Part shown: positions 1-64,000 of the stretch, piece by piece | Numbering within the stretch: position 1 is the stretch's first letter | Layout of the letters: each line of letters opens with the position of its first letter | Source: an uncultured Verrucomicrobiales bacterium | Lineage (GTDB): Bacteria; Verrucomicrobiota; Verrucomicrobiia; Verrucomicrobiales; Akkermansiaceae | Direction: 5' to 3' | Assembly: GCA_937951675.1 (NCBI GenBank) | Contig: CALFBI010000006.1 | Location: forward strand, 124,001-188,000 | Length of the DNA: 64,000 nt | The notes under the pieces: model-generated | The model's database searches: none | Seen by the model: only the letters and a program-made list of their open reading frames with translations | Told to the model about the DNA's origin: nothing | Position numbers and translations under genes: made by a program

Positions 1-761
1 AATGCGAAGATCCTCGTGAACTTCTTGATGAAGTGATTGAAGAAATGATCCCTAGTAAGGTTGCTTATTATTTCGAAGGGCGCGACGAAGACTCCTCTGA
101 CTTGATCGAGCTTTTAAATTGGGTCAATACCACCTTCCCTCTTCGCCTCTCGAAAGAAGAAGCTGAGTTCGAAACTAAGACTCAAGCTCAAATCTCTAAG
201 GAACTCATCGCTAAAGTCACCAAAGCTTATGAGCTCAAAGCTCAGGTTGAAGAGCCTGAGCTCCTTGATCATCTTGAGCGTCACATCGTTCTAGTCTCTA
301 TTGACAAGCTTTGGCAGGAGCACCTTTACAATATGGATGCGCTCCGTGACGGGATCCAACTTCGCGCCCAGGGCCAGAAAGACCCTCTCATCGAATATAA
401 GAACGAAGCGTATAAGCTCTTCACTCACTTGATGGATAACATCAAGTCTGAGGCGCTGAATAATTTATTCCGTTCGACGACGAATCTTGAGCAATTTGAG
501 CGATTCTTGCACGAGCTTCCGATGAACTTGAGTGATTCACAGAATCCCGCTCCCAGCCAACAGCAAGTGCCTCAAAAGAACCTCGCTGTTTCAGGAAGCA
601 CCGCAGCCCTCTCACAAGCTGACCCTACCATGGGACAAGATGAAAGCGGCATCAAACTCAACCTTCCTCAAAGGCGCCCTACTCTCAAAGTAGGCCGCAA
701 TGACAGCTGTCCTTGCGGCTCTGGTAAGAAGTTTAAACAATGTTGCGGACGAGAATCATAA
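1..761 (+). CDS. secA: SecA preprotein translocase ATPase, C-terminal part (5' truncated)
   Basis: This is the last ~250 codons of the SecA motor that drives secretory preproteins through SecYEG. The reading frame is open from the left edge (first full codon at base 3), so the gene begins outside the window. The visible part covers the end of the helical scaffold and wing region, including the family-typical stretch around DKLWQEHLYNMDALRDGI. A poorly conserved linker follows, and then the C-terminal zinc-binding tail CPCGSGKKFKQCC, a CxCx8CC motif that in known SecA proteins binds Zn and contacts SecB or ribosomes. It ends in TAA about 100 bases before rpsU. Identity is secure; only the upstream extent is unknown. 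Confidence 0.96.
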   Translation, partial: CEDPRELLDEVIEEMIPSKVAYYFEGRDEDSSDLIELLNWVNTTFPLRLSKEEAEFETKTQAQISKELIAKVTKAYELKAQVEEPELLDHLERHIVLVSIDKLWQEHLYNMDALRDGIQLRAQGQKDPLIEYKNEAYKLFTHLMDNIKSEALNNLFRSTTNLEQFERFLHELPMNLSDSQNPAPSQQQVPQKNLAVSGSTAALSQADPTMGQDESGIKLNLPQRRPTLKVGRNDSCPCGSGKKFKQCCGRES

Positions 762-791
762 GCCCTTTTTAATAAAAGGTGAAGGGAGTCC

Positions 792-818
792 TTGACATCT
801 GGCAGCGTGAATCATAAT
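792..818 (+). promoter_or_regulatory. Candidate sigma-70 promoter of rpsU
   Basis: A perfect -35 TTGACA (792-797) is followed after 15-16 bases by CATAAT (813-818). The region just downstream is GC-rich (CCGCGCCC), as is common for promoters of translation genes under stringent control. Transcription would start about 35 bases before the rpsU ATG. Called by eye only. Confidence 0.5.
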
Positions 819-860
819 TTCCGCGCCCACCATTGAAACCATTTCAGAATTAATTTTAAT

Positions 861-1088
861 ATGCGCGGCATCGAAGTAAAAAAAGGCGAATCAGTTGATC
901 GGGTTCTCAAACGTTTGAAATCCAAGCTTGATAGCGAAGGCATTCTTGAAGAGATGCGTCGTCGTCGTTCTTTTGAAACACCAGTAAAACGCCAATTACG
1001 TAAAGACCGTGCCGCTTCTAAGCGTGGTAAAGTGCGTTGGAAGTTTCACCGTCCAGCTCCAGTTGAAAAGACAACTGACGCTCAATAA
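861..1088 (+). CDS. rpsU: 30S ribosomal protein S21
   Basis: A 75-residue basic protein with the S21 pattern: the N-terminal VKKGESVDRVLKRLKSKLDSEGIL followed by an arginine-rich helix (EEMRRRRSFETPVKRQ) and a lysine/arginine-rich tail. S21 sits on the 30S platform near the 3' end of 16S rRNA and the anti-Shine-Dalgarno. No Shine-Dalgarno precedes the ATG (TTCAGAATTAATTTTAAT). The gene appears to be a single unit with its own promoter (792-818) and terminator (1113-1148). Confidence 0.95.
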   Translation: MRGIEVKKGESVDRVLKRLKSKLDSEGILEEMRRRRSFETPVKRQLRKDRAASKRGKVRWKFHRPAPVEKTTDAQ

Positions 1089-1112
1089 ATAATTTATTTA
1101 TACTACTTGTTG

Positions 1113-1148
1113 AAAACGGCCTGCTTTTATTAGCTGGCCGTTTTTTTG
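1113..1148 (+). terminator. Rho-independent terminator of rpsU
   Basis: The stem AACGGCC/GGCCGTT (1115-1121 with 1136-1142) has an inner GCT/AGC extension and is followed by a run of T (1141-1147). It lies about 30 bases after the rpsU stop. Confidence 0.9.
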
Positions 1149-1201
1149 TCTCTCTCCAAGCCCCTTTTTTCAAAAAGGCTTCGGTTTGTAAAAAATGTAT
1201 T

Positions 1202-2038
1202 TCAAGGCTGCCTCAAACTCACGAAGCCTCGAATCACGATCGACAGGATAAAAAAGAGAGTCAACACGAGCACGATTGAAGCGCCTGCTGGTAAGTTAAG
1301 GTGATATGATAGCACCAAGCCAAGAGCGGAGCCCAAAGAGCCTAAGACGGCACTCCCATAGAAAAGAGGCTGCACTCGATTCGTAAATTGCCTCATTGTC
1401 GCAGCAGGCGTCACAATGAGCCCTACTGCCAAAATGCATCCCACTGCTTGCAACGTCGTCACCAGAACTAAAATCAGGATTGTAAACACTCCATAATTCA
1501 AACATTTCGCCGGAACTCCTAAGGTCTTTGCCACCTCGGAATCAAAAAGGTTTAATAATAAAGGCCGCTGAAAAAGAGTAAGAAGAAAAATAGCTAATAG
1601 CCCCACCACAAAACTCATCCAGAGATCCAAGTCGGAGAGGCCTAAAATATTACCAAATAACCAATGCTCAAGCTCCTGAGTTTGCCCCAGCCGATTCAGA
1701 ATAAGAATCCCAAAAGCAAAGGCTCCCGTATAGAGGACTGTTAAAGAAGTATCTTGGCTCAACTTTGATTTCTGCGAAAAATAAATGGCCAAGAGGCCGA
1801 CCAAAATAGCGCAGAGCACTGCTCCCACAAAGGCGCTCACTACAGAAAGTCCCGCCACCCAAGCGGCAATGGCCACTCCAGGTAAAATACTATGACTCAA
1901 AGCGCTTAGCTTGAGAGGGCTTCGGTTTAATAAAACAAAGGCGCTAACATAGCCATTGGCAAAGCCAATCACCAAGCAGGCGAATAAAGCGCGCTGGTAA
2001 AGAACAAGATCAAAAGGTTCTATTATCATTAACGTCAT
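1202..2038 (-). CDS. znuB: Zinc/manganese ABC transporter permease (ZnuB-like)
   Basis: A 278-residue, very hydrophobic inner-membrane protein of the ABC-3 metal permease family, with about eight membrane segments. It would form the channel of the zinc importer with the adjacent ATPase and binding protein. The start chosen is the ATG at 2038, which overlaps the stop of the ATPase gene as ATGA; an upstream in-frame start would overlap that gene further. It is the last gene of the znuA-unknown-znuC-znuB operon transcribed away from the Fur-family regulator. Zinc rather than manganese is inferred from the regulator and the His-rich partners, not from the permease itself. Confidence 0.87.
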   Translation of the reverse strand: MTLMIIEPFDLVLYQRALFACLVIGFANGYVSAFVLLNRSPLKLSALSHSILPGVAIAAWVAGLSVVSAFVGAVLCAILVGLLAIYFSQKSKLSQDTSLTVLYTGAFAFGILILNRLGQTQELEHWLFGNILGLSDLDLWMSFVVGLLAIFLLTLFQRPLLLNLFDSEVAKTLGVPAKCLNYGVFTILILVLVTTLQAVGCILAVGLIVTPAATMRQFTNRVQPLFYGSAVLGSLGSALGLVLSYHLNLPAGASIVLVLTLFFILSIVIRGFVSLRQP

Positions 2039-2802
2039 AAGTGCGTCTGTGTTTCGTAGTGATGGCAATGAAAGAGAGATAAAACCTCCTCTGACTTCAT
2101 GACTTCCTCTGCTTTCCCAAAAGCAATTTGTCGCCCATCAAGCACTAAGGCATGATCAAACAATTGCGTCACGGTCTCTAGATCATGATGCGAGGCAATA
2201 ATAAGATGGCCTCTCTCCGTCAGCATTTTCAAGGTATGAGCAAGGTGAATTCGAGATTCAACATCAAGCCCATTAAAAGGCTCATCTAATAAAATCACAT
2301 GAGCTTCCTGAGCAAGCGCCCTTGCGATAAAGACTCGTTGCCGCTGCCCTCCTGAAAGCTCATCAATTTGGCGGTGCTCCAGATCAAGAATCTCCATGAT
2401 CTTCATCGCCTCCTGAACTTGATCCGCATCCCGTGACCGAAACCGCCTCCAAAAGCCCAAATGAGGATAACGCCCCATTTCAACTACCTCCTTCACCGTG
2501 ATTGGGAAATTCTCTTGGTGATGATCTGATTGCGGCAAATAAGCCACTTCACGCGACCACTGTTGTAGAGGCTCTCCTCTCCAAAGAATATGCCCCGCCG
2601 AAGGCCGCTTAAGTCCTGCCAACATTTTAATTAAAGTGCTCTTACCGGCTCCATTAGGCCCTAGTATTGCTAGCCGGTGGCCGCAGCTCAAGGTCATCTC
2701 AACCCCTTCCAAAGCCTGTTTGTCTTGGTAATGGGCTGCTATATTTTTCAAATCAAGGTCATGGCAATACCGATCCGAACACTGATGAGGGTCTCTTTTC
2801 AT
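2035..2802 (-). CDS. znuC: Zinc ABC transporter ATP-binding protein (ZnuC-like)
   Basis: A 255-residue ABC ATPase that would energise zinc import. Visible motifs are Walker A GPNGAGKST (about 48-56), Q-loop LPQSD (89-93), signature LSGGQRQR (149-156), Walker B VILLDEP (169-175), D-loop GLD and the switch histidine in ASHHD (about 203-207). The ATG at 2802 overlaps the previous stop as ATGA, which decides the start. Both ends are rich in possible metal ligands: HQCSDRYCHD at the N-terminus and HCHHYETQTH at the C-terminus. These are not part of the core fold and could bind zinc. Confidence 0.92.
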   Translation of the reverse strand: MKRDPHQCSDRYCHDLDLKNIAAHYQDKQALEGVEMTLSCGHRLAILGPNGAGKSTLIKMLAGLKRPSAGHILWRGEPLQQWSREVAYLPQSDHHQENFPITVKEVVEMGRYPHLGFWRRFRSRDADQVQEAMKIMEILDLEHRQIDELSGGQRQRVFIARALAQEAHVILLDEPFNGLDVESRIHLAHTLKMLTERGHLIIASHHDLETVTQLFDHALVLDGRQIAFGKAEEVMKSEEVLSLFHCHHYETQTHL

Positions 2803-3224
2803 TTCAAATCCAAACGAATTTCTTCTCCTAAATTCCCTACCGCCCAATAAGTTTGTGAAAACGCCTCTTTGCCATCTGGCTCAATTTCGACAAACACTGC
2901 CGTTTCAGGCGTCTCATCTGGCCAGATCACACGGAACTGTAATAAATCTTGCGCTAAGAGCTCTAATTCACTTTCAGCCTCTAAACCTGGCTCACTGACT
3001 TGCCATAAGACCTTCCCTCCCCGACTTATCTCAATGGACTGATAAGGATGAGCCGAACGAACTGTCACAAACCCTGAAAGAACTGGAATCAACGTTTCGT
3101 TACCCGAAGCTTCAGAAGCAGCGAACGACTGAGGTTCGCGATGAGTGAGCGATAGTAAAGGCACAATGGCCAATGCGAAAATAAAGCTCAACAAAAGCGC
3201 AGCGCATAGAGGAGAGCCCTTCAT
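2799..3224 (-). CDS. Membrane-anchored or secreted protein of unknown function in the zinc operon
   Basis: A 141-residue protein with a short N-terminus, one hydrophobic segment (residues ~7-26, LCAALLLSFIFALAIVPLLS) and an acidic extracytoplasmic domain predicted to be mostly beta strand. I do not recognise a family. It lies between znuA (1-base gap) and znuC (ATGA overlap), so it is almost certainly co-expressed with the zinc importer. It contains few His and only one Cys, so it is not an obvious zinc chaperone. A role in assembling or sensing zinc import is inferred from position only. Confidence 0.7.
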   Translation of the reverse strand: MKGSPLCAALLLSFIFALAIVPLLSLTHREPQSFAASEASGNETLIPVLSGFVTVRSAHPYQSIEISRGGKVLWQVSEPGLEAESELELLAQDLLQFRVIWPDETPETAVFVEIEPDGKEAFSQTYWAVGNLGEEIRLDLK

Positions 3225-3225
3225 C

Positions 3226-4101
3226 TCAACGAGTTAAAGCTTTTACAATCTCGTTCACATTATGACGAATTGTCCTCTCATAATCATGATGAATACTATC
3301 TGCGTAAAGAGGAGCACCTAGTTGACATCCTGTTTCTTGGCTCAGTTGCTTAAGCGCTTTCGGATTCGCCAAGCGCTCCGGGAAGATCGCTTTGATTTGT
3401 TTTTCCTTGAGCTCTCGAATCGTATGAGCGAGTTGCTGCGCCGAAATTTCTCCGTCTTTGCTGAGACCTTGCACAAAAGCTGCCTGAAATCCGTAAGCCT
3501 TACAAAAATACCCAAAAGCCGCATGAGGTGTTACTAAAACCCTCTGTCCTTTAGGAATCTCCGAAACCCGGGATTTCACCCATCGGTGCAATTCCCGGTA
3601 ACGGGCTCCAGCTAACTTAGCCCGGCTCCGATAAGCTTTAGCATTATCCGGATCGAGCTTCCCTAGCTCCCGGCTCACGATTTTTACAGCCCGCTCCATA
3701 TTTTTCACATTATGCCACCAGTGCGGATCTTCAGCCCCCTGTGCATGGCTAGGACAACATACATAAATAGGGTCAGCATCAACTCTCTGGCTCGGAATTG
3801 ATTTGCCAATTTCAATCACGGCCTGCCCTTTCTCAAGTGAATCTTCAAATCCATCGAGGTAGGACTCCAAGCCCTTCCCCATTGCAAAAATAAGCACACA
3901 TTTTTGCATCTTGCGAAGATCACGCGAATCTGGTCGGAAGGTGTGAACATCTTGATCTTCTTTTAAAATCGTCACGACCTCAATATGCTCCCCCCCGACT
4001 TGCTTGAGTAAATCGGTAGCAATGGGATTCAACGAACCCACTTTGAGCTGCCCCAAAGCAGCTAAAGTCATCAACAAATAGATCCAAAAAGTCATTTTCA
4101 T
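3226..4101 (-). CDS. znuA: Zinc ABC transporter substrate-binding protein (ZnuA-like)
   Basis: A 291-residue cluster A-I (TroA family) metal-binding protein with an N-terminal signal segment (WIYLLMTLAALG). Likely metal ligands are visible at the family positions: His53 in DVHTFRPDSRD, His127/His130 in DPHWWHN, His193 in TPHAAFGYF and an acidic residue in LYADSI near residue 267. It lacks the long His-rich loop of gamma-proteobacterial ZnuA, though Cys-Cys and His lie at 115-119. It is the first gene of the operon and is separated from the divergent Fur-family gene by 130 bases that hold the two candidate operators. Confidence 0.9.
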   Translation of the reverse strand: MKMTFWIYLLMTLAALGQLKVGSLNPIATDLLKQVGGEHIEVVTILKEDQDVHTFRPDSRDLRKMQKCVLIFAMGKGLESYLDGFEDSLEKGQAVIEIGKSIPSQRVDADPIYVCCPSHAQGAEDPHWWHNVKNMERAVKIVSRELGKLDPDNAKAYRSRAKLAGARYRELHRWVKSRVSEIPKGQRVLVTPHAAFGYFCKAYGFQAAFVQGLSKDGEISAQQLAHTIRELKEKQIKAIFPERLANPKALKQLSQETGCQLGAPLYADSIHHDYERTIRHNVNEIVKALTR

Positions 4102-4145
4102 CTTTTAAAAAGGCAAAACAAGGCTCTGAAAGAGACCCGTTCGTC

Positions 4146-4205
4146 TGTGCACTTTTGTTGCATGAGCAACTTCTGTCAATCTCATTGTGCATCTTTGTTG
4201 CACTA
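4146..4205. promoter_or_regulatory. Paired 20-bp repeats: candidate Zur operators in the divergent znuA/zur promoter region
   Basis: TGTGCACTTTTGTTGCATGA (4146-4165) and TGTGCATCTTTGTTGCACTA (4186-4205) agree at 16 of 20 bases and lie exactly 40 bp apart. Each has inverted arms (GTGCA-N7-TGCAC is perfect in the second), as expected for dimeric Fur-family regulators. A minus-strand -35 TTGACA (4179-4174) lies between them, with the first repeat over the matching -10 position. A plus-strand TTGTTG-N17-TCTAAT (4195-4223) overlaps the second repeat. Confidence 0.6.
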
Positions 4206-4223
4206 TTTCTCAAATGATCTAAT
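4195..4223 (+). promoter_or_regulatory. Candidate promoter of the Fur-family regulator gene
   Basis: TTGTTG (4195-4200), 17 bases, then TCTAAT (4218-4223; 5 of 6 matches to the -10 consensus). The start point would fall at about 4230, on the start codon, so the mRNA may be leaderless. No Shine-Dalgarno is present, which fits. Confidence 0.4.
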
Positions 4224-4231
4224 TTAAATGC

Positions 4232-4645
4232 ATGGATGAACTTTTAGAACGGTGCCGACTGCAAGGGCTAAGGATCACTGATGCTCTCCAAACGATTTTG
4301 CAAACCCTTTTCGAGGCCGACCTCCCTCAATCGATGCAAGATTTAGAAGCTCACCCAACGTTGAGTAAAATCTGTGACCGAGCCACCATCTTTCGAACCC
4401 TACAACGCCTCGAAGGCATCGGGATGCTTCGCAGACTCAATTTTTCACACACAGGGGCTAAATTCACTCTCAATACAGGAGATATGCATAAGGAATACCT
4501 CATCTGCAAAGAATGTGGAGAGGTGCAAGAACTCCAAATGTCCTGCCCTGTCCATGCCTTAGAAAAAAAAATCGAAAAGCTCACGAAGTATTCGGCCATG
4601 ACTCATGAGCTCACTTTCTATGGGCTTTGCCCTCGTTGTGCTTAG
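4232..4645 (+). CDS. zur: Fur-family metalloregulator, probably Zur
   Basis: A 137-residue protein with the Fur fold: an N-terminal winged helix (about 8-80, with the recognition region ICDRATIFRTLQRLEGIGML) and a C-terminal dimerisation/metal domain. Structural zinc ligands are visible as C92xxC95 and C133xxC136, with further His at 86 and 125. It is divergent from the znu operon, which supports zinc rather than iron sensing. The likely action is zinc-bound repression at the two repeats upstream. Its stop overlaps the convergent plsC stop by four bases (4642-4645). Confidence 0.88.
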   Translation: MDELLERCRLQGLRITDALQTILQTLFEADLPQSMQDLEAHPTLSKICDRATIFRTLQRLEGIGMLRRLNFSHTGAKFTLNTGDMHKEYLICKECGEVQELQMSCPVHALEKKIEKLTKYSAMTHELTFYGLCPRCA

Positions 4646-5271
4646 GCCTCTTCTGGGAGCTTCAGCTCCGCAACAGCAGCCATGACGCGATCTGCAACCT
4701 TTTGGTAGCCTTCTTTACTTTTCGCGGCCTTTAACTCTTCTGGTGTTAATTCGAAGGGATCTCCCACCACAATTGTCACCGGCTTGAATTGAATTTTCCC
4801 TTCGCCGCGAGGCAGAGCCTCTCTTGCTCCGAAAATACGAATCGGCTGCACCATCGCCTTACTCTTCACTACCATTAGCCCCACTCCTGGTTGGGCCTGT
4901 TGGATATCCCCATCCAAGGTGCGAGCCCCTTCTGGGAAAAGTAAAACTTGCTCTCCTCCTTTAACCAAATTAATCACCTTTTTCAGGCTATTCATATCAG
5001 GTTTCTCCTGATCGACCGGGATACTACGCCAAAGAGGAAGGAGCCATTTATTAGGACCTTTATAGAGAGTTTTACGAGCGAGATAGTAAATAGGCTCATT
5101 ATATGCGACTCCGATAAAAGGAGGATCCAAAAAACTTTCGTGATTTGCCGCGATGATCACACCTCGATCTGTCACCAATTTTTCAACCCCAACCACGCGG
5201 TAAGAAAAGAAAGAGTCTGCTGCCGCTCGAAAGAACCGGTAACCCATTGAATAAACCCAAGGCATTTTCAT
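4642..5271 (-). CDS. plsC: 1-acyl-sn-glycerol-3-phosphate acyltransferase (PlsC family)
   Basis: About 209 residues with the family motifs NHESFLD (Hx4D catalytic pair) and FPEGARTLDG (phosphate binding). It would acylate lysophosphatidic acid to phosphatidic acid at the inner membrane. The start at 5271 gives an ATGA overlap with cmk and has GGGAG 7 bases upstream; an alternative ATG at 5283 adds four residues. It is the last gene of the tyrA-aroA-cmk-plsC run, an order seen in many bacteria. Confidence 0.88.
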   Translation of the reverse strand: MKMPWVYSMGYRFFRAAADSFFSYRVVGVEKLVTDRGVIIAANHESFLDPPFIGVAYNEPIYYLARKTLYKGPNKWLLPLWRSIPVDQEKPDMNSLKKVINLVKGGEQVLLFPEGARTLDGDIQQAQPGVGLMVVKSKAMVQPIRIFGAREALPRGEGKIQFKPVTIVVGDPFELTPEELKAAKSKEGYQKVADRVMAAVAELKLPEEA

Positions 5272-5927
5272 CTTTGCTCCCATCCCCTTTCTTTTAATTT
5301 TGCTTTCACGGTATCGACTACTTCTGAAATCGTCATCTCTGAACTATCAATCACAACGGCATCCTCAGCCGCCCGAAGAGGAGCCGTTTTACGCTGGGAA
5401 TCTTGTCTATCTCTCTCTGCTACCTGATCGGTGAGACCCTCTGCCGAACGACGAGAAGCCCGGACTTTCTCGGAAGCGGTGATAAAAAATTTATACGGAG
5501 TATTCGGAAAAATAACGGTCCCGATGTCTCGCCCTTCCATCACAAGATCTCCAATGTGAAGAAACTCACGCTGCTTCGAGAGCAGACAATCACGGACTTT
5601 AGGAATCGCCGCAATCGTGGAAACGATCGCATTTACTTCCTTTTCTCGTAAAGCATCTCCAGGGTTCACCCCATTGACTAGAATCACGGAAGCTCCATCA
5701 ACCACTTCGCAGCTCAAATCCCACTTCTCTAAAGAAGCCTCCACTAAAGTGTTCTTTTGAGGGTCGATTCCTTCTTGCTTAACCTTCCATGCGATTGCTC
5801 GATACATCGCACCTGAATTCACCATGATGAGGCCTAGCTGTTTCGCTAGCTGTTTTGCAACGGTGCTCTTACCAGAAGCGGCAGGGCCATCGATCGCAAT
5901 TGCTCTATAGATCGTTTCAGAACTCAT
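5268..5927 (-). CDS. cmk: Cytidylate kinase
   Basis: A 219-residue P-loop kinase that converts CMP/dCMP to the diphosphates. Walker A is GPAASGKST (14-22). The NMP-binding pattern NSGAMYRAIA and the MEGRDIGTVIFP segment are typical of Cmk, followed by an arginine-rich lid (RASRRSAE). The ATG at 5927 overlaps the aroA stop as ATGA. A TTG two codons upstream is less likely. It is coupled to aroA and plsC. Confidence 0.95.
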   Translation of the reverse strand: MSSETIYRAIAIDGPAASGKSTVAKQLAKQLGLIMVNSGAMYRAIAWKVKQEGIDPQKNTLVEASLEKWDLSCEVVDGASVILVNGVNPGDALREKEVNAIVSTIAAIPKVRDCLLSKQREFLHIGDLVMEGRDIGTVIFPNTPYKFFITASEKVRASRRSAEGLTDQVAERDRQDSQRKTAPLRAAEDAVVIDSSEMTISEVVDTVKAKLKERGWEQR

Positions 5928-7231
5928 CCGCAAATCTCTTCGAGGTGATTTTTAAATCCTGGGTAAGAAGTATTAATGCAATCACACCCATGAATCTTCG
6001 TGGTTCCTTTTGCAAATAAACCAGCAATGGCAAACGCCATCGCGATTCGGTGATCACCGTGACTCTCAATCTCAGCAGCCTTCAGAGAAGCTCCTCCCGT
6101 GATCTCCATCCCATCTTCAAATTCTTCGACCTCGACTCCCATTTTACGAAGTCCTTCCACAACCGTGCTGATCCGGTCTGTTTCTTTAACACGTAATTCT
6201 TTGGCATTTCGGATCGTCGTTTTCCCTTGGGCCAAGGCACCGGCGACCGCAATGATAGGAACCTCATCGATCAAATTAGGCACTTCCTCTTTTAAAATCT
6301 CAGTCCCTACTAGGCCCCGTCCATTGACTAAAACATTCCCTACTGGCTCGCCTCGTTCCGCGCCTGAACGATTCGAGTCTTGGATCTCAGCCCCCATCCG
6401 AAGGAGCACTTTAATAATCGCATCACGCGTTGGGTTTAATCCCACGTTCTCGATCACAAGACGTGAATCAGGAATGGCCGCAGCAGCTACGAGCCAAAAG
6501 GCTGCACTTGAAATATCACCGGGGACAAGAAGGTCGGTGCCACGAGGTGTTTGTCCTCCAGGGACGGTGACTTTCAGTCCCTCAACCCCTACTCGAAGCC
6601 CAAACTCTTCGAAAATACGCTCGGTATGATCACGGGTCTGAGCCGGCTGAGTCACACTCGTCTCTCCATCTGCGAAAAGACCTGCCAGCATGATTGCGCT
6701 CTTTACCTGAGCACTCGCCATGGGAAGATCGTAGTGAATCGGATGTAAATTCTCGCCAGAGACGCGAAGCGGTGCACAGCCTTCCTTCTCACCCTCTGCT
6801 TTCAGGATCGCACCCATTTTTGCTAGAGGCGTCATAATCCTCCCCATTGGGCGACCTGACAAGGACTCATCTCCGATCAAAACAGATTCAAAAGGTTGTG
6901 CTGCAAGCACCCCCGCTAAAAGACGCATCCCCGTTCCGGAGTTCCCACAATCAATAGGAGCTACTGACGATTGGGGTTCCATCTTTACCCCAATCACTTC
7001 AATCCCTGTCGGCCCGAGGTCTGATTCTTCGATCACCCGAACCTGCGCGCCCACGGCCTTCATGGCATGAAGCGTGTTTAAACAATCTTCACTCGGGAGG
7101 AAATTAGTAATCGTGCTCTTTCCTTCCGCCAGCCCTGCCAAAATGGCCGCTCGGTGGGAAATGCTTTTATCTCCGGGAACAGAGAATGAGGCATTCAATG
7201 ATGAAATCGATGTAACTGTAATGGTAGACAT
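5924..7231 (-). CDS. aroA: 3-phosphoshikimate 1-carboxyvinyltransferase (EPSP synthase)
   Basis: A 435-residue EPSP synthase of the shikimate pathway. The N-terminal GDKSISHR (20-27) holds the PEP/S3P-binding lysine and arginine. NSGTGMRLLAG, GRPM and the C-terminal SHGDHRIAMAFAIAG are also present, giving two inside-out alpha/beta domains. The start at 7231 (MSTITVTS) lies one base after the tyrA stop; a longer frame running upstream to 7297 would overlap tyrA and is rejected. The S3P made here leads to chorismate, which upstream TyrA uses after the mutase step. Confidence 0.95.
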   Translation of the reverse strand: MSTITVTSISSLNASFSVPGDKSISHRAAILAGLAEGKSTITNFLPSEDCLNTLHAMKAVGAQVRVIEESDLGPTGIEVIGVKMEPQSSVAPIDCGNSGTGMRLLAGVLAAQPFESVLIGDESLSGRPMGRIMTPLAKMGAILKAEGEKEGCAPLRVSGENLHPIHYDLPMASAQVKSAIMLAGLFADGETSVTQPAQTRDHTERIFEEFGLRVGVEGLKVTVPGGQTPRGTDLLVPGDISSAAFWLVAAAAIPDSRLVIENVGLNPTRDAIIKVLLRMGAEIQDSNRSGAERGEPVGNVLVNGRGLVGTEILKEEVPNLIDEVPIIAVAGALAQGKTTIRNAKELRVKETDRISTVVEGLRKMGVEVEEFEDGMEITGGASLKAAEIESHGDHRIAMAFAIAGLFAKGTTKIHGCDCINTSYPGFKNHLEEICG

Positions 7232-7232
7232 T

Positions 7233-8099
7233 TTAAATAGTAGAGATTTGATCTCGTTTTTCTTTTGCGCTGAGCAACCACTTTGAAATGGCCTCAAAAT
7301 TTTGGTTTTGAAGAGCCTCTTGCATAAACTGAAGCTGCTTCTGAGATTCTTGAATGAGTTCTCCTAAGGAGTCTGCATTACTTAGCATAATTTCGGCCCA
7401 CATCGGCACCGGGCCCGAAGCCACTCTGGAAGTGTCTCGCATCCCTCCTGCTGAAAGGTCATAGTCACGAGATTCTTGTAATCCAACATTCGCACAAAGC
7501 GCGGCTAAAAGATGCGGGAAATGAGAAATACGAGCAACGGCGGCATCATGCTCTACCGCACTCATCTGAATCGTGCGACACCCCAGTTGCTGCCAAAAAG
7601 ACTCTAGCTTCTCGACTTGGGCTTCATTCACAGACTCATCATTGGTGATGATACACCCCGCTCCTTCGAAAAGGTCACTTCGGGCCGCACCCATCCCACT
7701 CTGTTCCGAACCGGCCATGGGATGACTTCCGATAAACGAAACGTCTGCTTCTCGACATAGGGAACTCAAAGTTACATGTGGCCGTTTCTTCACTGAGCCA
7801 ACATCTGTTAAAAGGCCCCCTTCGCTTAATAAGCTCAAATGCTCCGGCTGACATAAAGAAGGCATCACCCCCACTGGCACACAGAGAATGACTAGATCGG
7901 CCTCCTGATAAACCTCATCCAAGCTTGAGGTGGTTTTAAAAATGCCTGCTTTTGTAGCGCCCTGGAGCTTTTCTTTCGATCGCCCCCACAGCATGACTTC
8001 AGTCTCAGGTGCTTGCTCCTGTAGCGCTAGAGCAAGAGATCCTCCGAGCACTCCTGGCCCGAGGATTCCTATCTTTTGAAAAGAACAGTTTTGCAGCAT
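7233..8099 (-). CDS. tyrA: Prephenate dehydrogenase (TyrA family)
   Basis: About 288 residues. The N-terminal Rossmann fold has the NAD(P) motif GILGPGVLGGS (11-21); GSHPMAGSEQSG is the prephenate-binding loop of the family, followed by the all-helical dimer domain. It converts prephenate (or arogenate) to 4-hydroxyphenylpyruvate (or tyrosine). The ATG at 8099 has GGGAAG upstream; a TTG at 8117 would add six residues. It heads the aromatic amino acid/lipid run with aroA, cmk and plsC. Confidence 0.92.
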   Translation of the reverse strand: MLQNCSFQKIGILGPGVLGGSLALALQEQAPETEVMLWGRSKEKLQGATKAGIFKTTSSLDEVYQEADLVILCVPVGVMPSLCQPEHLSLLSEGGLLTDVGSVKKRPHVTLSSLCREADVSFIGSHPMAGSEQSGMGAARSDLFEGAGCIITNDESVNEAQVEKLESFWQQLGCRTIQMSAVEHDAAVARISHFPHLLAALCANVGLQESRDYDLSAGGMRDTSRVASGPVPMWAEIMLSNADSLGELIQESQKQLQFMQEALQNQNFEAISKWLLSAKEKRDQISTI

Positions 8100-8171
8100 A
8101 CTTCTTCCCAGCTTCAAGACGATTTCAAGAACTGGGTCATGTTTCGGAAAGCCAGAAAAGCTTTGCGAAAA

Positions 8172-8633
8172 TTAAGGGACAAGAAAGATATGTGATTTAT
8201 CGGAATCAAGTGGGTCTCGCACTTTTGTCCCGCTTGCTAATCCTCGCACATCAACTTTATTTCCAGAATGGGGGCTGTAGATGAAACCTGCTTTTCCTGC
8301 CACTTTTGTTCCTGTTTTGTAAGCTTTCTTGATCGCTTGTGGCTTCGGGAGTGAACTCTCACCAGCTGTTTTCTTATACTGAGGCTTCGGGGGTAAGGTT
8401 GGTTTAGAAGCCGCTTTTTTTACCGTGCGTTGTGTCGCCTTGATTTGATCTCTAGCTGCAGCTTTCTGGCTTTTATAAGTCACTGGGTTTGCCACTTTCT
8501 TATCCGTCTTAGTAATGGCCTCTTCTTGTGGCTGCTGCACAGGAGGCACCGGTAAATCGAAAGGATAAGGGGAGCAACTCGTCATCGCTAAGGCGATCAC
8601 GACAATAGGGGTCATGCAGAATGCTAATTTCAT
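8172..8633 (-). CDS. Small Lys-rich lipoprotein of unknown function
   Basis: A 153-residue protein with a signal peptide ending in a lipobox-like MTSC (Cys at about 20), so it is probably a lipoprotein. A Lys/Ala/Pro-rich low-complexity middle follows. The conserved-looking C-terminus (GNKVDVRGLASGTKVRDPL ... IFLVP) resembles the ends of short exported proteins I associate with Verrucomicrobiota (from memory, not searched). Function is unknown. The basic middle could interact with peptidoglycan or nucleic acid, but this is speculation. It lies upstream of tyrA with a 72-base gap. Confidence 0.65.
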   Translation of the reverse strand: MKLAFCMTPIVVIALAMTSCSPYPFDLPVPPVQQPQEEAITKTDKKVANPVTYKSQKAAARDQIKATQRTVKKAASKPTLPPKPQYKKTAGESSLPKPQAIKKAYKTGTKVAGKAGFIYSPHSGNKVDVRGLASGTKVRDPLDSDKSHIFLVP

Positions 8634-8722
8634 GGTGTCTCTTTTGGTTAAGCTCCCTCCATCTTCTGGTAAACGCCTTATTAGTCAAGAATTGCCCACC
8701 TCTGATCTCTTTAATTATGGGT

Positions 8723-8757
8723 AAAAAAAACGAGAGCAGGGCAGAACCCGGCTCTCG
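8723..8757 (-). terminator. Rho-independent terminator of the CmpX-like gene
   Basis: Read on the minus strand, CGAGAGC/GCTCTCG (8757-8751 with 8737-8731) forms a 7-bp stem with additional GGG/CCC pairing possible inside, followed by eight T (8730-8723). It lies about 30 bases after the stop of the gene ending at 8788. Confidence 0.9.
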
Positions 8758-8787
8758 CTGATTAATTAAACTAATATTCTGTAAGAA

Positions 8788-9984
8788 TTAACCTTTTTTG
8801 CTGAGCCAGCGGTTAACGAAATCCTTACCACCAAGGCCAATTGAAATGGCACCACCGAGGCCAAGTGCTACTGCTGCTGCAACAAGCGCGTATTCGTATG
8901 GTTTTGTGAAGAGGTCACCTGCAATTTCAGTTCTTTGGATCGCAACCATTGAAGTCAGGAAGATAATCGTATACTTCGCAACTTTCGCGAGAGTGATATT
9001 CTTATCAGCAAGGTTATCGTATGCGAAACGTGACGCAAGAAGACCACCACCGAAAATCAAGAGCGCAAGGAGGATCTTAAGGTATCCAGGAACAAGACCT
9101 TCTGTAAGGTCACTGATGATTGGAAGCTTAAGGCTAGAAAGCGCGGTTGAACCGATAATTACAATAAGACTTAAGAAAACGATGAAGCTCACGATGCTTG
9201 AAACCGAACGGCTTCCTTCCGTAGGAACGTTCAATCCAACTTTTGCAGGGAAAGAGTCAACTCCTCCAGCTAAGAGAAGGTTTTTGATCAACTTCTGAGC
9301 AATTTGGGCAACGAGCACTCCAATCGCAAGAAGAACACCAGCGAGAAGGATATTAGGAACAGCACCTGTTATGCTTTTCACAATGTCACCAATCGGCTTT
9401 GAGATCGCCTCAATTCCAAGAGCGTCGAGGGCTGCCGGAGTAACGAAGAGAAGCACTAGACTAAAGAGAACAACTCCAAGAGCATCTGCAATTGGTGTCT
9501 CTGCTGTATTACCAAGACGAGCATCAAGACGTGCCGCATTGCAGCAGCTTACAACAAGTTGACGAACAATCTTAGCGAGGAAAATTCCAACAAAAAGAAT
9601 AACAGCAGCTCCAATGATATTAGGTAAGAAATTTAAAATCTTCCCGAACATCTCACGAAGTGGCTGAGTCACTTGATCCAAGCCTGCAATATCGAGCGCG
9701 AAAAGAAGAACGAAGAGAAGAACGAAACCGTGAACAATACCACCGATTGTTTTTTCTACCGAACTCCCTTCTGAACCAACATATTTTGCCAGTTTGTTAT
9801 CTAACTCGGTTTTACCAAGAGCTTTGCTGGTGAGAGATCCGATTCCTTTTGCTATAAATTTACCAATGAGGAAAATTACAAGAGCTAAGATATATTTGCC
9901 TGCGCCACCAAAAACCTGAAACCATCCTTGGATAGATTCGGAAATTTGAGCGAAGTTTGATGCTGATTCAGCTAATACGTTCAT
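8788..9984 (-). CDS. Multi-pass membrane protein with conserved TM-helix repeats (CmpX/MscS-like)
   Basis: About 398 residues, with roughly ten hydrophobic segments arranged as repeats of the 'conserved TM helix' type found in CmpX-like relatives of mechanosensitive channels. The pore-helix-like Gly/Ala pattern recurs (for example IIGAAVILFVGIFLAKIVRQ and ILLAGVLLAIGVLVAQIAQK). I see no cytoplasmic MscS beta domain after the last membrane segment; the protein ends about 15 residues later. The ATG at 9984 is preferred over a longer frame to 10032. It is a single gene with a terminator at 8723-8757. A role in osmotic or envelope stress is inferred. Confidence 0.75.
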   Translation of the reverse strand: MNVLAESASNFAQISESIQGWFQVFGGAGKYILALVIFLIGKFIAKGIGSLTSKALGKTELDNKLAKYVGSEGSSVEKTIGGIVHGFVLLFVLLFALDIAGLDQVTQPLREMFGKILNFLPNIIGAAVILFVGIFLAKIVRQLVVSCCNAARLDARLGNTAETPIADALGVVLFSLVLLFVTPAALDALGIEAISKPIGDIVKSITGAVPNILLAGVLLAIGVLVAQIAQKLIKNLLLAGGVDSFPAKVGLNVPTEGSRSVSSIVSFIVFLSLIVIIGSTALSSLKLPIISDLTEGLVPGYLKILLALLIFGGGLLASRFAYDNLADKNITLAKVAKYTIIFLTSMVAIQRTEIAGDLFTKPYEYALVAAAVALGLGGAISIGLGGKDFVNRWLSKKG

Positions 9985-10121
9985 TTTATTTCGTTGTGTT
10001 GTGTAAGGTTGAAAATGATCGCCATTCATCAACTGGCCTCATTCCGCTCTTAAAGATAGATAAAACGCCTGAAAAGTCACAGTTTTCTTTTCATTTGCCC
10101 CTTTTTTTTCAGTCTCTCTTC

Positions 10122-11159
10122 ATGTCACTCCCCGATAGACATAATCAACAACACCTCTCTGCCCAACATTTATGTCGAGAGAGCGCTTGTGATTTTAATA
10201 AAGAGGCCCTTTCTTTATGGCGTTGGCAGCTGGAGAACAATGATGAGCTCAATGCTTATTCATCCCTATGTGACAAAAACCATGTGAGCTGCTGGAAGCA
10301 AATTCCTCCTATTCCAACGACCGTTTTCAAACACCCTAACCTTTTCCCCTTTTGCTTTCCTCGTGAAGAAAGTCGTCACCGTTTTCTTACCTCTGGAACC
10401 ACGAGTGAAATTCACGGCCAAATGCACTGGCGCACTCTCGAGACTTATGAATGTGCTCTCTGGCAAGGATGGTTAGATGCTAAGCTCCCCACCCACCTTC
10501 AACCTGTTTTTCTTTGCCCAGAACCAGAACCAGACAGTGAATCTTCTCTGCATTGGATGTTTCTCACGCTCTCCAGAAAATTTGAGCAACCTGCAAAATG
10601 GATTGTCAGCAAAGATGGTCACTGTCTAACCGAGCAGCTTTCTCACCTTTGTAAAAAAGGAAAACCTCTGTTCCTCCTCGGCACCGCCTTGTCTTACCTC
10701 CACTGGATGAAACACTCCCCCTCTCCGCTCCCGGCAGGATCTTTTCTTTTAGAAACAGGTGGATACAAAGGGCTCCGTAAAAAATATTCGAGACAAGAAC
10801 TCTACCCTCAACTCCATTCTTTTTTTGAGATTCCGTTCGTAAACATTATTAACGAATACGGAATGACCGAGCTCAGCTCACAATGCTACGCCCGTGGAAT
10901 GAGCAGCTGTCACCGGACTCCTCCCTGGATGAGAGCCCTTGTCATCAACCCTCACACTCAACAAGAATGCGAACGAGGAGAAATGGGGTATCTTGCTTTA
11001 TACGACCTCGCTAATGTTGACAGTGTCCTCGGTCTTTTTACGCAAGACTTTGCGATCGCATTTAACGATCGAGAATTCGAACTCATCGGGCGAGATCCTG
11101 AAGCCAGCGCACGAGGGTGCTCCCGAAGCTCTGACCAACTCATGTCGCCAGACCTATGA
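10122..11159 (+). CDS. LuxE-family acyl-protein synthetase-like protein
   Basis: A 345-residue adenylate-forming protein. It has TSGTT (90-94, ATP phosphate loop), ETGGYKG (211-217), NEYGMTE (244-250) and the C-terminal GRDPEASARGCS (323-334), whose ARGCS is the LuxE hallmark. LuxE activates a fatty acid with ATP and passes the acyl group to LuxC for reduction to aldehyde. The next gene is LuxC-like and overlaps it as ATGA. No luxA/B luciferase or luxD thioesterase is in the window, so the product is probably an aldehyde or alcohol for another purpose. The start at 10122 is chosen because the longer frame would run into the divergent gene. Confidence 0.82.
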   Translation: MSLPDRHNQQHLSAQHLCRESACDFNKEALSLWRWQLENNDELNAYSSLCDKNHVSCWKQIPPIPTTVFKHPNLFPFCFPREESRHRFLTSGTTSEIHGQMHWRTLETYECALWQGWLDAKLPTHLQPVFLCPEPEPDSESSLHWMFLTLSRKFEQPAKWIVSKDGHCLTEQLSHLCKKGKPLFLLGTALSYLHWMKHSPSPLPAGSFLLETGGYKGLRKKYSRQELYPQLHSFFEIPFVNIINEYGMTELSSQCYARGMSSCHRTPPWMRALVINPHTQQECERGEMGYLALYDLANVDSVLGLFTQDFAIAFNDREFELIGRDPEASARGCSRSSDQLMSPDL

Positions 11160-12169
11160 ATATCGAAATCCTCTTAGAACTCCATTCTCTTTTCGAGCCT
11201 TATACAGGAAGCTATAACCGTGACTCACTTTCCTTATGGGTGAAACAAGAGCTCACCCCGCCCTCCTTAGAGGTGAGCCCACTTTTTCCTGAACGATCTC
11301 TCCACGTTATTTCTAGTAACACTCCACACGCCGCTTTTCAAACCCTTTGGAAAGCATTGCTCATTGGGAAACAGCACTTTTTCAAACTTCCTCAAAATGG
11401 CGTCGACGGATGGGAAGATCTCTACGAGGCGATCCCTCTCACATATCGCACTCACTGGGAAACCTCACTTGAGATTCGCCCTCATTGGTTAGAATCACTC
11501 GACCTTGCTATCATCTACGGCAGCCATAATACCATTCAAGAATTCCGACAAACCCTGCACCCTTCCACTAAACTCATTGAGCATGGGCATCGCCTCGGGA
11601 TCGGCATCATTACTAGCCCCTCTCAAGGAGCCGCGAAAAGGGCGGCTCTAGACATCACACAACACGATCAAAAAGGGTGCCTTTCCGTTCACCACCTCTA
11701 TGTCACTGGAGACCTTGAGCCATTTGCAAAACAACTCGAAACAGCGTTTCAACAATACCCTCCGATGAAGCTCACCGCCTCGGAAGCGGGGGCCGTTTCT
11801 CATTTCAGAGTTTTAAACACCTTTTGCGAAGCTAACCTTAAAGACCGGCACCTCATCGCTAGTCCTTCCTGCGAAGGGTATACGATCCTTACTACAACAA
11901 AAATGGCTATCGAACCCAGCCCAGGATACCGGACTGTCATTCTTCATCCGTATCAAGAACCTCTTGATCAAGCAAAACTTGGCCCAGAAAGTGCCTATCT
12001 TTCAACCGTAGCGATTGAGCCCTATGAACACTCCTTACAACAACAAGCCCTGAAACTAAGACCTACCCGAATTTGCGCCCTTGGCACCGCACAAGCCCCA
12101 CCCTTTCATGCTCCACATGATGGCTACCTCTCTTTACAATCGCTTGTGCATTGGGTCCAACTTCAATAA
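11156..12169 (+). CDS. LuxC-family acyl reductase-like protein
   Basis: A 337-residue protein of the acyl-CoA/acyl-protein reductase (LuxC) family, which transfers an activated acyl group to a cysteine and reduces it with NADPH to a fatty aldehyde. The segment LDITQHDQKGCLSVHHLYV carries the candidate nucleophile Cys175. VYGSHNTI-like (IIYGSHNTI, about 119-127) and EHGHRLGIGII are family features. It is shorter than luminous-bacteria LuxC (about 480), lacking part of the N-terminus. It is translationally coupled to the LuxE-like gene by ATGA and followed 15 bases later by an IF-1-like gene. Confidence 0.8.
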   Translation: MNIEILLELHSLFEPYTGSYNRDSLSLWVKQELTPPSLEVSPLFPERSLHVISSNTPHAAFQTLWKALLIGKQHFFKLPQNGVDGWEDLYEAIPLTYRTHWETSLEIRPHWLESLDLAIIYGSHNTIQEFRQTLHPSTKLIEHGHRLGIGIITSPSQGAAKRAALDITQHDQKGCLSVHHLYVTGDLEPFAKQLETAFQQYPPMKLTASEAGAVSHFRVLNTFCEANLKDRHLIASPSCEGYTILTTTKMAIEPSPGYRTVILHPYQEPLDQAKLGPESAYLSTVAIEPYEHSLQQQALKLRPTRICALGTAQAPPFHAPHDGYLSLQSLVHWVQLQ

Positions 12170-12184
12170 CTTTTACCTCATCTC

Positions 12185-12400
12185 ATGGAACAACCTATCT
12201 CCACCACCGGAACCTTAATGTCCCAGCTGAGCCCTGAACACGGCGAAGTCTCTCTTTCAAATGGAAAAATCGTCTACGGGCACCTTTCTCGCGAACTTAA
12301 AAGAGCTTCTTTTGATTGGAAAGAAGGAGGCATCGTCCTCCTTGAAATGACGATCTACGATTTCGACAAAGCCCGAATCACTGGATACAAAGAAAACTAA
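12185..12400 (+). CDS. Divergent IF-1-like S1/OB-fold protein
   Basis: A 71-residue protein that aligns without gaps to translation initiation factor IF-1 over about 65 residues. Shared positions include GT-(V/L), L-NG, H-(I/L)-S, V-E-T, YD and K-RI. The basic cluster IF-1 uses to contact the 30S A site (KMRKNYIR in E. coli) is here ELKRASFD, so it may be a paralogue rather than the main IF-1. It is cotranscribed with the LuxE/LuxC-like genes (15-base gap). The function is uncertain; the fold assignment is strong. Confidence 0.7.
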   Translation: MEQPISTTGTLMSQLSPEHGEVSLSNGKIVYGHLSRELKRASFDWKEGGIVLLEMTIYDFDKARITGYKEN

Positions 12401-12463
12401 CTTCACCCTGTTAGATTCCCAATAGATAAAAAACCTAGAAGAGGTTGAATTACAAAACCTTTA

Positions 12464-12494
12464 GAAAAAAACTCACCTACTTATAAAGATGAGT
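12464..12494 (-). terminator. Rho-independent terminator of tRNA-Asp
   Basis: On the minus strand ACTCATCT/AGGTGAGT (12494-12487 with 12478-12471) forms an 8-bp stem with one G-U pair and an 8-base loop, followed by a T run (12470-12465). It begins about 10 bases after the tRNA 3' end. Confidence 0.8.
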
Positions 12495-12503
12495 CAAAGG
12501 ATA

Positions 12504-12580
12504 TGGCGGAGCGGACGGGACTTGAACCCGCGACCCCCGGCGTGACAGGCCGGTGCTCTAACCAACTGAGCTACCGCTCC
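12504..12580 (-). tRNA. tRNA-Asp (GTC)
   Basis: A 77-base cloverleaf. The acceptor GGAGCGG pairs with CCGCTCC, followed by discriminator G and an encoded CCA (12506-12504). The D arm begins TAGCTCAGTTGGTTAGAGC, the anticodon loop CTGTCAC has anticodon GTC (12546-12544), and the T arm GCGGGTTCAAGTCCCGT is canonical. It lies between the IF-1-like gene and fabD, oriented opposite to the former. Confidence 0.97.
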
Positions 12581-12604
12581 ATATCCGATTAGGTTTGGGC
12601 GCGC

Positions 12605-12633
12605 AGCCTATGGAGAACTTCAGACCTGTGCAA
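12605..12633 (-). promoter_or_regulatory. Candidate promoter of tRNA-Asp
   Basis: TTGCAC (12633-12628), 17 bases, then TAGGCT (12610-12605), with the GC-rich stretch GCGCGCCC immediately downstream. A GC-rich discriminator is typical of stable-RNA promoters under stringent control. Transcription would start near 12598, about 18 bases before the mature tRNA. Confidence 0.45.
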
Positions 12634-12661
12634 TACAAATTTGATCTTTTTTTTCGGAAAT

Positions 12662-13585
12662 TTAGAGGCTCTCAAGTGCTACCCGCAGACTCGCATCGTC
12701 TTCGATTGCTAAAACCTTGGCAGCCTTATCGATACGCCCCATTAAGCCTGTTAAAACTTTACCAGGACCCAACTCAATAAAAAGCTCATGCCCCTCATTG
12801 CGCAACAACTGCATCGACTCTGTCCAGCGAACAGAGCCTGTTACTTGACGAGTTAACGTCTCTCTAATCTCTTCAGCACTAGAAACAGACTGCGCTGAGA
12901 AATTACAAATCACAGGCACTTTTGGCTGATGAGGAATGACTTCAGATAATGCCTTCGCCAGCTTTTCTTCAGCACTGACCATGAGGCGAGAGTGATAAGC
13001 CCCGGCTACTTTCAAAGGTTTCGCCATTCGAATCCCTTTCTCTTTAGCTCCTGCGACTGCTTTCTCGATTCCAGCCACATTTCCAGAAAGAACGATTTGT
13101 CCTGGCGCGTTGAAATTAGCGACATCGACATCACAGGCTACGGCGAGCTCTTTGACCGCGGCTTCATCACCTCCAATCATGGCGGCCATCCCCCCTTCTG
13201 TCTGAGAACAGGCTTCGTCCATGAGTTCTCCACGGCGTGCGACAATTTTAAGCCCTTCTTCAAAATCAAAGCTTCCTGCGGCTGTATGAGCGGTCATTTC
13301 CCCAAGAGAAAGTCCTGCTGTTGCCACCATTTCGAGATCTGGGCGGTGTTTCTCTAAAACGACTTTCAAAGCTAAACCGTGAAGGAACAAAGCGGGCTGA
13401 CAATTCGCCGTTTTCGTTAATTCCTCTTCAGGTCCCTCAAACATAATTTGAGTCAGACGACGGCCTAAAATCTCATCAGCCCGATCGAACATCTCCTGCA
13501 CCTCAGGGTAAGCCTCATAGAGATCTTTCCCCATGCCTACTTTTTGAGCCCCCTGACCGGAAAATAAAAAAACAGCTTTATTCAT
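12662..13585 (-). CDS. fabD: Malonyl-CoA:ACP transacylase
   Basis: A 307-residue FabD that moves malonyl groups from CoA to acyl carrier protein for fatty acid synthesis. FSGQGAQKVGMG opens the fold. The nucleophile elbow is GLSLGE with Ser92; Leu replaces the more usual His before Ser, a variant I recall from plant-type and other bacterial enzymes. The catalytic His is in GAYHSRLM. The length is normal. It stands alone, without acpP or fabG next to it, and the tRNA-Asp promoter lies just past its stop. Confidence 0.94.
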   Translation of the reverse strand: MNKAVFLFSGQGAQKVGMGKDLYEAYPEVQEMFDRADEILGRRLTQIMFEGPEEELTKTANCQPALFLHGLALKVVLEKHRPDLEMVATAGLSLGEMTAHTAAGSFDFEEGLKIVARRGELMDEACSQTEGGMAAMIGGDEAAVKELAVACDVDVANFNAPGQIVLSGNVAGIEKAVAGAKEKGIRMAKPLKVAGAYHSRLMVSAEEKLAKALSEVIPHQPKVPVICNFSAQSVSSAEEIRETLTRQVTGSVRWTESMQLLRNEGHELFIELGPGKVLTGLMGRIDKAAKVLAIEDDASLRVALESL

Positions 13586-13662
13586 AGACCATTAGTAGAC
13601 GCTATCACCCGCTTAGTGGCAAGCAGACATCGTCTTTTCGAAGATGAAATAGGAGACTTTTC

Positions 13663-15186
13663 TTATTCCCACTCAATACTTGCAGGTGGCTTCGTCGAAA
13701 TATCATAGAGAACTCGGTTCACACCTGATACTTCATTTAAGATCTGATTACTCACATCTCTGAGGAAGCTATAAGGAAGCTCGACCCAATCTGCGGTCAT
13801 CGCATCTTCACTAATCACAGCACGCAAACTGATCGCCCACTCGTAGCTGCGCTCATCTCCTTTGACGCCGACCGTTTTAACCGGAATGAGACAAGCGTAA
13901 GCCTGCCATGTTTTCGCATACCACCCACTCGCATGAAGAGCATCGATAAAGATTTTGTCGCAATCCCGAACTACTTCGAGCCGATCTTTCGTGATTAACC
14001 CTGGGCAACGAACCGCGAGACCTGGACCTGGAAAAGGATGCCTATTCACTATATCGGCATCGAGTCCAAGTGACATCCCTAGTTCACGCACCTCGTCTTT
14101 AAACAATTCAGCCAAAGGCTCTAACACTTTACCTTCTTTCTGAAGTTCAAGAATTCGATCGACCCGGTTATGATGCGTTTTGATTTTTGAAGCTTTTGAA
14201 TGGTCATTCGAAGCACTTTCGATCACGTCCGGATATAAAGTCCCCTGCGCGAGCATTTCTGCATTACCTACCGCACCCCAAAAGATGTCGATAAAGAGGT
14301 TACCAATTATAACACGCTTCTTCTCCGGATCATCTACTCCATCCAAAGCTGTTAAGAATCGCTCTTCGCATTCGATCGTTTCGATCTCAATCCCCATCCG
14401 TCCAAAAATCTCACGAACTTGCGCCCCTTCATTCTTACGAAGTAACCCATGATCCACGAAAACAGCCCTCATATTTACCCCTGCCTCATTAAGAAGAACG
14501 GCAAGAACGGTGCTATCGACTCCTCCACTTACTCCACAGACCACTTGCTTATCACCTACCGTTTCACGAATTTGCTCAATCAGCTGGCGCTTGAAGTCTT
14601 CAATATGAAAGGGCTGAAGATCTTTTGCCTTCGACAAGAAGTTCCCCAGAATCGCAAGGCCTTCATGACTATGGGTGACTTCTGGATGAAATTGAATCCC
14701 GTAGTAATCATCCCCCCACTGTAAACTCACTGGGGTGCCATGTTGGTTTTTCGCAATCACTTTGGCCCCTTCGGGAAGGTTACTCACCGTATCGGAGTGG
14801 CTCATCCATACTTGTGACCGCTCCGAGATCTCAGCATAGAGTCCGGCACATTCGGTCGGAAATAAATCCGCAGGCCCGTATTCCCTCTTGTTACTAGACT
14901 GAACACTGCCCCCAAATTTGATATTGAGAAGTTGCATCCCGTAGCAAACCCCTAAGACCGGAACTTGAAATGAACGTAATTGTTCAAAATCAATATCGGG
15001 AGCATCCGGATCGCTCGTGCTCTTCGGCCCACCAGATAAAATAATAGCTCCAGGCTCTCCGATTTGCTCTAGATTTTCCGGTAAATAAAGCTTTGAGACA
15101 AAGCCTAATTCCCGAACTCGGCGCACAATGAGTTGCGTATACTGCGATCCGAAATCGAGAACTGCGACATGATTTTTTTCGATCAT
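13663..15186 (-). CDS. guaA: GMP synthase (glutamine-hydrolysing)
   Basis: A 507-residue two-domain enzyme that converts XMP to GMP. The N-terminal class I glutamine amidotransferase domain has GVCYGMQLL (catalytic Cys) and FHPEVTHS (His/Glu). The ATP pyrophosphatase domain has the P-loop GVSGGVDSTV, and the C-terminal dimerisation domain ends in RVLYDISTKPPASIEWE, the canonical GuaA tail. It is 16 bases downstream of guaB, so the two consecutive steps IMP to XMP to GMP are co-transcribed. Confidence 0.97.
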   Translation of the reverse strand: MIEKNHVAVLDFGSQYTQLIVRRVRELGFVSKLYLPENLEQIGEPGAIILSGGPKSTSDPDAPDIDFEQLRSFQVPVLGVCYGMQLLNIKFGGSVQSSNKREYGPADLFPTECAGLYAEISERSQVWMSHSDTVSNLPEGAKVIAKNQHGTPVSLQWGDDYYGIQFHPEVTHSHEGLAILGNFLSKAKDLQPFHIEDFKRQLIEQIRETVGDKQVVCGVSGGVDSTVLAVLLNEAGVNMRAVFVDHGLLRKNEGAQVREIFGRMGIEIETIECEERFLTALDGVDDPEKKRVIIGNLFIDIFWGAVGNAEMLAQGTLYPDVIESASNDHSKASKIKTHHNRVDRILELQKEGKVLEPLAELFKDEVRELGMSLGLDADIVNRHPFPGPGLAVRCPGLITKDRLEVVRDCDKIFIDALHASGWYAKTWQAYACLIPVKTVGVKGDERSYEWAISLRAVISEDAMTADWVELPYSFLRDVSNQILNEVSGVNRVLYDISTKPPASIEWE

Positions 15187-15202
15187 TAGATAAAATAGGT
15201 AA

Positions 15203-16657
15203 TTAGCTCGCTGGCTGATAATTTGTTGGCTCTTCTGTAATCACAATGTCGTGAGCATGACTTTCACGTAACCCCCCCACTGTAATTCTCGTAAATTCTG
15301 CACGCTCCTGAAGCAACTTAAGATCACCTGCACCAAGATACCCCATCCCTGAGCGCAAGCCTCCCATGAGTTGGAAGACTACTTCTGCTAAAGACCCTTT
15401 ATATGGAACCCGGCCTTCAACTCCTTCTGCAACTAGTTTTCCGCTACTGTTTTGACCATAGCGATCTCCAGCACCTTTGCGCATCGCGCCTAGTGAACCC
15501 ATCCCTCGATATGTTTTAAAGCGCCGCCCTTGCGAATGCACTGTCTTACCGGGGCTTTCCCGTGTTCCAGCCAACAAAGAACCTAACATAACGAGATCCG
15601 CTCCAGCTGCGAGAGCTTTCACAATGTCTCCTGAATACCTGATCCCTCCGTCCGCAATAACGCGAACTCCGGCCTCATGGCAAACATCAACCACATTCCG
15701 AATCGCCGTAAATTGTGGCATTCCTACTCCTGAAATCACACGAGTAGTGCAAATAGATCCAGGTCCTACTCCCACCTTCACCGCGCTCGCTCCGGCAGAA
15801 ACCAAATCTTTCGCACCCTGAGCCGTCACGACATTTCCAGCAATAACGGGCAAGCCAGTCTCCGAGCGGAGCTCAGAGATCACATCCATCACACGAGTCG
15901 TATGCCCGGTTGCAGCATCAATAAATAAAGCATCTGCTCCCGCCTCAGCGAGAGCTTTCCCTCGCTCTAAAAAATCAGGTCCTACCCCTACTGCAGCACC
16001 GCAACGTAATTGCCCATTAGGATCCTTCGATGCATTCGTAAAAGTGATCCGTTTTTCAATGTCAGCTCCCGTGATCAAACCGACAAGCTTTCCTGATTCA
16101 TCAACCAAAGGGAGTTTTTCGATACGGTTCTCATGGAGAATTTGACGAGCGCTTTCCAAGCTTGCATCTGGAAATCCGGTGATCAAGCGCTCTTTAGGAG
16201 TCATCACCTCTTCAACCTTACGCAAAGCATCAGTCAGGTGCCGAACATCGCGCCCGGTCACCATCCCTAATAAATTCATTTGTTCGTCAACCACTGGGAA
16301 GCCTGAAAAACCTTCCTCTTCCATGATTGCCTGAACATCTGCCGTGGTATGATTTTTAGTCACCGTCACGGGATCTTGAATCACAGCGTTTTCGGAACGC
16401 TTGACCTTAGTCACCATTGAAACCTGCTCTTCAATAAGACAAGCACGGTGAATTACCCCAATTCCTCCTTCTCGAGCAAGGGCTATTGCCAGCTCCGATT
16501 CAGAGACCGTATCCATGGCCGCTGAAACCACAGGAACGTTAAGTAAAATCTCATCAGTCAGCGAAGAAGATAAATTTGTCTCCGCAGGGAGGATATCACT
16601 TAGTTGAGGAACTAAGAGAACGTCGTCGAAAGAAAGCCCAAGAGTCGTTTCCGCCAT
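15203..16657 (-). CDS. guaB: IMP dehydrogenase
   Basis: A 484-residue IMPDH, the first committed step to GMP. It is a TIM barrel with an inserted pair of CBS domains (about 90-200). The catalytic Cys is in GPGSICTTRVISG; other visible features are the phosphate loop IADGGIRYSGDIVKALAAGAD and the flap YRGMGSLGAMRKG. The start codon has no Shine-Dalgarno; a TTGACT lies only six bases before it. It is followed directly by guaA. Confidence 0.96.
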   Translation of the reverse strand: MAETTLGLSFDDVLLVPQLSDILPAETNLSSSLTDEILLNVPVVSAAMDTVSESELAIALAREGGIGVIHRACLIEEQVSMVTKVKRSENAVIQDPVTVTKNHTTADVQAIMEEEGFSGFPVVDEQMNLLGMVTGRDVRHLTDALRKVEEVMTPKERLITGFPDASLESARQILHENRIEKLPLVDESGKLVGLITGADIEKRITFTNASKDPNGQLRCGAAVGVGPDFLERGKALAEAGADALFIDAATGHTTRVMDVISELRSETGLPVIAGNVVTAQGAKDLVSAGASAVKVGVGPGSICTTRVISGVGMPQFTAIRNVVDVCHEAGVRVIADGGIRYSGDIVKALAAGADLVMLGSLLAGTRESPGKTVHSQGRRFKTYRGMGSLGAMRKGAGDRYGQNSSGKLVAEGVEGRVPYKGSLAEVVFQLMGGLRSGMGYLGAGDLKLLQERAEFTRITVGGLRESHAHDIVITEEPTNYQPAS

Positions 16658-16714
16658 AGCGGAGTCAAGAGGGAAAGCTCCTAAAAAGCAAGTCCGAAGC
16701 TCACGAAAGCGTTT

Positions 16715-17332
16715 TTATTTATGCACTCGAACGGGCGCCGGAACCACGATGACTTGCATCCCAGCCTGCTGCGCACCCATCACTCCAGAAGGAGCATCCT
16801 CAAACACAAGGCATTTTGCCGGATCCACTTCAAGCAATTCGGCCGCCTTTAAAAAACAATCAGGAGCAGGCTTCCCCGCTGCCACATCATCAGCAGTGAC
16901 CACTTCATCAAATAATTCTGAGATCCCCGCCGCCGCAAGAGTGCTTTCCACCACCTTTCTGGTGCCGCCTGAGGCCACTGCCATAGGGATCTTACCTCGG
17001 TAATGCTTCACGATATCACAAGTCGACTGAATCAAAGAAATCTCAGGCAATAAAGAAGTGAAAGCCTTGCGTTTCTCAAAAGCAATCACATCAGGATCAA
17101 GCTGCAAGCCGTGATCTCCATTCAATTCCACCACAATATCGGTGGTCGGTCGTCCGCCCATTGCATAAAAAACATCTTCTGGGAAAATTCCTCCCGCGCC
17201 GTATTGGTCAAGGGCGATTCTCCAAGCTTGAAAATGCTGCTCCATAGAATCCACGAGAGTTCCATCTAGATCGAAAATAAGCCCTTCAAACTGATATTTG
17301 GCCTCAAGTGTTTTAAGATCTGGTATCGACAT
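16715..17332 (-). CDS. HAD-family sugar phosphatase/phosphoglucomutase-like hydrolase
   Basis: A 205-residue class I HAD protein. Motif I is FDLDGTLVDS with the nucleophile and acid Asp pair, motif II is the Ser/Thr in ASGGT, and motif IV is FEDAPSGVMGAQQAG. A small helical cap follows motif I. The pattern is close to YqaB-type fructose-1-phosphatases and beta-phosphoglucomutases. No Arg/His set decisive for mutase activity can be assigned by eye, so a phosphatase is slightly preferred. It lies between guaB and UGPase, all on the minus strand. Confidence 0.8.
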   Translation of the reverse strand: MSIPDLKTLEAKYQFEGLIFDLDGTLVDSMEQHFQAWRIALDQYGAGGIFPEDVFYAMGGRPTTDIVVELNGDHGLQLDPDVIAFEKRKAFTSLLPEISLIQSTCDIVKHYRGKIPMAVASGGTRKVVESTLAAAGISELFDEVVTADDVAAGKPAPDCFLKAAELLEVDPAKCLVFEDAPSGVMGAQQAGMQVIVVPAPVRVHK

Positions 17333-17447
17333 GCTCGCGATATTTCATTTTAGGGATTAATTGACAAGAGCGAAATTCGCTTTGTTTTCCTACTCTGATC
17401 TCTTACTAACACATCTCCCCAGCTGGCGACACCCACATGGCCACCTA

Positions 17448-18773
17448 TTAAAGAATGACTTCACCCACCATTTTTTGACCTGGATCCAAATGGACTTTTT
17501 GAGTCACCTCGAGCTTCTGACACTCCTTTAGAGAAGGAACTCCAAGATCCTCCAACGAATCTACTAACTTATAGTCTTTGGATAAAATGACGAGAGGCGG
17601 AATACCCTGACGCGCCTCAATCAAGCCAACACTCCCATCCTCCTTCTCCTCATAAGCATCCGAGCGCAACGCCAAAAGATCCCCCGTAGTCTTTACTGGA
17701 GCAAAACGCGAGCGAGGAACACAAACCGCCTGACTCTCATCAAAACATTCTATCGCGGCCCCCATTGCGGTCTCAAGCTGATACACAGGCTCAGAATGAG
17801 GATCGCGAGGATCAATTGTTTTTACATTCTTGATCATTGGCAACGGAAGCACCCCCTCCCCTTTTACGAGTTCCTTTTTCAACAAGTCCAGCCGAAGCCA
17901 TAGATTATTAGTATTAAAAAACTGATGCTTCTCAATATTCTGAAAGGACTCCAAATCCTCTTCTGGACACTGCGCCACCTCCCTCAAAACAAGGCGCTGA
18001 TCAGAAAGGCGCTGAGCAAGATGCCCCCCCTTCTTATCCGCCTCAGTGCGCCGAGTCACCTCCATCAAAAAAGGAGCTTCGCACTCCGCAAAATAAGAAA
18101 GAAGCCTCGGGTCCAATACCGCCCCTAAATTATCACTATTTGAAACAAACGCGTATTTCACACCTTCTCCCAAGAGCCGATCCAACACCCCACTGCCCAA
18201 CAAGGCCGGGTAAAGGTCTCCGTGCCCAGGCGGACACCACTCTAGAGCAGGGTTTTCCTGATGCCCCGCAGGCTTAAGAGTTGATTTTGAAATTTTAGGG
18301 ACCTGATTCTGCATTAACTCCACCTGATCAGGGTCCGTTAAATAAGACTCTTCATAACGAGACTGCAAATGACTTAAAACATCTTCACTGGTGCTAAAAC
18401 TATTCATCAACATAAACCGCGTCTCCCCCTGTTTCCTGAGAAGCTTGATCTGCTTTACAATGATATCGAGAAAGGTCTCCCCCTCTCTCACCTCAAGTAA
18501 GGATTTTGCTTTCTGCAAGCCCATCCCCGTGCCCAAACCCCCATTCAGCTTAATCATGATCGTTTGTGACAAAAGGTCTGAAACCTTCTCCTCGAAAGGA
18601 GCCGGCAAATCTTCATAGCTCACTACACCTTCAGGCGGCACAATTTCTGCCTCGGAAACCATCCCGGATTCCCCTGAGCCAAGTAACTCATAATTCCGCT
18701 TAAAACTTCGAACCGCCGCATCACTCACTCCCGCTTGCTGCATTTTTTCTAGAAAAAGATTAAAATCACTCAT
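17448..18773 (-). CDS. UTP-glucose-1-phosphate uridylyltransferase, eukaryotic (UDPGP) type
   Basis: A 441-residue UDPGP-family protein that makes UDP-glucose from UTP and glucose-1-phosphate. The nucleotide-binding motif KLNGGLGTGMGLQKAKSLLEVR matches the eukaryotic UGP2 pattern (LNGGLGTxMG) rather than bacterial GalU. Further features are the central SNSDNLGA (sugar-nucleotide loop), NTNNLWL and the C-terminal left-handed beta-helix region. The UDP-glucose it would make could feed the UDP-glucose dehydrogenase at 57135. UDP-N-acetylhexosamine activity cannot be excluded by eye. Confidence 0.85.
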   Translation of the reverse strand: MSDFNLFLEKMQQAGVSDAAVRSFKRNYELLGSGESGMVSEAEIVPPEGVVSYEDLPAPFEEKVSDLLSQTIMIKLNGGLGTGMGLQKAKSLLEVREGETFLDIIVKQIKLLRKQGETRFMLMNSFSTSEDVLSHLQSRYEESYLTDPDQVELMQNQVPKISKSTLKPAGHQENPALEWCPPGHGDLYPALLGSGVLDRLLGEGVKYAFVSNSDNLGAVLDPRLLSYFAECEAPFLMEVTRRTEADKKGGHLAQRLSDQRLVLREVAQCPEEDLESFQNIEKHQFFNTNNLWLRLDLLKKELVKGEGVLPLPMIKNVKTIDPRDPHSEPVYQLETAMGAAIECFDESQAVCVPRSRFAPVKTTGDLLALRSDAYEEKEDGSVGLIEARQGIPPLVILSKDYKLVDSLEDLGVPSLKECQKLEVTQKVHLDPGQKMVGEVIL

Positions 18774-18923
18774 TTGTCCTAATCTTCGCTAAAAAAAAGA
18801 GCCAAAGAAAGAAAAATGCACCTCAAGCTCCCTCTTCTTTCCTTCGCTTGCCCCGAGTCATTAACAAGATGGCATGGATTCTGCTTTACTTTAAAAGACT
18901 CCCTTTTTACTCTCGTCTCTGCC

Positions 18924-20321
18924 ATGCACAGCCCATCGCTGCAACAGTCGCTGAGTCAGCAACAAACTCTCGCCCCTCAGATGAGGCAGAGCTTGGAGAT
19001 TTTGCAGAGCACCACGTTAGAGCTGGGGCAGCTTCTTAGCCAATCCCTCGAAACGAACCCCGTTCTTGAAAGCGAAAACCTCGCTGAGTCCCTCGAAGAA
19101 ATTCAAGAACTCGAATCTAGCGAGCTAGAAGGGCTTCATGATTTCTATGACGAAGAACTCAGAGAACTCAACATCACCGAAAGGCGTAATCAACCCGCAC
19201 CATCTGAAGAGACTCGGGAACACTTCATCAATTCGCTAGTCTCTCCGCTCACTCTCCAAGAACACCTTCGCCAACAAATCAACCTGACAGGCCTCAGCTC
19301 GAGCATTTTATTCGCCTGTGAAGTCGTCATTGGAAACCTCGACCAAAACGGCTTCTTAGACGCCCCCCTGCATCAACTCGTCGCGCAATGTGAATTCTCT
19401 CTCGACGATCTAGAAGAAGCACTCGGAGTTATTCAATTGCTAGACCCCCCAGGCATTGGCGCCAAAGATCTGCGAGATTCCCTCCTCCTTCAACTCGAGC
19501 GAAAACAAATGATCGGGACCCTCGAATACAAAATCACCGAGAGCCACCTCCCTGAACTGGCTAGAAAACACTACCCTCAAATAGCCAAAACTCTCAAAAC
19601 CAACATCCAAAAAATCACGGAGGCGGCGGAATTCATCTCTCACCTCGACCCCAGCCCTGGAAGCTCTTACGATCCCACCCGTAACCCCTATATCTCTGTC
19701 GACATTTACATCAAAAAAGACCCCCAGTCAGGAGAATGGTTCACCGAAACAAACCAATCCCATCTCCCCAGACTCAAGATCAGTGAAACTTATAAAGAAA
19801 TAGTAGGATCCTCCTCCAGTGATAAGAAAACACGACAATATCTCAACCACCACATTAGAGAGGGCCGGATCCTGATTAAAGCTATCAGCCAAAGACAGGA
19901 AACCATCACCGCCATCACGCAATCCATCATCACCCACCAAAGAGACTTTCTAGAAAAAGGCATCAAACACCTGAAGCCCCTTACTATGAATACTGTTGCC
20001 GAAGAGGTAAACGTTCACCCCACCACAGTATCACGAGCCGTTGCAGGCAAATACGTAGAAACGCCTCACGGCATTATCGAAATGCGTAAGTTTTTCAGCT
20101 CAGGGTATTTAAACAAAGATGGCGCCGAAATATCAAACAACAGCGTCAGGGAAGCGATTCAAGCCCTCATCCAAGACGAGAATAAAATGAAACCTCTCGC
20201 CGATTCTGCCATCACCAAAATCCTAGAAGAGAAAGGGCTCCAAGTGGCTAGACGAACTGTCGCCAAATACCGTGAACAACTTGGAATTCTTCCCTCCAAC
20301 TTACGAAAGTCCTTTCAGTAG
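18924..20321 (+). CDS. rpoN: RNA polymerase sigma-54 factor
   Basis: A 465-residue RpoN. Region I is Gln/Leu-rich (SLQQSLSQQQTLAPQMRQSLEILQ), followed by an acidic region II (residues ~55-100, many Glu), the core-binding domain and a helix-turn-helix near NTVAEEVNVHPTTVSRAVAGKYVETPHG. The RpoN box ARRTVAKYREQL at the C-terminus reads the -24 element. The start at 18924 matches the usual MxxSLQQ opening; a frame running 36 codons upstream is rejected because it lacks family similarity. No convincing sigma-54 promoter was seen in this window, nor any activator gene. Confidence 0.96.
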   Translation: MHSPSLQQSLSQQQTLAPQMRQSLEILQSTTLELGQLLSQSLETNPVLESENLAESLEEIQELESSELEGLHDFYDEELRELNITERRNQPAPSEETREHFINSLVSPLTLQEHLRQQINLTGLSSSILFACEVVIGNLDQNGFLDAPLHQLVAQCEFSLDDLEEALGVIQLLDPPGIGAKDLRDSLLLQLERKQMIGTLEYKITESHLPELARKHYPQIAKTLKTNIQKITEAAEFISHLDPSPGSSYDPTRNPYISVDIYIKKDPQSGEWFTETNQSHLPRLKISETYKEIVGSSSSDKKTRQYLNHHIREGRILIKAISQRQETITAITQSIITHQRDFLEKGIKHLKPLTMNTVAEEVNVHPTTVSRAVAGKYVETPHGIIEMRKFFSSGYLNKDGAEISNNSVREAIQALIQDENKMKPLADSAITKILEEKGLQVARRTVAKYREQLGILPSNLRKSFQ

Positions 20322-20332
20322 AAAAAAGGCAT

Positions 20333-20357
20333 AAAAAAAGCGCTGCTTTTCAGCAGC
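20333..20357 (-). terminator. Terminator between rpoN and the convergent acidic-protein gene
   Basis: GCTGCT-TTTC-AGCAGC (20342-20357) is a 6-bp hairpin with a T run on the minus strand (20339-20333), serving the gene that ends at 20397. On the plus strand it could also help stop rpoN, but there is no T run there. Confidence 0.7.
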
Positions 20358-20396
20358 ACCTCTTTCAAAAAAGGCTCAGAGAAAACATCAAGTTCC

Positions 20397-20927
20397 TCAA
20401 TCACTGATTTCTCTCAAACGCTGAACTCTTTCAATCGCCTCTTCGATCTCTTCATTTTGATCTGAAGCCGTTACGAAGAATCCTTTTACGATATGAAAGT
20501 CTTCAAACGCGTTGTCTCTCTCTAGATTAGCGACCACTTCCGCGATCACATTCATGATTTCAACACGCCCCTCGGTATCATCATCAAGATCAAGTAAGTA
20601 ATCTGAAATTTCACCAGCTACTGGAATCCACTGCTCTGATTGCTCAAAGTTTTCATCAACCGTCTCGCTGAAGGTGAATTCGTTTGCGACATCCCAATTT
20701 GCAGGATCAAACAAAGCCTCAATCGTTTCCCCAAAAATATCGGGATCAAGCTGCTCTGCTCGCTCTGAAGAGAGGAGACAAAAATTAATCTCTCCGTAGT
20801 CAAGGTTGCAATCGAATGCAAAACCTCGCAAGGGGTCCGCATATCGTTCCGCGAGAGCTGGCAATGCCTCCTTACAAAGAGAAGCGAGAGTCTCTGATAC
20901 TTTAGTTGCTAATTCCTTATTGGCCAT
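20397..20927 (-). CDS. Acidic cytoplasmic protein of unknown function
   Basis: A 176-residue protein rich in Asp/Glu (for example LDLDDDTEGRVE, NEEIEEAIERVQRLREISD), with no signal peptide or membrane segment. The central part (FAFDCNLDYGEINFCLLS) suggests an alpha/beta fold like small uncharacterised DUF4303-type proteins, but I cannot confirm a family. It sits 38 bases downstream of the glutaredoxin gene and 75 bases from the convergent rpoN. No function is proposed. Confidence 0.65.
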   Translation of the reverse strand: MANKELATKVSETLASLCKEALPALAERYADPLRGFAFDCNLDYGEINFCLLSSERAEQLDPDIFGETIEALFDPANWDVANEFTFSETVDENFEQSEQWIPVAGEISDYLLDLDDDTEGRVEIMNVIAEVVANLERDNAFEDFHIVKGFFVTASDQNEEIEEAIERVQRLREISD

Positions 20928-20965
20928 GAGTTCAAGTGAATGAATATTGCGACAATGAGATCAAC

Positions 20966-21349
20966 TTAATCAAGAAAAACGATTTTCCCGGAAGCGTCTC
21001 CAGACGCTTCTTTCTCTGCTCGAACTTGAGCTTCATGCTGTTCTGGCGAGCAAGAAGAATTCGTTGGAGCGTCAGCTTCCTCTGATTTAATGGCGATAAA
21101 GCCTTGCTCTCCTAACCAAGATTCCACTTCTTCTCCTGAAACATCAGCAAGCATCTGCCCATTAATCTCCACACAAGGCGATAACGGCTGTCCACTTTTC
21201 TGTTCCATTTCGAAGCGAAAAGCAGGATTTTTGATAATGTCTTTCTCGTTGTATTCGAGATCATATTTCCTCATAATTGCTCTGACGCCTTCGCTCCAGC
21301 CGCAATATGTTTTAAGGTAACAAACGATGTCTATTTTAGGGCCTGCCAT
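20966..21349 (-). CDS. Glutaredoxin-like protein with acidic C-terminal extension
   Basis: 127 residues. The first ~80 form a glutaredoxin fold with the active-site motif CGWS after YLKTY, close to the monothiol CGFS class, plus the glutathione-binding segment SGQPLSPCVEINGQML. The last ~40 residues are a polar, Ala/Glu-rich tail with a Cys (NSSCSPEQ), not part of the domain. The start at 21349 (MAGPKIDIVCY) is chosen; the longer frame to 21460 carries a basic stretch unrelated to the family. CGFS-type proteins handle iron-sulfur clusters, but the Trp substitution makes the role here uncertain. Confidence 0.8.
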   Translation of the reverse strand: MAGPKIDIVCYLKTYCGWSEGVRAIMRKYDLEYNEKDIIKNPAFRFEMEQKSGQPLSPCVEINGQMLADVSGEEVESWLGEQGFIAIKSEEADAPTNSSCSPEQHEAQVRAEKEASGDASGKIVFLD

Positions 21350-21467
21350 ATCTATTTTGTGATTTTTAATGACTCTAAATCTCTCTTTAAAGGAAGCAAG
21401 CTCTGTTAATGAAAATCCATTTTCTTTTCGCCACCTTACTCCTTGCTGACTCACTCTCAAACCGACG

Positions 21468-22103
21468 ATGAAAAAACCTCACATTTCGATCAACCTGGCG
21501 ATGACTGCCGACGGCAAGATTTCTCCTCATCAAAATAGCCCGTCTCACTTCACGAGCCAGGCGGATTTCAATCGTCTTTTAGAGCTCCGAAAAAACGCTG
21601 ACGCCCTCTTAGTCGGGAGAAAAACCTGGATCACTGATCAAATGACCCTGACAGCGCCTGACACCCCACTCGCCAAACAGCCACTCCGGTGTGTCGCTTC
21701 ACGAAGTGGTCACTTTCCCCTCGATCACCCCATGTTTCAAAAAGAGGGTGGTCGAATCTTCCTCTTAGCTGAACAGGCTCAAAAGCAATCTCTGACTCCG
21801 AAATCAGCAGAAATATTTCACGGCTCTCTCTCCGAGTGGTTACGACGGCTCGCGGAAGAGCAGTCTGTCAAAAAACTGCACTGTGAAGGAGGAAGCCAAC
21901 TCATTCAAACTCTTGCTCACCTTTTCGGGATTGATACCCTCTACCTGACTTGGGCCGGCCACACCCTCTTTGGAGGAGAAAACGCCCTTAAATTAACGGG
22001 CTCTCCTCAACCTGAATGGCTTCAGTCTCAACACTTCACCCTAGAGGACTTCGAAATCACAGCGCAAGGGGAAGCATTCTTAACTTACCAAAAACGCAAA
22101 TAG
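21468..22103 (+). CDS. RibD C-terminal/dihydrofolate reductase-fold protein
   Basis: A 211-residue single-domain reductase of the RibD C-terminal family. The opening ISINLAMTADGKIS and the sections DALLVGRKTW and LHCEGGSQLIQTL are the family's NADPH and substrate-binding motifs. It has no deaminase domain, so it could reduce a pteridine or pyrimidine precursor rather than act in the RibD two-step reaction. It is divergent from the glutaredoxin gene (118-base spacing), and an FKBP gene follows 50 bases later. Confidence 0.82.
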   Translation: MKKPHISINLAMTADGKISPHQNSPSHFTSQADFNRLLELRKNADALLVGRKTWITDQMTLTAPDTPLAKQPLRCVASRSGHFPLDHPMFQKEGGRIFLLAEQAQKQSLTPKSAEIFHGSLSEWLRRLAEEQSVKKLHCEGGSQLIQTLAHLFGIDTLYLTWAGHTLFGGENALKLTGSPQPEWLQSQHFTLEDFEITAQGEAFLTYQKRK

Positions 22104-22153
22104 GAGAGAGAGAGCTCGACAAAACACTCTCTCTCTTTAGGTTTTTAGACTTT

Positions 22154-22963
22154 ATGAAAACTATTTTAGCTACTGGAGCTGCCAGCATCATACTCCTCAG
22201 CCTTTCACAGGCACAAACAACCCCTGAAACCTCTGCTCAACCTGTCGCAGAAGCTCCTAAGAAGCTCGATGATGCGAGTATTAAAAAATACGCTTCTTAT
22301 GGCTTTGGTTACCAAACAGGCCGCCAATTTGCAGGACAAGCGAAGCAATACGGGCTCAACTCAAATGACATCGACGTCACTATTCTTGCCAAAGCGTTCC
22401 TCACTGGATTCCAAGAAAACGAGCCAGAATATTCAGATCAAGATCTCTCTACAGCAATGCAACAATTAGGGGATAAGCTCCAGGCACGCCAAGAAAAAGT
22501 GGCTGAAGAAAATCTCGCAAAAGGGAAAGCCTTCCTTGCTGAAAACGCGAAACGTAAAGGGGTGACAACTACCAAATCAGGACTCCAATACGAAATTCTC
22601 AAAAAAGGTGGAGCAGAAGTTTATAAAGCGGCTGAAGGCGAACCTCAATTCAAGGTTAACTACAAAGGAACACTCATCGACGGCACTGTTTTTGATGCTT
22701 CTCCAGAAGGGCAACCTATCCCAATGGGCCTTCAAGTGATCCCTGGTTTTAAAGAAGCTCTTACCACCATGCCTGTCGGAGCTAAATGGAAACTCTTCAT
22801 CCCATCAGAATTAGCATATGGCCCACAAGGAGCCGGTGGAAAAATAGCACCTAACTCGCCTCTCATCTTCGAACTTGAGCTTGTTGAAATCACACAGGAA
22901 AAACCACAAAGCATTACCACCCCTCCCATTCCTGTTCCGGCGGCACCTGCAGAGAAAAAATAA
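22154..22963 (+). CDS. FKBP-type peptidyl-prolyl isomerase, exported
   Basis: A 269-residue exported isomerase. A signal peptide (MKTILATGAASIILLSLSQAQA-like, cleavage near 21), an N-terminal dimerisation domain of the FkpA/Mip type with charged helices (about 40-135), then an FKBP domain (GGAEVYKAAEGEP... VNYKGTLIDGTVFDAS ... LIFELELVEI). It would help fold envelope proteins. A Pro-rich tail of about 20 residues follows. The start at 22154 is chosen because the longer frame overlaps the previous gene without family similarity. A strong terminator lies at 22987-23017. Confidence 0.9.
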   Translation: MKTILATGAASIILLSLSQAQTTPETSAQPVAEAPKKLDDASIKKYASYGFGYQTGRQFAGQAKQYGLNSNDIDVTILAKAFLTGFQENEPEYSDQDLSTAMQQLGDKLQARQEKVAEENLAKGKAFLAENAKRKGVTTTKSGLQYEILKKGGAEVYKAAEGEPQFKVNYKGTLIDGTVFDASPEGQPIPMGLQVIPGFKEALTTMPVGAKWKLFIPSELAYGPQGAGGKIAPNSPLIFELELVEITQEKPQSITTPPIPVPAAPAEKK

Positions 22964-22986
22964 GAACCTATTTCCCTTTTCATAAA

Positions 22987-23017
22987 ACCGGTGCGGCACC
23001 CCGCATCGGTTTTTTTG
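22987..23017 (+). terminator. Rho-independent terminator of the FKBP gene
   Basis: ACCGGTGCGG pairs with CCGCATCGGT (22987-22996 with 23001-23010; one G-U pair) around a CACC loop, followed by eight T. Confidence 0.92.
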
Positions 23018-23283
23018 TGCCCTGAATCATGAACCCATTAAAAACCATGGTGACCCTCACCGCCTTTCAAGCATCTAACTCTTAACATCGACCCCTTCCT
23101 CTCAAGCCCTTGAGCTCTTTTACGAATAAAGAGTCTTTGCTTTCATTTCCCAGAACCTGCTCACTTTGCCCATGACCCCGCCTTCGCGCGGACCAACTCT
23201 ATCCTAGCCTCATCTTTAGCATTGAAAGTAGGACTTCTTTTATCGATAGGCTCTAGACCTAAAACAACCTTTTATTTGAGGAC
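23018..23283. other. Intergenic stretch with no recognised feature
   Basis: About 265 bases between the FKBP terminator and the rpsA terminator. A weak hairpin CTCTTT/AAAGAG (near 23113-23131) is the only structure noticed. Nothing recognisable as a tRNA or riboswitch was seen, and no credible reading frame. Confidence 0.5.
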
Positions 23284-23322
23284 CAAAAAAAACCTCGCTG
23301 GAAAATCCCAACGAGGTTTTTG
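23284..23322 (-). terminator. Rho-independent terminator of rpsA
   Basis: On the minus strand AAACCTCGTTGG pairs with CCAGCGAGGTTT (two wobble or near matches) around GATTTT, followed by an extended T run. It lies about 20 bases after the rpsA stop. Confidence 0.9.
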
Positions 23323-23339
23323 GTAAATCGAGAAAACGA

Positions 23340-25052
23340 TTAGTCTTTGTCGCTTGGGCTCCACTCTTCCTCGGTCGCAGCTGCGGCGAGGTTGAAGGCT
23401 TGCTCGAGACCAACAAGATCGCTGCTTGGGCGAAGGGTTTCGAAGCTTTGTGACTCTTTCTGAAGTTGGTCTTCAGTGTAATCAACTGCCTTGATGGAAA
23501 GACCGATGCGGCGCTCAATCTTATCAACTTTAATGACGCGTGCTTCCACTTCGTCACCTACTTTGATAACATCTTTAACGCGCTCAACATGCTCTTCGCT
23601 GAGTTGCGAGATGTGGATCAATCCGTCGATATCTCCTTCGAGATTTACGAAGGCACCGAAACTAGCGATCTTAGCAACGTTTCCTTTCACAAGGTCACCT
23701 ACTTTGAACTTCGTATCGATTTCTGACCATGGATCATTATCAAGTTGCTTGATACCAAGGGAAACACGTTGATTCTCCTTGTCGATCGCGATGACGATCG
23801 CATCCACTTCGTCGTTCTTCTTGAGAACTTCGCTTGGGTGGTTGATCTTGCGAGTCCATGAAAGATCGGAAACGTGGATCATTCCATCGATTCCTTCTTC
23901 GAGACCAACAAAAGCACCGTAAGCAGTAAGGTTGCGAACAGACCCTTTGATATTTGAGCCGATTGGGTAACGAGCTTCGATCTCTTCCCATGGGTTGGTA
24001 TCGAGCTGGCGAACTCCGAGGGAGATCTTCTGCTCTTCGATGCTGATGCCGAGGACAACTGCTTCGATTTCCTGATCAAGCTCAAGCACATCGCTTGGAC
24101 GCGTGATCCGTTTGACCCAAGAGAGCTCGGAAACGTGAACGAGTCCTTCGACTCCTTTTTCGAGTTCGATGAAGGCCCCATATGGAAGAAGCTTGGTTAC
24201 TTTCCCTTTCACTTGCGTGCTGATTGGGTAGCGAGCTTCGATATCTTGCCATGGATTGTCGCTCATCTGCTTCAAGCCGAGAGAAACACGCTCTTTCTCG
24301 CGATCAACATCGAGGATGATGACTTCGATTTCCTGAGCAACGCGGAGCATCTCACTTGGGTGAGTAATACGACCCCAGCTCATGTCAGTGATGTGGAGAA
24401 GGCCATCCATTCCTTCAAGGTCAACAAAGGCCCCGAAGTCTGTGATGTTCTTAACAAGGCCAGTGACCTTATCGCCCACTTTAACTGTCTGAAGGAAACG
24501 CTGACGCAATTCACTGCGCTCTGCTTCGATCACTTCACGGCGACTGAGAACGATATTTTTACGTTCGTCATTTACCTTAACAATTTTAAATTCGTAAACA
24601 TTCCCAACGAACTCATTAAGCTCTTTTGGTGGGATAATATCAATTTGAGAAGCTGGAAGGAATGCTTCGACGCCAACGTTGACTGTCAAACCACCTTTCA
24701 CGATGCCTTTTACTTTTCCTTTTACGAGGCCGCCAGCTTCGAAAACGCCGACAATCTTGTCCCAGTTTTGCTTATAGGCTGCTTTCTCTTTGGAAAGTTG
24801 AATGATTCCCTCTTGGTTTTCGAGTTTCTCAAGGAGAACTTCGACTTCATCACCGACTTCGATTTCTTCGTCTTCAAACTCAGATGACGGGATCGCGCCT
24901 TCTGATTTGTAGCCGATATCGACGATGACAACTTGAGGGCGGATATCGAGGATCGTTCCGTTTACGATCGCTCCTTCTTCAAAAGAACGGAATGACTCAT
25001 CAATGAGGGCATCCAATTCTGGGTTGACTGCAGCAAGTATGGCAGTGCTCAT
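23340..25052 (-). CDS. rpsA: 30S ribosomal protein S1
   Basis: A 570-residue S1 with six S1 (OB-fold) domains, starting near residues 30, 110, 195, 280, 365 and 450. Domains 3-6 carry the repeated pattern YGAFV-LE-G--GL-HVS--SW (for example DFGAFVDLEGMDGLLHI). The first two domains diverge, as they bind the ribosome in known S1 proteins. S1 helps mRNA load on the 30S, which matters here because most operon-heading genes lack a Shine-Dalgarno. The gene itself has none (CCTATTATG). The acidic tail ends in EEEWSPSDKD. Confidence 0.97.
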   Translation of the reverse strand: MSTAILAAVNPELDALIDESFRSFEEGAIVNGTILDIRPQVVIVDIGYKSEGAIPSSEFEDEEIEVGDEVEVLLEKLENQEGIIQLSKEKAAYKQNWDKIVGVFEAGGLVKGKVKGIVKGGLTVNVGVEAFLPASQIDIIPPKELNEFVGNVYEFKIVKVNDERKNIVLSRREVIEAERSELRQRFLQTVKVGDKVTGLVKNITDFGAFVDLEGMDGLLHITDMSWGRITHPSEMLRVAQEIEVIILDVDREKERVSLGLKQMSDNPWQDIEARYPISTQVKGKVTKLLPYGAFIELEKGVEGLVHVSELSWVKRITRPSDVLELDQEIEAVVLGISIEEQKISLGVRQLDTNPWEEIEARYPIGSNIKGSVRNLTAYGAFVGLEEGIDGMIHVSDLSWTRKINHPSEVLKKNDEVDAIVIAIDKENQRVSLGIKQLDNDPWSEIDTKFKVGDLVKGNVAKIASFGAFVNLEGDIDGLIHISQLSEEHVERVKDVIKVGDEVEARVIKVDKIERRIGLSIKAVDYTEDQLQKESQSFETLRPSSDLVGLEQAFNLAAAATEEEWSPSDKD

Positions 25053-25064
25053 AATAGGTTTGGT

Positions 25065-25313
25065 TTATAGTGTTGATTCCCGAGTTCTCACAGAAAATTT
25101 GCCCCATAACCGACGAACACTGGGGCTCCAACCGTTCGCCGCCTGCAAGAAAGCGGATGCGCAGACTAAAAAAACTAGCTTTAAGCACAAGCGAAAAATG
25201 AGGTTTATCCTATTCATTTGATTGATACCAAATATTGGCACCCAAAGTTTCGCTTCATAAGACGCTTCCTCCTTTACAGAGCAAGGACTCTCGTCAGAGG
25301 AATCACTCAACAT
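25065..25313 (-). CDS. Possible small leader-region open frame upstream of rpsA (doubtful)
   Basis: An 82-codon frame ends 12 bases before the rpsA start. Its second half from an internal Met at 25217 looks like a signal peptide (INLIFRLCLKLVFLVCASA). AGGA precedes the first ATG. There is no recognisable family, and it may be chance. If translated it could couple to rpsA. Confidence 0.2.
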   Translation of the reverse strand: MLSDSSDESPCSVKEEASYEAKLWVPIFGINQMNRINLIFRLCLKLVFLVCASAFLQAANGWSPSVRRLWGKFSVRTRESTL

Positions 25314-25379
25314 AGATCCTTCTTGATTAATTGATTGTTAAGGAAAATCTAAATCGCTCTGCCTTTCAAATCTGGATAC

Positions 25380-25414
25380 AAAAAAGCCTGCTGTGACGAA
25401 CACAACAGGCTTTT
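25380..25414 (-). terminator. Rho-independent terminator of ilvC
   Basis: On the minus strand GCCTGTTGTG pairs with CACAGCAGGC around a TTCG-like loop (25410-25386), preceded by AAA and followed by a T run. Confidence 0.92.
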
Positions 25415-25444
25415 AAAAAGAGATGATTTTCTCTCAGAGTCGAA

Positions 25445-26491
25445 TTACTTCGAGTCAGAGATATAGTCTGCTTGAGTCATCCCAGCTTTGATCTGCTTGT
25501 TTCCAAGCCAGCTCATCATGCTGCGAAGTTGACCGCCCACTTCTTCGATTTGGTGAGTTGCTTCCGTTTCGCGGATTTTATTGAAGTTAGGATTCCCTGC
25601 TTCGTATTCAGCCGTCCATTCGCGAGCGAACTTCCCATCTTCAATGTCTTTAAGTTGTTGCTTCATGCGCGCTTTAACAGAAGCGTCGATGATTTTTGGC
25701 CCAACACTCACGTCACCCCACTCTGCTGTTTCAGAAACGGAGAAACGCATCCCTGCAATTCCGCTTTCGATCATGAGATCAACAATGAGTTTTAATTCGT
25801 GAAGGCACTCGAAGTAAGCCATTTCTGGCTGATAGCCTGCTTCAACAAGTGTTTCGAAACCTGCTTTAACGAGTGCAGAAGCACCACCGCAGAGAACTAC
25901 TTGCTCACCGAAGAGGTCAGTAACTGTTTCTTCACGGAAATTTGTTTGGAAAACACCAGCGCGGGTGCAACCCACTCCATCAGCCCACGCAAGGGCGATT
26001 TCTTGAGCTTTGCCGCTCGCGTCATTGTGAACAGCGATGAGTCCTGGAACTCCTTTGCCTTCGACATACTGACTGCGCACCGTGTGCCCAGGCCCTTTTG
26101 GAGCAACCATGATGACGTCAACATTTTCAGGGGCTTCGATCGTTTCGAAATGCACTGCAAAACCGTGTGAGAAAAGAAGAACTTTTCCTTCACTCAAGTG
26201 AGGAGCAACGTCTTCGTTGTAAACTTTAGGGATAACGGTATCTGGAACCGCGATCATGATCACGTCTGCTTGTTTCACTGCTTCAGCGGTGTCAACAACG
26301 GTGAAGCCGAGTTTTTCGGCTGTCTCGCGAGACTTTGAAGTAGGGTAAAGACCAATGATCACATTGCATCCACTATCTTTAAGGTTTAATGCGTGAGCGT
26401 GACCTTGTGAACCAAAACCAATAACCGCCAAGGTCTTATCCTTGATGAGGTTGAGGTCGGCGTCTTCCTGAGTATAAATCTTAGCTGCCAT
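25445..26491 (-). CDS. ilvC: Ketol-acid reductoisomerase (NADP+)
   Basis: A 348-residue class I KARI for valine, isoleucine and leucine synthesis. The Rossmann motif is [17 protein letters not shown]; a P-loop with Ser-Lys-Ser (PTSKSR) suits NADPH. The knotted C-terminal domain carries the Mg ligands in [12 protein letters not shown] and [24 protein letters not shown]. The start at 26491 ([14 protein letters not shown]) matches the family; a longer frame to 26545 is rejected. A 12-bp hairpin lies 19 bases upstream of the start codon. No ilvBH neighbours are in the window. Confidence 0.96.
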
Positions 26492-26509
26492 ATTCGTTAT
26501 TCTAATGTT

Positions 26510-26536
26510 GCGTCCTCTCCTGCGAGGAGAGGGCGC
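26510..26536. promoter_or_regulatory. Strong hairpin in the ilvC leader
   Basis: GCGTCCTCTCCT (26510-26521), GCG loop, AGGAGAGGGCGC (26525-26536): a 12-bp inverted repeat with one mismatch (G-U when read on the plus strand, A-C on the minus). It has no adjacent T run, so it is not a standard terminator. It lies 19 bases from the ilvC ATG and could be a leader structure. Confidence 0.45.
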
Positions 26537-26618
26537 AGCCTGCAAATTCCCAGCCCCAAGGTCAAGAGAATCAATCCGAAAAGAAGTAATCCGTGCTCAA
26601 AGAGCTCTTCTTGGTGAC

Positions 26619-27788
26619 TTAACTATAAACAACAACAGGTCCGACGCCACCTTCCCCTTGCACACTTCGAAGGCGGGTTACGGCCTTTTGAATCGCTTTC
26701 GCCGCCGCCCGAACTTCTTCCTCCGTAGTGAAAGTGCTGAGGCTAATACGAAGGCTACTTTTAGCTTTTGCATCACTAAAGCCCATTGCTTTTTGGACAT
26801 GACTTGGTTGCTGCTTTCCTGTCATACAAGCGCTGCCAGCAGAACATTGCACACCGAACTCATCGAGTAAGATCAAGAGCCCTGCCGCCTCGCAGGATTC
26901 AAAAGACAGATGAAGAACCCCCGCCGTGCGGTGTGAAAGGTCACCATTCAAGGTCACCCCTTTTAGCTCTGCTAAAAGAAGCGAAGCGAGCAAATCTCGA
27001 TACTGGGCGACCCGCGCTTGCTTTTCCACAAGTTCTCGCCGCGCCATTCTTGCAGCCACTCCCATTCCTACAATCGCAGAAACATTCTCAGTCCCACTTC
27101 GATATCCTTGCTCTTGCCCCCCTCCATGTAAAAGAGGCTTACATTCCATTCCTTCTCGCACAAAAAGAGCTCCCACTCCTTTCGGCCCATGAAATTTATG
27201 AGCCGAAAGAGAGAGGAAATCGACTGGAACCAAACTCACATCAACTGCAATTTTTCCAGCTGCTTGAATGGCGTCCGTATGAAAAACAGCGCCTTGCTGC
27301 TTCGCGAGAGTAACCATTTCTGAAAGGGGCTGAATCACCCCTGTTTCATTATTCACCCACATCGCGCTCACCCATTGCGCTCCTGACAGCTGTTTCTCAT
27401 ATTCGGCTAAATCAACTCGCCCTCCTTCTGTAACGGGAGCTCTCCGGACTTCAAACCCTACTTTCTCAAAGGCCTCAAGCGGGCGAAGCACCGCACTGTG
27501 CTCGATCATGGTCGTCACCAAAACTGACTTTCGCCCCATCGTTTTAGCAAGTGACTTTAGCGCCATATTATTAGACTCCGTCCCCCCACTCGTGAAAACG
27601 ACCTCCTCTGGACGAGAATGAATCAAAGCCGCTACCTCTTCTCGTGCCTCCTCAACCGCTTCCCTCACTTTTTTAGCGGCTCGATAACCGCTTGAGGGAT
27701 TCTGCCAATGCTCGCGAAGATAAGGAAGCATCGCATCCACTACCTCTGGATGAACCGGAGTTGTTGCACTTGCGTCGAGATAAATCAT
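26619..27788 (-). CDS. Cysteine desulfurase (IscS/NifS family)
   Basis: About 389 residues of a PLP-dependent class V aminotransferase-fold enzyme that removes sulfur from cysteine for Fe-S clusters and tRNA thiolation. Features are the opening YLDASATTPVHPEV, GGTESNN, the PLP-lysine in SLSAHKFHGPKG and the catalytic-loop Cys in QCSAGSACMTG. The start at 27788 matches IscS/NifS; a longer frame to 27947 would run into the divergent rpmE. It stands alone without iscU or a regulator, so it could also serve tRNA thiolation. Confidence 0.93.
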   Translation of the reverse strand: MIYLDASATTPVHPEVVDAMLPYLREHWQNPSSGYRAAKKVREAVEEAREEVAALIHSRPEEVVFTSGGTESNNMALKSLAKTMGRKSVLVTTMIEHSAVLRPLEAFEKVGFEVRRAPVTEGGRVDLAEYEKQLSGAQWVSAMWVNNETGVIQPLSEMVTLAKQQGAVFHTDAIQAAGKIAVDVSLVPVDFLSLSAHKFHGPKGVGALFVREGMECKPLLHGGGQEQGYRSGTENVSAIVGMGVAARMARRELVEKQARVAQYRDLLASLLLAELKGVTLNGDLSHRTAGVLHLSFESCEAAGLLILLDEFGVQCSAGSACMTGKQQPSHVQKAMGFSDAKAKSSLRISLSTFTTEEEVRAAAKAIQKAVTRLRSVQGEGGVGPVVVYS

Positions 27789-27829
27789 ACCTGCAAAATA
27801 GCCTTTCTCATCCCTCTGGCGAGGTTTTC

Positions 27830-27857
27830 TTGACAGGTTCGAAAAAAACGGCATTCT
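27830..27857 (+). promoter_or_regulatory. Candidate promoter of rpmE
   Basis: A perfect TTGACA (27830-27835) with a weak -10 CATTCT (27852-27857) at 16-base spacing and a GC-rich stretch downstream. The arrangement is like that in front of rpsU. Confidence 0.4.
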
Positions 27858-27866
27858 CCCCCACCC

Positions 27867-27885
27867 GCGGCGTTGGAAACGTCGC
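27867..27885 (+). promoter_or_regulatory. Hairpin in the rpmE 5' leader
   Basis: GCGGCGTT-GGA-AACGTCGC (27867-27885) forms an 8-bp stem with one G-U pair in the predicted leader, ending 17 bases before the rpmE ATG. It could regulate ribosomal protein synthesis, but this is inferred only. Confidence 0.4.
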
Positions 27886-27902
27886 CTCAAATCTGCAGAA
27901 CT

Positions 27903-28202
27903 ATGAAAAAAGACCTTCATCCAGATTACCATCCAGTAGCATTCCAAGACATGACTACTGGTAAGCGTTTTCTCACTCGCTCGACCGCCAAATCAGACAA
28001 AGTTGAAAATATCGACGGAGTTGATTACTTTGTGATTTCTATCGGAGTCACGTCTGATTCACACCCTTTCTTCACTGGAAAGTCTACCTTCGTCGATACC
28101 GAAGGGCGCATCGACAAATTCCAGAAGCGTTTCGGAGCGGTTCGCCGCGCCTCCAAGCCGAGCCTTGGCAAAGCAGCACCTGCTGCCGAATCAGCAGAGT
28201 AA
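27903..28202 (+). CDS. rpmE2: 50S ribosomal protein L31, type B (cysteine-free)
   Basis: A 99-residue L31 with the opening MKKDLHPDYHPVAFQDMTTG and STFVDTEGRIDKFQKRFG. It has no CxxC pair, so it is the non-zinc (C-) form that in many bacteria is used when zinc is scarce, often under Zur. No copy of the znu-type repeat was seen in its promoter, so regulation by Zur is not supported here. It may be the only L31 of the genome. A polar Ala-rich tail follows. A clear terminator is present at 28232-28264. Confidence 0.94.
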   Translation: MKKDLHPDYHPVAFQDMTTGKRFLTRSTAKSDKVENIDGVDYFVISIGVTSDSHPFFTGKSTFVDTEGRIDKFQKRFGAVRRASKPSLGKAAPAAESAE

Positions 28203-28231
28203 TTTCTGCCCGTTCATCCTTTTTACATCTA

Positions 28232-28264
28232 ACCATCTTTGCTCACGCGAAGATGGTTTTTTTT
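28232..28264 (+). terminator. Rho-independent terminator of rpmE
   Basis: AACCATCTT (28232-28240) pairs with AAGATGGTT (28251-28259), a 9-bp stem with a 10-base loop, followed by a T run. Confidence 0.92.
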
Positions 28265-28295
28265 ATGGTCCTAAAAAACTCTCTTCAAAACTTTT

Positions 28296-28871
28296 TTAGC
28301 TACCAACCTTCCTCTCAATCAATAGTAAAAAGGGAGGATCGTGCGGGGCATTCAAATATTGGTAAGAGAGCGACCGGTAAGAATCATCAGATAACGTTTC
28401 AGCCCAAGATTTCACCGCGGCCGCTTCCTTAACCCCTTCTTCGTGACCCGTATAACACATCACGGTAATCAACCCAGATGGAGCCAGCGAATGGCAAGCT
28501 TGCGAAAGAGCACTGACCGACGTTTCCGCCTCTGTTGTGATCACCTTGTTGACGCCTGGAAGGTAACCAAAATTAAACATTACGACGTCAGGTTTTCTCC
28601 CCGCTAACCTCTTCTCTAGATTCTCGTGCCCTTCTTGATACAAAGAGACTCGAGATAAATCGATCTGCGCTTTCTCCAAACGTTGGCGAGTCGAAATAAG
28701 AGCAGGCTCCTGCACATCAAACCCTAAAACTTCTCCCTCAAGACTTTGCAAAGCATACTTAGAGAGAAGTAAGGTATCGTGACCATTTCCAATCGTGGCA
28801 TCAACCGCGAGCCCCCCCTCCGCTAAGCGAGCGGATACCATCGAATGAGCAAAAATTAATGGGCTCTCCAT
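28296..28871 (-). CDS. SAM-dependent methyltransferase, MnmM/YtqB-like
   Basis: About 191 residues of a Rossmann methyltransferase. Motif I is AVDATIGNGHDTLLLS, motif II region GFDVQEPALISTR, motif IV MFNFGYLPGVNK. The segment FNFGYLPGGDK-like and the C-terminal APHDPPFLLLIER resemble the YtqB family, which was shown in Bacillus to methylate nm5s2U in tRNA (MnmM). The start is uncertain: ATG at 28871 has GGAG at good spacing, ATG at 28877 and GTG at 28901 are also in frame. It directly follows hflX. Confidence 0.78.
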   Translation of the reverse strand: MESPLIFAHSMVSARLAEGGLAVDATIGNGHDTLLLSKYALQSLEGEVLGFDVQEPALISTRQRLEKAQIDLSRVSLYQEGHENLEKRLAGRKPDVVMFNFGYLPGVNKVITTEAETSVSALSQACHSLAPSGLITVMCYTGHEEGVKEAAAVKSWAETLSDDSYRSLSYQYLNAPHDPPFLLLIERKVGS

Positions 28872-28884
28872 TACCATCTCCACT

Positions 28885-30180
28885 TCACGCCTCCACTTCA
28901 CAAAATTCCTCTAGCCGACCATGTAAATCGCGAGGAACCACTGCCGTAACGAGAATATCATTCCCATCATAATCGGTCGAAATCACCTTCGCCTCCTGAT
29001 AAAGAAGGTTGAGTAATTCCCCACGGGACTGCGGAAGACGGTAAGAATGACGAGAAATGCGATCCGCCAACATTTCTGAACACCTCTGGAATAAGGTATC
29101 CATTCCTTCTCCCGTCACTGACGAAAGATAAAGTGCCTCCGAGTAACGAGCTCGTAAACCTTCAAGCACCACGGGGTCCTCAACCAAGTCAACTTTATTA
29201 AAAACGGTGACAAGCTGCTTTTCCTCCGCCCCAAGCTCCTTGAGCACTTCTAGCGTGGTATCATGAAAACGGTCAATTTCCGGAGAGGTTGCATCCAACA
29301 CATGAATGAGAAAATCTGCTAGTAAAGCCTCCTCCAAAGTCGCCTTGAAAGCCTCTACCAAACGGTGAGGGAGATTCCTTACGAATCCGACCGTATCAGT
29401 GAGTAATAAAGGCTGACCATCTGGCAGCTCAATCTTACGGGTTGTCGTGTCAAGTGTCGCGAAAAGCATATCTGCGACTAAAACCTCCGCTCCAGTAAGA
29501 TGATTAAGTAAAGTCGACTTCCCGGCATTGGTATACCCTACAATCGCGGCGTGAGGCGTATCGAAACGCTCGCGCTCCTTGCGCTGAGTCCGGCGCTGCT
29601 TCCGCACCAACGCTAGATCTGCCTTCACCTTATCGATTCGTTTTCGGGCAAGACGGCGATCTACCTCAATCTGCTTCTCTCCCATTCCACGAGAAGCTGC
29701 ACTACCTCCTGAGCCCCCACCGCCTTCGCGATCAAGGTGCCCCCACATCTTCTTCATGCGCGGAAGAGCATACTGCATCTGTGCGAGCTGAACCTGCAGT
29801 GACGCTTCTTTCGTTTGAGCTCGTTTTGCAAAAATATCTAAAATGACTTCTTCCCGATCAATCACTGTAATCCCCGCTAAAGTCTCCCAAGACCGCTGCT
29901 GGGAAGGAGAAAGCATGTTATCAAAAATAATACAGTCGCACTCCATTGCCTTCGCGTAGTCACAAACCTCCTGCGCCTTCCCCGTTCCGCAAATGAATTG
30001 CTTATGCTCACTACGAGAACGCACCAGCTGAGATTCTACAATCCCGATTCCCAGTGTTTTGACTAATTCTTCAAGCTCTAGGAGCAACAACTCTGCCTCC
30101 GGCTCATCTCGTCGATGACAGCACACATTCACTAAGAGCGCGCGCTCGACCATATCGGGTTTTTCTCGGACTTCGAACAT
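28885..30180 (-). CDS. hflX: Ribosome-associated GTPase HflX
   Basis: About 431 residues. The N-terminal HflX domain contains FDNMLSPSQQRSWE, a coiled-coil, the glycine-rich loop GGGGSGGSAASRGMGEKQIEVD, then the G domain with G1 GYTNAGKST, G3 DTVGF and G4 NKVD. HflX rescues stalled or stress-damaged ribosomes in known systems. The start at 30180 (MFEVREKPDMVERALLVNV) is preferred to the upstream ATG at 30210. It is followed 13 bases later by the MnmM-like gene. Confidence 0.94.
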   Translation of the reverse strand: MFEVREKPDMVERALLVNVCCHRRDEPEAELLLLELEELVKTLGIGIVESQLVRSRSEHKQFICGTGKAQEVCDYAKAMECDCIIFDNMLSPSQQRSWETLAGITVIDREEVILDIFAKRAQTKEASLQVQLAQMQYALPRMKKMWGHLDREGGGGSGGSAASRGMGEKQIEVDRRLARKRIDKVKADLALVRKQRRTQRKERERFDTPHAAIVGYTNAGKSTLLNHLTGAEVLVADMLFATLDTTTRKIELPDGQPLLLTDTVGFVRNLPHRLVEAFKATLEEALLADFLIHVLDATSPEIDRFHDTTLEVLKELGAEEKQLVTVFNKVDLVEDPVVLEGLRARYSEALYLSSVTGEGMDTLFQRCSEMLADRISRHSYRLPQSRGELLNLLYQEAKVISTDYDGNDILVTAVVPRDLHGRLEEFCEVEA

Positions 30181-30259
30181 TATGTAAGGTTGATTGAAAG
30201 GATTCCGCAAAGGATCAAAAATGGCGAACCCTTTTTAGCAAGAAACGCCCCTGCGCTTC

Positions 30260-31024
30260 TTAGGGCTTTTTGTATTCCTGCTTTGACTCTTTTAAACTTT
30301 CATCGCTGCGACCTCGTTCAATCACCTCGGACAGATAAGCTTCATAAGCCGTGGGAATACATTTACTAGCGATCACCTCCTGACCACGATGTAAAACTGC
30401 TACGTAACCAATGTAGCGACCTCCATCGCCAACGGCTTCCCCTTGATACCCCTCTCCATAATGACTTCGAGCGGTTCTCAACTCTTTGTGCGTTTCTGAT
30501 ATCGGGCCCAGCGCAGGCACTAAGTGGCTCTGCGCTCCTAACATTCTAAAATGACCGCGAGCCCGCCCTTTCACTAAAAAAACAAAACTGACTTGAGCTG
30601 CAGGAGAATGAAGTTCTCCGTCATCGTTTTTGATCACCATTTTACCTGAAAGTGTTTCCTCTCGCTCCCTCGTATGAGAGCTCACTTCTCCAAATTTCGA
30701 TGACTGGCTGACATCTCGACCACGTTTATTAACATCGACCTCTATTTCGACTCGCTCACTCAGTATTTCGATCGCTCTAATTTTCTTTTGCGAAGCCCCA
30801 TCGAACTTAGAAAGAGGCACTCTGAAAACCTTTGACTTCCCCTCCATTCGAAGCCCAACCGAACTTTCATTTTTTGAAATAATGTGCGCCTTAATCGTTT
30901 TTCCCTCCAAATTGACGAGCTCTAGAGCTTCCGCAAAAACAGCTCCCGGCAGGACCATCCAGACCAAAGCCCAAAGAAAGCGCCCCATTCTGAAGAAGGG
31001 TTTTTGATGACTCAACCGATTCAT
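30260..31024 (-). CDS. Exported SHD1-domain-like protein, unknown function
   Basis: About 254 residues with a signal peptide (LWALVWMVLPGAVFAEA, cleavage after Ala-Phe-Ala) and an SHD1-like segment (LVNLEGKTIKAHIISKNESSVGLRM-). Such SHD1-like domains are common in secreted proteins of PVC bacteria. Then a beta-rich domain with several charged turns. Internal ATGs at 31024 and 30988 are both possible starts; the frame opens further upstream to 31084. There is no enzyme motif. It stands between hflX and a divergent pseudouridine synthase. Confidence 0.65.
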   Translation of the reverse strand: MNRLSHQKPFFRMGRFLWALVWMVLPGAVFAEALELVNLEGKTIKAHIISKNESSVGLRMEGKSKVFRVPLSKFDGASQKKIRAIEILSERVEIEVDVNKRGRDVSQSSKFGEVSSHTREREETLSGKMVIKNDDGELHSPAAQVSFVFLVKGRARGHFRMLGAQSHLVPALGPISETHKELRTARSHYGEGYQGEAVGDGGRYIGYVAVLHRGQEVIASKCIPTAYEAYLSEVIERGRSDESLKESKQEYKKP

Positions 31025-31193
31025 GACGGGAACATGCCTCATTTCCAAACAATTCGCAATCTCTAGCTCAAACCACTCGTTCACAGACCTCTTTCACCAT
31101 CAAAACTTTTTCACCTCTTATTCAGGAGAATAAAGATCCTTCCTTATTTTTTGTTAGATCGCTATCTCTATCTCAGACTTATAAGATCGAAAA

Positions 31194-31907
31194 ATGAAAC
31201 ATGTCAAAAAAGAGCTGAAGCGTCCGCCTAAAAAGCATCAACCCAAGGGGATGACGATTCTTTATGAAGATAAGGATATTATCGTGGTGGATAAAACAAA
31301 CGGACTTCTCGTTGTCAGTAACGAAACCGTTAAAGATAATACCGCCTACTTCATCTTAAACGATTATGTCAGGAAAGGAAACTTCAAGTCACGTAGCCGT
31401 GTCTTTATTGTGCACCGCTTAGATCGCGAAACGTCAGGCGTGCTCGTTTTTGCTAAAACAGAGCCTGCGAAGCGATACCTTCAAAACGAATGGGAAGGGT
31501 TTAAAAAAAGTTATTACGCCGTTGTAGAAGGTAAAATGCCTGAGAAAGAAGGAGTCATTACTTCTTACCTCGCCGAAAATGGCATTCACAAAATGTATTC
31601 TACGACCAATTCGAAGAAAGGAAAACTTTCTAAGACCTCCTATACCGTCATTAAAGAATCGGAAAAGCGGAGCCTTTTAAAAATAGATCTCCTCACTGGT
31701 CGCAAACATCAAATCCGAGTGCATCTTTCTGATATCGGCTGCCCGATCGTTGGGGATAAAAAATATGGCCCGAAAGCGAAGAACGCGCCACGACTCGCCT
31801 TACATGCGGCCTCCATGAGCATTTTACATCCGTATTCGAAAAACGAACTTGTTTGCTCCACCCCGATTCCTGCGCAATTTGAGTCGATCTTAAAAGCGGC
31901 ACGTTAG
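31194..31907 (+). CDS. RluA-family pseudouridine synthase
   Basis: A 237-residue pseudouridine synthase with the catalytic motif HRLDRETSG (Asp nucleophile), preceded by the family opening ILYEDKDIIVVDKTNGLLV and followed by LLTGRKHQIRVHL. It has no S4 domain, so it is a short RluA/RluC type that could modify 23S rRNA or tRNA. The exact target cannot be told. The N-terminal basic extension KKELKRPPKKHQPKG could bind RNA. Confidence 0.88.
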   Translation: MKHVKKELKRPPKKHQPKGMTILYEDKDIIVVDKTNGLLVVSNETVKDNTAYFILNDYVRKGNFKSRSRVFIVHRLDRETSGVLVFAKTEPAKRYLQNEWEGFKKSYYAVVEGKMPEKEGVITSYLAENGIHKMYSTTNSKKGKLSKTSYTVIKESEKRSLLKIDLLTGRKHQIRVHLSDIGCPIVGDKKYGPKAKNAPRLALHAASMSILHPYSKNELVCSTPIPAQFESILKAAR

Positions 31908-32141
31908 CGAAGTCCTAACGCAAGAACGCGCACTCGCGTTTTCACATTTCAGGCCGACCAAAGGCCTTTCGCCTTCAATCGTTTTATAGGTTGGATCTTA
32001 AACCTGATTGCAAAGATTCAACCTCATTCATTCTCTCCTGCATCGTCAGTCCAGTTTCCCTAAACCCCCTCTTTTGTTTCAGGGGAATTTGCATCAATCC
32101 GTTGACAGATCCAGTGATTCGCAGTTGTTTGTAAGTAAGAT

Positions 32142-33629
32142 ATGGAACGGAGAGAGACAATCGCAGAACCGGATGTGGTATTAATCGGAGGAGGCGTCAT
32201 GAGCGCCACATTAGGAGTCTTGTTGCACAAGTTAGACCCTAGTCTGAATATTCAAATCATTGAAGCCCTTGCCGAAGTAGCCAAAGAAAGCTCCAACCCA
32301 TGGAACAATGCTGGCACCGGACATGCCGCCTTATGCGAGCTCAATTACACCAAAGAACTCGAGAACGGTTCGGTAGATATTTCAAAAGCACTCGAGATCA
32401 ATGAGGCATTCGAAGTCTCCAAACAATTTTGGGCCTACCTCGTAGGCGAAGGCATCCTTCCGCAACCAGACCAATTCATCCGGTCCGTCCCACACATGAG
32501 CTTTGTATGGGGGGAAGAGAATCAACAATTCTTAAAACGCCGTTATGAGATGATGTCAAAGCATCATTTCTTCTCCAACATGGAATATAGTGAGGATCCA
32601 AAAGTCATCGAAAAATGGGCCCCACTCTTACTTGAAGGTCGCGACCCCAAAGAACCCATTGCCGCGACTCGGGTTGAAAGTGGCACTGATGTCAATTTCG
32701 GGGCTTTAACCGAAGCCCTTGTCCATTACTTAGATTCCCAAGAGGGAATTCGGCTTGCAACAAACCACTTAGTAAAAGACCTAGAGCGTTTAGAAGATGG
32801 CCGATGGGAGCTAACCGTCCGCAACCGGAAACGAGAAATTACCCGTTCCATCAAAGCCCCCTTCGTCTTTGTCGGAGCGGGAGGAGCATCCTTACCTTTA
32901 CTTCAAAAATCCAAAATCGAAGAAGGAAAAGGCTTTGGAGGCTTCCCTGTCAGCGGCCAATTCTTAGTCTGTGATAATCCGGCGGTCGTGCTCCAGCACC
33001 AGGCCAAAGTTTACGGAAAAGCGGCCGTAGGCGCCCCCCCAATGTCGGTCCCTCATCTTGATACACGAGTCATCGATGGAAAAAAATCCTTACTATTTGG
33101 GCCGTTTGCAGGATTTTCTCCAAAGTTTTTGAAAACGGGATCTCTCCTCGATTTACCTAGTTCGGTAAAACTCTCGAACCTGGTTCCGATGCTTGCCGTC
33201 GGTAAAAACAACATCGACCTCACTCGCTATTTAATCGAGCAGTGCCTACAATCCCCCAAAGATCGCCTCGATGCCCTCCGCGAATTCTTTCCTGATGCCG
33301 AACTTAAAAACTGGCGCCTCGTCACTGCCGGCCAGCGAGTCCAAATCATCAAAGAAGACGAGAAAAAAGGCGGACGCTTGCAATTCGGAACCGAAGTCGT
33401 TTCTGCCAGCGATGGCTCTCTCGCTGCCTTGCTAGGAGCCTCTCCAGGCGCCTCAACCGCAGTCAGCGTCATGCTCGACGTGATCGAACGCTGCTTCCTA
33501 GACAAGAAAAATGACTGGAAAGAGAAGCTCGCTGAAATCATTCCTTCTTACGGAAAATCTTTCACACAGGATAAAGAAAGCTACACCATTGTCCGCAACG
33601 TATCAGACAAAGCACTCCAGCTGGATTAG
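32142..33629 (+). CDS. mqo: Malate:quinone oxidoreductase
   Basis: A 495-residue FAD-dependent membrane-associated dehydrogenase that oxidises malate and passes electrons to quinone, bypassing NAD malate dehydrogenase in the TCA cycle. The FAD motif is [15 protein letters not shown], followed by the family signature [19 protein letters not shown] and C-terminal [15 protein letters not shown] perfect -35 TTGACA lies at 32102-32107, but the -10 is weak. The gene seems to be monocistronic. Its stop lies 50 bases from the convergent TetR gene. Confidence 0.96.
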
Positions 33630-33678
33630 TATCTCTTCCTCGTTTTTGGGATCAATGCTCTATCAGAGCTTTTTTTGC

Positions 33679-34293
33679 TCATGACGGAGCGCCAAGCACC
33701 ATCTGAGCCCTGTATTGGAGCCCTACACTCATTGCTTGTATCGAAAGGCCTGCACGAGCCCTAAAAGCATGACCTTGCCGAAGATCTAACATAAGAGCTG
33801 CTCGTTCGCGTGAAGGAAATTGAGGAGGTAAATTTCCTGCTTTTTTTTCTAAATCAAAACGGCCTGCAATCTTATTTTCTGTTGCCTCAATCGCATCCGA
33901 AAGAAGTTGCTCAACTCCTTGAATTTCTCCGGCTGTTGTCGCGACACAAGACCCAAGAAAGCAACCACGTGCTTCATGTTCGCAACCTGCAACTCCTTCA
34001 ATCGCAGATTCCATAAAGGCCAATACTGCCAACTGAATCTCTGGCTCTGCCTCAAACGCCACGAGAGGCTTACAAGCATCATTTGTGACGTAAGCTTCTA
34101 TGGCTTCTAAATAGAGCGTTTTTTTATCTCCAAATGCCGCATACAGACTGGGACCGTTAATTCCCATCGCGGAGGTTAAATCTTTCATAGAAGCACCATC
34201 GTATCCTTTCTGCCAAAAAACATGAATAGCCGCTATTAGCGCCTCTTCTCGATCAAATTTGCGAGGGCGTCCTCGTTGTCTTGTAGAAACCAT
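33679..34293 (-). CDS. TetR-family transcriptional regulator
   Basis: A 204-residue regulator with an N-terminal TetR helix-turn-helix (FDREEALIAAIHVFWQKGYDGASMKDLTSAMGINGPSLYAAFGDKKTLYLEAI, about 14-66) and a ligand domain. The Arg/Lys-rich opening RQRGRPRKFDRE is typical. It is divergent from an SDR oxidoreductase gene with 170 bases between, and probably represses it. Two candidate operators of GTA-N8-TAC form lie in that region. The ligand is unknown. Confidence 0.88.
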   Translation of the reverse strand: MVSTRQRGRPRKFDREEALIAAIHVFWQKGYDGASMKDLTSAMGINGPSLYAAFGDKKTLYLEAIEAYVTNDACKPLVAFEAEPEIQLAVLAFMESAIEGVAGCEHEARGCFLGSCVATTAGEIQGVEQLLSDAIEATENKIAGRFDLEKKAGNLPPQFPSRERAALMLDLRQGHAFRARAGLSIQAMSVGLQYRAQMVLGAPS

Positions 34294-34392
34294 GTCAAAA
34301 AATAAAGAGCCGTTTAACCGTATTTCTTAGAGTCAAAACACTTTGTGAATTCAACTTAACATATCAGCATTTCAAATGTCATTATTATTTTT

Positions 34393-34455
34393 GTATCATT
34401 CCATACATATTTATTTGACAGCTCGCTCACGTTTTAATTATGTAGTGATCATTAC
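34393..34455. promoter_or_regulatory. TetR-type operator pair and SDR promoter
   Basis: A -35 TTGACA (34415-34420) serves the SDR gene. GTATCATTCCATAC (34393-34406) and GTAGTGATCATTAC (34442-34455) are both 14-base GTA-N8-TAC inverted repeats; the second has a palindromic TGATCA core and lies between the promoter and the SDR start. These are candidate binding sites for the divergent TetR regulator. Confidence 0.45.
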
Positions 34456-34463
34456 AAATAAAT

Positions 34464-35240
34464 ATGGAATTTAGACTCAAAAACAAAATCGCCTTCATCA
34501 CAGGTGGTAATAGTGGCATTGGGCTCGCTACAGCCCAAGAATTTGCTAAGCAAGGGGCCAAAGTGCTCATCTTAGCCCGTAGCAAAGAAAAAGCGGATCA
34601 GGCCCTTCTCCAAATCGATGGTGATGCGGAAGGTTACGTGGGGGATGTTTCGGACCTCGATTCGATACGTGATGTTTGCGCTCAAATCGCAACAAAACAC
34701 AAACGCCTAGACATCGTTGTGGCAAATGCCGGAATCGCTCCGATGACGCCTTTTGGACAAGTCACAGAAACCTCTTTCGATGAAATTTTTGATGTTAACG
34801 TCAAAGGGAGCTTCTTCACCGTTCAGAATACACTTGATCTACTAGGAAAAGGGAGTTCGGTTATTCTTATCTCATCCTGCCTTAACGAAATGGGAATGGA
34901 GGGGTTCTCTCTCTACAATGCCTCCAAAGCAGCGATTCGGTCTCTAGCTCGATCCCTAACGCCTGATCTCGCCGCGAAAGGAGCAAGAATCAATGTTCTA
35001 AGCCCTGGCCCTATTCACACTCCTGCCTTGAGTAACGTTGGCATATCAGAGGCACAGATCGCAGCACTTCACGCCACTTTTTCCACCATTTTACCAGCAG
35101 GACGAGTGGGTCAACCTGAAGAAATCGCCAAAGCAGCTCTCTTTCTCGCTTCTGACGACTCTTCATTCATGCTTGGGTCCGAGATCCAAGCTGATGGAGG
35201 GATGAACCAAACTCGATGGCCAAATCAAATCCCCTCGTGA
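34464..35240 (+). CDS. SDR-family oxidoreductase
   Basis: A 258-residue classical short-chain dehydrogenase: TGGNSGIG cofactor motif (14-21), NAGIAP (about 90), catalytic Ser in ISSC and YxxxK in YNASK. The Asp/Arg context after the second strand (LARSKEKAD) favours NADPH. The sequence suits a non-specific aldehyde or ketone reductase, the kind often regulated by a divergent TetR protein. The substrate is unknown. No Shine-Dalgarno. Confidence 0.88.
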   Translation: MEFRLKNKIAFITGGNSGIGLATAQEFAKQGAKVLILARSKEKADQALLQIDGDAEGYVGDVSDLDSIRDVCAQIATKHKRLDIVVANAGIAPMTPFGQVTETSFDEIFDVNVKGSFFTVQNTLDLLGKGSSVILISSCLNEMGMEGFSLYNASKAAIRSLARSLTPDLAAKGARINVLSPGPIHTPALSNVGISEAQIAALHATFSTILPAGRVGQPEEIAKAALFLASDDSSFMLGSEIQADGGMNQTRWPNQIPS

Positions 35241-35258
35241 CCCAACCCTAATTTATAA

Positions 35259-35297
35259 TAAAAAAGCCTTCTAGCACAAGTGGCGAGAAGGCTTTTG
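35259..35297 (-). terminator. Terminator of typA, shared with the convergent SDR gene
   Basis: AAAAAGCCTTCTAG...CGAGAAGGCTTTT (35261-35296) forms a stem of about 12 bp with a T run on the minus strand; A/T on both flanks makes it usable in both directions. Confidence 0.85.
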
Positions 35298-35319
35298 GAA
35301 TTCTTAGAAACAGGCGCTC

Positions 35320-37134
35320 TTAAACGTCTGCTTTTTTCGCCATGCGCTTGCGCTCGTTAGGATCGAGATAGCGTTTACGGAGGCGGAGGAAGTTTGGCGT
35401 CACTTCTACAAATTCGTCAGAAGCAATATACTCGATCGCACGTTCCAAATCCATTTTGAAAGGAGGGGTGAGTGTCTCTGTAATTCCTTTCGTTGCAGAA
35501 CGGTGATTCGTAAGCTCTTTTGCCTTCGTTGGATTCACATCAAGATCTGTTGCTCGGGAATGCTCCCCTACAATTTGCCCTAAGTAGATTTCCTCACCAG
35601 GGTGGACCATGAGGCGTCCGCGGTCTTCGAGAGCCATTAACGAATAAGCCATCGCGTTTCCGGTAGACATCGAGACAAGCGCTCCATTCTTCCGGCTGCT
35701 AATAGGACCGCAATGTAAGCGGTATTCTTTGAAGAGGTGAGACATGATACCGTGCCCACTTGTGATGTTCATCAATTCGAATTCGAATCCAATCAAACCA
35801 CGAGTTGGGATCGTCACTTCAATATCAGTCACGCTGCCTTTAGGATTCATCATATCGACAACCCCTTTTCGAGCGGCAAGGGCCTGAATGATCCCTCCGA
35901 CCGCTTCGTCTGGAGACTCAATAAAGAGTGTTTCGAAAGGCTCTTGTTTCTTCCCGTCAATTTCTTGGAGAATAACAGTCGGGCGAGAAACGAGAACTTC
36001 AAAACCTTCTCTTCGCATGGTCTCAACAAGAACCGCAATTTGCATCGCGCCACGAGCCGAAACATTAAAAATCCCTGCTTCTTGAGATTCGCTCACTTCG
36101 ATCGAGATATTTGTTTTTAATTCACGCTGTAGACGATCGTAAATAGCACGAGAAGTCACATGCTTCCCGTCTTTCCCAGCGAAAGGTCCATTGTTCACAG
36201 CAAACTGCATCTGAACGGTCGGAGGATCAATATCAACGAAAGGAAGAGGCTCTTCATTAGGTGAAAGAGCCATGGTCTCACCGATGTCTACATCCGGGAA
36301 ACCAGCTAATCCTACAATATTTCCGGCGGAAGAAAATCCGGTGTCAATGGTCCCCATTTTGGAGTATTCCATCACCTTTGTGATCTTGCTTTGCACCTTG
36401 GTTCCGTCTTTGCGCAGAAGATAAACACTATCTCCTTTGGTAACGGTTCCGGATTCGACTTTGCCAAGAGCAATCCGTCCGACGTAGTCATCCCAGTCGA
36501 TGTTACTCACGAGAAGGCGGAAGTCTTTATCTTCGTCAACTTTAGGAGAAGGAACACGTTCAACAATCGTTTCTAAGAGAGGTAAGATGTTGTCTTGTGG
36601 ATCGTTGAGGTCGCGAACGAAAAATCCGTTCTTGGCACTTCCGTAAACGATTGGTGATTCAAATTGTTCTTCAGTCGCTCCAAGTTCTAAGAAAAGCTCG
36701 AGGACTTTATCTTGCACAGCGAGAGGGTCGCTATTCGGGCGATCAATTTTATTGATCACTACAATTGGCATAAGACCTTCCTGGATCGCTTTACGAAGCA
36801 CGAAACGCGTTTGCGCTTGAGGGCCTTCGTAAGCATCAACAACGAGGAGCACCCCATCGACCATCCGCATGACACGCTCTACCTCTCCGCCAAAATCGGC
36901 ATGTCCAGGAGTATCAACCACATTAATAATGTAATCGTTCCAGTGAACGGCGGTATTCTTCGCCTTAATGGTAATTCCTTTTTCTCGCTCAAGGTCCATC
37001 GAGTCCATTGCTCGATCTTCAAGAGTTTGGTGGGACTCGACAGCCCCACCCGCTTTCAAGAGTTCGTCGACGAGAGTTGTTTTCCCATGATCAACGTGGG
37101 CAATAATGGCGATGTTTCTAATCTGCTGAGACAT
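35320..37134 (-). CDS. typA: GTPase TypA/BipA
   Basis: A 604-residue translational GTPase of the EF-G class. G1 [10 protein letters not shown]2 REKGITI, G3 [11 protein letters not shown] and G4 NKID are visible, followed by beta-barrel, two alpha/beta domains and the TypA-specific C-terminal domain ending in [14 protein letters not shown]. TypA supports ribosome assembly and stress growth in known bacteria. It starts with no Shine-Dalgarno. It is separate from the ftsZ operon, whose terminator lies just upstream at 37197-37225. Confidence 0.97.
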
Positions 37135-37196
37135 ATATAAGTCGGGTGAGCGGACGAGAATCTTCAGATTCGCAAGAAAGACAAGCCTGAGATCAC

Positions 37197-37225
37197 AAAA
37201 AAGCGCCTCAGTAAGAGACGCTTTT
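37197..37225 (-). terminator. Terminator of the dcw/ftsZ operon
   Basis: On the minus strand AAAAGCGTCTC pairs with GAGGCGCTTTT (37225-37199; one G-U pair) with a TTACT-type loop and trailing T. It lies about 50 bases after the ftsZ stop and upstream of typA. Confidence 0.8.
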
Positions 37226-37271
37226 CCGAAAAAACGGCCAAAAAGCCTTGTTTTACCTAAGCGACAGCTCT

Positions 37272-39029
37272 TTATCGGTTTCTTAAGAAAGGAGGGACAT
37301 CGAGATCATCGCCGTCCACAATATTAGGAGATCCCCCCGAAAATTTACCTTTTGGTCCTCCTTCGAGCTCCAATTCGCCTTGCGGGATCTTTTTTTCATC
37401 TCCTTCGGAGGGAAGAAGCTCTTGCTTGGAAGGAAGAGGTAAAGGGGCTTCCTTATCGCCAGCGACCTCATTCTCTACTTTTTCAAAACTCGGATCGTTT
37501 GGCTCCTCTGAATTTTCTGGCTCACTTTTCCCCTGAAACATCCCGAAAAAGCTCCCAATAGAGCTGGACGCTGCTTTTGAGGTTTCTGAACCCGGAGATT
37601 GAGTCTCTTCTTCTTCTTGAGCGGGATGGGCCGAAACCGTCACAGGAGTGGCTACTTCTTTCTCTGGCCCTTTTTCAAATGATTTCAGGTCTTTTTCCGA
37701 ACTCTTGGAACTCTCTAATTTTGCTACGTCCTCTTGAGTTGCTTCCCTTACCGGCTCAGACTTAAAGCTCTTTTCTTCAGGCTCTAAAATTTTAATCCCT
37801 TCTTCTTTTCCTTTTACCGTATCGTCACTCGAAAGAGACACAACTGAAGGAGCTTTCCCGGCAAAGAGTTCTTCTGAAGCTTCCGATGACAAAGGCTGTT
37901 TCTCAGCTGTTTGTTCCGTTTTAGGCTCAGGAGCTAACTCTAAAACCTTAGCTGGGGTCACGGAAGGAGTAATGGCGGGAATGGGTGAAGGCCCTCTATC
38001 TTCCTTTATACTAGCTGCCTTATGGGAAGTCGTTAATGAAGGTGACTCTTTAAGCAATTTAGACTCTGGAAGGGCGCTAATCAAAGTCACACTTAAAGAT
38101 TCTCCCATACTCTCATCAACAGCAGCTCCAAATAGAACATTACTTTCTGCGGCAAGATGTTTAGAGAGATCTCGCATTAGAAGCTCCACTTCATAAAGAG
38201 TTAAGTCATTTCCTCCACAAAGATGAACGAGCACCGTATCTGCATCGTTCAAAAGCTCTCCTTTATCAAGAAGCGGGCTAGAAAGAGCAGCGTGCATCGC
38301 CTTTTGCGCTCGATTTTCTCCAAAGGCGATTCCTGAACCAAATAGGCAGCGAGACTTACTCGTCTTCAGAGCCGCCATCAGTTCATCTAGCCCGACATTG
38401 ATCAAACCCGGACGAACTACGAGGCGCGTCACAGATTTAATACTTTCCGAAATCAGGTTATTTGTCGCTGCAAAGGCCTCATGAATTCCCTGCTTGGCTA
38501 AAACAAGTTGCCCCATTTTACCGTTTTCAAATGTGACGAGAGAGTTTGAAAGAACCGCTAATTCGTTCAAGGCAGCTTCAGCCTGCTGGCAACGACGATT
38601 TCCTTCAAAAACAAATGGCATCGTCGCAAAGACAACGACAAAAGCTCCCGCTTCTCGAGCGAGGCGAGCGACAAGAGGAGAAGCTCCTGATCCCGTCCCT
38701 CCTCCTAGGCCGACGCATAGAAAAATCATTTTACGATCCCGGAAAACATCTCTGATTTGGCTCTCTGCCTCCATGGCAGATTGTTTACCAAGTTCGGGAT
38801 CTCCCCCTGCGCCTAAACCTCTGAGTAAATCTTTCCCTAACTGGACTTTTTCAGAAGCAACACTTCCAGTTAAAGTTCTTACATCCGTGTGCAATGCTAC
38901 TAAATCAACTCCTTCCATTCCGTCTAAAGCGATCCGGTCGAGCATGTTCCCACCAGCACCTCCCAGGCCTACTACAAGAACAGAGGATTCAGGTATCGTT
39001 TGCTGAGGATTACGTGTAAATTCTATCAT
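37272..39029 (-). CDS. ftsZ: Cell division GTPase FtsZ, divergent with a long tail
   Basis: A 585-residue FtsZ, far longer than the usual ~380-400. The GTPase core spans about 15-320: VLVVGLGGAGGNM (18-30) and the tubulin signature GGGTGSG (109-115), with Ser where many FtsZ proteins have Thr. The T7 loop, normally NxDFAD, reads NVGLDE (211-216), so its first acidic residue is Gly and its second Glu. A low-complexity Glu/Ser/Pro-rich linker of ~240 residues follows, then the C-terminal peptide DDLDVPPFLRNR that anchors to FtsA. It is the last gene of the dcw cluster. Confidence 0.93.
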   Translation of the reverse strand: MIEFTRNPQQTIPESSVLVVGLGGAGGNMLDRIALDGMEGVDLVALHTDVRTLTGSVASEKVQLGKDLLRGLGAGGDPELGKQSAMEAESQIRDVFRDRKMIFLCVGLGGGTGSGASPLVARLAREAGAFVVVFATMPFVFEGNRRCQQAEAALNELAVLSNSLVTFENGKMGQLVLAKQGIHEAFAATNNLISESIKSVTRLVVRPGLINVGLDELMAALKTSKSRCLFGSGIAFGENRAQKAMHAALSSPLLDKGELLNDADTVLVHLCGGNDLTLYEVELLMRDLSKHLAAESNVLFGAAVDESMGESLSVTLISALPESKLLKESPSLTTSHKAASIKEDRGPSPIPAITPSVTPAKVLELAPEPKTEQTAEKQPLSSEASEELFAGKAPSVVSLSSDDTVKGKEEGIKILEPEEKSFKSEPVREATQEDVAKLESSKSSEKDLKSFEKGPEKEVATPVTVSAHPAQEEEETQSPGSETSKAASSSIGSFFGMFQGKSEPENSEEPNDPSFEKVENEVAGDKEAPLPLPSKQELLPSEGDEKKIPQGELELEGGPKGKFSGGSPNIVDGDDLDVPPFLRNR

Positions 39030-39046
39030 AATAAATCTTTATTAAA

Positions 39047-40255
39047 TTAACTATTAAAGGGCCAAATTTTCTTGAAAACACCTCCAATCCCTCCTCCTGA
39101 TGGGCGCTCTTCGTCTACGATTTGCGCATAGCGGATGAGGCCTAAAACAGTCGAATACTGAGGGTCTTTGAAATAAGCATGCACTCCAGAAAGCTCTGGC
39201 TTATCAGGTCGGTAAACAGGGAGATTGAAAACGCGGTTAGCAAGCTGCCCATACCCTTGTTGTAAACTGGCCCCACCGACGAGGAACACACCAGCTCCGA
39301 TTTTCTGGAAGCAATCTTGCGGGAGTTGTTTTTTCACTAATTCAAGAGTTTCCTGTAAGCGGTAACGGATAATCCCATTGAGAAGCTCTCTCTTCAAAGA
39401 CAAATCAGAAAACCCATTTTCATCCTGGATTCGAGCTTCACCAATCAATGTCTCAGGACTCCCGGAGGCGTCTCCCTCTAATACTTTAAAACGTTCTGCT
39501 TCAGAAAACGGGATATGTGTCACCAGATGAATATCATTAGTCACGTGATCTCCTCCGACCGGAACACAGCCTGAGGCCGCAATTGAACCTTCGAGATAGA
39601 GAACGTAATCAGTCGTGCCTCCTCCCATATCAATCACCAGAGACCCTTGCTCTTTACGTTCTCGGTTCAGCGCTATCTGAGCAGAAGCAATGGGAGAGAA
39701 TACAACATCATTCACATCGAGAGGAATTTCTCTGACGCATTTAATACTATTCTGAATCCTTGAACGAATCGCATGAATAATATGAAAATCTGCTTCTAAA
39801 GAACGCCCCATCAGTCCCGCCGGGCTAGTCTCATGGAGTTGGCCATCCACAAAATAATGCCTAATCAAGCTATGTAAAAAAACATGTTCGTTAGGGATAT
39901 TAATATCTCCTGCGATTTCTTTAACCTCTTCCACATCTTGATCATCGATCTGATCCTTGCGCTCTGGAATCCGGTAAGTGCCCCGATTATTAACCCCTTG
40001 AATATGAGACCCCGTAACAGCGAGAAAGACACTTCCAATATCAACATCACTCACTTCTTCTGCCTCAATTAAGGCCTCTTTCACACAGGCCCTTACCTGA
40101 GGGTAATCTGTAATCTCACCTTTTCTCACTCCAGCTGAACGGGTCTCCCCTAGCCCCAAAATTTTGACTGAACCATCTCCCTTCACTTCAGCAACCACCA
40201 TACAAGTTTTAGTGGTGCCAATTTCGAGACCTACGTGAATCTTACTGCGTGCCAT
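39047..40255 (-). CDS. ftsA: Cell division protein FtsA
   Basis: A 402-residue actin-like protein that anchors FtsZ to the membrane. ATP-binding motifs are visible: phosphate 1 GLEIGTTKTCMVV near the N-terminus, phosphate 2 DMGGGTTDYV in the middle, and adenosine GVFLVGGASLQQG. A C-terminal segment KKIWPF could be the membrane-targeting helix (VFKKIWPFNS). The ATG at 40255 lies seven bases after the ftsQ stop; a longer frame to 40369 overlaps ftsQ and is rejected. It is followed by ftsZ 17 bases later. Confidence 0.94.
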   Translation of the reverse strand: MARSKIHVGLEIGTTKTCMVVAEVKGDGSVKILGLGETRSAGVRKGEITDYPQVRACVKEALIEAEEVSDVDIGSVFLAVTGSHIQGVNNRGTYRIPERKDQIDDQDVEEVKEIAGDINIPNEHVFLHSLIRHYFVDGQLHETSPAGLMGRSLEADFHIIHAIRSRIQNSIKCVREIPLDVNDVVFSPIASAQIALNRERKEQGSLVIDMGGGTTDYVLYLEGSIAASGCVPVGGDHVTNDIHLVTHIPFSEAERFKVLEGDASGSPETLIGEARIQDENGFSDLSLKRELLNGIIRYRLQETLELVKKQLPQDCFQKIGAGVFLVGGASLQQGYGQLANRVFNLPVYRPDKPELSGVHAYFKDPQYSTVLGLIRYAQIVDEERPSGGGIGGVFKKIWPFNS

Positions 40256-40262
40256 CTTCTGT

Positions 40263-41252
40263 TTAACCTCGATTAAGGATTTCTTGAAGGTCGCGCTCTT
40301 GACGAGTCGGGCGACGTTTCGGACGAATGAGTTTAGGTTGCAAAGGTTTTGCCGCCTGATCATCAACAAAAGTCACGGGGATATTACGAAAGGGAATAAA
40401 GTTCGCACTTCGAATCTGAAGACCTTCTTTCTGAGCGTAATGTCTCAAACTCAGCATATCACGCAACTCGCGTTGATGATCATGCATCCCAAATACAAAT
40501 TCTAACCCATCTTCACAAAAAGCTCGCAAGGAGTAGGCATTAACCACTTCAACTCGAGAAATCTGCCACCCTGAATCCAAAGAATCGAGCGCATTAGCGG
40601 AAATGAGTAAGCTCAAAGCTCTCTCCAAATCTCCTAAAGGAAGCTTCTGCCCAGAAACCAAAGCCCCTTCTTCAATCTCTTCTACCGAAAGAACCGGAAG
40701 TCCCAAAGCAACCTCTCTCAGGTGTCGATGAGGACGGAATACATTGCGATTTTGATCAATTAATAAACCTCTATGCTCACCTTTTGCACGCACTCCTACT
40801 CCCGAACATTCGATCCAAGCTACTGGAATCATCTGCTGAATTTGGAACGCTATTGTCCCCGGTAACTTTCTTTCTACGGTAACCGAAATCACATCTGGCT
40901 CCTGCATCACTTTTTCCCTCATCTCCCTTAGAGAGACTTCGAAAATACTAAGTGAAGGATTAATCTGAGTAACGTCCTTGAGACGGGAATGGTCAAAAAA
41001 ACCGTTCGCCTCAAGGTCAATCGTTCGAATCTTAAAATCTGGATGATCTACAAGCGACTTCTGCAAGCCCCATCTCCCAGCCATCACCACTGTGGCTAAC
41101 ACCGCAAAGACTAATATCAAACGAAGTGCTTTCTCGCCTCGCTTCTGCCATCCCAACCAAAAAATACGAGATGACGACACACAAAGCTCATGCTTGAACA
41201 ACTTGTTCTGCATGGACTTAGATTGTGTTTTACGTCGTTTCGGCATCTTCAT
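40263..41252 (-). CDS. ftsQ: Cell division protein FtsQ
   Basis: A 329-residue bitopic protein: a long positively charged cytoplasmic N-terminus (about 45 residues), one membrane segment (LRLILVFAVLATVVMAG), then a POTRA domain (KIRTIDLEANGFFDHSRLKDV...) and the FtsQ beta domain. It links FtsL/FtsB to the ring. A Lys/Arg-rich C-terminal tail (PKLIRPKRRPTRQERD) is longer than usual. Low sequence conservation is normal; the position before ftsA supports the call. Confidence 0.85.
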   Translation of the reverse strand: MKMPKRRKTQSKSMQNKLFKHELCVSSSRIFWLGWQKRGEKALRLILVFAVLATVVMAGRWGLQKSLVDHPDFKIRTIDLEANGFFDHSRLKDVTQINPSLSIFEVSLREMREKVMQEPDVISVTVERKLPGTIAFQIQQMIPVAWIECSGVGVRAKGEHRGLLIDQNRNVFRPHRHLREVALGLPVLSVEEIEEGALVSGQKLPLGDLERALSLLISANALDSLDSGWQISRVEVVNAYSLRAFCEDGLEFVFGMHDHQRELRDMLSLRHYAQKEGLQIRSANFIPFRNIPVTFVDDQAAKPLQPKLIRPKRRPTRQERDLQEILNRG

Positions 41253-41262
41253 TATTTAAAGG

Positions 41263-42189
41263 TCATCCTCGTTTTTCTCCATAAGAAAGGTCGGCAATCA
41301 TCCGACACAGAGCACCAAACGGAATCCCTGCTTCAGCCGCAGATTTAGGTAATAGACTACTCGCTGTCATCCCAGGAATCGTATTCGCTTCTAGGACGTA
41401 AGGATTCCCATTCGAATCCAATAAGACATCAACACGCGCGTAAATCTCAATTCCAAGAGAACGATAGGCCTCTACTGCAGCCTTTTGAACCACCGCTGTT
41501 TCCTCCTTGGATAACTGAGCTGGGCAAAAATATTGAGTCGTAGGCTCTCCTCCGTAAAGTTGAGGGTATTTCGTTTTCATGTCATACCAACCTCCTTCCG
41601 GAATAATTTCGACGACCGGAAAAGCCTTCCCGTCAATCACAGCAACTGTCAGTTCCCGGCCCTCTACAAACTGCTCAACTAGAATCTCATCCCCATATCG
41701 AGCGGCCTCTTCTAATGCCGCCGGAGCTTCTTCTGCTGATTTGACGATTCTCACCCCTACGCTCGAGCCTTCACGTGGAGGTTTGACCACGAACGGAGGC
41801 TGAAAGCTTGGCTCAACCTTCTCTCCTAAAGTCGAAATGATTTCTGACTTGGGAGTTGGCACCCCCGCTTCCACAAAACGCTTCTTAGCTTCTACCTTGT
41901 CAAAAGCGAGCTCACTGCTCTTTGCTCCAGCCCCAGTGTAAGGAATTCCTTTGGCCTCTAAATATTGCTGCAGACCACCATCTTCCCCATAAGTGCCATG
42001 AATGACATTAAAGACGAGATCAGTCTTTTCCGGGATTTCTGGATCAACGGCATCTACCTCAAGACCATAAGCATTCAAGCCTTCCTCTTTTAAGGCTTCC
42101 AGCACTGCTCTTCCTGATGATAATGAGACATCACGTTCGCTCCCTGGGCCTCCCATGAGAACGGCAATATTTAATTGATCAATATTCAT
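41263..42189 (-). CDS. ddl: D-alanine-D-alanine ligase
   Basis: A 308-residue ATP-grasp ligase that makes D-Ala-D-Ala for the peptidoglycan stem. The opening VLMGGPGSERDVSLSSG binds the first D-Ala. HGTYGEDGGLQQYLEAKGIPYTG, KPPREGSSVGV and the C-terminal EANTIPGMTASSLLPKSA are family motifs. The start at 42189 is four bases after the murC-murB stop. It belongs to the dcw cluster between murC-murB and ftsQ. Chlamydiae fuse Ddl to MurC, whereas here the two are separate. Confidence 0.95.
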   Translation of the reverse strand: MNIDQLNIAVLMGGPGSERDVSLSSGRAVLEALKEEGLNAYGLEVDAVDPEIPEKTDLVFNVIHGTYGEDGGLQQYLEAKGIPYTGAGAKSSELAFDKVEAKKRFVEAGVPTPKSEIISTLGEKVEPSFQPPFVVKPPREGSSVGVRIVKSAEEAPAALEEAARYGDEILVEQFVEGRELTVAVIDGKAFPVVEIIPEGGWYDMKTKYPQLYGGEPTTQYFCPAQLSKEETAVVQKAAVEAYRSLGIEIYARVDVLLDSNGNPYVLEANTIPGMTASSLLPKSAAEAGIPFGALCRMIADLSYGEKRG

Positions 42190-42193
42190 TAGC

Positions 42194-44491
42194 TTAAAAA
42201 GTAATCTCGTCTTCTCCAATAATTTGAACCTCTGTTTCTAGTGTCACTCCTCGATGAACCTGAGAAGATTCTTTGATTTTTTCGATCAGGCTCAGAACTT
42301 CCGAAGCGGTCGCCTTACCTCGATTGACGATGAAATTCCCATGTTCGAGCGACACTTCTGCCTTCCCAACAGCTGAACCTTTCAAACCCATTTCATCGAT
42401 TAGCTTCCCGGCTCCTGTCGACTCGGGATTTTTAAAAATACAGCCTGCGCTTGCTGCGATCGGCTGACTTGTGCGACGCTTCTGACGAGAAGCTTCTAGT
42501 TTATTTTTAATTTCTTCACTCGAAGCAAAATGACCTTTGAAACAAGCCTTGAGCACAAATTGAGCCTGCAAAGATGGCACATGTCTGTAGTAATAAGGGA
42601 TTTCATCTTTCGATTTAGTGACGATCTCACCAGCCTCGTCGAGAACTGTAACTGATAACACTTGATCAAAAGTCTCTACCCCCATCGCGCCGGCATTCAT
42701 ACGCAAGCCTCCGCCGACATTCCCGGGAATTCCTTCCATCCATTCGAAACCACCAATTCCGGCGGCCTGAGCCATACTCGCTAGTTTTTTAAAGCGAACT
42801 CCTGCTCCAGCAGTAATCGTCTCTCCTTCAACCTTCACCTCATTGAATTCACCTCCCTTGGGGTGGATCACAAAGCCGCGAATCCCTCCATCTCTAATCA
42901 ACAGATTAGACCCTCGGCCTAAAACTCTTACTGGGAGCCCTCTTGCATAACTGAACTCAACAACTTTTGCAAAAGCCTCAAATGTTTTTGGCTCTGACCA
43001 GAACTGCGCTGGCCCACCCACTAGCATCGTGCAATGACGCCTCATCGGTTCATAAAGAGAAACCGAGCAATCTTCACTTCCCGTGAACTGTTTTAATTCC
43101 GTAACAACTGTTTGGTCTCGTGCGATCTTTGCTCCAGCTTCATGAACATTCCCAGCACCAAGAGTTAGAAAAAGATCCCCTTCCTCTAACTGATTACCTA
43201 CAACGTAATGTGCCGATTTCAGAGTGGGCACGGACACGGCTTTAGTGTCGCCATGTCGCTCAATAGCGTCGACAATAGTTTGCCCTGAGACCCCCTCTAT
43301 TGCTTGTTCACTTGCGGCATAAACATCTGTCACATAAACCACATCAGCCCCTTGAAATGATTTCCCAAAATCGTCAGCTAAGAGCTGCGTGCGAGAATAC
43401 CGATGAGGTTGAAAAAGAACCACCAATCGATTCGGCTGAAGACTTCGAGCTGTTTGTAATGTCGCTGCGACTTCAGTAGGGTGATGCCCATAGTCATCAA
43501 TAATTCTCAAATGATTGGAGAGATACTTCGTTTCAAAGCGACGACGTGCTCCCGCAAAAGACGACATGGCATTAGCAATCATCGCAAACGGCACCCCTAC
43601 ATCATCAGCTAATGCGATCGCGGCAAGTGCATTTAAAACATTGTGCCGACCTGGAATACCAAGCTCAATTCGGCCTAGAGGCTTCCCTGCTTTTAACACC
43701 GTAAAAGTGGTCACCCCTCTTCCTTCGGCGAGGTCTGAGGCCGTATAGTCAGCAGCATCCCATCCATAGGAAATAGCACGGTCCTGATTCTCACAAAGTG
43801 TCCGAGTCTCTTCGTCAGAGGCGCAGTAAATTATTTTTTGAGACGTTTGATCCAAAAGGGTCTGAAAGACTTCCTTCACATGGTCAAGGTCTCGATAAAA
43901 ATCGAGATGTTCTGCCTCTACATTTAAAACAATCGAATAAGCAGGCTTATAAAGAGCGAGTGTCCCATCACTTTCGTCCCCTTCTGCCACCATTAATTCC
44001 CCTTTTTCATCCCAATGTGCATTAGCACCAAGGATTGGAATCTCTGCACCTACATAATGAGAAGGGTGAGTAGAGCCACGTCGTAAGACATGAGCACACA
44101 TCGCAGAAGTCGTAGTCTTCCCATGAGTTCCTGAAACGACAACTCCCTTCTTCGCGTGCAAAATAGCAGCAAGACACTCTGCGCGACGAATACAAGAAAC
44201 ACCAAGGCGGCGAGCCTCTGCCAAGGCTACATTTTCGGCTCTGATTGCAGAAGAATAAACGACAACATCAGCATCTTGCACTGACTCGGCCGTATGAGGA
44301 GAGTGAAATTCCAGCCCTAATGTTTGCATGCGTTGAGTCTCTCCACTAGTCACTCGGTCACACCCGCTGACACGGTGGCCCATCCCTAGTAATAACAAGG
44401 CCAACCCGCTCATTCCAGAGCCTGCAACTCCGATCAAGTGAACTCGAACTGGCTTGGATCGATCAAGAAGGCGGTAAGAAAAATCTTTCAT
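42194..44491 (-). CDS. MurC-MurB fusion: UDP-MurNAc-L-alanine ligase and UDP-MurNAc dehydrogenase
   Basis: A 765-residue fusion of two enzymes of the UDP-MurNAc-peptide pathway. Residues 1-~462 are MurC: HLIGVAGSGMSGLA, the ATP loop GTHGKTTT (121-128) and HHPTEVAATL. From about 480 they are MurB: FAD motifs GRGSNLLI (525-532), IPGNVGGGLRMNAGA (588-602), the proton-donor position Cys684 in AGCIFKNP (Ser in E. coli MurB) and Glu753 near the end. MurB reduces UDP-GlcNAc-enolpyruvate to UDP-MurNAc, the next substrate of MurC, so consecutive steps are fused in reversed order. ATGA overlap with murG; GAGGGGG lies upstream. Confidence 0.95.
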   Translation of the reverse strand: MKDFSYRLLDRSKPVRVHLIGVAGSGMSGLALLLLGMGHRVSGCDRVTSGETQRMQTLGLEFHSPHTAESVQDADVVVYSSAIRAENVALAEARRLGVSCIRRAECLAAILHAKKGVVVSGTHGKTTTSAMCAHVLRRGSTHPSHYVGAEIPILGANAHWDEKGELMVAEGDESDGTLALYKPAYSIVLNVEAEHLDFYRDLDHVKEVFQTLLDQTSQKIIYCASDEETRTLCENQDRAISYGWDAADYTASDLAEGRGVTTFTVLKAGKPLGRIELGIPGRHNVLNALAAIALADDVGVPFAMIANAMSSFAGARRRFETKYLSNHLRIIDDYGHHPTEVAATLQTARSLQPNRLVVLFQPHRYSRTQLLADDFGKSFQGADVVYVTDVYAASEQAIEGVSGQTIVDAIERHGDTKAVSVPTLKSAHYVVGNQLEEGDLFLTLGAGNVHEAGAKIARDQTVVTELKQFTGSEDCSVSLYEPMRRHCTMLVGGPAQFWSEPKTFEAFAKVVEFSYARGLPVRVLGRGSNLLIRDGGIRGFVIHPKGGEFNEVKVEGETITAGAGVRFKKLASMAQAAGIGGFEWMEGIPGNVGGGLRMNAGAMGVETFDQVLSVTVLDEAGEIVTKSKDEIPYYYRHVPSLQAQFVLKACFKGHFASSEEIKNKLEASRQKRRTSQPIAASAGCIFKNPESTGAGKLIDEMGLKGSAVGKAEVSLEHGNFIVNRGKATASEVLSLIEKIKESSQVHRGVTLETEVQIIGEDEITF

Positions 44492-45591
44492 GATAACATT
44501 TCCCCCTCTGTCACTATTTCTGCAATTCGGCTCGCGGCTTGTGGCGAAGCCATCGCGAGAGCTTTCTCTGACATTTCTTTCCGAAGTTCATATGAGTTAA
44601 TAAACGAACGAACGAAATCGATGAGCTTCTCTCCACTTAATTCTGCCTCAGACGCCATGATCGCAGCCCCCCCCTTCTCAAAAACCTCCGCATTCTTCGT
44701 CTGATGATCATCAGCCGCATGTGGGTATGGAACGAGAACAGAAGGAATTCCTAAGTAAGACAATTCTGTCAAGCTCGATGCTCCAGAACGGCAAACAGCC
44801 AGATCCGTGCAAGCATAGGCCGCCGGCATTTGGTCGCAAAAAGCCAACGTCTGGTGGTGGCTTAAGCCCTTCGATAGTTCCTCCACTCTCTCAAAATCAA
44901 ACATCCCCGTGATGTGTAACCATTGCACTACCCCTCCTAATTGCTCTGAAGCTTCCACTACAAAAGTATTTAATTGGCGTGCGCCCTGACTTCCTCCCAC
45001 TACCAAAACAATGGGCCGATGAGGGTCTAAGCCAAATTGGGCCGCTGCCGTTTCTCTATCCGGCAAATTTTGCATCTCCTTTCGCACGGGAGTCCCCGTG
45101 ATGACCACTTCTGCATTGGGAAAATAACGCTTTGCTTCTCCGAGTCCTAATAGAACTTTCGAACAATGCTTACTCGTCATCAAATTTGAACGACCAGGAA
45201 TGGCATTTGAATCATGCACATAAGTGCGCAAACCTAACTTCTTCCCTGCTACAATCGGAGGGAAAGAGGTGAACCCTCCCATTCCTAAAACGACATCTAC
45301 CTGGTGCTTCTTGAGGAGTGATTTGCAAGTTCCTATGGTCTTAAAAAGGCGTCCCAAAAAAGGAAACATTTTGAATGATAAAGTCGGCGGCTTTGCGATC
45401 GCTGGTATTTTAACGAAATCCAGGTGCTCGTATTTTTTAGAGGCTTTCTCATCGACTTTTTTTTCAGAAATCAAAAGACGAACTTGGTGCCCTTTAGAGA
45501 GGAGTTCTTCTGCCACTGCGATCCCAGGAAAGAGATGACCACCAGTGCCACCGCAAGCAATTAAAATACTAAGAGGTTGAGATTGATTCAC
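44488..45591 (-). CDS. murG: UDP-GlcNAc:undecaprenyl-PP-MurNAc-pentapeptide transferase MurG
   Basis: A 367-residue GT-B glycosyltransferase that converts lipid I to lipid II at the inner face of the membrane. The glycine-rich loop CGGTGGHLFPGIAVAEEL opens the protein, and the second domain has GGSQGARQLN and CRSGASSLTE. It starts at a GTG that overlaps the ftsW stop as GTGA, and ends in an ATGA overlap with murC-murB. Confidence 0.95.
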   Translation of the reverse strand: MNQSQPLSILIACGGTGGHLFPGIAVAEELLSKGHQVRLLISEKKVDEKASKKYEHLDFVKIPAIAKPPTLSFKMFPFLGRLFKTIGTCKSLLKKHQVDVVLGMGGFTSFPPIVAGKKLGLRTYVHDSNAIPGRSNLMTSKHCSKVLLGLGEAKRYFPNAEVVITGTPVRKEMQNLPDRETAAAQFGLDPHRPIVLVVGGSQGARQLNTFVVEASEQLGGVVQWLHITGMFDFERVEELSKGLSHHQTLAFCDQMPAAYACTDLAVCRSGASSLTELSYLGIPSVLVPYPHAADDHQTKNAEVFEKGGAAIMASEAELSGEKLIDFVRSFINSYELRKEMSEKALAMASPQAASRIAEIVTEGEMLS

Positions 45592-46730
45592 AGCTTAATG
45601 GGGATTTTTTGATCTTTAATAGTAGGAACAACAGACTTCATCTGGTGCACAGACTGACGATGGATACTGACGAGCAAGCCAATTGCAGCAAGAGTAAAGA
45701 CTAAATTAGAGCCTCCATAACTTAAGAAAGGAAGAGGAAGTCCAGTATTGGGAAGCATCCCGGTCGTCACTCCCATATTCATCATCGCAGGAACAAGAAT
45801 GATCGCCGTCAACCCAAACCCGAAGAGCTTTCCAAAATGATCAGGAGCATTCAAAGCAATACTAATTCCGCTCACTGCAATCATGACAAAGCAAAACACA
45901 ATCAGCAACGTCCCCATTAAACCAAGTTCTTCACCAATCATTGCGAAAATAAAATCAGTATGAGCAAACGGAAGATAACCATGTTTCTCGGAACCATTCC
46001 CCAAACCCAAGCCGCTCACTCCACCTGACCCAAAAGCTAAGCGAGCTCGCCATTGCTGTAAGCCATAGCTTAACCGGCTTTCTTCAAGATCTATGAAAGC
46101 CATAATCCGCGCCCACCGGTTTGCATTCGAATATACGACATAGGTCAGAGCACAAAACGCCAATAAGGTCGAGGGAGCTAGGTAGCGGAGACGGGTCCCT
46201 GCTACGAACAGCATCAACAATCCAGCCCCCCCTATGGCGGCCGCAGTGCCCATATCTTTCTCGAAAAAGATCAGCAAGGTTGGAATGCCTAGTATACAGC
46301 CGGGAATCACAAAACCTTTCCAAAACCGAGTCACCTCACTACGGAATTTTGACAACCAAAACGCCAATGCCATCATCACTGCGATCTTGGCGGGCTCCGA
46401 AGGCTGAACTTGCCCTAGACCTGGAAATTTAATCCAACGAGTTTCCCCATTACGCTCCAAACCAATCCCAGGAACGTAGCAAAGAAGAAGTAAAAAGCAG
46501 GCTCCCGCTAAAATAAACCAAATGAAAGGCGACAACCGTCGATAGTCTTGCGAAGCACAGAAAGCGGCGACCCCCACCCCCACTACAATCCAAATTGATT
46601 GCCTCTTTACATGGTGGTATAGCTCCGAGTCAGATTCCACCCATACACTTGTGCTCGCGAGCATCACCATCCCCAAGACGACAAGGATCGCTACCGAAAC
46701 GCATAAAAAGATGGTGTTTTTTTGCCCCAT
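45588..46730 (-). CDS. ftsW: SEDS-family glycosyltransferase FtsW
   Basis: A 380-residue, ten-segment membrane protein of the SEDS family, which polymerises septal lipid II with FtsI. QPSEPAKIAVMMALAF, KDMGTAAAIGGAGLLMLFVAG, HTDFIFAMIGEELGLMG and the C-terminal TGLPLPFLSYGGSNLVF are signatures. It lies 35 bases after the LysM gene and overlaps murG. The same family includes RodA, but the dcw location decides FtsW. Confidence 0.94.
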   Translation of the reverse strand: MGQKNTIFLCVSVAILVVLGMVMLASTSVWVESDSELYHHVKRQSIWIVVGVGVAAFCASQDYRRLSPFIWFILAGACFLLLLCYVPGIGLERNGETRWIKFPGLGQVQPSEPAKIAVMMALAFWLSKFRSEVTRFWKGFVIPGCILGIPTLLIFFEKDMGTAAAIGGAGLLMLFVAGTRLRYLAPSTLLAFCALTYVVYSNANRWARIMAFIDLEESRLSYGLQQWRARLAFGSGGVSGLGLGNGSEKHGYLPFAHTDFIFAMIGEELGLMGTLLIVFCFVMIAVSGISIALNAPDHFGKLFGFGLTAIILVPAMMNMGVTTGMLPNTGLPLPFLSYGGSNLVFTLAAIGLLVSIHRQSVHQMKSVVPTIKDQKIPIKL

Positions 46731-46765
46731 AAAGGTTGCCAGAAATCTTTCGCTAGACTGAAATA

Positions 46766-47722
46766 TTAAGGAATCCTAAGAACTTGGCCAACCTTTAATT
46801 TGGTCGGATCACTAATTCCATTGTGTTTTAAAAATAACGCTGGCTTCACTTTAAAACGTGTCGCAATTCGCCAAGCGGTGTCTCCAGCCTGAACCTTATA
46901 AGTCCGCCCTGCAACAACCTCTGCTCTGGGAATTTCTGGCACTTTCTGAACTTTTTTAGGCTTCACCAGCTTTGGCTTTGGTTTAACAGCTACCGTTTTT
47001 TTTGCTTCAACTGGTTTCGCTTTCTTGACCTTAGGTTTTACAACAGGAGCTTGCACCGTTACTGGTTGTTTCACATTGATTTTCACTGGTGCCGCTTCTT
47101 CCTCTACTTTTACTAAAGGAGGGTCAGATTTCGAAGATGGATCTATTGAAGTAACCCCCAAGTAAGCATCAGTGCTCACGTCTCGCCCTGCACGAGCATT
47201 GGCGCGAAGCCTTGCAAGCTCCGCTGACTCTTCAACCGCAATTTCTCGAGATGGAATTCTCAGCACGATTCCTGCTTTGAGAGGGATTTCTTGATTCAGC
47301 TCTCTTAGCTTCGTCTCAGAAACTCCCTTCACCATTGCGATGCGACGATAAGTATCACCTGTCTCGACCCAATACGATTGTTCCCCAGATTGCACCTTCG
47401 GTAAATCAGCCTCCATTCTGTTCTCAGACATCGAATCTAGAAGCGCTAAATTTTCCTGATCTTTAGTCATGACCTCTGTGTCATTTTTCGTGATGTAATT
47501 ATGAATCATCAACGCGCCAATAACCGCGACATTGAGAAGCGCTATTACAAGCAGAGCACGTGACACCGTCAGATTAGGAACTTCTGATTCCATCTCAAGA
47601 TTCTTACCATTCGCGGCCTTGGCAGGAGCTTTTTTGCGTTTCGTATTTGCATAGAAAACACGGACACCTTTCGGTTTGGTAGAGCGACGCTTCGTTTGAA
47701 TGGGTTGCGGCTTCGGTTTCAT
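46766..47722 (-). CDS. Membrane-anchored protein with two LysM domains, within dcw
   Basis: A 318-residue bitopic protein: basic N-terminus (~60 residues, rich in Lys/Arg), one membrane segment (LLVIALLNVAVIGALMI), and two LysM repeats (WVETGDTYRRIAMVKGVSE... and YKVQAGDTAWRIATRFKVKP... at the C-terminal end) separated by a Lys/Pro/Val-rich linker of about 110 residues. LysM binds N-acetylglucosamine in peptidoglycan. It is co-transcribed between murD (ATGA) and ftsW. It may help build or sense septal wall; no enzyme domain is visible. Confidence 0.82.
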   Translation of the reverse strand: MKPKPQPIQTKRRSTKPKGVRVFYANTKRKKAPAKAANGKNLEMESEVPNLTVSRALLVIALLNVAVIGALMIHNYITKNDTEVMTKDQENLALLDSMSENRMEADLPKVQSGEQSYWVETGDTYRRIAMVKGVSETKLRELNQEIPLKAGIVLRIPSREIAVEESAELARLRANARAGRDVSTDAYLGVTSIDPSSKSDPPLVKVEEEAAPVKINVKQPVTVQAPVVKPKVKKAKPVEAKKTVAVKPKPKLVKPKKVQKVPEIPRAEVVAGRTYKVQAGDTAWRIATRFKVKPALFLKHNGISDPTKLKVGQVLRIP

Positions 47723-49029
47723 AGGTTTTTTTGGGTTATTAAAATTTCATTTCTAAAGTCATCTCCTCGCGCCTCATAACTTTCATACATATCGAAAGAA
47801 GAAGTGCCGGGAGATAAAAGAACCACTTCGCCAGCAACCGCTACTTGGGATGCCTTGGCGACGGCTTCTTTCATAGAGTTCACAAGTGAGACTTCAGTCA
47901 CTTGTTCAAAAAGGGATTGTAGTTCTTCTTTGATCTCTCCTAATAAAATTGCTTTGGAGACATGCTTTTTCACCAAAGGAACAAGAGGGGTATAATCGAG
48001 ACCTTTTTGTTTTCCTCCTGCGATGAGAACGACTTGTTCAGGTAGAGATTGAAGAGCTGATGCCATCGCGTGGAGGTTCGTTGCCTTTGAGTCATTCAGA
48101 TAATCGATCCCGTTGAGAGATCCGACCCATTCACAGCGATGGCGAGGAGAATTAAAATCACAAAGACTCTTTAAATCAGGTTTAAGACCAATCGCCTCGA
48201 CCGCCATATAAGCTGCTAATACATTTTCGGCATTATGCTTTCCTCGGATCTTTGTAGTCGCAAGGTCAAAAAAGGTTTCTTCGCCTTTGCTAAGCAAACG
48301 GCCATCCGTCGAGAAATCAGCGTCAGTAGTTTCACTAGAAAAGCTTTGTGAAGGAGCGCTCAGCTCAGGTAACCGTTCTCCATATCTAAACACAATCCTA
48401 TCCGAAACCGTCTGATTTTCGAAAAGACGCGCCTTGGCATTCCAATACTCTTCGAGAGTATCATAACGATCCATATGATCTGGAGCGAAATTCATCCAAA
48501 CCGCAACATGAGGGCGAAAATCTACCATCGTCTCGAGCTGAAAAGAACTCAGCTCTAAAGCCGCGATAGCTGGGGGATCATTTAATAAAACCACTTCTGA
48601 AAGAGGCATTCCATGATTTCCACAAGCCTGGCAACTCACCCCTGCGTCTCGCACGAGATGCTGAATCATTTCGGTCGTCGTCGTCTTACCATTCGTTCCG
48701 GTAATCCCGATGACCTTCCCTTTAAAAGAACGGAAAGCGAATTCTGTTTCGCCAATAAGCTCACCCGTATTTGAGGCAAAGGCCTGCGCAAATTCACCCA
48801 AGGTCGGAATCCCCGGACTTAAGATCAAAAGGTCGGAACGAATTCCTTTACCCTTTTCTAGAGAAGCTCCTGCGGCTAATGAAATTGAATCAGGCAAACG
48901 GCCTCTCTCCATCGTTTCTCTCGTGTCGTAGAGAGTTACCTTTGCCCCTAGAGAATGAGCCAAACAAGCTGCAGCACGGCCACTACGGCCAGCTCCTAAT
49001 ACTGCAACTTCTTTACCTCTGATATCCAT
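47719..49029 (-). CDS. murD: UDP-MurNAc-L-alanine:D-glutamate ligase
   Basis: A 436-residue Mur ligase that adds D-Glu to UDP-MurNAc-L-Ala. The N-terminal Rossmann-like VAVLGAGRSGRAAACLA, ATP loop GITGTNGKTTTTEM and Mur signature (NDSKATNLHAMASAL) are present. The start at 49029 is two bases after the mraY stop; a longer frame to 49089 overlaps mraY. It ends in ATGA with the LysM gene. Confidence 0.95.
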   Translation of the reverse strand: MDIRGKEVAVLGAGRSGRAAACLAHSLGAKVTLYDTRETMERGRLPDSISLAAGASLEKGKGIRSDLLILSPGIPTLGEFAQAFASNTGELIGETEFAFRSFKGKVIGITGTNGKTTTTEMIQHLVRDAGVSCQACGNHGMPLSEVVLLNDPPAIAALELSSFQLETMVDFRPHVAVWMNFAPDHMDRYDTLEEYWNAKARLFENQTVSDRIVFRYGERLPELSAPSQSFSSETTDADFSTDGRLLSKGEETFFDLATTKIRGKHNAENVLAAYMAVEAIGLKPDLKSLCDFNSPRHRCEWVGSLNGIDYLNDSKATNLHAMASALQSLPEQVVLIAGGKQKGLDYTPLVPLVKKHVSKAILLGEIKEELQSLFEQVTEVSLVNSMKEAVAKASQVAVAGEVVLLSPGTSSFDMYESYEARGDDFRNEILITQKNL

Positions 49030-49031
49030 TC

Positions 49032-50225
49032 TTATAAAACTTTTAAAAGGGCTAAACCTGAAAGAGCTAAAATGAGGGAAAGAATCCAAAAACGAATAAT
49101 CACTTGGCTTTCATGCCACCCCAAAAGTTCAAAGTGGTGATGAATAGGAGCCATTTTAAAAATACGCTTCTTCCTCAACTTAAAACTCCCCACTTGTAAA
49201 ATCACGGAAAGAGCTTCCATCACGAAAACACCCCCTACGATCACCAAAAGAAGTTCCTGCTTGGTGCAAATAGCGGCCGTGCCAATCGCCCCCCCAATAG
49301 CGAGTGAACCCGTATCCCCCATAAAGACTTTTGCGGGGTGACAATTAAACCATAAAAAACCAAATCCTGCTCCTACGAGCGCTCCCAAAAAGATAACGAG
49401 TTCTCCCAAAAGCGGATTATGAGGGATCGTCAAATACTCGACCGCTAAAAAATGGTGATGAGCGAGATACGCAACCCCCGCGTAAGCCATACTTGTTGAG
49501 ATCGTGCACCCTGTCGCCAAACCATCAAGCCCATCTGTGAGGTTCACCGCATTTGAAGCCCCTACAATAATCGCAACAAAAAAAGGAATCGCAAAAATAC
49601 CAAGAGGAAGCACTGCCTGCTTAAAGAGAGGAAAAGCCAAGTCTGTTATCTTCATTGGATTCGCGTCGCCAGTCATACTATCGATCCCTAGATCAAACAT
49701 TCCTGTTTCCTTTTTAAAATAAAGAAACAGCGCCGCCAAAAGGCCTACTCCAAATTGCCAACACAATTTTGTTTTGGCACTTACTCCATCCGAATTCTTT
49801 TTTACCACTTTCGTGTAATCATCTAGAAAACCTAGTAACCCAAGACTCAACATCACAAAGGTCGTCACTGCGAGGAAAGGGTTCATCAAACGACCGCAAA
49901 TAAAGATCGCGATAAGAACAGTCCCTATAATCATGACCCCTCCCATCGTAGGGGTTCCCGCCTTCGCTCCATGAAGCTCATGAAGTTTATGAACCTCTGC
50001 GGCAGTTCGAATCGGTTGTCCTACCTTCATCGAGATTAATTTTCGGATAATCCTAGGGCCTAAGACCAAAGACAGGACAAAAGAAAGTAAACACGCTAAT
50101 AAGGCCCTTACGGTGATATATTGAAAAATATTAAAAAAGCTCCAAGAGTGAGCCCACCCTTCTTGACCACTTGAAACTTCCGCCTCAAATGCCGTCTTCC
50201 ACCACGTATAAAGTTCGTATAACAT
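49032..50225 (-). CDS. mraY: Phospho-MurNAc-pentapeptide transferase MraY
   Basis: A 397-residue, ten-segment enzyme that transfers phospho-MurNAc-pentapeptide to undecaprenyl phosphate (lipid I). Signature motifs are GTPTMGGVMI, LGFLDDYTK, NAVNLTDGLDGLATG, KVFMGDTGSLAIGG and APIHHHFELLG, with the catalytic Asp residues and His triad. About 40 residues longer than E. coli MraY, mainly at the N-terminus. Its ATG overlaps the murF stop by one base (TAATG). Confidence 0.96.
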   Translation of the reverse strand: MLYELYTWWKTAFEAEVSSGQEGWAHSWSFFNIFQYITVRALLACLLSFVLSLVLGPRIIRKLISMKVGQPIRTAAEVHKLHELHGAKAGTPTMGGVMIIGTVLIAIFICGRLMNPFLAVTTFVMLSLGLLGFLDDYTKVVKKNSDGVSAKTKLCWQFGVGLLAALFLYFKKETGMFDLGIDSMTGDANPMKITDLAFPLFKQAVLPLGIFAIPFFVAIIVGASNAVNLTDGLDGLATGCTISTSMAYAGVAYLAHHHFLAVEYLTIPHNPLLGELVIFLGALVGAGFGFLWFNCHPAKVFMGDTGSLAIGGAIGTAAICTKQELLLVIVGGVFVMEALSVILQVGSFKLRKKRIFKMAPIHHHFELLGWHESQVIIRFWILSLILALSGLALLKVL

Positions 50226-51586
50226 TAGTTTTCTGGAAATGATTTTTGCATCACGGCCTCCATCGCGGCGGCCCGACTACCTTTAAAAAGAACAATATCT
50301 TGAGGTTGCACTTGTTGTGTCAGCCAATTCACGGCCTCCTCAGGAAAATCAAAATGAAGCCCTAAATCGCCTAGACCTTCGGTAAAAAGCTTTGCTGAAC
50401 TTCCAACGCCGACCACGACTAAGCCTCTTTCCGCAGCGTAAGCCCCCACTTCTCGATGCGCTTCATCTGCATGCACTCCTAATTCTGCCATCGGACCTAA
50501 GACCGCGAAGCGAGTAGATTCTGCACTTGCAGGTAATTCAGCAACCGTTTGGAGTGCCGCCTTCATCGAATCCGGGTTCGCGTTATAAGTATCATCCACT
50601 ACTAGGATCTCCTGATACTTATAAGTGCGCAAACGCCCCGAAGTCAGCTGGCAAGATTCTAATCCTTGAGCCACCTCTTTTAGCGATAAGCCAAACGTCA
50701 TCCCCACCCCTGCAGCGAGAAGAGCATTAGTCACCATATGAACTCCGCTGACCTGAAGAGAGACCGGAGTTCTCTCTTCTTCATAAACAAGAGTAAATGT
50801 CACCCCCGTAGTATCTTGAATCAAATCTTCAGCTCGTAACACCCCTCTTCCATTCGCAACAGGTAGTAACTTCGCTTTGGACCAACGGCGGAATGATTCT
50901 AAATAATCGCAACCAGCAGGCACCACGAGAGTTCCGCTTTCTGGCAAAGCTCGAGCTAGAGCTCCTTTCTCTTCCGCAATGGCGCCGCGCGTTCCCATAT
51001 GCTCAATGTGAGCTGTCCCAATATTGGTAATAACCCCCACGTCAGGTTGTGCAATCTCACAGAGAGGTGCAATTTCCCCAGGGTGATTCATTCCCATTTC
51101 GTAAATAGCTAGCTCATGGCCTGGCTCTGTCGCCAAAATACTTAAAGGAACCCCAATATGATTATTATAGTTTCCTTGCGTCGCAAAAACAGAATATTTT
51201 TGCGCTAAAACAGCACCCGTGAAATCTTTGGTCGAAGTTTTCCCATTGGAGCCCGTAATCCCCACCACTGGAATCCCAAGCTCGATTCGATACCAACGGG
51301 CCAGCTTCTGAAGCGCTAGCAAGGTATTATCTACTTTTAAAACGGCCACATCCCCTGACACCTCGACCTCTTTTTCTACTAAGAGAGCCACTGATCCAGA
51401 AGCCACGGCTTCTTGTAAAAAAGCGTGAGCATCAAACCTCTCCCCTGATAAGGCAATAAAAAGAGAACCCTGTTTAATCGTTCTCGTATCTGTAGAAACC
51501 CCACCGCAAACCATCACATCGTCACTCCCCTGTATCAGGGAAGCTCCAGCTGCTTTAGCAATCGTTTTGACGGGGTATTCTTTCAT
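50225..51586 (-). CDS. murF: UDP-MurNAc-tripeptide:D-alanyl-D-alanine ligase
   Basis: A 453-residue Mur ligase that adds D-Ala-D-Ala made by Ddl. ATP loop GITGSNGKTSTKDF, MGMNHPGEIAPL and the signature VVDDTYNANPDSMKAAL are present. ATGA overlap with murE upstream and TAATG with mraY downstream. Canonical length. Confidence 0.95.
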   Translation of the reverse strand: MKEYPVKTIAKAAGASLIQGSDDVMVCGGVSTDTRTIKQGSLFIALSGERFDAHAFLQEAVASGSVALLVEKEVEVSGDVAVLKVDNTLLALQKLARWYRIELGIPVVGITGSNGKTSTKDFTGAVLAQKYSVFATQGNYNNHIGVPLSILATEPGHELAIYEMGMNHPGEIAPLCEIAQPDVGVITNIGTAHIEHMGTRGAIAEEKGALARALPESGTLVVPAGCDYLESFRRWSKAKLLPVANGRGVLRAEDLIQDTTGVTFTLVYEEERTPVSLQVSGVHMVTNALLAAGVGMTFGLSLKEVAQGLESCQLTSGRLRTYKYQEILVVDDTYNANPDSMKAALQTVAELPASAESTRFAVLGPMAELGVHADEAHREVGAYAAERGLVVVGVGSSAKLFTEGLGDLGLHFDFPEEAVNWLTQQVQPQDIVLFKGSRAAAMEAVMQKSFPEN

Positions 51587-53088
51587 GATTCTAAACGTTT
51601 TTGGATAACGATAATATCATTAATCGCATTTCGAATTTCGATATGATCATCAAAAGTAATCCGTCTCCCTTGCACTTCTTGATAGTTCTCGTGACCTTTC
51701 CCGGCAACAACTACCACGTCCCCTTCTTTAGCCTGCATTAATGCCGCTCTAATAGCTCCCGAACGATCCGCAATAGCATGATGTTTTTTCGAGCGAGCCA
51801 TCCCCCCGATGATCTCCTTCATGATTTGTTTTGGATCTTCACTCCTTGGATTATCAGATGTCACAAAAACAAGATCAGAATGCTCATCGGCAGCTTGCCC
51901 CATGAGAGGCCGCTTTTCCGCATCGCGGTCTCCACCACAACCAAACACTGTAATGAGCCTCTCTGGGTTAAGCTCTCTTAACGCGCGACAAGCATTTGCT
52001 AGGGCGTCAGGTGTATGCGCGTAATCAACAAATACAGTAGCTCCGTTAATAACGCCGACCATTTCCATCCGTCCTGGAATCTGAGGAAGTGTTTCTAAAT
52101 TCTTGATAGCATCTCGGAACGGTAATCCAGCAGCATCTATCGCAGCTAAAGCAGAAATCACATTATAAACATTAAACCGCCCAATCAGAGGACTCCTCAC
52201 AAGATACTCTTTCCCTCTGGCGGCAAGCTCGATTTCGGTCCCTCTTGAATTCTGATTCAAAGAAAGCACTCGGAAATCGGCCAAAGCACTAAAACCGTAA
52301 GTGATCACTTTCACTCTTTTGTCGAATTCATTCCGAAGTATTTTCCCATATCGATCATCAAGATTAATCACCGCTACTGGTTTTTTACCGTTAGTTTGAG
52401 AAGCAATCTGCTCAAAAAGAATTTTTTTCGAACTGAAATAAGACTCCATCGAACCATGATAATCAAGATGGTCTTGAGTCAGGTTTGTGAATACCGCGAC
52501 ATCAAAAGCAACCCCAGCGACTCGCTTTTGCTCTAAACCATGAGAGGACACTTCTAATGCTACTGCAGAGCAGCCATTATTTCGCATTTCAGCAAGATGA
52601 CTTTGGAGAGATAAAGCATCCGGTGTCGTATGCGTTGCGGGCTGCGCCCCCATCCCTTCATCCACTACAACTGTCCCTAGCAAACCAGCACGGTGCTTCC
52701 ACTCTTTCAACAGGTGGTGCAAAAGATAAGTTGATGTTGTTTTCCCGTTTGTCCCGGTCACGCCGAAAGTAATAAGATCTTTACTCGGATAGCCGTGATA
52801 GTGATTTGCCAAAATAGCCAAGGCCTCTCGAGAATCTGAAACATGTAGCCAAACTCCAAACCCCTCTTCTTCCAAGGAAGGGCTGCGTTGAGCGACAATC
52901 ACCGCTGCCTTCTTTTGAATGACTTGAGGAATATGATCATGCCCATCATGCTTTTGACCTCTCATCGCAACAAAAAGATCTCCCGACTCTACTTCTCGTG
53001 AGTCTAAGCAAATCTTACCTTCCCAATTAAGATCGACTCCAGTGATCGTTGCTTTAGGAAGAAGTGTTTGGAAATCTTTTAAGGTCAT
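51583..53088 (-). CDS. murE: UDP-MurNAc-L-Ala-D-Glu:meso-diaminopimelate ligase
   Basis: A 501-residue Mur ligase. ATP loop GVTGTNGKTTSTYL; TTPDALSLQSHL and the C-terminal DNPRSEDP. The DNPR motif is the fingerprint of meso-diaminopimelate-adding MurE, so the peptidoglycan is probably of the DAP type. The start at 53088 is one base after the ftsI stop; a longer frame to 53109 overlaps ftsI. ATGA overlap with murF. Confidence 0.95.
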   Translation of the reverse strand: MTLKDFQTLLPKATITGVDLNWEGKICLDSREVESGDLFVAMRGQKHDGHDHIPQVIQKKAAVIVAQRSPSLEEEGFGVWLHVSDSREALAILANHYHGYPSKDLITFGVTGTNGKTTSTYLLHHLLKEWKHRAGLLGTVVVDEGMGAQPATHTTPDALSLQSHLAEMRNNGCSAVALEVSSHGLEQKRVAGVAFDVAVFTNLTQDHLDYHGSMESYFSSKKILFEQIASQTNGKKPVAVINLDDRYGKILRNEFDKRVKVITYGFSALADFRVLSLNQNSRGTEIELAARGKEYLVRSPLIGRFNVYNVISALAAIDAAGLPFRDAIKNLETLPQIPGRMEMVGVINGATVFVDYAHTPDALANACRALRELNPERLITVFGCGGDRDAEKRPLMGQAADEHSDLVFVTSDNPRSEDPKQIMKEIIGGMARSKKHHAIADRSGAIRAALMQAKEGDVVVVAGKGHENYQEVQGRRITFDDHIEIRNAINDIIVIQKRLES

Positions 53089-53089
53089 T

Positions 53090-54973
53090 TTATGGTTGAT
53101 TCGAAGCAATAGAAGCCGGAATGGCGCGACTAGGAGACAGGTTTAAATGGGAAGCAATACGAGATGCAACCCTCGAAAAAACAGGAGCTGCTAGGGTTCC
53201 CCCATACCGCTTCACTTTTGTTGTTTGAGGATCATCAATCACGACCACGCAAACAAACTCGGGTTTATCAACGGGCATCATTCCAGCAAAAGACACCACA
53301 TACCGCCCGTCTAAATACCCCCCTCGTTTAGGATTATGCTTTTTCGCAGTCCCAGTCTTTCCTGCCACTTCATATCCAGGAACAGCGGCAAGCTTTGCGG
53401 TGCCACGAGGAGAAACTACTTTAGCCAAAGCTTTTCTCATGCGCTTTGCCGTTACTTTTTTCAAAATTCTTTCCCCTTGATACTTCTCGAAAGATTTTAC
53501 GACCGTCCCGTCATTAGCGACGACCTTTTTAAGCAAAGAAGGCTTTATCAACACCCCTCCATTCGCAATGGCTCCATAAGCAGAGGCCACTTGCAGAGGT
53601 GTCACATTTAAAGCGTAACCATAAGTCGCTCGAGAAAAATCAACTGCATTCGAAGTCTTATGAACTAACCCTTTTCCTTCGAAAGGAAGCTCCACTCCGC
53701 ATTTTTGGCCAAATCCGAAACGGTCAACATATCGATAAAATTTCTTTTGGCCTAATTGCCTAGCAATTTGATAAGTTCCAATATTACTCGATTTGGCAAG
53801 CACTTCCTCGAAACTCAACCAGCCATAGGGATGATGATCTGGAACGGAGAATCTCTTCTCTTTCAATTTCCCATGATGGCAAAAAATACGTGTCCTTGGA
53901 TTAACTAATCCCTCATTCAAAGCTCCGGCTGTTGCTACCACTTTAAAAGTAGAACCTGGCTCGTAAACGGCTTGCACCGCATAGTTCATTCCCGCCGCAA
54001 CCACATTCTCTCTCACGTTGAGATTATAATGCGGTCGACTCGCCATCGCTAAAACCTCACCCGTATCCGGCTGTAATATGATAATGCATCCTCGGTGCGC
54101 TTCTGAATCTTCCATCGCAAGATCGAGCTCCTCTTCGACAACAGCCTGCAAACCCATATCAATGGTGAGCTGAACATTAAAACCAGAAACCGGTGGCTTC
54201 ATCGGAGCTCGGTGCGCTGGAATCACCATGCCGCGCCTATCTCTCTTAATCACTTGGAAGCCATTGATCCCTCTCAATTCCACGTTCATTTGCTGCTCGA
54301 TCCCGGAGCAACCTTTTCCTTCATGGTTGACATAGCCCACTAAATGAGAAGCCAGATTAGGAGAAGAATACCAGCGTCTCATCTTCTTTTCTAGCCGGAT
54401 TCCTTGAATGCGGGCAGCTTTAAGCCTCTGTTGCAAAAGATCTGAAACGTCTTCCGAAACATTCTGAGCTATCACGACATCCATCCGGCGAGTTCCCTCA
54501 ATTTTCTGACGTAATGAACCTTTGGTCGAACCAAGAGTCTCTGCCATGATTTCAATCGCTTTTGCTAAATGACGCTCAATAATTTCTTGCGGGTCAAGTT
54601 GCTCAATCACTTTGCGCCTTTGCTGACGAATCATTTTAGATTTTCGCTCTGGGGAGGCTTCTTCGAAATCCTGACGAGATTCCAAAATCTGCAAAGCGAC
54701 TGCGTATGAGGCCACATTGGCATCACGAGCTTGATACTTATCAACGATGACTTTTGTTTTAGGAAGGTTTCTCGCAAGGATCTCTTCGTAACGATCCACA
54801 ATCAAACCTCTTTGCGCGGGCAAATCTTTTTTGCGCTGACCTGTCTTTTGTGCTTTTTCGGCAAACTCCTCGCAGTCGATCAGCTGCAAAAAAACGAGTC
54901 TCGCTGATAGCGCAGAGAGCCCGACTACTAGAGTCAGGCACACTATCAAAAATCTTGAATTTAAAGTTTTCAT
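53090..54973 (-). CDS. ftsI: Penicillin-binding transpeptidase FtsI (PBP3)
   Basis: About 627 residues of a class B penicillin-binding protein that cross-links septal peptidoglycan. N-terminal membrane anchor (FLIVCLTLVVGLSALSARLVFL), pedestal domain, then the transpeptidase domain with SxxK in PGSTFKV, SxN in SSN and KTG in AGKTGTAK. The ATG at 54973 is chosen over a TTG five codons earlier. It follows the FtsL-like gene and precedes murE. Confidence 0.95.
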   Translation of the reverse strand: MKTLNSRFLIVCLTLVVGLSALSARLVFLQLIDCEEFAEKAQKTGQRKKDLPAQRGLIVDRYEEILARNLPKTKVIVDKYQARDANVASYAVALQILESRQDFEEASPERKSKMIRQQRRKVIEQLDPQEIIERHLAKAIEIMAETLGSTKGSLRQKIEGTRRMDVVIAQNVSEDVSDLLQQRLKAARIQGIRLEKKMRRWYSSPNLASHLVGYVNHEGKGCSGIEQQMNVELRGINGFQVIKRDRRGMVIPAHRAPMKPPVSGFNVQLTIDMGLQAVVEEELDLAMEDSEAHRGCIIILQPDTGEVLAMASRPHYNLNVRENVVAAGMNYAVQAVYEPGSTFKVVATAGALNEGLVNPRTRIFCHHGKLKEKRFSVPDHHPYGWLSFEEVLAKSSNIGTYQIARQLGQKKFYRYVDRFGFGQKCGVELPFEGKGLVHKTSNAVDFSRATYGYALNVTPLQVASAYGAIANGGVLIKPSLLKKVVANDGTVVKSFEKYQGERILKKVTAKRMRKALAKVVSPRGTAKLAAVPGYEVAGKTGTAKKHNPKRGGYLDGRYVVSFAGMMPVDKPEFVCVVVIDDPQTTKVKRYGGTLAAPVFSRVASRIASHLNLSPSRAIPASIASNQP

Positions 54974-54984
54974 AAAAAAGCAGA

Positions 54985-55329
54985 TCAAGGATCTGCCACA
55001 GCAAGCTGAGGGGGAGAGACTTCTGAGGCGGACTTTACATGCAATACCACAGAAGGAGTAATAGACTTAAGGCTTGAGCGCATTAAAGCCAGCTGATCTT
55101 TAATTAAATAACGATTCAAAACCTTATCAATCTCCATTCGATGCGTTTTCACATCTAAATCATGCTGCGCGATTTGATCTTCTTTCTTCGCAATACGACG
55201 CTCAATGATGATTTGCTGATTCTTCAGTGAGATATACATAAGTCCAGCAATAGCGACTAAGAATGCAGCACCGATGACGACTAAAAGTGAAGAGGTATCG
55301 ATGTTTTTTTTGCGGCGATTTTTTCTCAT
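54985..55329 (-). CDS. FtsL-like bitopic cell division protein
   Basis: A 114-residue protein with a short basic N-terminus (RKNRRKKN), one membrane segment (SLLVVIGAAFLVAIAGLMYISL) and a coiled-coil-like region (KNQQIIIERRIAKKEDQIAQHDLDVKTHRMEI), the FtsL layout. It sits between rsmH (ATGA overlap) and ftsI, the standard place of ftsL. Sequence similarity is too low to name it firmly. A 30-residue extracytoplasmic tail follows the coil. Confidence 0.8.
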   Translation of the reverse strand: MRKNRRKKNIDTSSLLVVIGAAFLVAIAGLMYISLKNQQIIIERRIAKKEDQIAQHDLDVKTHRMEIDKVLNRYLIKDQLALMRSSLKSITPSVVLHVKSASEVSPPQLAVADP

Positions 55330-56372
55330 AATGATGGAATCCTTTCTACAGCCCTAAGCTTGGAACTTCTTGCTCTCGTATTGCGAGAGATCTCTTCACT
55401 TCCTGGGATCATTGGTTTTCGAGTTAAATTTTGGTAAAAATAACGAGGGTTTGGCCGCGGCGCGGGCCACTCCTTTCGGTCTACTTCCGGGGCGCTTGTT
55501 TCTTTTAGATACTGTTTAACAATTCGATCCTCTAAACTATGGAAACTGATAACGACAAGTCGGCCGCCAGGCTTTAAAATACGGGAAGAAGATTCCAAGG
55601 CTTCCTTAAGCACTCCTAGCTCATCATTAACGGCAATCCGAAGTCCTTGAAAGGTGCGGGTAGCAGGATGCTGCTTGCCAATTTTAGGCACGCAATTCGA
55701 AACCACACGAGCCAGGTCAAGCGTTGTAGAAAAAGGTGCTTCAGCTCTTCTTCTCACAATCGCATTCGCGATTTTGCGAGATTTTCTCTCCTCTCCGTAA
55801 TTAAAAATAAGATTCGCGATATCAACTTCGTCCCACTCATTTACAATGGTCGCTGCACTCAATTCCGCAGAAGGGTCCATCCTCATATCAAGGGGCCCAT
55901 CCTGACGAAATGAAAAACCTCGCTCCGGAATATCTAGCTGCGGAGAAGAGACTCCGAGGTCGAGTAAAAAACCGTCGACTCCTTCGGGTGCGACTTCAGC
56001 AAGCTCGCTTTCCACCTCTGCGAAGTTTTTAGGAATGACTTTTAATTGATCCGCGTAAGGAGAAAGTCGCATTTGCGCGGCGGCGCGAGCAGCAGGATCT
56101 TGATCAAAAGCAATCACGTTGGCTCCGGCTTTAAGAATCGCTTCGGTATGCCCTCCGCCACCTAAAGTTCCGTCTACGATAACTTTTCCCGGGGAAGGGT
56201 TAAGATAAGACAAAGCCTCTTGTAAAAGCACTGTCTCATGTGAAAATGAAGAATCTGACACTTCCTCTTGGGCAAACCGAGACCCCAACCCAGTAAACAA
56301 CCGGAAAGTCGTCGAACAGTCTTGCGGCAGAGCAAGCCCGGTCGTTACTGTCAATGGTTGGGGTATCAGCAT
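55326..56372 (-). CDS. rsmH: 16S rRNA m4C1402 methyltransferase RsmH (MraW)
   Basis: A 348-residue SAM methyltransferase. HETVLLQEALSYL, motif I IVDGTLGGGGHTEAIL, DLGVSSPQLD and RGFSFRQDGPLDMRMD are RsmH signatures; the C-terminal SFHSLEDRIVK completes the fold. The first ~37 residues before SDSSFSHETVLL have no family counterpart, and a GTG at 56261 could be the real start. The ATG at 56372 is kept because no convincing ribosome binding site separates the options. Confidence 0.93.
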   Translation of the reverse strand: MLIPQPLTVTTGLALPQDCSTTFRLFTGLGSRFAQEEVSDSSFSHETVLLQEALSYLNPSPGKVIVDGTLGGGGHTEAILKAGANVIAFDQDPAARAAAQMRLSPYADQLKVIPKNFAEVESELAEVAPEGVDGFLLDLGVSSPQLDIPERGFSFRQDGPLDMRMDPSAELSAATIVNEWDEVDIANLIFNYGEERKSRKIANAIVRRRAEAPFSTTLDLARVVSNCVPKIGKQHPATRTFQGLRIAVNDELGVLKEALESSSRILKPGGRLVVISFHSLEDRIVKQYLKETSAPEVDRKEWPAPRPNPRYFYQNLTRKPMIPGSEEISRNTRARSSKLRAVERIPSL

Positions 56373-56412
56373 TCGTCCAAAAAATTCTTTCGTCAGGGTG
56401 TGTATTTAAAGT

Positions 56413-56880
56413 TTATGAGAAATCAACCGAATCGTAGAGATCTGCGAGAACATCTGCTTCTGCAGACATAAGGGTCGGGAAATGCGCCGGACTCACGAGG
56501 TCAAAATTACTCCCTCTTCCTAAAAGGTGAACTTGCCCGCCTGATTCTACTCCGTAATCTTCAGCCAGTTTTTTAGGAATCAGAAGCTTCCCTTGCTCAT
56601 TCACGGTCACCGGTGTGTTCCGCGAATAAACGAGTCCTTTTTTGATGCTTCTTTGGCCCGCGTTGAGATTCTCATCAGAATCAATCGAAGCGATCATCGC
56701 CTCAAAAGCCTGATCGGTAAGAGCCTTAAGGATAGGGACATTAAACACCTTCCACTCAAGCAAACGAAGCTGAAGACTCTCTCCTTTTTCAGGGCGCCAA
56801 TCCGCAGGAACAGAGACACGAAATTTCGCGTCTAGCTTGTGTTCAAAAATGCCTTCGAGGCTTTTTTTTGCGGATTTCAT
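56413..56880 (-). CDS. mraZ: Transcriptional regulator MraZ
   Basis: A 155-residue protein of the MraZ/AbrB-like swapped-hairpin fold, with two repeats: FEHKLDAKFRVSVPADWR near the N-terminus and NEQGKLLIPKKLAEDYG in the second half. MraZ represses its own dcw promoter in known bacteria by binding direct repeats as an oligomeric ring. The start at 56880 fits the family (a frame to 56925 is longer and would cover the promoter repeats). It is the first gene of the dcw cluster, 40 bases before the rsmH start. Confidence 0.93.
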   Translation of the reverse strand: MKSAKKSLEGIFEHKLDAKFRVSVPADWRPEKGESLQLRLLEWKVFNVPILKALTDQAFEAMIASIDSDENLNAGQRSIKKGLVYSRNTPVTVNEQGKLLIPKKLAEDYGVESGGQVHLLGRGSNFDLVSPAHFPTLMSAEADVLADLYDSVDFS

Positions 56881-56900
56881 GACATTAGGGACCGTTTCGG

Positions 56901-56936
56901 TGCACTTTGATACACCTAAATACACCTTAAGGTCAA
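56901..56936 (-). promoter_or_regulatory. dcw promoter overlaid by candidate MraZ boxes
   Basis: On the minus strand: -35 TTGACC (56936-56931), 18 bases, -10 TATCAA (56912-56907). Between and over these lie three direct repeats at exact 10-bp steps: GGTGTA (56926-56921), GGTGTA (56916-56911) and AGTGCA (56906-56901). MraZ sites in E. coli and Mycoplasma are GTG-containing repeats on a 10-bp period at the mraZ promoter. The transcript would start about 20 bases before the ATG. Confidence 0.6.
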
Positions 56937-57080
56937 TTTTTATTTCTTCAGTGCACTCAAGTTTTTTGATGTCTAATCAGTTCATGATGAGTCTTTTTTG
57001 TTAAGTTTTCTTAACTTCTTTGGCTTTCGATCCCACTACATCAAACTTTCGCCCTCACCCTTTCCCTTCAAGAGCTTTCC

Positions 57081-57109
57081 TTGACGACACCAAGACAAAG
57101 CGCTAACAC
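57081..57109 (+). promoter_or_regulatory. Possible promoter of ugd
   Basis: TTGACG (57081-57086), 17 bases, TAACAC (57104-57109; weak -10). Transcription would start about 20 bases before the ugd ATG. The stretch from the mraZ promoter to here contains nothing else I could identify. Confidence 0.3.
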
Positions 57110-57134
57110 AACATCGTCTTAAGATCTCTATTTT

Positions 57135-58463
57135 ATGAAAATTTCAATTATTGGAACCGGTTATGTTGGCTTAACGACAGGAACGTGCTTCGCAGAAGTG
57201 GGGCACCACGTCGTCTGTGTCGATAATAACGCTGAAAAAGTAGCGATGCTGCGTAATGGAAAAATTCCGATCTATGAGCCAAAACTTGAAGAGCTGATTA
57301 TTAAAAACGTCAATGCAGGACGACTTTCCTTCACGACCTCAACAGAAGAGGGTGTCGCTCACGGCGAAGTCGTCATGATCGCTGTTCCTACTCCCCCTCA
57401 GCCAGATGGCTCCGTTGACCTCTCCTTCATCGAAAAAGTAGCACGTGAAATCGCTGAATCTTTCACTGAGAACACCGGATATCGCGTGATTGTCGACAAA
57501 TCAACAGTCCCGGTCAAAACAGGTCAAAAGGTCGCTGAAACGGTTCGCCGATACGCTCCGGCCAATGCTGAGTTTGGAGTTTGCTCTAATCCCGAATTTC
57601 TCCGAGAAGGTTGCGCCGTCGATGATCTTCTCAATCCTGACCGAATTGTGATCGGCACCAACGATGACAAAGCGACCGCGCTCATGCAACAAGTCTACGC
57701 CCCTTTCATTGCTCCGGTTGTCGTCACTGATGTTGAGTCGGCAGAATTAATCAAACATGCTGCCAACTCCTTTCTCGCGCTGAAAATTTCTTACATCAAT
57801 GCCGTTGGGCGCATTTGTGAAAAATCAGGAGCTGATATTGAAAAAGTGGCGGAAGGAATCGGCATGGACAAACGAATTGGTCGTTCTTTCTTAAATGCGG
57901 GGCTTGGATATGGTGGCTCTTGCTTCCCGAAGGACATCAAAGCCTTCATCTCCATCTCTGAATCTTTAGGATACCCTTTCGAGCTCCTTAAACAAGTCGA
58001 GCAGATTAACGAGGACCAACTCTCTCTTTTCCTGGGGAAAATCCGAGAAAAACTCTGGGTTTTACAGGAGAAAAAAATTGCGGTTTGGGGACTTGCCTTC
58101 AAGCAAAATACAGATGATGTCAGAGAATCAGTCGCTCTCAAATTAATCAAACAGATGCTCAATGAGGGTGCCGCAATCACGGCCTGGGACCCTGAAGCGA
58201 TTGAAACTTGTAAACGTTTCGGTAATTTTGAAGGAGCCAATCTTTCTTACGCAGAAGATAAATACGCCTGTCTTGATGACGCTGAAGCTCTTGTCATCGC
58301 GACAGAATGGCCTGACTTTGCCAATGCTGACTTTGCCGAAATCAAAAAAAGAATGAAAACCCCTCTCATTTTTGATGGTCGCAATCTCTTGACCCCTGAA
58401 ACAGCTTCCTCACAAGGAATCGAATACTACTCGGTTGGTCGTCCAACCATCCAACCTTCTTAA
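57135..58463 (+). CDS. ugd: UDP-glucose 6-dehydrogenase
   Basis: A 442-residue enzyme that oxidises UDP-glucose to UDP-glucuronate in two NAD+ steps, for capsules, exopolysaccharide or lipid modification. NAD motif IGTGYVGLTTGTCFAEVGH, NPEFLREG, catalytic Cys in GYGGSCFPKDIKA. The UDP-glucose could come from the eukaryote-type UGPase at 17448. rsmB follows at 16 bases; the functions are unrelated. Confidence 0.96.
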   Translation: MKISIIGTGYVGLTTGTCFAEVGHHVVCVDNNAEKVAMLRNGKIPIYEPKLEELIIKNVNAGRLSFTTSTEEGVAHGEVVMIAVPTPPQPDGSVDLSFIEKVAREIAESFTENTGYRVIVDKSTVPVKTGQKVAETVRRYAPANAEFGVCSNPEFLREGCAVDDLLNPDRIVIGTNDDKATALMQQVYAPFIAPVVVTDVESAELIKHAANSFLALKISYINAVGRICEKSGADIEKVAEGIGMDKRIGRSFLNAGLGYGGSCFPKDIKAFISISESLGYPFELLKQVEQINEDQLSLFLGKIREKLWVLQEKKIAVWGLAFKQNTDDVRESVALKLIKQMLNEGAAITAWDPEAIETCKRFGNFEGANLSYAEDKYACLDDAEALVIATEWPDFANADFAEIKKRMKTPLIFDGRNLLTPETASSQGIEYYSVGRPTIQPS

Positions 58464-58479
58464 TCACTTTTACTCTCGC

Positions 58480-59748
58480 ATGCCTCAACAAGATCGTAAT
58501 GTCCGGCGCGCCGCCGTTTCTGCGCTACGCGCATGGTCCAAAGGACATGCCTATGCTGAAACCCTTGTTGATAAGCAAGCTCAGAAGAACAAGCTTAGCT
58601 CTAAAGATCGCGCCCTGCTCAACTCAATTCTACTTTGTGTTCTTAGAAACCGCTCTCTTCTAGATCACTGGATTGGTAAACTAAGACGAGGGCAACTTGA
58701 CCCTGAAACTCGTGACATTCTTCGCGTCGGTTTATCTCAGCTGCTTATTTTAGGAATCCCTGACCACGCCGCCACTAACGAAACCGTCAACTGTGGTCGA
58801 GCTCCTGTGCGAGGCCTTATCAATGCAGTCTTACGATCGGCAGTCAAATCGAGAGCTCAATTCCAAAAAGAAATTTCTGATCTTCCAGCTCCAGTCGAAT
58901 TTTCCTGCCCTCCCTGGCTTTGGAAAAAGTGGAAAAGCCAATTTGGCGAAGAAGCCAGCCGGATGCTCCTGGCTTGGAACAACGAGCCCGCAAAAGTTTA
59001 CGCGAGGTTAAACCCTCTGAAGCATCATTCCGAAGAAATTCCACCCGAACTTCTGGCTCATTTGACAGAGACAGACCACGAAGGATTTTACCAAATTCAG
59101 GGAGGAATCCCAACGGAATGGCTCGCAAATGGGATGCTCTACATCCAAGACCCTGCGACTCGGCACTCTATTAAGCTCCTCGCGCCTAAACCTGGAGAAA
59201 CCATCCTAGATGCCTGTGCGGCTCCGGGAGGAAAAGCCGCTCTCGCTGCCGCGGCAATGGAAAACAAAGGAGCTCTTCACTGCACTGACAGCAACGCTAA
59301 GAGACTTCCTCGCTTACTGGAAAACCTTCAAACCGCTGGTTGTGAAATAGCTCAAGTCTCCGAACATGACTGGACCTCTCCCGCTCCTTCAGAATGGAAC
59401 CAACGCTTCGATGGAATCCTCCTCGATGTTCCTTGCTCTAACACCGGAGTCTTTCGCCGCCGAGTTGATGCACGTTGGAGGATCAAACCCGAAACTTACA
59501 CCGAACTCCGCAGTATTCAGCTGGCCATTCTTGAAAACGCTCTTCCTTGTCTCAAACCAGGTGGACGTCTCGTTTACTCGACTTGTTCTATCGACCGAGA
59601 AGAAAACCAAGAGCTTGTGCGAGCCTTCTTAGAGCTACACCCCGAGCTACAGCTAGACCAGGAGTCTCAAGTCCTTCCTTTCTTAGATGGCACTGATGGC
59701 GCTTATTCAGCTCGAATGAAGCTGGCGCCTGACGCTCTAAATGTTTGA
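58480..59748 (+). CDS. rsmB: 16S rRNA m5C967 methyltransferase (RsmB/Sun)
   Basis: About 422 residues. An N-terminal NusB-like RNA-binding domain (VRRAAVSALRAWSKG...), then a SAM methyltransferase with LDACAAPGGKAA, the catalytic Cys in DVPCSNTGVFRR and the second Cys in STCSIDREEN, typical of RNA m5C methylases. The start at 58480 (MPQQDRNVRRAAV) avoids an overlap with ugd that a longer frame (58435) would create. It is followed by acpH-like, 9 bases later. Confidence 0.92.
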   Translation: MPQQDRNVRRAAVSALRAWSKGHAYAETLVDKQAQKNKLSSKDRALLNSILLCVLRNRSLLDHWIGKLRRGQLDPETRDILRVGLSQLLILGIPDHAATNETVNCGRAPVRGLINAVLRSAVKSRAQFQKEISDLPAPVEFSCPPWLWKKWKSQFGEEASRMLLAWNNEPAKVYARLNPLKHHSEEIPPELLAHLTETDHEGFYQIQGGIPTEWLANGMLYIQDPATRHSIKLLAPKPGETILDACAAPGGKAALAAAAMENKGALHCTDSNAKRLPRLLENLQTAGCEIAQVSEHDWTSPAPSEWNQRFDGILLDVPCSNTGVFRRRVDARWRIKPETYTELRSIQLAILENALPCLKPGGRLVYSTCSIDREENQELVRAFLELHPELQLDQESQVLPFLDGTDGAYSARMKLAPDALNV

Positions 59749-59757
59749 CTCCTTGGG

Positions 59758-60330
59758 ATGAATTATCTCGCTCACCTTGCACTTGCTCCAGACCAACCTC
59801 TTGCTCGTGCAGGGAACTTGATGGGGGATTTCATCAAAGGCCCCCTCGCTGATATTTCATTAGAAAAAGAACTCATCGATGGCATCAGGCTGCACCGGGC
59901 AATCGATATTGCGACTGATGCTCACCCTTCTTTTTTACAAGCAAAATCACTTCTTCCTCCTCCATTAAGACGCTTTGCAGGAATTTCGATTGATATTATT
60001 AACGACTACTTCCTTTCAAAAAATTGGAGCCACTACCATAAAGGGTCTCTCGACCAGTTCATTGAGCAATCTTATCAAGAATTACATGCTCACCGCGCCT
60101 TCTTCCCTCCAGGTTTTCAAGAAGTCGTGCGCCGCATGAGAGAACAAGACTGGCTCCATACTTACCAAGAAAAAAGCGGCATCAAACTCACCTTCGAGCG
60201 CATGATTCTCAGGCGGCCTAAACTGACTCCTATGCTCGATACTTATCAAGTTTTCCTTGATTACCATCCCGAGCTAGAAGCGTGCTTCCACCCTCTTTAT
60301 TCCGACCTCAAAGATTTAACTCTTGAGTAA
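59758..60330 (+). CDS. Acyl carrier protein phosphodiesterase-like protein (AcpH family)
   Basis: A 190-residue all-helical protein: MNYLAHLALAPDQPLARAGNLMGDFIKG opening, HRAIDIATDAHPSF with conserved His/Asp, and DYFLSKNWSHY. AcpH removes the phosphopantetheine arm from ACP in known enzymes. The Asp/His metal ligands of this HD-like family are present. Its TAA and the next gene's ATG share a base (TAATG). Confidence 0.85.
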   Translation: MNYLAHLALAPDQPLARAGNLMGDFIKGPLADISLEKELIDGIRLHRAIDIATDAHPSFLQAKSLLPPPLRRFAGISIDIINDYFLSKNWSHYHKGSLDQFIEQSYQELHAHRAFFPPGFQEVVRRMREQDWLHTYQEKSGIKLTFERMILRRPKLTPMLDTYQVFLDYHPELEACFHPLYSDLKDLTLE

Positions 60331-60554
60331 TGAACCTTCAGCCAAAACATCTTCTCATTCTTGGAGGCTCCCTCTTTTGTCTTGGGTGTATTTGGTGGCT
60401 TGCTCAAGTTTTTGGCTGGAATGGAAAACTCGGAAAGCTTCCTGGGGACTTTCATTTTAAAGGTCATCGGTTTCATGTTTCTATTCCCCTCATGACCTGT
60501 CTCATTTTGAGCCTTCTTTTGACCCTTGTGGCTCACTTTTTCAACAATCGATAA
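60330..60554 (+). CDS. Small two-TM protein (DUF2905-like)
   Basis: A 74-residue protein with two membrane segments (LLILGGSLFCLGCIWWLAQVF and LMTCLILSLLLTLVAHFF) and the intervening LGKLPGDFHFKGHRFHVSIP, the typical DUF2905 pattern. No function is known for the family. It is coupled to acpH by TAATG and followed 8 bases later by another small gene. Confidence 0.75.
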   Translation: MNLQPKHLLILGGSLFCLGCIWWLAQVFGWNGKLGKLPGDFHFKGHRFHVSIPLMTCLILSLLLTLVAHFFNNR

Positions 60555-60562
60555 GCTCACTG

Positions 60563-60778
60563 ATGCCTCTCTTCCGATACCAAACGATTCCTAAAAATTC
60601 TCAAGAGTCCCCTCGAGACTATTTTTTAGAACAGGAATCAACGGCCGCACCTCTTTCATTTCACCCGGAGACTCAAGAACCCATTCATAAAATAGGTCTC
60701 GCTTTGCAACCCCCTATTTCTTTCTCGAATGATGAACCAGACTCACCCTCACAATGTGGTCCTTTTGGTTGTTCTTAA
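60563..60778 (+). CDS. Small FmdB-like protein that lacks the usual zinc-ribbon cysteines
   Basis: A 71-residue protein. The start MPLFRYQT and the layout resemble the FmdB/putative regulatory zinc-ribbon family (MPxYxYxC..., then xLxxCPxCGxxxxR), but the positions where the ribbon Cys would be are His/Thr/Glu (PLSFHPETQEPIHKI). Two Cys remain only at the extreme C-terminus (CGPFGCS). The relationship is tentative. It is probably co-transcribed with the DUF2905-like gene. Confidence 0.5.
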   Translation: MPLFRYQTIPKNSQESPRDYFLEQESTAAPLSFHPETQEPIHKIGLALQPPISFSNDEPDSPSQCGPFGCS

Positions 60779-60869
60779 GTGAAGGATTTTAGCTGTTTTT
60801 TCGAAACAATGGTCTTCTATTCTCCTTCTTTTATTGCCAATAACGCTCCCCTCTTGCACGTTTCTGAAC

Positions 60870-62108
60870 GTGAGTGATTCGCCCATAAGACCACCTAAGA
60901 AATTTCATCCCGAACCTTTTGCTTATCATCAAGAAGTCGAGTTGACGATCGACTCCCTAACCAATCTTGGAGTCGGCCTTGGCAAAATAGAAGGCTGGGT
61001 CGTATTTGTTCCCTTCACCCTTCCTGGGGAAAAAGTAAAGGGACGGATTTACCGGAATGATTCGAGCTACTCACACGCCGATCTCGTAGAAGTCATCAGC
61101 CCTTCTCCTGACCGGACCGCCCCTCAATGTGTCCACTTTGGAACCTGTGGCGGCTGTCAATATCAGCACCTCTCTTATCAAAAGCAGCTTGAATGGAAAC
61201 AGCAACAAGTCGAAGAACTCCTGCTCCGTATGGCTCAAATTGAGTTCCCAGTCTCACCGACGATTCCTTCTCCAGCTCAATGGAACTACCGCTCCAAGCT
61301 CACCCCTCATTTCCAAAAACCAAAGGGGTCAACAATAGGCCCAATTGGCTTTCTTTCAGTCAGAAGCCGAAACCAAATCGTTGATGTGGCGCAGTGCCCG
61401 ATTGCCATGCCTGAGATTAATGATGCGCTTCCTTCCATCCGAAACCAGGTTCATAAGTCCGCCTCTCAATATAAAAAAGGCGCCACACTGCTCCTTCGAG
61501 CTACCGAAGGCCGAGTAGAAACAAATCACCAGTCTGTCATTGCTGAAAAAGTTGGCTCTCTTGAATTCCATTTCCTCGCAGGTGATTTTTTCCAAAATAA
61601 CCCTTTCATCTTAGAAGCCTTTACCTCGTATGCCAAAGAAGAAGCGTGTCAGGATGGTTGTGAATACTTAGTGGATGCTTACTGTGGCTCCGGGCTCTTC
61701 GCCCTCAGCCTTGCGAGTTCCTTCAAAAAAGTGATCGGGGTCGAAGTTTCTGAAACATCAGCAGATTGGGCGCGGCATAATGCCGAAAGTAATAAAATAG
61801 ACAATGCATCCTTCCTTGCGGCGTCTGCCGAGGAGATTTTTAAAGAAGTCGCCTTCCCTCCTGACCAAACCTGCATCTTAATTGATCCTCCTCGTAAAGG
61901 ATGCAGCCCTGATTTTTTAGCGCAGCTCTTCACCTTCCGCCCAAAACGAGTAGTCTACATCTCTTGTAATCCATCCACTCAGATCCGAGATTTACAAGAA
62001 TTTGATCAACAGGGGTATGAACTAAGTAAAGTGCAACCTTTCGACCTCTTTCCTCAAACCAAGCATCTTGAATGTGTCGCCACGTTGGTGCGAAAAGGTT
62101 CAGCGTAA
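60870..62108 (+). CDS. 23S rRNA m5U methyltransferase (RlmD/RlmCD family)
   Basis: About 412 residues. TRAM domain ([33 protein letters not shown]), the 4Fe-4S cysteines C-x5-CGGC and a later CPIAMPE, the methylase fold with [12 protein letters not shown], the DPPRKGCSP motif and the catalytic Cys in YISCNPST. Members methylate U1939 or U747 of 23S rRNA, or U54 of tRNA. The start is a GTG at 60870 (or TTG at 60834), as no ATG in frame is available. Its stop overlaps the convergent folE stop by 9 bases. Confidence 0.88.
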
Positions 62109-62681
62109 GCACTGGAAAAACTCCGTGCGTGTCTTCGGGTCTGACCTAAACAACCCATAGACTGCTGAGGTCACCATCTTCCCCTCTTTCTTGATTCCAC
62201 GCAGGCATTGGCAAGTATGATGAGCTTCAATCATCACAGCCACTCCTGCGGGCTTTAAAACTTCTTGAATCGAAGAGGCAATCTGCTGTGTCAACCTTTC
62301 CTGAACTTGAAGACGTCGAGCATACCCCTCTAAGGTGCGCGCGAGCTTTGATAAGCCAACCACACGACCCTCTTTATTCGGGATATAAGCAATATGAGCA
62401 ACTCCTTCGAAAGGAAGTAAATGATGCTCACAAAGAGAGCTGAAAGGCAGGTCTTTAGATAAAATCATCTGATCATACTGAGCCATCTCCAACTCATGGT
62501 CATCGAGCACAAAAGTCTTATTAAGGTGCTTACGAGGATCTTCCCCATACCCTACATTAAGCTCTTTGAACGCTTTTACAAAACGCTTAGGGGTCTCAAG
62601 CAGGCCTTCCCTTTCAGGGTTTTCACCAATATACTTAAGTAGCTCCCGAACGGCATCTTGTGCTTTCAGATCATCTGACAT
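62100..62681 (-). CDS. folE: GTP cyclohydrolase I
   Basis: A 193-residue type I GTP cyclohydrolase that makes dihydroneopterin triphosphate, the first step to folate/tetrahydrobiopterin. The zinc ligands are visible: Cys and His of [12 protein letters not shown] (Cys84, His87) and a Cys of HTCQCLRG. It is a zinc-dependent enzyme in the IA class; no zinc-independent FolE2 is seen in the window. The C-terminal Arg-rich end is normal. Its stop overlaps that of the RlmD-like gene. Confidence 0.95.
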
Positions 62682-62741
62682 GAAAGCTATGTTGCCTGAA
62701 GGCAGGCCTCACAATCAAGCACCTTTCACTCCCCCTTCAGA

Positions 62742-63827
62742 TCAACCGTATTGCTTGACCATTTCGTCAAAACAGCCTTGTTGCTCACTCATCGAGCGAG
62801 CCATTGCAAGCTGCACTCGAACTCGATCCAAGTTTTGCCCTTCTCTAGTCACTTGAAAGTAAGTATCGCCATTAAGGTAATCAGTAAGAAAACGCATTGC
62901 CAACTCCACTGATATCACTATTCCACAACGTGAAAGCCAACTTTTCTCAGTAGATGTCAAAATAGAGGAAGTGGCCTGGAGATACCCTTTGACGGCAGCT
63001 TCGAATAACTCCTTATCACAAAACGTTTGCTCGTGATGAGGATTATCCTCTGCCCCGACACAAGTGGCACTACGAACAAGGTCGCCGAAATCATCGATTA
63101 AAAAACCTGGCATCACGGTATCGAGGTCAATCACGCAAACCGCCTCGCCTGAGACCTCATCTAACATCACATTATTAAGTTTCGTATCATTATGCACCAC
63201 TCGAAGGGCTAATGCCCCAGAAGCCTTAGCTCCCATAGACTCTTCTAAAAGTGATTGATAAGAGAAGATTTCTCCCAACTCTTCCTGAATAGCCTCTGCG
63301 CGATGAACTCGGTCTTCAGCTACCGCTTCCTGCAAACTTTTTTGATACACAATCGGGTCATGAAAATGGGGAATCGTAACGGCTAAGGAGCTTACTTCAA
63401 AGTCTGACAGTCTTGTCGCAAACATCCCAAACCCGTAGGCGGCAGATTGCACAATTGCTGGAGATGGAGCGACATCATAGGTTCGGCAATCTTCGACAAA
63501 GTAAAAAGCTCTCCATACAGCCCCTTGAGCCGCCAAAAAAGAATCTCCCGTAATGGTTGGAACCAACCTTAACACTTCACGAGGGCTCTTTGCTTTCCTC
63601 GCCAGGTGCTCACAAACTTTGACAATATTATGCATCACGTCTTCAGGATTCTGAAAAACCTGAGTGTTTAAACCCTGAAGAATGAAAGCCCCTCTCTGAC
63701 AATCAATGCGGTAGGTCTCATTGATATGCCCGGTCGGAATCCGAGAAACCAAAGCATTTCCGTCATTAAAAAGAGGAAATTGAGCAATAATCTCACTGAG
63801 GAGTGCCGAAGGAGATGAGTGTTGCAT
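62742..63827 (-). CDS. NahK-like kinase (aminoglycoside phosphotransferase family)
   Basis: A 361-residue kinase with the APH/protein kinase-like fold. RVVHNDTKLNNVMLDE holds the catalytic Asp (HxD-type with Asn downstream), and CVIDLDTVMPGFLIDDFGDLVRSA is the metal-binding site. The layout and the GHINETYRI start match N-acetylhexosamine 1-kinase (NahK)-like enzymes that phosphorylate GlcNAc/GalNAc at C1, but the substrate cannot be assigned here. It ends 60 bases before folE and has the same direction. Confidence 0.8.
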   Translation of the reverse strand: MQHSSPSALLSEIIAQFPLFNDGNALVSRIPTGHINETYRIDCQRGAFILQGLNTQVFQNPEDVMHNIVKVCEHLARKAKSPREVLRLVPTITGDSFLAAQGAVWRAFYFVEDCRTYDVAPSPAIVQSAAYGFGMFATRLSDFEVSSLAVTIPHFHDPIVYQKSLQEAVAEDRVHRAEAIQEELGEIFSYQSLLEESMGAKASGALALRVVHNDTKLNNVMLDEVSGEAVCVIDLDTVMPGFLIDDFGDLVRSATCVGAEDNPHHEQTFCDKELFEAAVKGYLQATSSILTSTEKSWLSRCGIVISVELAMRFLTDYLNGDTYFQVTREGQNLDRVRVQLAMARSMSEQQGCFDEMVKQYG

Positions 63828-63902
63828 GGGCTAAAATATAACCAAATCTAAGAAAAAATCTCAAACTTGAAAAATAATGAAACTCCCTCAAGATCGTTTC
63901 CC

Positions 63903-64000
63903 GTGAGCCTTCATCAGAAAAAAAACTTCTCTTTCCAGCATCTCGAATCCGATCTGGAGCGCTTAGAGAAACGCCTCAAAAAGCTCACAACCCCTTTTCT
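63903..64000 (+). CDS. Start of an unidentified gene, truncated by the window edge
   Basis: An open frame from a GTG at 63903 (SLHQKKNFSFQHLESDLERLEKRL...) runs off the edge. The visible 32 residues look like an amphipathic helix. A 9-codon frame from an ATG at 63877 ends with TGA overlapping this GTG, so it could be a coupled leader peptide. Function unknown. Confidence 0.4.
   Translation, partial: MSLHQKKNFSFQHLESDLERLEKRLKKLTTPF

Follow-up and report, generated by a model that had tools for sequence, protein, structure and literature searches.

The window analysed here is a stretch of 64,000 nucleotides from an uncultured Verrucomicrobiales bacterium (contig CALFBI010000006.1). Three closely spaced genes on the plus strand constitute the module of interest, and the module and its flanks contain the following features.

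4642–8633, minus strand: left flank, plsC-cmk-aroA-tyrA-small protein (cmk and tyrA named by eye from the sequence)
8788–10032, minus strand: mechanosensitive channel, flanking and outside the module (NF033912, 178.4 bits)
10122–11159, plus strand: LuxE-like acyl-AMP-forming ligase/acyl-protein synthetase, 345 aa, assigned by profile and motifs (ATG 10122, TGA 11159)
11156–12169, plus strand: LuxC-like acyl reductase with an aldehyde-dehydrogenase fold, 337 aa (ATG 11156, TAA 12169)
12185–12400, plus strand: IF1L, a diverged IF-1 (infA) paralogue, 71 aa (ATG 12185, TAA 12400)
12504–12580, minus strand: tRNA-Asp(gtc), right flank
12662–13585, minus strand: fabD (ACP S-malonyltransferase), convergent right flank (TIGR00128, 310.4 bits)

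The luxE and luxC genes overlap in an ATGA, and the IF1L start codon lies 15 bases past the LuxC stop. Re-reading of the sequence reproduces these junctions as the initial annotation described them, together with the three plus-strand frames, the TSGTT and ARGCS motifs and Cys175. Promoter and terminator scans of the locus gave counts no higher than expected by chance. The genome to which the window belongs (2.05 Mb in 28 contigs) has a single LuxC match and a single LuxE match in profile searches. The flank of plsC, cmk, aroA, tyrA and the small protein gene is present at approximately 23 of 40 clustered loci and marks the ancestral position of the luxE-luxC locus; the relatives in the scan of named loci are all Verrucomicrobiota, and many of them are Akkermansiaceae.

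The product of the second gene scores well above the Pfam cut-off for LuxC (PF05893, 90.1 bits against 21, E 1.9e-25), and its family profile matches 7xc6_A, the LuxC chain of the LuxC-LuxE complex, at 5.1e-34. The predicted structure (mean pLDDT 91.9) superimposes on 7xc6_A with a Z score of 30.4 and an rmsd of 2.8 over 328 residues, with other aldehyde dehydrogenases reaching 24.6 at most. Cys175, within the sequence GCLS, is invariant in all 22 rows of the LuxC alignment (22 of 40 sequences) and lines up with the Photorhabdus, Azospirillum and Pantoea homologues; its DQxxCxS context is present and aligns with DQQACFS of 7xc6, and it is the predicted catalytic, acyl-carrying cysteine. The N-terminal ~100 residues of the lux-operon LuxC of Photorhabdus are missing, and the window proteins fall far below the NCBIfam lux equivalog cut-offs NF052251 and NF052244 (38.4 of 750 and 36.1 of 550 bits respectively), such that the substrate could differ.

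LuxE is more weakly matched as a single sequence, with 24.1 bits against Pfam PF04443 (E 1.9e-5), 0.8 bits short of the cut-off of 24.9. The weak single-sequence scores of both LuxE and IF1L (see below) are settled because the respective family profiles match 7xc6 LuxE and E. coli IF-1; that of LuxE matches 7xc6_E at 1.9e-25 over residues 34-369, a span that takes in the GCS at the C-terminus. The TSGTT loop lies at residues 90-94 and ARGCS at residues 330-334, and Cys333 is invariant in the 20 rows of the LuxE alignment (20 of 28 sequences). Cys333 aligns with its counterparts in Photorhabdus LuxE, 7xc6_E and the Azospirillum and Pantoea homologues, and we predict that it is the acyl-carrying cysteine of LuxE.

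Profile searches of 142 related genomes place LuxE in all 40 of those with LuxC and in one of the 102 that lack LuxC. LuxE is upstream of LuxC on the same strand and within 3 kb in 29 of the 40; in the remaining 11 the two genes are apart or on separate contigs, yet both are present. A wider draw of 387 genomes from the phylum yielded LuxC-profile matches at E<=1e-20 in 17, and three of these 17 encode LuxE and LuxC as single fusion proteins of 829-840 aa (L259 3740-6229, L260 7869-10358 and L261 8510-11032). In the one fusion that was scanned, the two Pfam domains exceed their cut-offs (265.6 and 266.2 bits), and the fusions form a distant subfamily (profile E 4e-21 to 9e-21). From the co-inheritance and the fusions we conclude that LuxE and LuxC are a functional pair, whose likeliest activity is the reduction of (fatty) acids at the expense of ATP and NAD(P)H.

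Several variations in arrangement were seen. In one genus-level group LuxE (L193, L195, L197, L198) lies at or near the ancestral site and LuxC (L053, L066) elsewhere; in some members the displaced LuxC is accompanied by IF1L and selB, and in some LuxE precedes a Fur-type regulator and suf-like genes. At locus L105 (5570-7986) of a relative, small genes that appear to resemble toxin-antitoxin pairs are situated between or beside LuxE and LuxC, and four loci (L250-L253), from a different family of the same class with genomes of 2.2-2.5 Mb, have LuxE-LuxC without an IF-1 gene.

The initial annotation reported no luciferase at the locus and proposed that the aldehyde serves a use other than light, and both statements are upheld. 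The bacterial luciferase family (PF00296, the luxA/B search) has no match in the window's genome at E<=1, the same search being positive in 10 of 14 control genomes, and it is found in 3 of the 40 LuxC-bearing genomes versus 42 of the 102 others. With nearly all carriers devoid of this family, the aldehyde must therefore have another use, and light production is unlikely. Fe-alcohol dehydrogenase was considered as a partner marker, and is present in 134 of the 142 genomes and so uninformative.

Lipid- or envelope-type genes are neighbours at some of the loci, and these vary by lineage. They include a desaturase and an AMP-ligase (L137), a lipid A acyltransferase (L257) and, at a Prosthecobacter-named locus, kdsA upstream of LuxE (L092, 5862-6683); plsC and fabD are near the pair in the window. 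The commonest flank, plsC-cmk-aroA-tyrA, may be only synteny. These neighbours, together with a published liposugar proposal (see below), favor a lipid-like envelope compound as the product, and any naming of the particular compound would be of low confidence.

IF1L scores below cut-off with both Pfam eIF-1a (27.3 bits, E 2.7e-6, cut-off 30.2) and NCBIfam IF-1 (29.5 bits, cut-off 61.15), and another gene of the same genome, a canonical infA, scores 92.5 bits on the latter scale. The IF1L family profile matches E. coli IF-1 at 6.9e-19. In a structure search with the predicted model (pLDDT 94.0), IF-1 chains take ranks 1-13 with TM scores of 0.74-0.88 over the whole length, and by profile and predicted OB fold IF1L is a true IF-1 homologue. 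Residues R41, K42, R46 and R70 (E. coli numbering), in what we take to be the ribosome-facing helix and C-terminus of IF-1, are replaced in most IF1L proteins (23 of 24 are in the IF1L alignment). Position 41 is Arg in 9 of 9 Verrucomicrobiales-type canonical rows and in 39 of 39 other infA rows, some of the latter being the same gene reached via two loci, and in 45 IF1L rows its commonest letters are T, K, A, Q and E; identical sequences within a group were removed for this comparison. The net charge of the helix region has a median of 0 in IF1L versus 4-5 in infA, and, as aligned, IF1L is without these presumably ribosome-facing basic residues.

A tree of IF-1 proteins (62 rows, 72 columns kept, built by a quick method and carrying a long-branch warning) unites IF1L from beside LuxC, from beside selB and from stand-alone positions under one starred branch (99) apart from canonical IF-1, and these 62 rows do not resolve the parent infA of IF1L. 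The simplest history, suggested by gene order only, would be an old luxE-luxC-infA cluster; in one order its infA copy would have diverged away from its function on the ribosome, and most lineages would have lost LuxE-LuxC. A second, diverged IF-1 is seemingly present in nearly every sampled genome of the order, with or without LuxE-LuxC (the window, L206-L208, L210, L240 and L243-L249). Elsewhere a canonical-looking infA follows LuxC (L111, L121, L135, L151 and others), starting 4 bases past the stop in several instances, and these genomes often have 2-3 infA genes.

The initial annotation linked the IF-1-like gene to luxE and luxC as a trio and left the linkage unexplained. Among 80 named loci, 73 have enough upstream sequence, 71 enough downstream and 64 both, with short-flank loci left out; the order luxE-luxC-IF-1-type gene is kept at 34 of the 64, and this conserved order is not chance. 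IF1L or a canonical infA is beside LuxC at 44 of the 71 loci with sufficient downstream sequence, and in 12 of 44 sequences read at such loci the gene looks canonical (6 from Chthoniobacter or Chthoniobacterales, 1 from Spartobacteria and 5 with broader or other names); two or more infA matches are present in 11 of these 12 genomes, although some of the matches are weak or interrupted by a stop. In the 40 LuxC genomes IF1L is adjacent to LuxC on the same strand in 24 (in one of them 1.9 kb off) and is not beside it in 16. The linkage is thus real and old in many relatives, but it is not obligatory, and a functional trio finds no support in the distribution of IF1L.

At least two matches to the IF-1-type profile are found in 136 of the 142 genomes versus LuxC in 40, and most of these genomes are without LuxE-LuxC. 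In a sample of LuxC-lacking genomes, 11 contain a gene that is IF1L-like by sequence (L207, L208, L210, L240, L243-L249); 2 of 10 fetched profile-match stretches held canonical infA instead of IF1L. Furthermore, IF1L is directly upstream of selB in at least 31 of 59 genomes with SelB matches over cut-off, at least 12 of them without LuxC, a count that was taken from the upper part of the list of IF1L-profile matches and is thus a lower bound. Examples of this adjacency are L043, L047, L053, L066, L068 and L207. The full order luxE-luxC-IF1L-selB occurs in at least four genomes, with the identity of SelB confirmed for one. SelB accompanies LuxC in 31 of 40 genomes versus 28 of 102 others (Fisher p 1e-7), a figure that ignores kinship and from which we draw no inference; no SelB match over cut-off is present in the window's genome. 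Linkage to LuxC alone is no proof of a common function, and the case for a functional trio is weakened by a distribution of IF1L that is its own; the plain reading is probably that of a diverged IF-1 paralogue, retained independently in the adjacent position, and IF1L is probably a neighbour of LuxE-LuxC and no subunit of it.

On balance we favor, with reasonable but not high confidence, a reading in which LuxE-LuxC is a two-enzyme carboxylic acid reductase, most likely acting on long-chain fatty acids, with a product destined for an envelope lipid or glycolipid and with IF1L as a separate neighbour. Its computed basis consists of the homology, both cysteines, the LuxE-LuxC co-inheritance, the fusions, the absence of luciferase and the independent distribution of IF1L. 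At the expense of ATP, LuxE would form an acyl-AMP and then attach the acyl group to its C-terminal Cys333, from which it would be handed to Cys175 of LuxC; reduction of this thioester by LuxC with NAD(P)H would give the aldehyde, both cofactor and substrate being presumed. The aldehyde, or an alcohol derived from it, would most likely enter an envelope lipid or glycolipid. The IF1L gene would be an ancestral neighbour in a luxE-luxC-infA arrangement, with selB sometimes next in the window's family.

Other fates of the product have to be weighed against this. An aldehyde or alcohol made for a surface glycan, by analogy with flagellin glycosylation islands, would account for the sugar transferase, DegT, polysaccharide-synthesis, ACP-like, AMP-ligase and Fe-ADH genes at the fusion loci L259-L261, and both the Azospirillum and Pantoea plasmids and the Aeromonas and enterobacterial islands combine luxE and luxC with a 3-oxoacyl-ACP reductase gene, the islands also with ACP (PMC7874193, PMC4875605). 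We regard this as unlikely for the window, however, as no glycan cluster is beside its pair or recurs among the 40 clustered loci, and the fusion proteins belong to the distant subfamily noted above. The known uses of fatty aldehydes and alcohols, namely plasmalogens or other ether lipids, wax esters and light, offer further alternatives, which we consider very unlikely here. The CarF-type plasmalogen route (PF10520), the one ether-lipid route that the search covers, shows no correlation with LuxE-LuxC (2 of 40 LuxC genomes versus 11 of 102 others) and is absent from the window's genome; wax synthase (PF03007) has no match in any of the 142 genomes, a weak result since the controls were silent too; and light is countered by the scarcity of the luciferase family among LuxC carriers.

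IF1L could also be a partner of LuxE-LuxC, contributing an OB-fold subunit to the complex or regulating the luxE-luxC transcript by binding RNA. The adjacency in 24 genomes, its retention in differing surroundings, the LuxC-infA adjacency that extends to Chthoniobacter-type loci, and the lost ribosome-facing residues, which make a new partner plausible, all lend something to this. They are offset by the 11 IF1L-like sequences from LuxC-negative genomes, by the 16 genomes in which LuxC is away from IF1L, and by the frequency of IF1L beside selB, which (at least 31 genomes) is no lower than that beside luxC (24 genomes), and we therefore hold such a partnership to be distinctly improbable. A more ambitious proposal is that IF1L is an order-wide neofunctionalised IF-1, off the ribosomal A site, that binds RNA, as a partner or a regulator, within an ancestral luxE-luxC-IF1L-selB cluster. 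This we rate as a long shot; if true, acid reduction and selenocysteine translation would be under one control element.

With LuxE-LuxC preferred as an acid reductase and IF1L as its neighbour, the chemistry of bacterial light appears here as an inseparable enzyme pair, kept in a group whose carriers are nearly all devoid of luciferase-family genes. Two points of interest remain. One is the use of the aldehyde, which can now be put to the test in Persicirhabdus sediminis, Rubritalea marina or other named strains. The other is what IF1L does: a second IF-1 in nearly all examined genomes, with its ribosome-facing charges lost and often beside selB, raises the question of what function is left to an IF-1 apparently unsuited to the ribosome.

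The closest known system is the LuxC-LuxE fatty acid reductase of Photobacterium phosphoreum (PDB 7xc6), which resembles the window's pair in that both chains are matched, the LuxC fold is shared, both cysteines are aligned, and the two proteins always occur together. The gene order differs from that of the lux operon, being E-C rather than C-D-A-B-E and without luxAB, and identity to the Photorhabdus proteins is only ~21% for each of LuxC and LuxE, with the LuxC shorter at the N-terminus by the ~100 residues noted above. IF1L shares the whole-length fold of IF-1 (infA), and differs in its lost basic residues and in scores below the cut-offs. A search of titles and abstracts of open-licence papers found none on LuxE-LuxC or an IF-1 paralogue in Verrucomicrobiota. 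Azospirillum and Pantoea plasmids (L219, L220) have LuxE-LuxC and a 3-oxoacyl-ACP reductase gene with no luciferase annotated nearby. Luciferase-free LuxE-LuxC is described from flagellin glycosylation islands of Aeromonas (PMC7874193) and of enterobacteria (PMC4875605), in both cases with a liposugar suggested by the authors. These islands resemble the window in that non-luminous bacteria carry LuxE and LuxC but no luciferase, and differ from it in that the window's pair has no adjacent glycan, ACP or 3-oxoacyl-ACP reductase genes. Luciferase-free LuxE-LuxC is thus already published, and the window is another lineage of a known kind.

Follow-up and report, generated by a model that had tools for sequence, protein, structure and literature searches.

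An altered T7 loop in a verrucomicrobial FtsZ and a putative one-acid, arginine-assisted GTPase site

The window analyzed here, a 64,000-nucleotide stretch from the genome of an uncultured Verrucomicrobiales bacterium, holds an intact dcw cluster in which ftsZ is placed after ftsQ–ftsA (Table 1). V. spinosum is described as having the same murC–murB fusion (PMC12283558). The mechanically called ftsA reading frame (39047–40369, minus strand, called from 40369) overlaps ftsQ, and the ATG at 40255 (MARSKIHVGLEIG) is the likelier true start.

Table 1. Genes of the cluster and FtsZ features in the window.
Feature	Position	Strand	Basis or remark
ftsZ	37272..39029	-	585 aa; sole FtsZ/tubulin-family gene of the genome
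FtsA-binding C-terminal peptide GDDLDVPPFLRNR	37275..37313	-	Resembles B. subtilis DDTLDIPTFLRNR and relatives' tails
C-terminal linker, ~245 residues	37314..38054	-	Composition: Glu/Ser/Lys/Pro-rich
T7/synergy loop to H8 start, NVGLDE	38382..38399	-	Residues 211–216
Arg146	38592..38594	-	Equivalent of S. aureus Arg143 (arginine-finger-like), retained
Tubulin signature GGGTGSG	38685..38705	-	Residues 109–115
Arg51	38877..38879	-	H2 residue; equivalent of E. coli Gln47 / S. aureus Gln48
ftsA	39047..40255	-	TIGR01174, E=2.3e-95; match begins at residue 46 of the longer reading frame
ftsQ	40263..41252	-	POTRA_1, E=1e-07
ddl	41263..42219	-	ORF; own reading of the sequence
murC–murB fusion	42194..44491	-	ORF; own reading of the sequence
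murG	44488..45591	-	ORF; own reading of the sequence
ftsW	45588..46730	-	ORF; own reading of the sequence

The ftsZ product matches both the GTPase domain (PF00091, E=9.5e-34) and the FtsZ C-terminal domain (PF12327, E=7.9e-20) above cut-off. Its TIGR00065 score, 267 bits, falls below the curated NCBIfam equivalog cut-off of 295.2, but among 115 genomes of the phylum just 11 reach that value; as the cut-off fails almost the entire phylum, we did not take it as defining FtsZ here. An AlphaFold2 model (pLDDT 92) has the FtsZ fold, and the 50 Foldseek matches listed for it are all FtsZ (TM ~0.77–0.82 for nearly all), the best among those listed being 1rlu (E=2.3e-37). The FtsZ_C domain and these structural matches rule out identity as a tubulin (BtubA/B). 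The initial annotation had proposed looking for a second ftsZ; a PF00091 profile search across the genome (2.05 Mb, 97% complete, 28 contigs) returned one match, the window gene, and no second copy. One genome scan with the single protein as query gave no match. The Ser that the same annotation singled out in GGGTGSG is indeed present, and it is the usual residue among Verrucomicrobiales FtsZ, at a position where the tubulin signature permits Ser and where BtubA/B and eukaryotic tubulins carry it as well.

In canonical FtsZ, two aspartates of the T7 loop and helix H8 (D209 and D212 of E. coli, whose numbering we use for aligned positions) hold and activate the water that attacks the GTP of the next subunit. 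The window protein is a member of the FtsZ family outside the subset with this canonical site: where E. coli has NVDFAD it reads NVGLDE, with D209 replaced by G213, F210 by L214, A211 by D215 and D212 by E216, and the two-aspartate pattern NxDxxD is absent, Gly and Glu standing at 209 and 212. The initial annotation had read both acid changes from an alignment by eye, and they are borne out by a gapless alignment and the structural model. Specifically, phmmer places PGLINVGLDEL over the PGLINLDFADV of B. subtilis FtsZ without a gap (a one-residue length difference comes later, in the H8–S7 turn); in the AlphaFold2 model H7 ends at residue 205 and H8 begins at 214, the F210 equivalent, as expected if G213 occupies the D209 position; and the intermediate loops of relatives (NLDFSD, RIGFDD, NVGLDD) match the window loop column by column. 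A shifted T7 register is ruled out by these observations. That the altered acids complete the GTPase site of the next subunit, as the annotation also stated, agrees with published work (PMC8936486, PMC6528577), while the new Asp at 211 (D215) had escaped it. Set beside the S. aureus and E. coli proteins (PMC8936486), the window FtsZ shares the fold, the GTP pocket, the equivalents of D46 and R143 and the T7 Asn; the S. aureus set D46, Q48, R143, N208, D210 and D213 reads D, R, R, N, G and E, such that D210, D213 and the Q48 that caps a K+ give way to Gly, Glu and Arg, with an extra Asp at 211.

This loop is widespread. Among 60 sampled Verrucomicrobiales FtsZ, position 209 is Gly in 58 and Glu in 2, position 212 is Asp in 44, Glu in 14 and Gln in 2, and position 211 is Asp in 55; the alignment with Verrucomicrobiota FtsZ that the initial annotation had suggested as a check thus finds G209 with an acid at 212 in 58 of the 60. 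The altered T7 loop is, on this alignment, an order-wide trait and not a defect of one gene, and the choice of Glu or Asp at 212, which varies inside families, is minor. Most relatives sampled are metagenome assemblies, with order and family names inferred, and isolates are also represented: Luteolibacter pohnpeiensis has NVGLDD, and Verrucomicrobium sp. BvORR034 (L204, the same contig as L049) has RMGIAD, i.e., G209 and D212. Chance does not account for NVGLDE, as this loop is found again and again across the order. A sequencing or alignment artefact could be suspected in a 28-contig assembly, yet the recurrence of the loop in dozens of independent genomes, these isolates included, has already refuted it and leaves it practically no probability.

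Chthoniobacterales/Spartobacteria, a second order of the class, mostly carry GFDD or GLDE loops, with some Thr or Ser at 209. When the T7 columns were left out of the FtsZ tree, both orders grouped with one additional sequence in a single clade (support 0.98), which dates the loss of D209 to their common ancestor, with the acid at 211 probably equally old. The mirror image is seen in f7 and f9, two families of this class that are probably Opitutales: one aspartate is again missing in all sampled members, but here D209 is kept, 212 is Thr, Ser, Ala or Gly, and Gln47 is mostly retained.

One reading of the new Asp at 211 is that it takes over the job of D209, leaving a site with two acids (D215 and E216) and a mechanism little changed. 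The two residues are adjacent in the model, as the second and third of H8, and in the set of 176 FtsZ compared below an acid stands at 211 in 73 of 99 sequences without an acid at 209, compared with 7 of 77 that have one. Yet relatives with G209 or T209 and D212 can do without it (RMGLAD, RMGIAD and RLGLSD in Verrucomicrobiaceae; QTTLGD and RVTTAD), and an Asp by the helix start could merely substitute for D209 as a helix cap, which makes this reading unlikely. The initial annotation had named a neighbouring Asp doing the work as the result that would overturn its interpretation; such an Asp does exist, but an acid at 211 is not obligatory, because relatives have Ala, Ser, Gly or Thr there.

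Published work describes the two T7 aspartates as conserved between species and reports that model FtsZ proteins need each of them to assemble or to hydrolyze GTP (PMC8936486, PMC6528577, PMC8142252); our own sampling lies within the phylum (plus E. coli), and their conservation in other phyla rests on these papers. We compared 176 FtsZ, that of E. coli and 175 representing 55 families within the phylum, a set from which six sequences with uncertain T7 alignment were left out. An acid occurs only at 212 in 98 sequences, only at 209 in 50, at both positions in 27 and at neither in 1, and parsimony requires at least 10 changes at 209 and at least 12 at 212 on the tree. A model in which the losses depend on one another was preferred over independent loss (LR 25.7, root fixed at DD); in 80 parametric bootstraps under independence with similar loss counts the largest LR was 12.2, and the probability of at most one sequence with neither acid was 0.025, a value that is approximate given a rough optimiser and a single gene tree. 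These bootstraps, conditioned on similar numbers of losses, replaced a first unconditioned simulation (P = 0.29), which was uninformative, losses being few in many of its trees. The two Verrucomicrobiales sequences with Q212 are exactly the two with E209 (L050 of family f2, RLELAQ; L055 of family f1, SIEVIQ); they come from two different families, represent two independent swaps and are the clearest support for the one-acid pattern. Nearly every species of the phylum retains one acid or both, a pattern suggesting that a functional GTPase site can be built on one.

The same pattern bears on whether these proteins hydrolyze GTP at all. FtsZ here might be mainly a static scaffold, with a nearly dead GTPase and a very low hydrolysis rate relative to the typical turnover of ~3 GTP/min per FtsZ (PMC6528577). 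Mutations of the canonical acids are severe—D210N and D213N each abolish assembly of S. aureus FtsZ (PMC8936486), and E. coli D212A retains 7% activity (PMC8142252)—and one of the two acids is lost in most verrucomicrobial FtsZ. However, dispensable hydrolysis predicts frequent loss of the second acid, which is seen in 1 of 176 sequences, two lineages having swapped acids instead, and Verrucomicrobiales retain the counterpart of R143 as well as the motifs of the GTP pocket. We regard a static scaffold as improbable. The initial annotation had also raised milder effects. D210 of S. aureus, the D209 equivalent, swings to place the water (PMC8936486); an enzyme that lacks it could be slow or work differently, and the window FtsZ may show slower GTP hydrolysis or changed dynamics.

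Several divergent proteins turned up in the survey. L055, from a small, 69% complete genome (G003, genus g4), encodes a highly divergent FtsZ with an intact GGGTGSG and the T7 loop SIEVIQ. In family f8, three genomes (G064, G097 and G126) have FtsZ-like proteins (L144–L146) whose E-values are no better than 1e-17 to 1e-20 and in which the T4 and T7 motifs are altered and the T7 alignment is unreliable. Family f3 is represented by five genomes, and three of these (G054, G051 and G045) encode a second, weak PF00091 protein (L056, L057 and L058; 49–78 bits), in which a simple pattern search found no standard form of a GGGTGSG-type motif.

Within the family of the window organism, FtsZ was sought in two genomes of genus g5 (G004 and G016; 1.5–1.6 Mb, both 90% complete), and none was detectable. 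Downstream of ftsA, G004 instead has an 852-aa reading frame without the tubulin signature (L291:321–2879, minus strand), with a partial counterpart at the same place in G016 (L292:1–1191, minus strand; 79% identical over 300 aa). The first 300 residues of these products can be aligned to FtsZ over their full length, DLNAIWASDV taking the place of GLGGGTGSGA; the helix and strand order is that of FtsZ; and the FtsA-peptide-like tail, whole in G004 alone (GEDLNTPAYARRK), is similar to that of the family (GEDLDIPPYLRKR). Similarity scores are weak, both to FtsZ by hhalign (E 0.06, probability 0.9%) and to the divergent L055 protein by BLASTP (E 0.022), and AlphaFold gives a poor model (pLDDT 46), though one with FtsZ structures frequent among its Foldseek matches. 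The g5 protein is possibly an FtsZ descendant that lost its GTP site, and the L055 FtsZ a possible intermediate toward it. Such a protein at the ftsZ locus, together with the place of the phylum's FtsZ among the most divergent (PMC9871819), might suggest relaxed selection on FtsZ in a lineage heading toward its loss; for the window FtsZ, however, which shares up to 73% core identity with relatives, has its other motifs intact and is the only copy, decay is very improbable.

A second change accompanies the loop. In S. aureus, Gln48 of the neighbouring subunit caps the T7-loop K+, and Q48A lowers GTPase activity (PMC8936486). The equivalent residue, position 47, is Arg in all Verrucomicrobiales read there, the one exception being a Gly in the genome with RLELAQ (L055 is truncated at this point). 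Most Chthoniobacterales keep Gln47 despite sharing the G209 loop, and hence Arg arose after the loss of D209. We rejected the idea that loss of D209 is always accompanied by a basic residue at 47 or 207: one occurs in 77 of 99 sequences without an acid at 209, against 24 of 77 that have one, and given numerous exceptions and ~26 changes along the tree we claim only the order-wide Arg47. A role for this residue in place of K+ draws on one order-level co-change and one reversal, with Chthoniobacterales having G209 without Arg47; that Arg51 of the window protein stands in for K+ is thus put forward as a conjecture.

Among known systems, the Prosthecobacter-type bacterial tubulin (NTDLSE) has, like the window FtsZ, Glu at 212, the position of E254 in alpha-tubulin. 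Tubulins differ in keeping the Asp at 209 and form a separate subfamily; the resemblance is either convergent or due to chance. The FtsZ of V. spinosum (VerFtsZ) resembles that of the window in order, dcw position, the Ser of GGGTGSG and a long C-terminal extension, and is described as divergent at eight otherwise fully conserved positions (PMC1845146). For the T7 loop of this genus, the sequence read here is that of a congener (RMGIAD). The two V. spinosum papers, in the portions available to us, describe a canonical role with a divergent sequence and, figures aside, leave the T7 aspartates unmentioned in their text (PMC1845146, PMC12283558); priority for the verrucomicrobial T7 change is uncertain.

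Taken together, we think it probable that the window encodes an active FtsZ with a one-acid, arginine-assisted site that was rebuilt, and not broken, in the ancestor of the order. The protein would be the organism's working and probably division-essential FtsZ. With D209 lost, the acid retained at 212 (Glu216) would most likely position the water and so be the catalytic acid for GTP hydrolysis, while the new Asp at 211 and Arg51 from the neighbouring subunit may rebuild the T7–H2 contact, perhaps in place of K+. The initial annotation had also entertained loss of activity; against this stand a sole FtsZ, an intact dcw cluster, an FtsA-binding tail and a loop ancestral to an order in which ftsZ is essential and division canonical in one species examined, V. 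spinosum (PMC12283558). A search of the literature available to us found no assay of any verrucomicrobial FtsZ and no D212E mutant.

More tentatively, and with less confidence than for the window protein, the phylum may have repeatedly cut the two-aspartate site down to a single acid, be it the one at 209 or the one at 212, while Verrucomicrobiales may also have swapped the K+-capping Gln for an Arg from the partner subunit, giving K+-independent, arginine-assisted FtsZ dynamics of a kind undescribed for any FtsZ. A phylum with one aspartate in most lineages amounts to a natural mutagenesis experiment on GTP hydrolysis by FtsZ, and the pattern opens direct tests of which acid is the catalytic one, of whether a single acid is enough and of whether arginine can take the place of K+.
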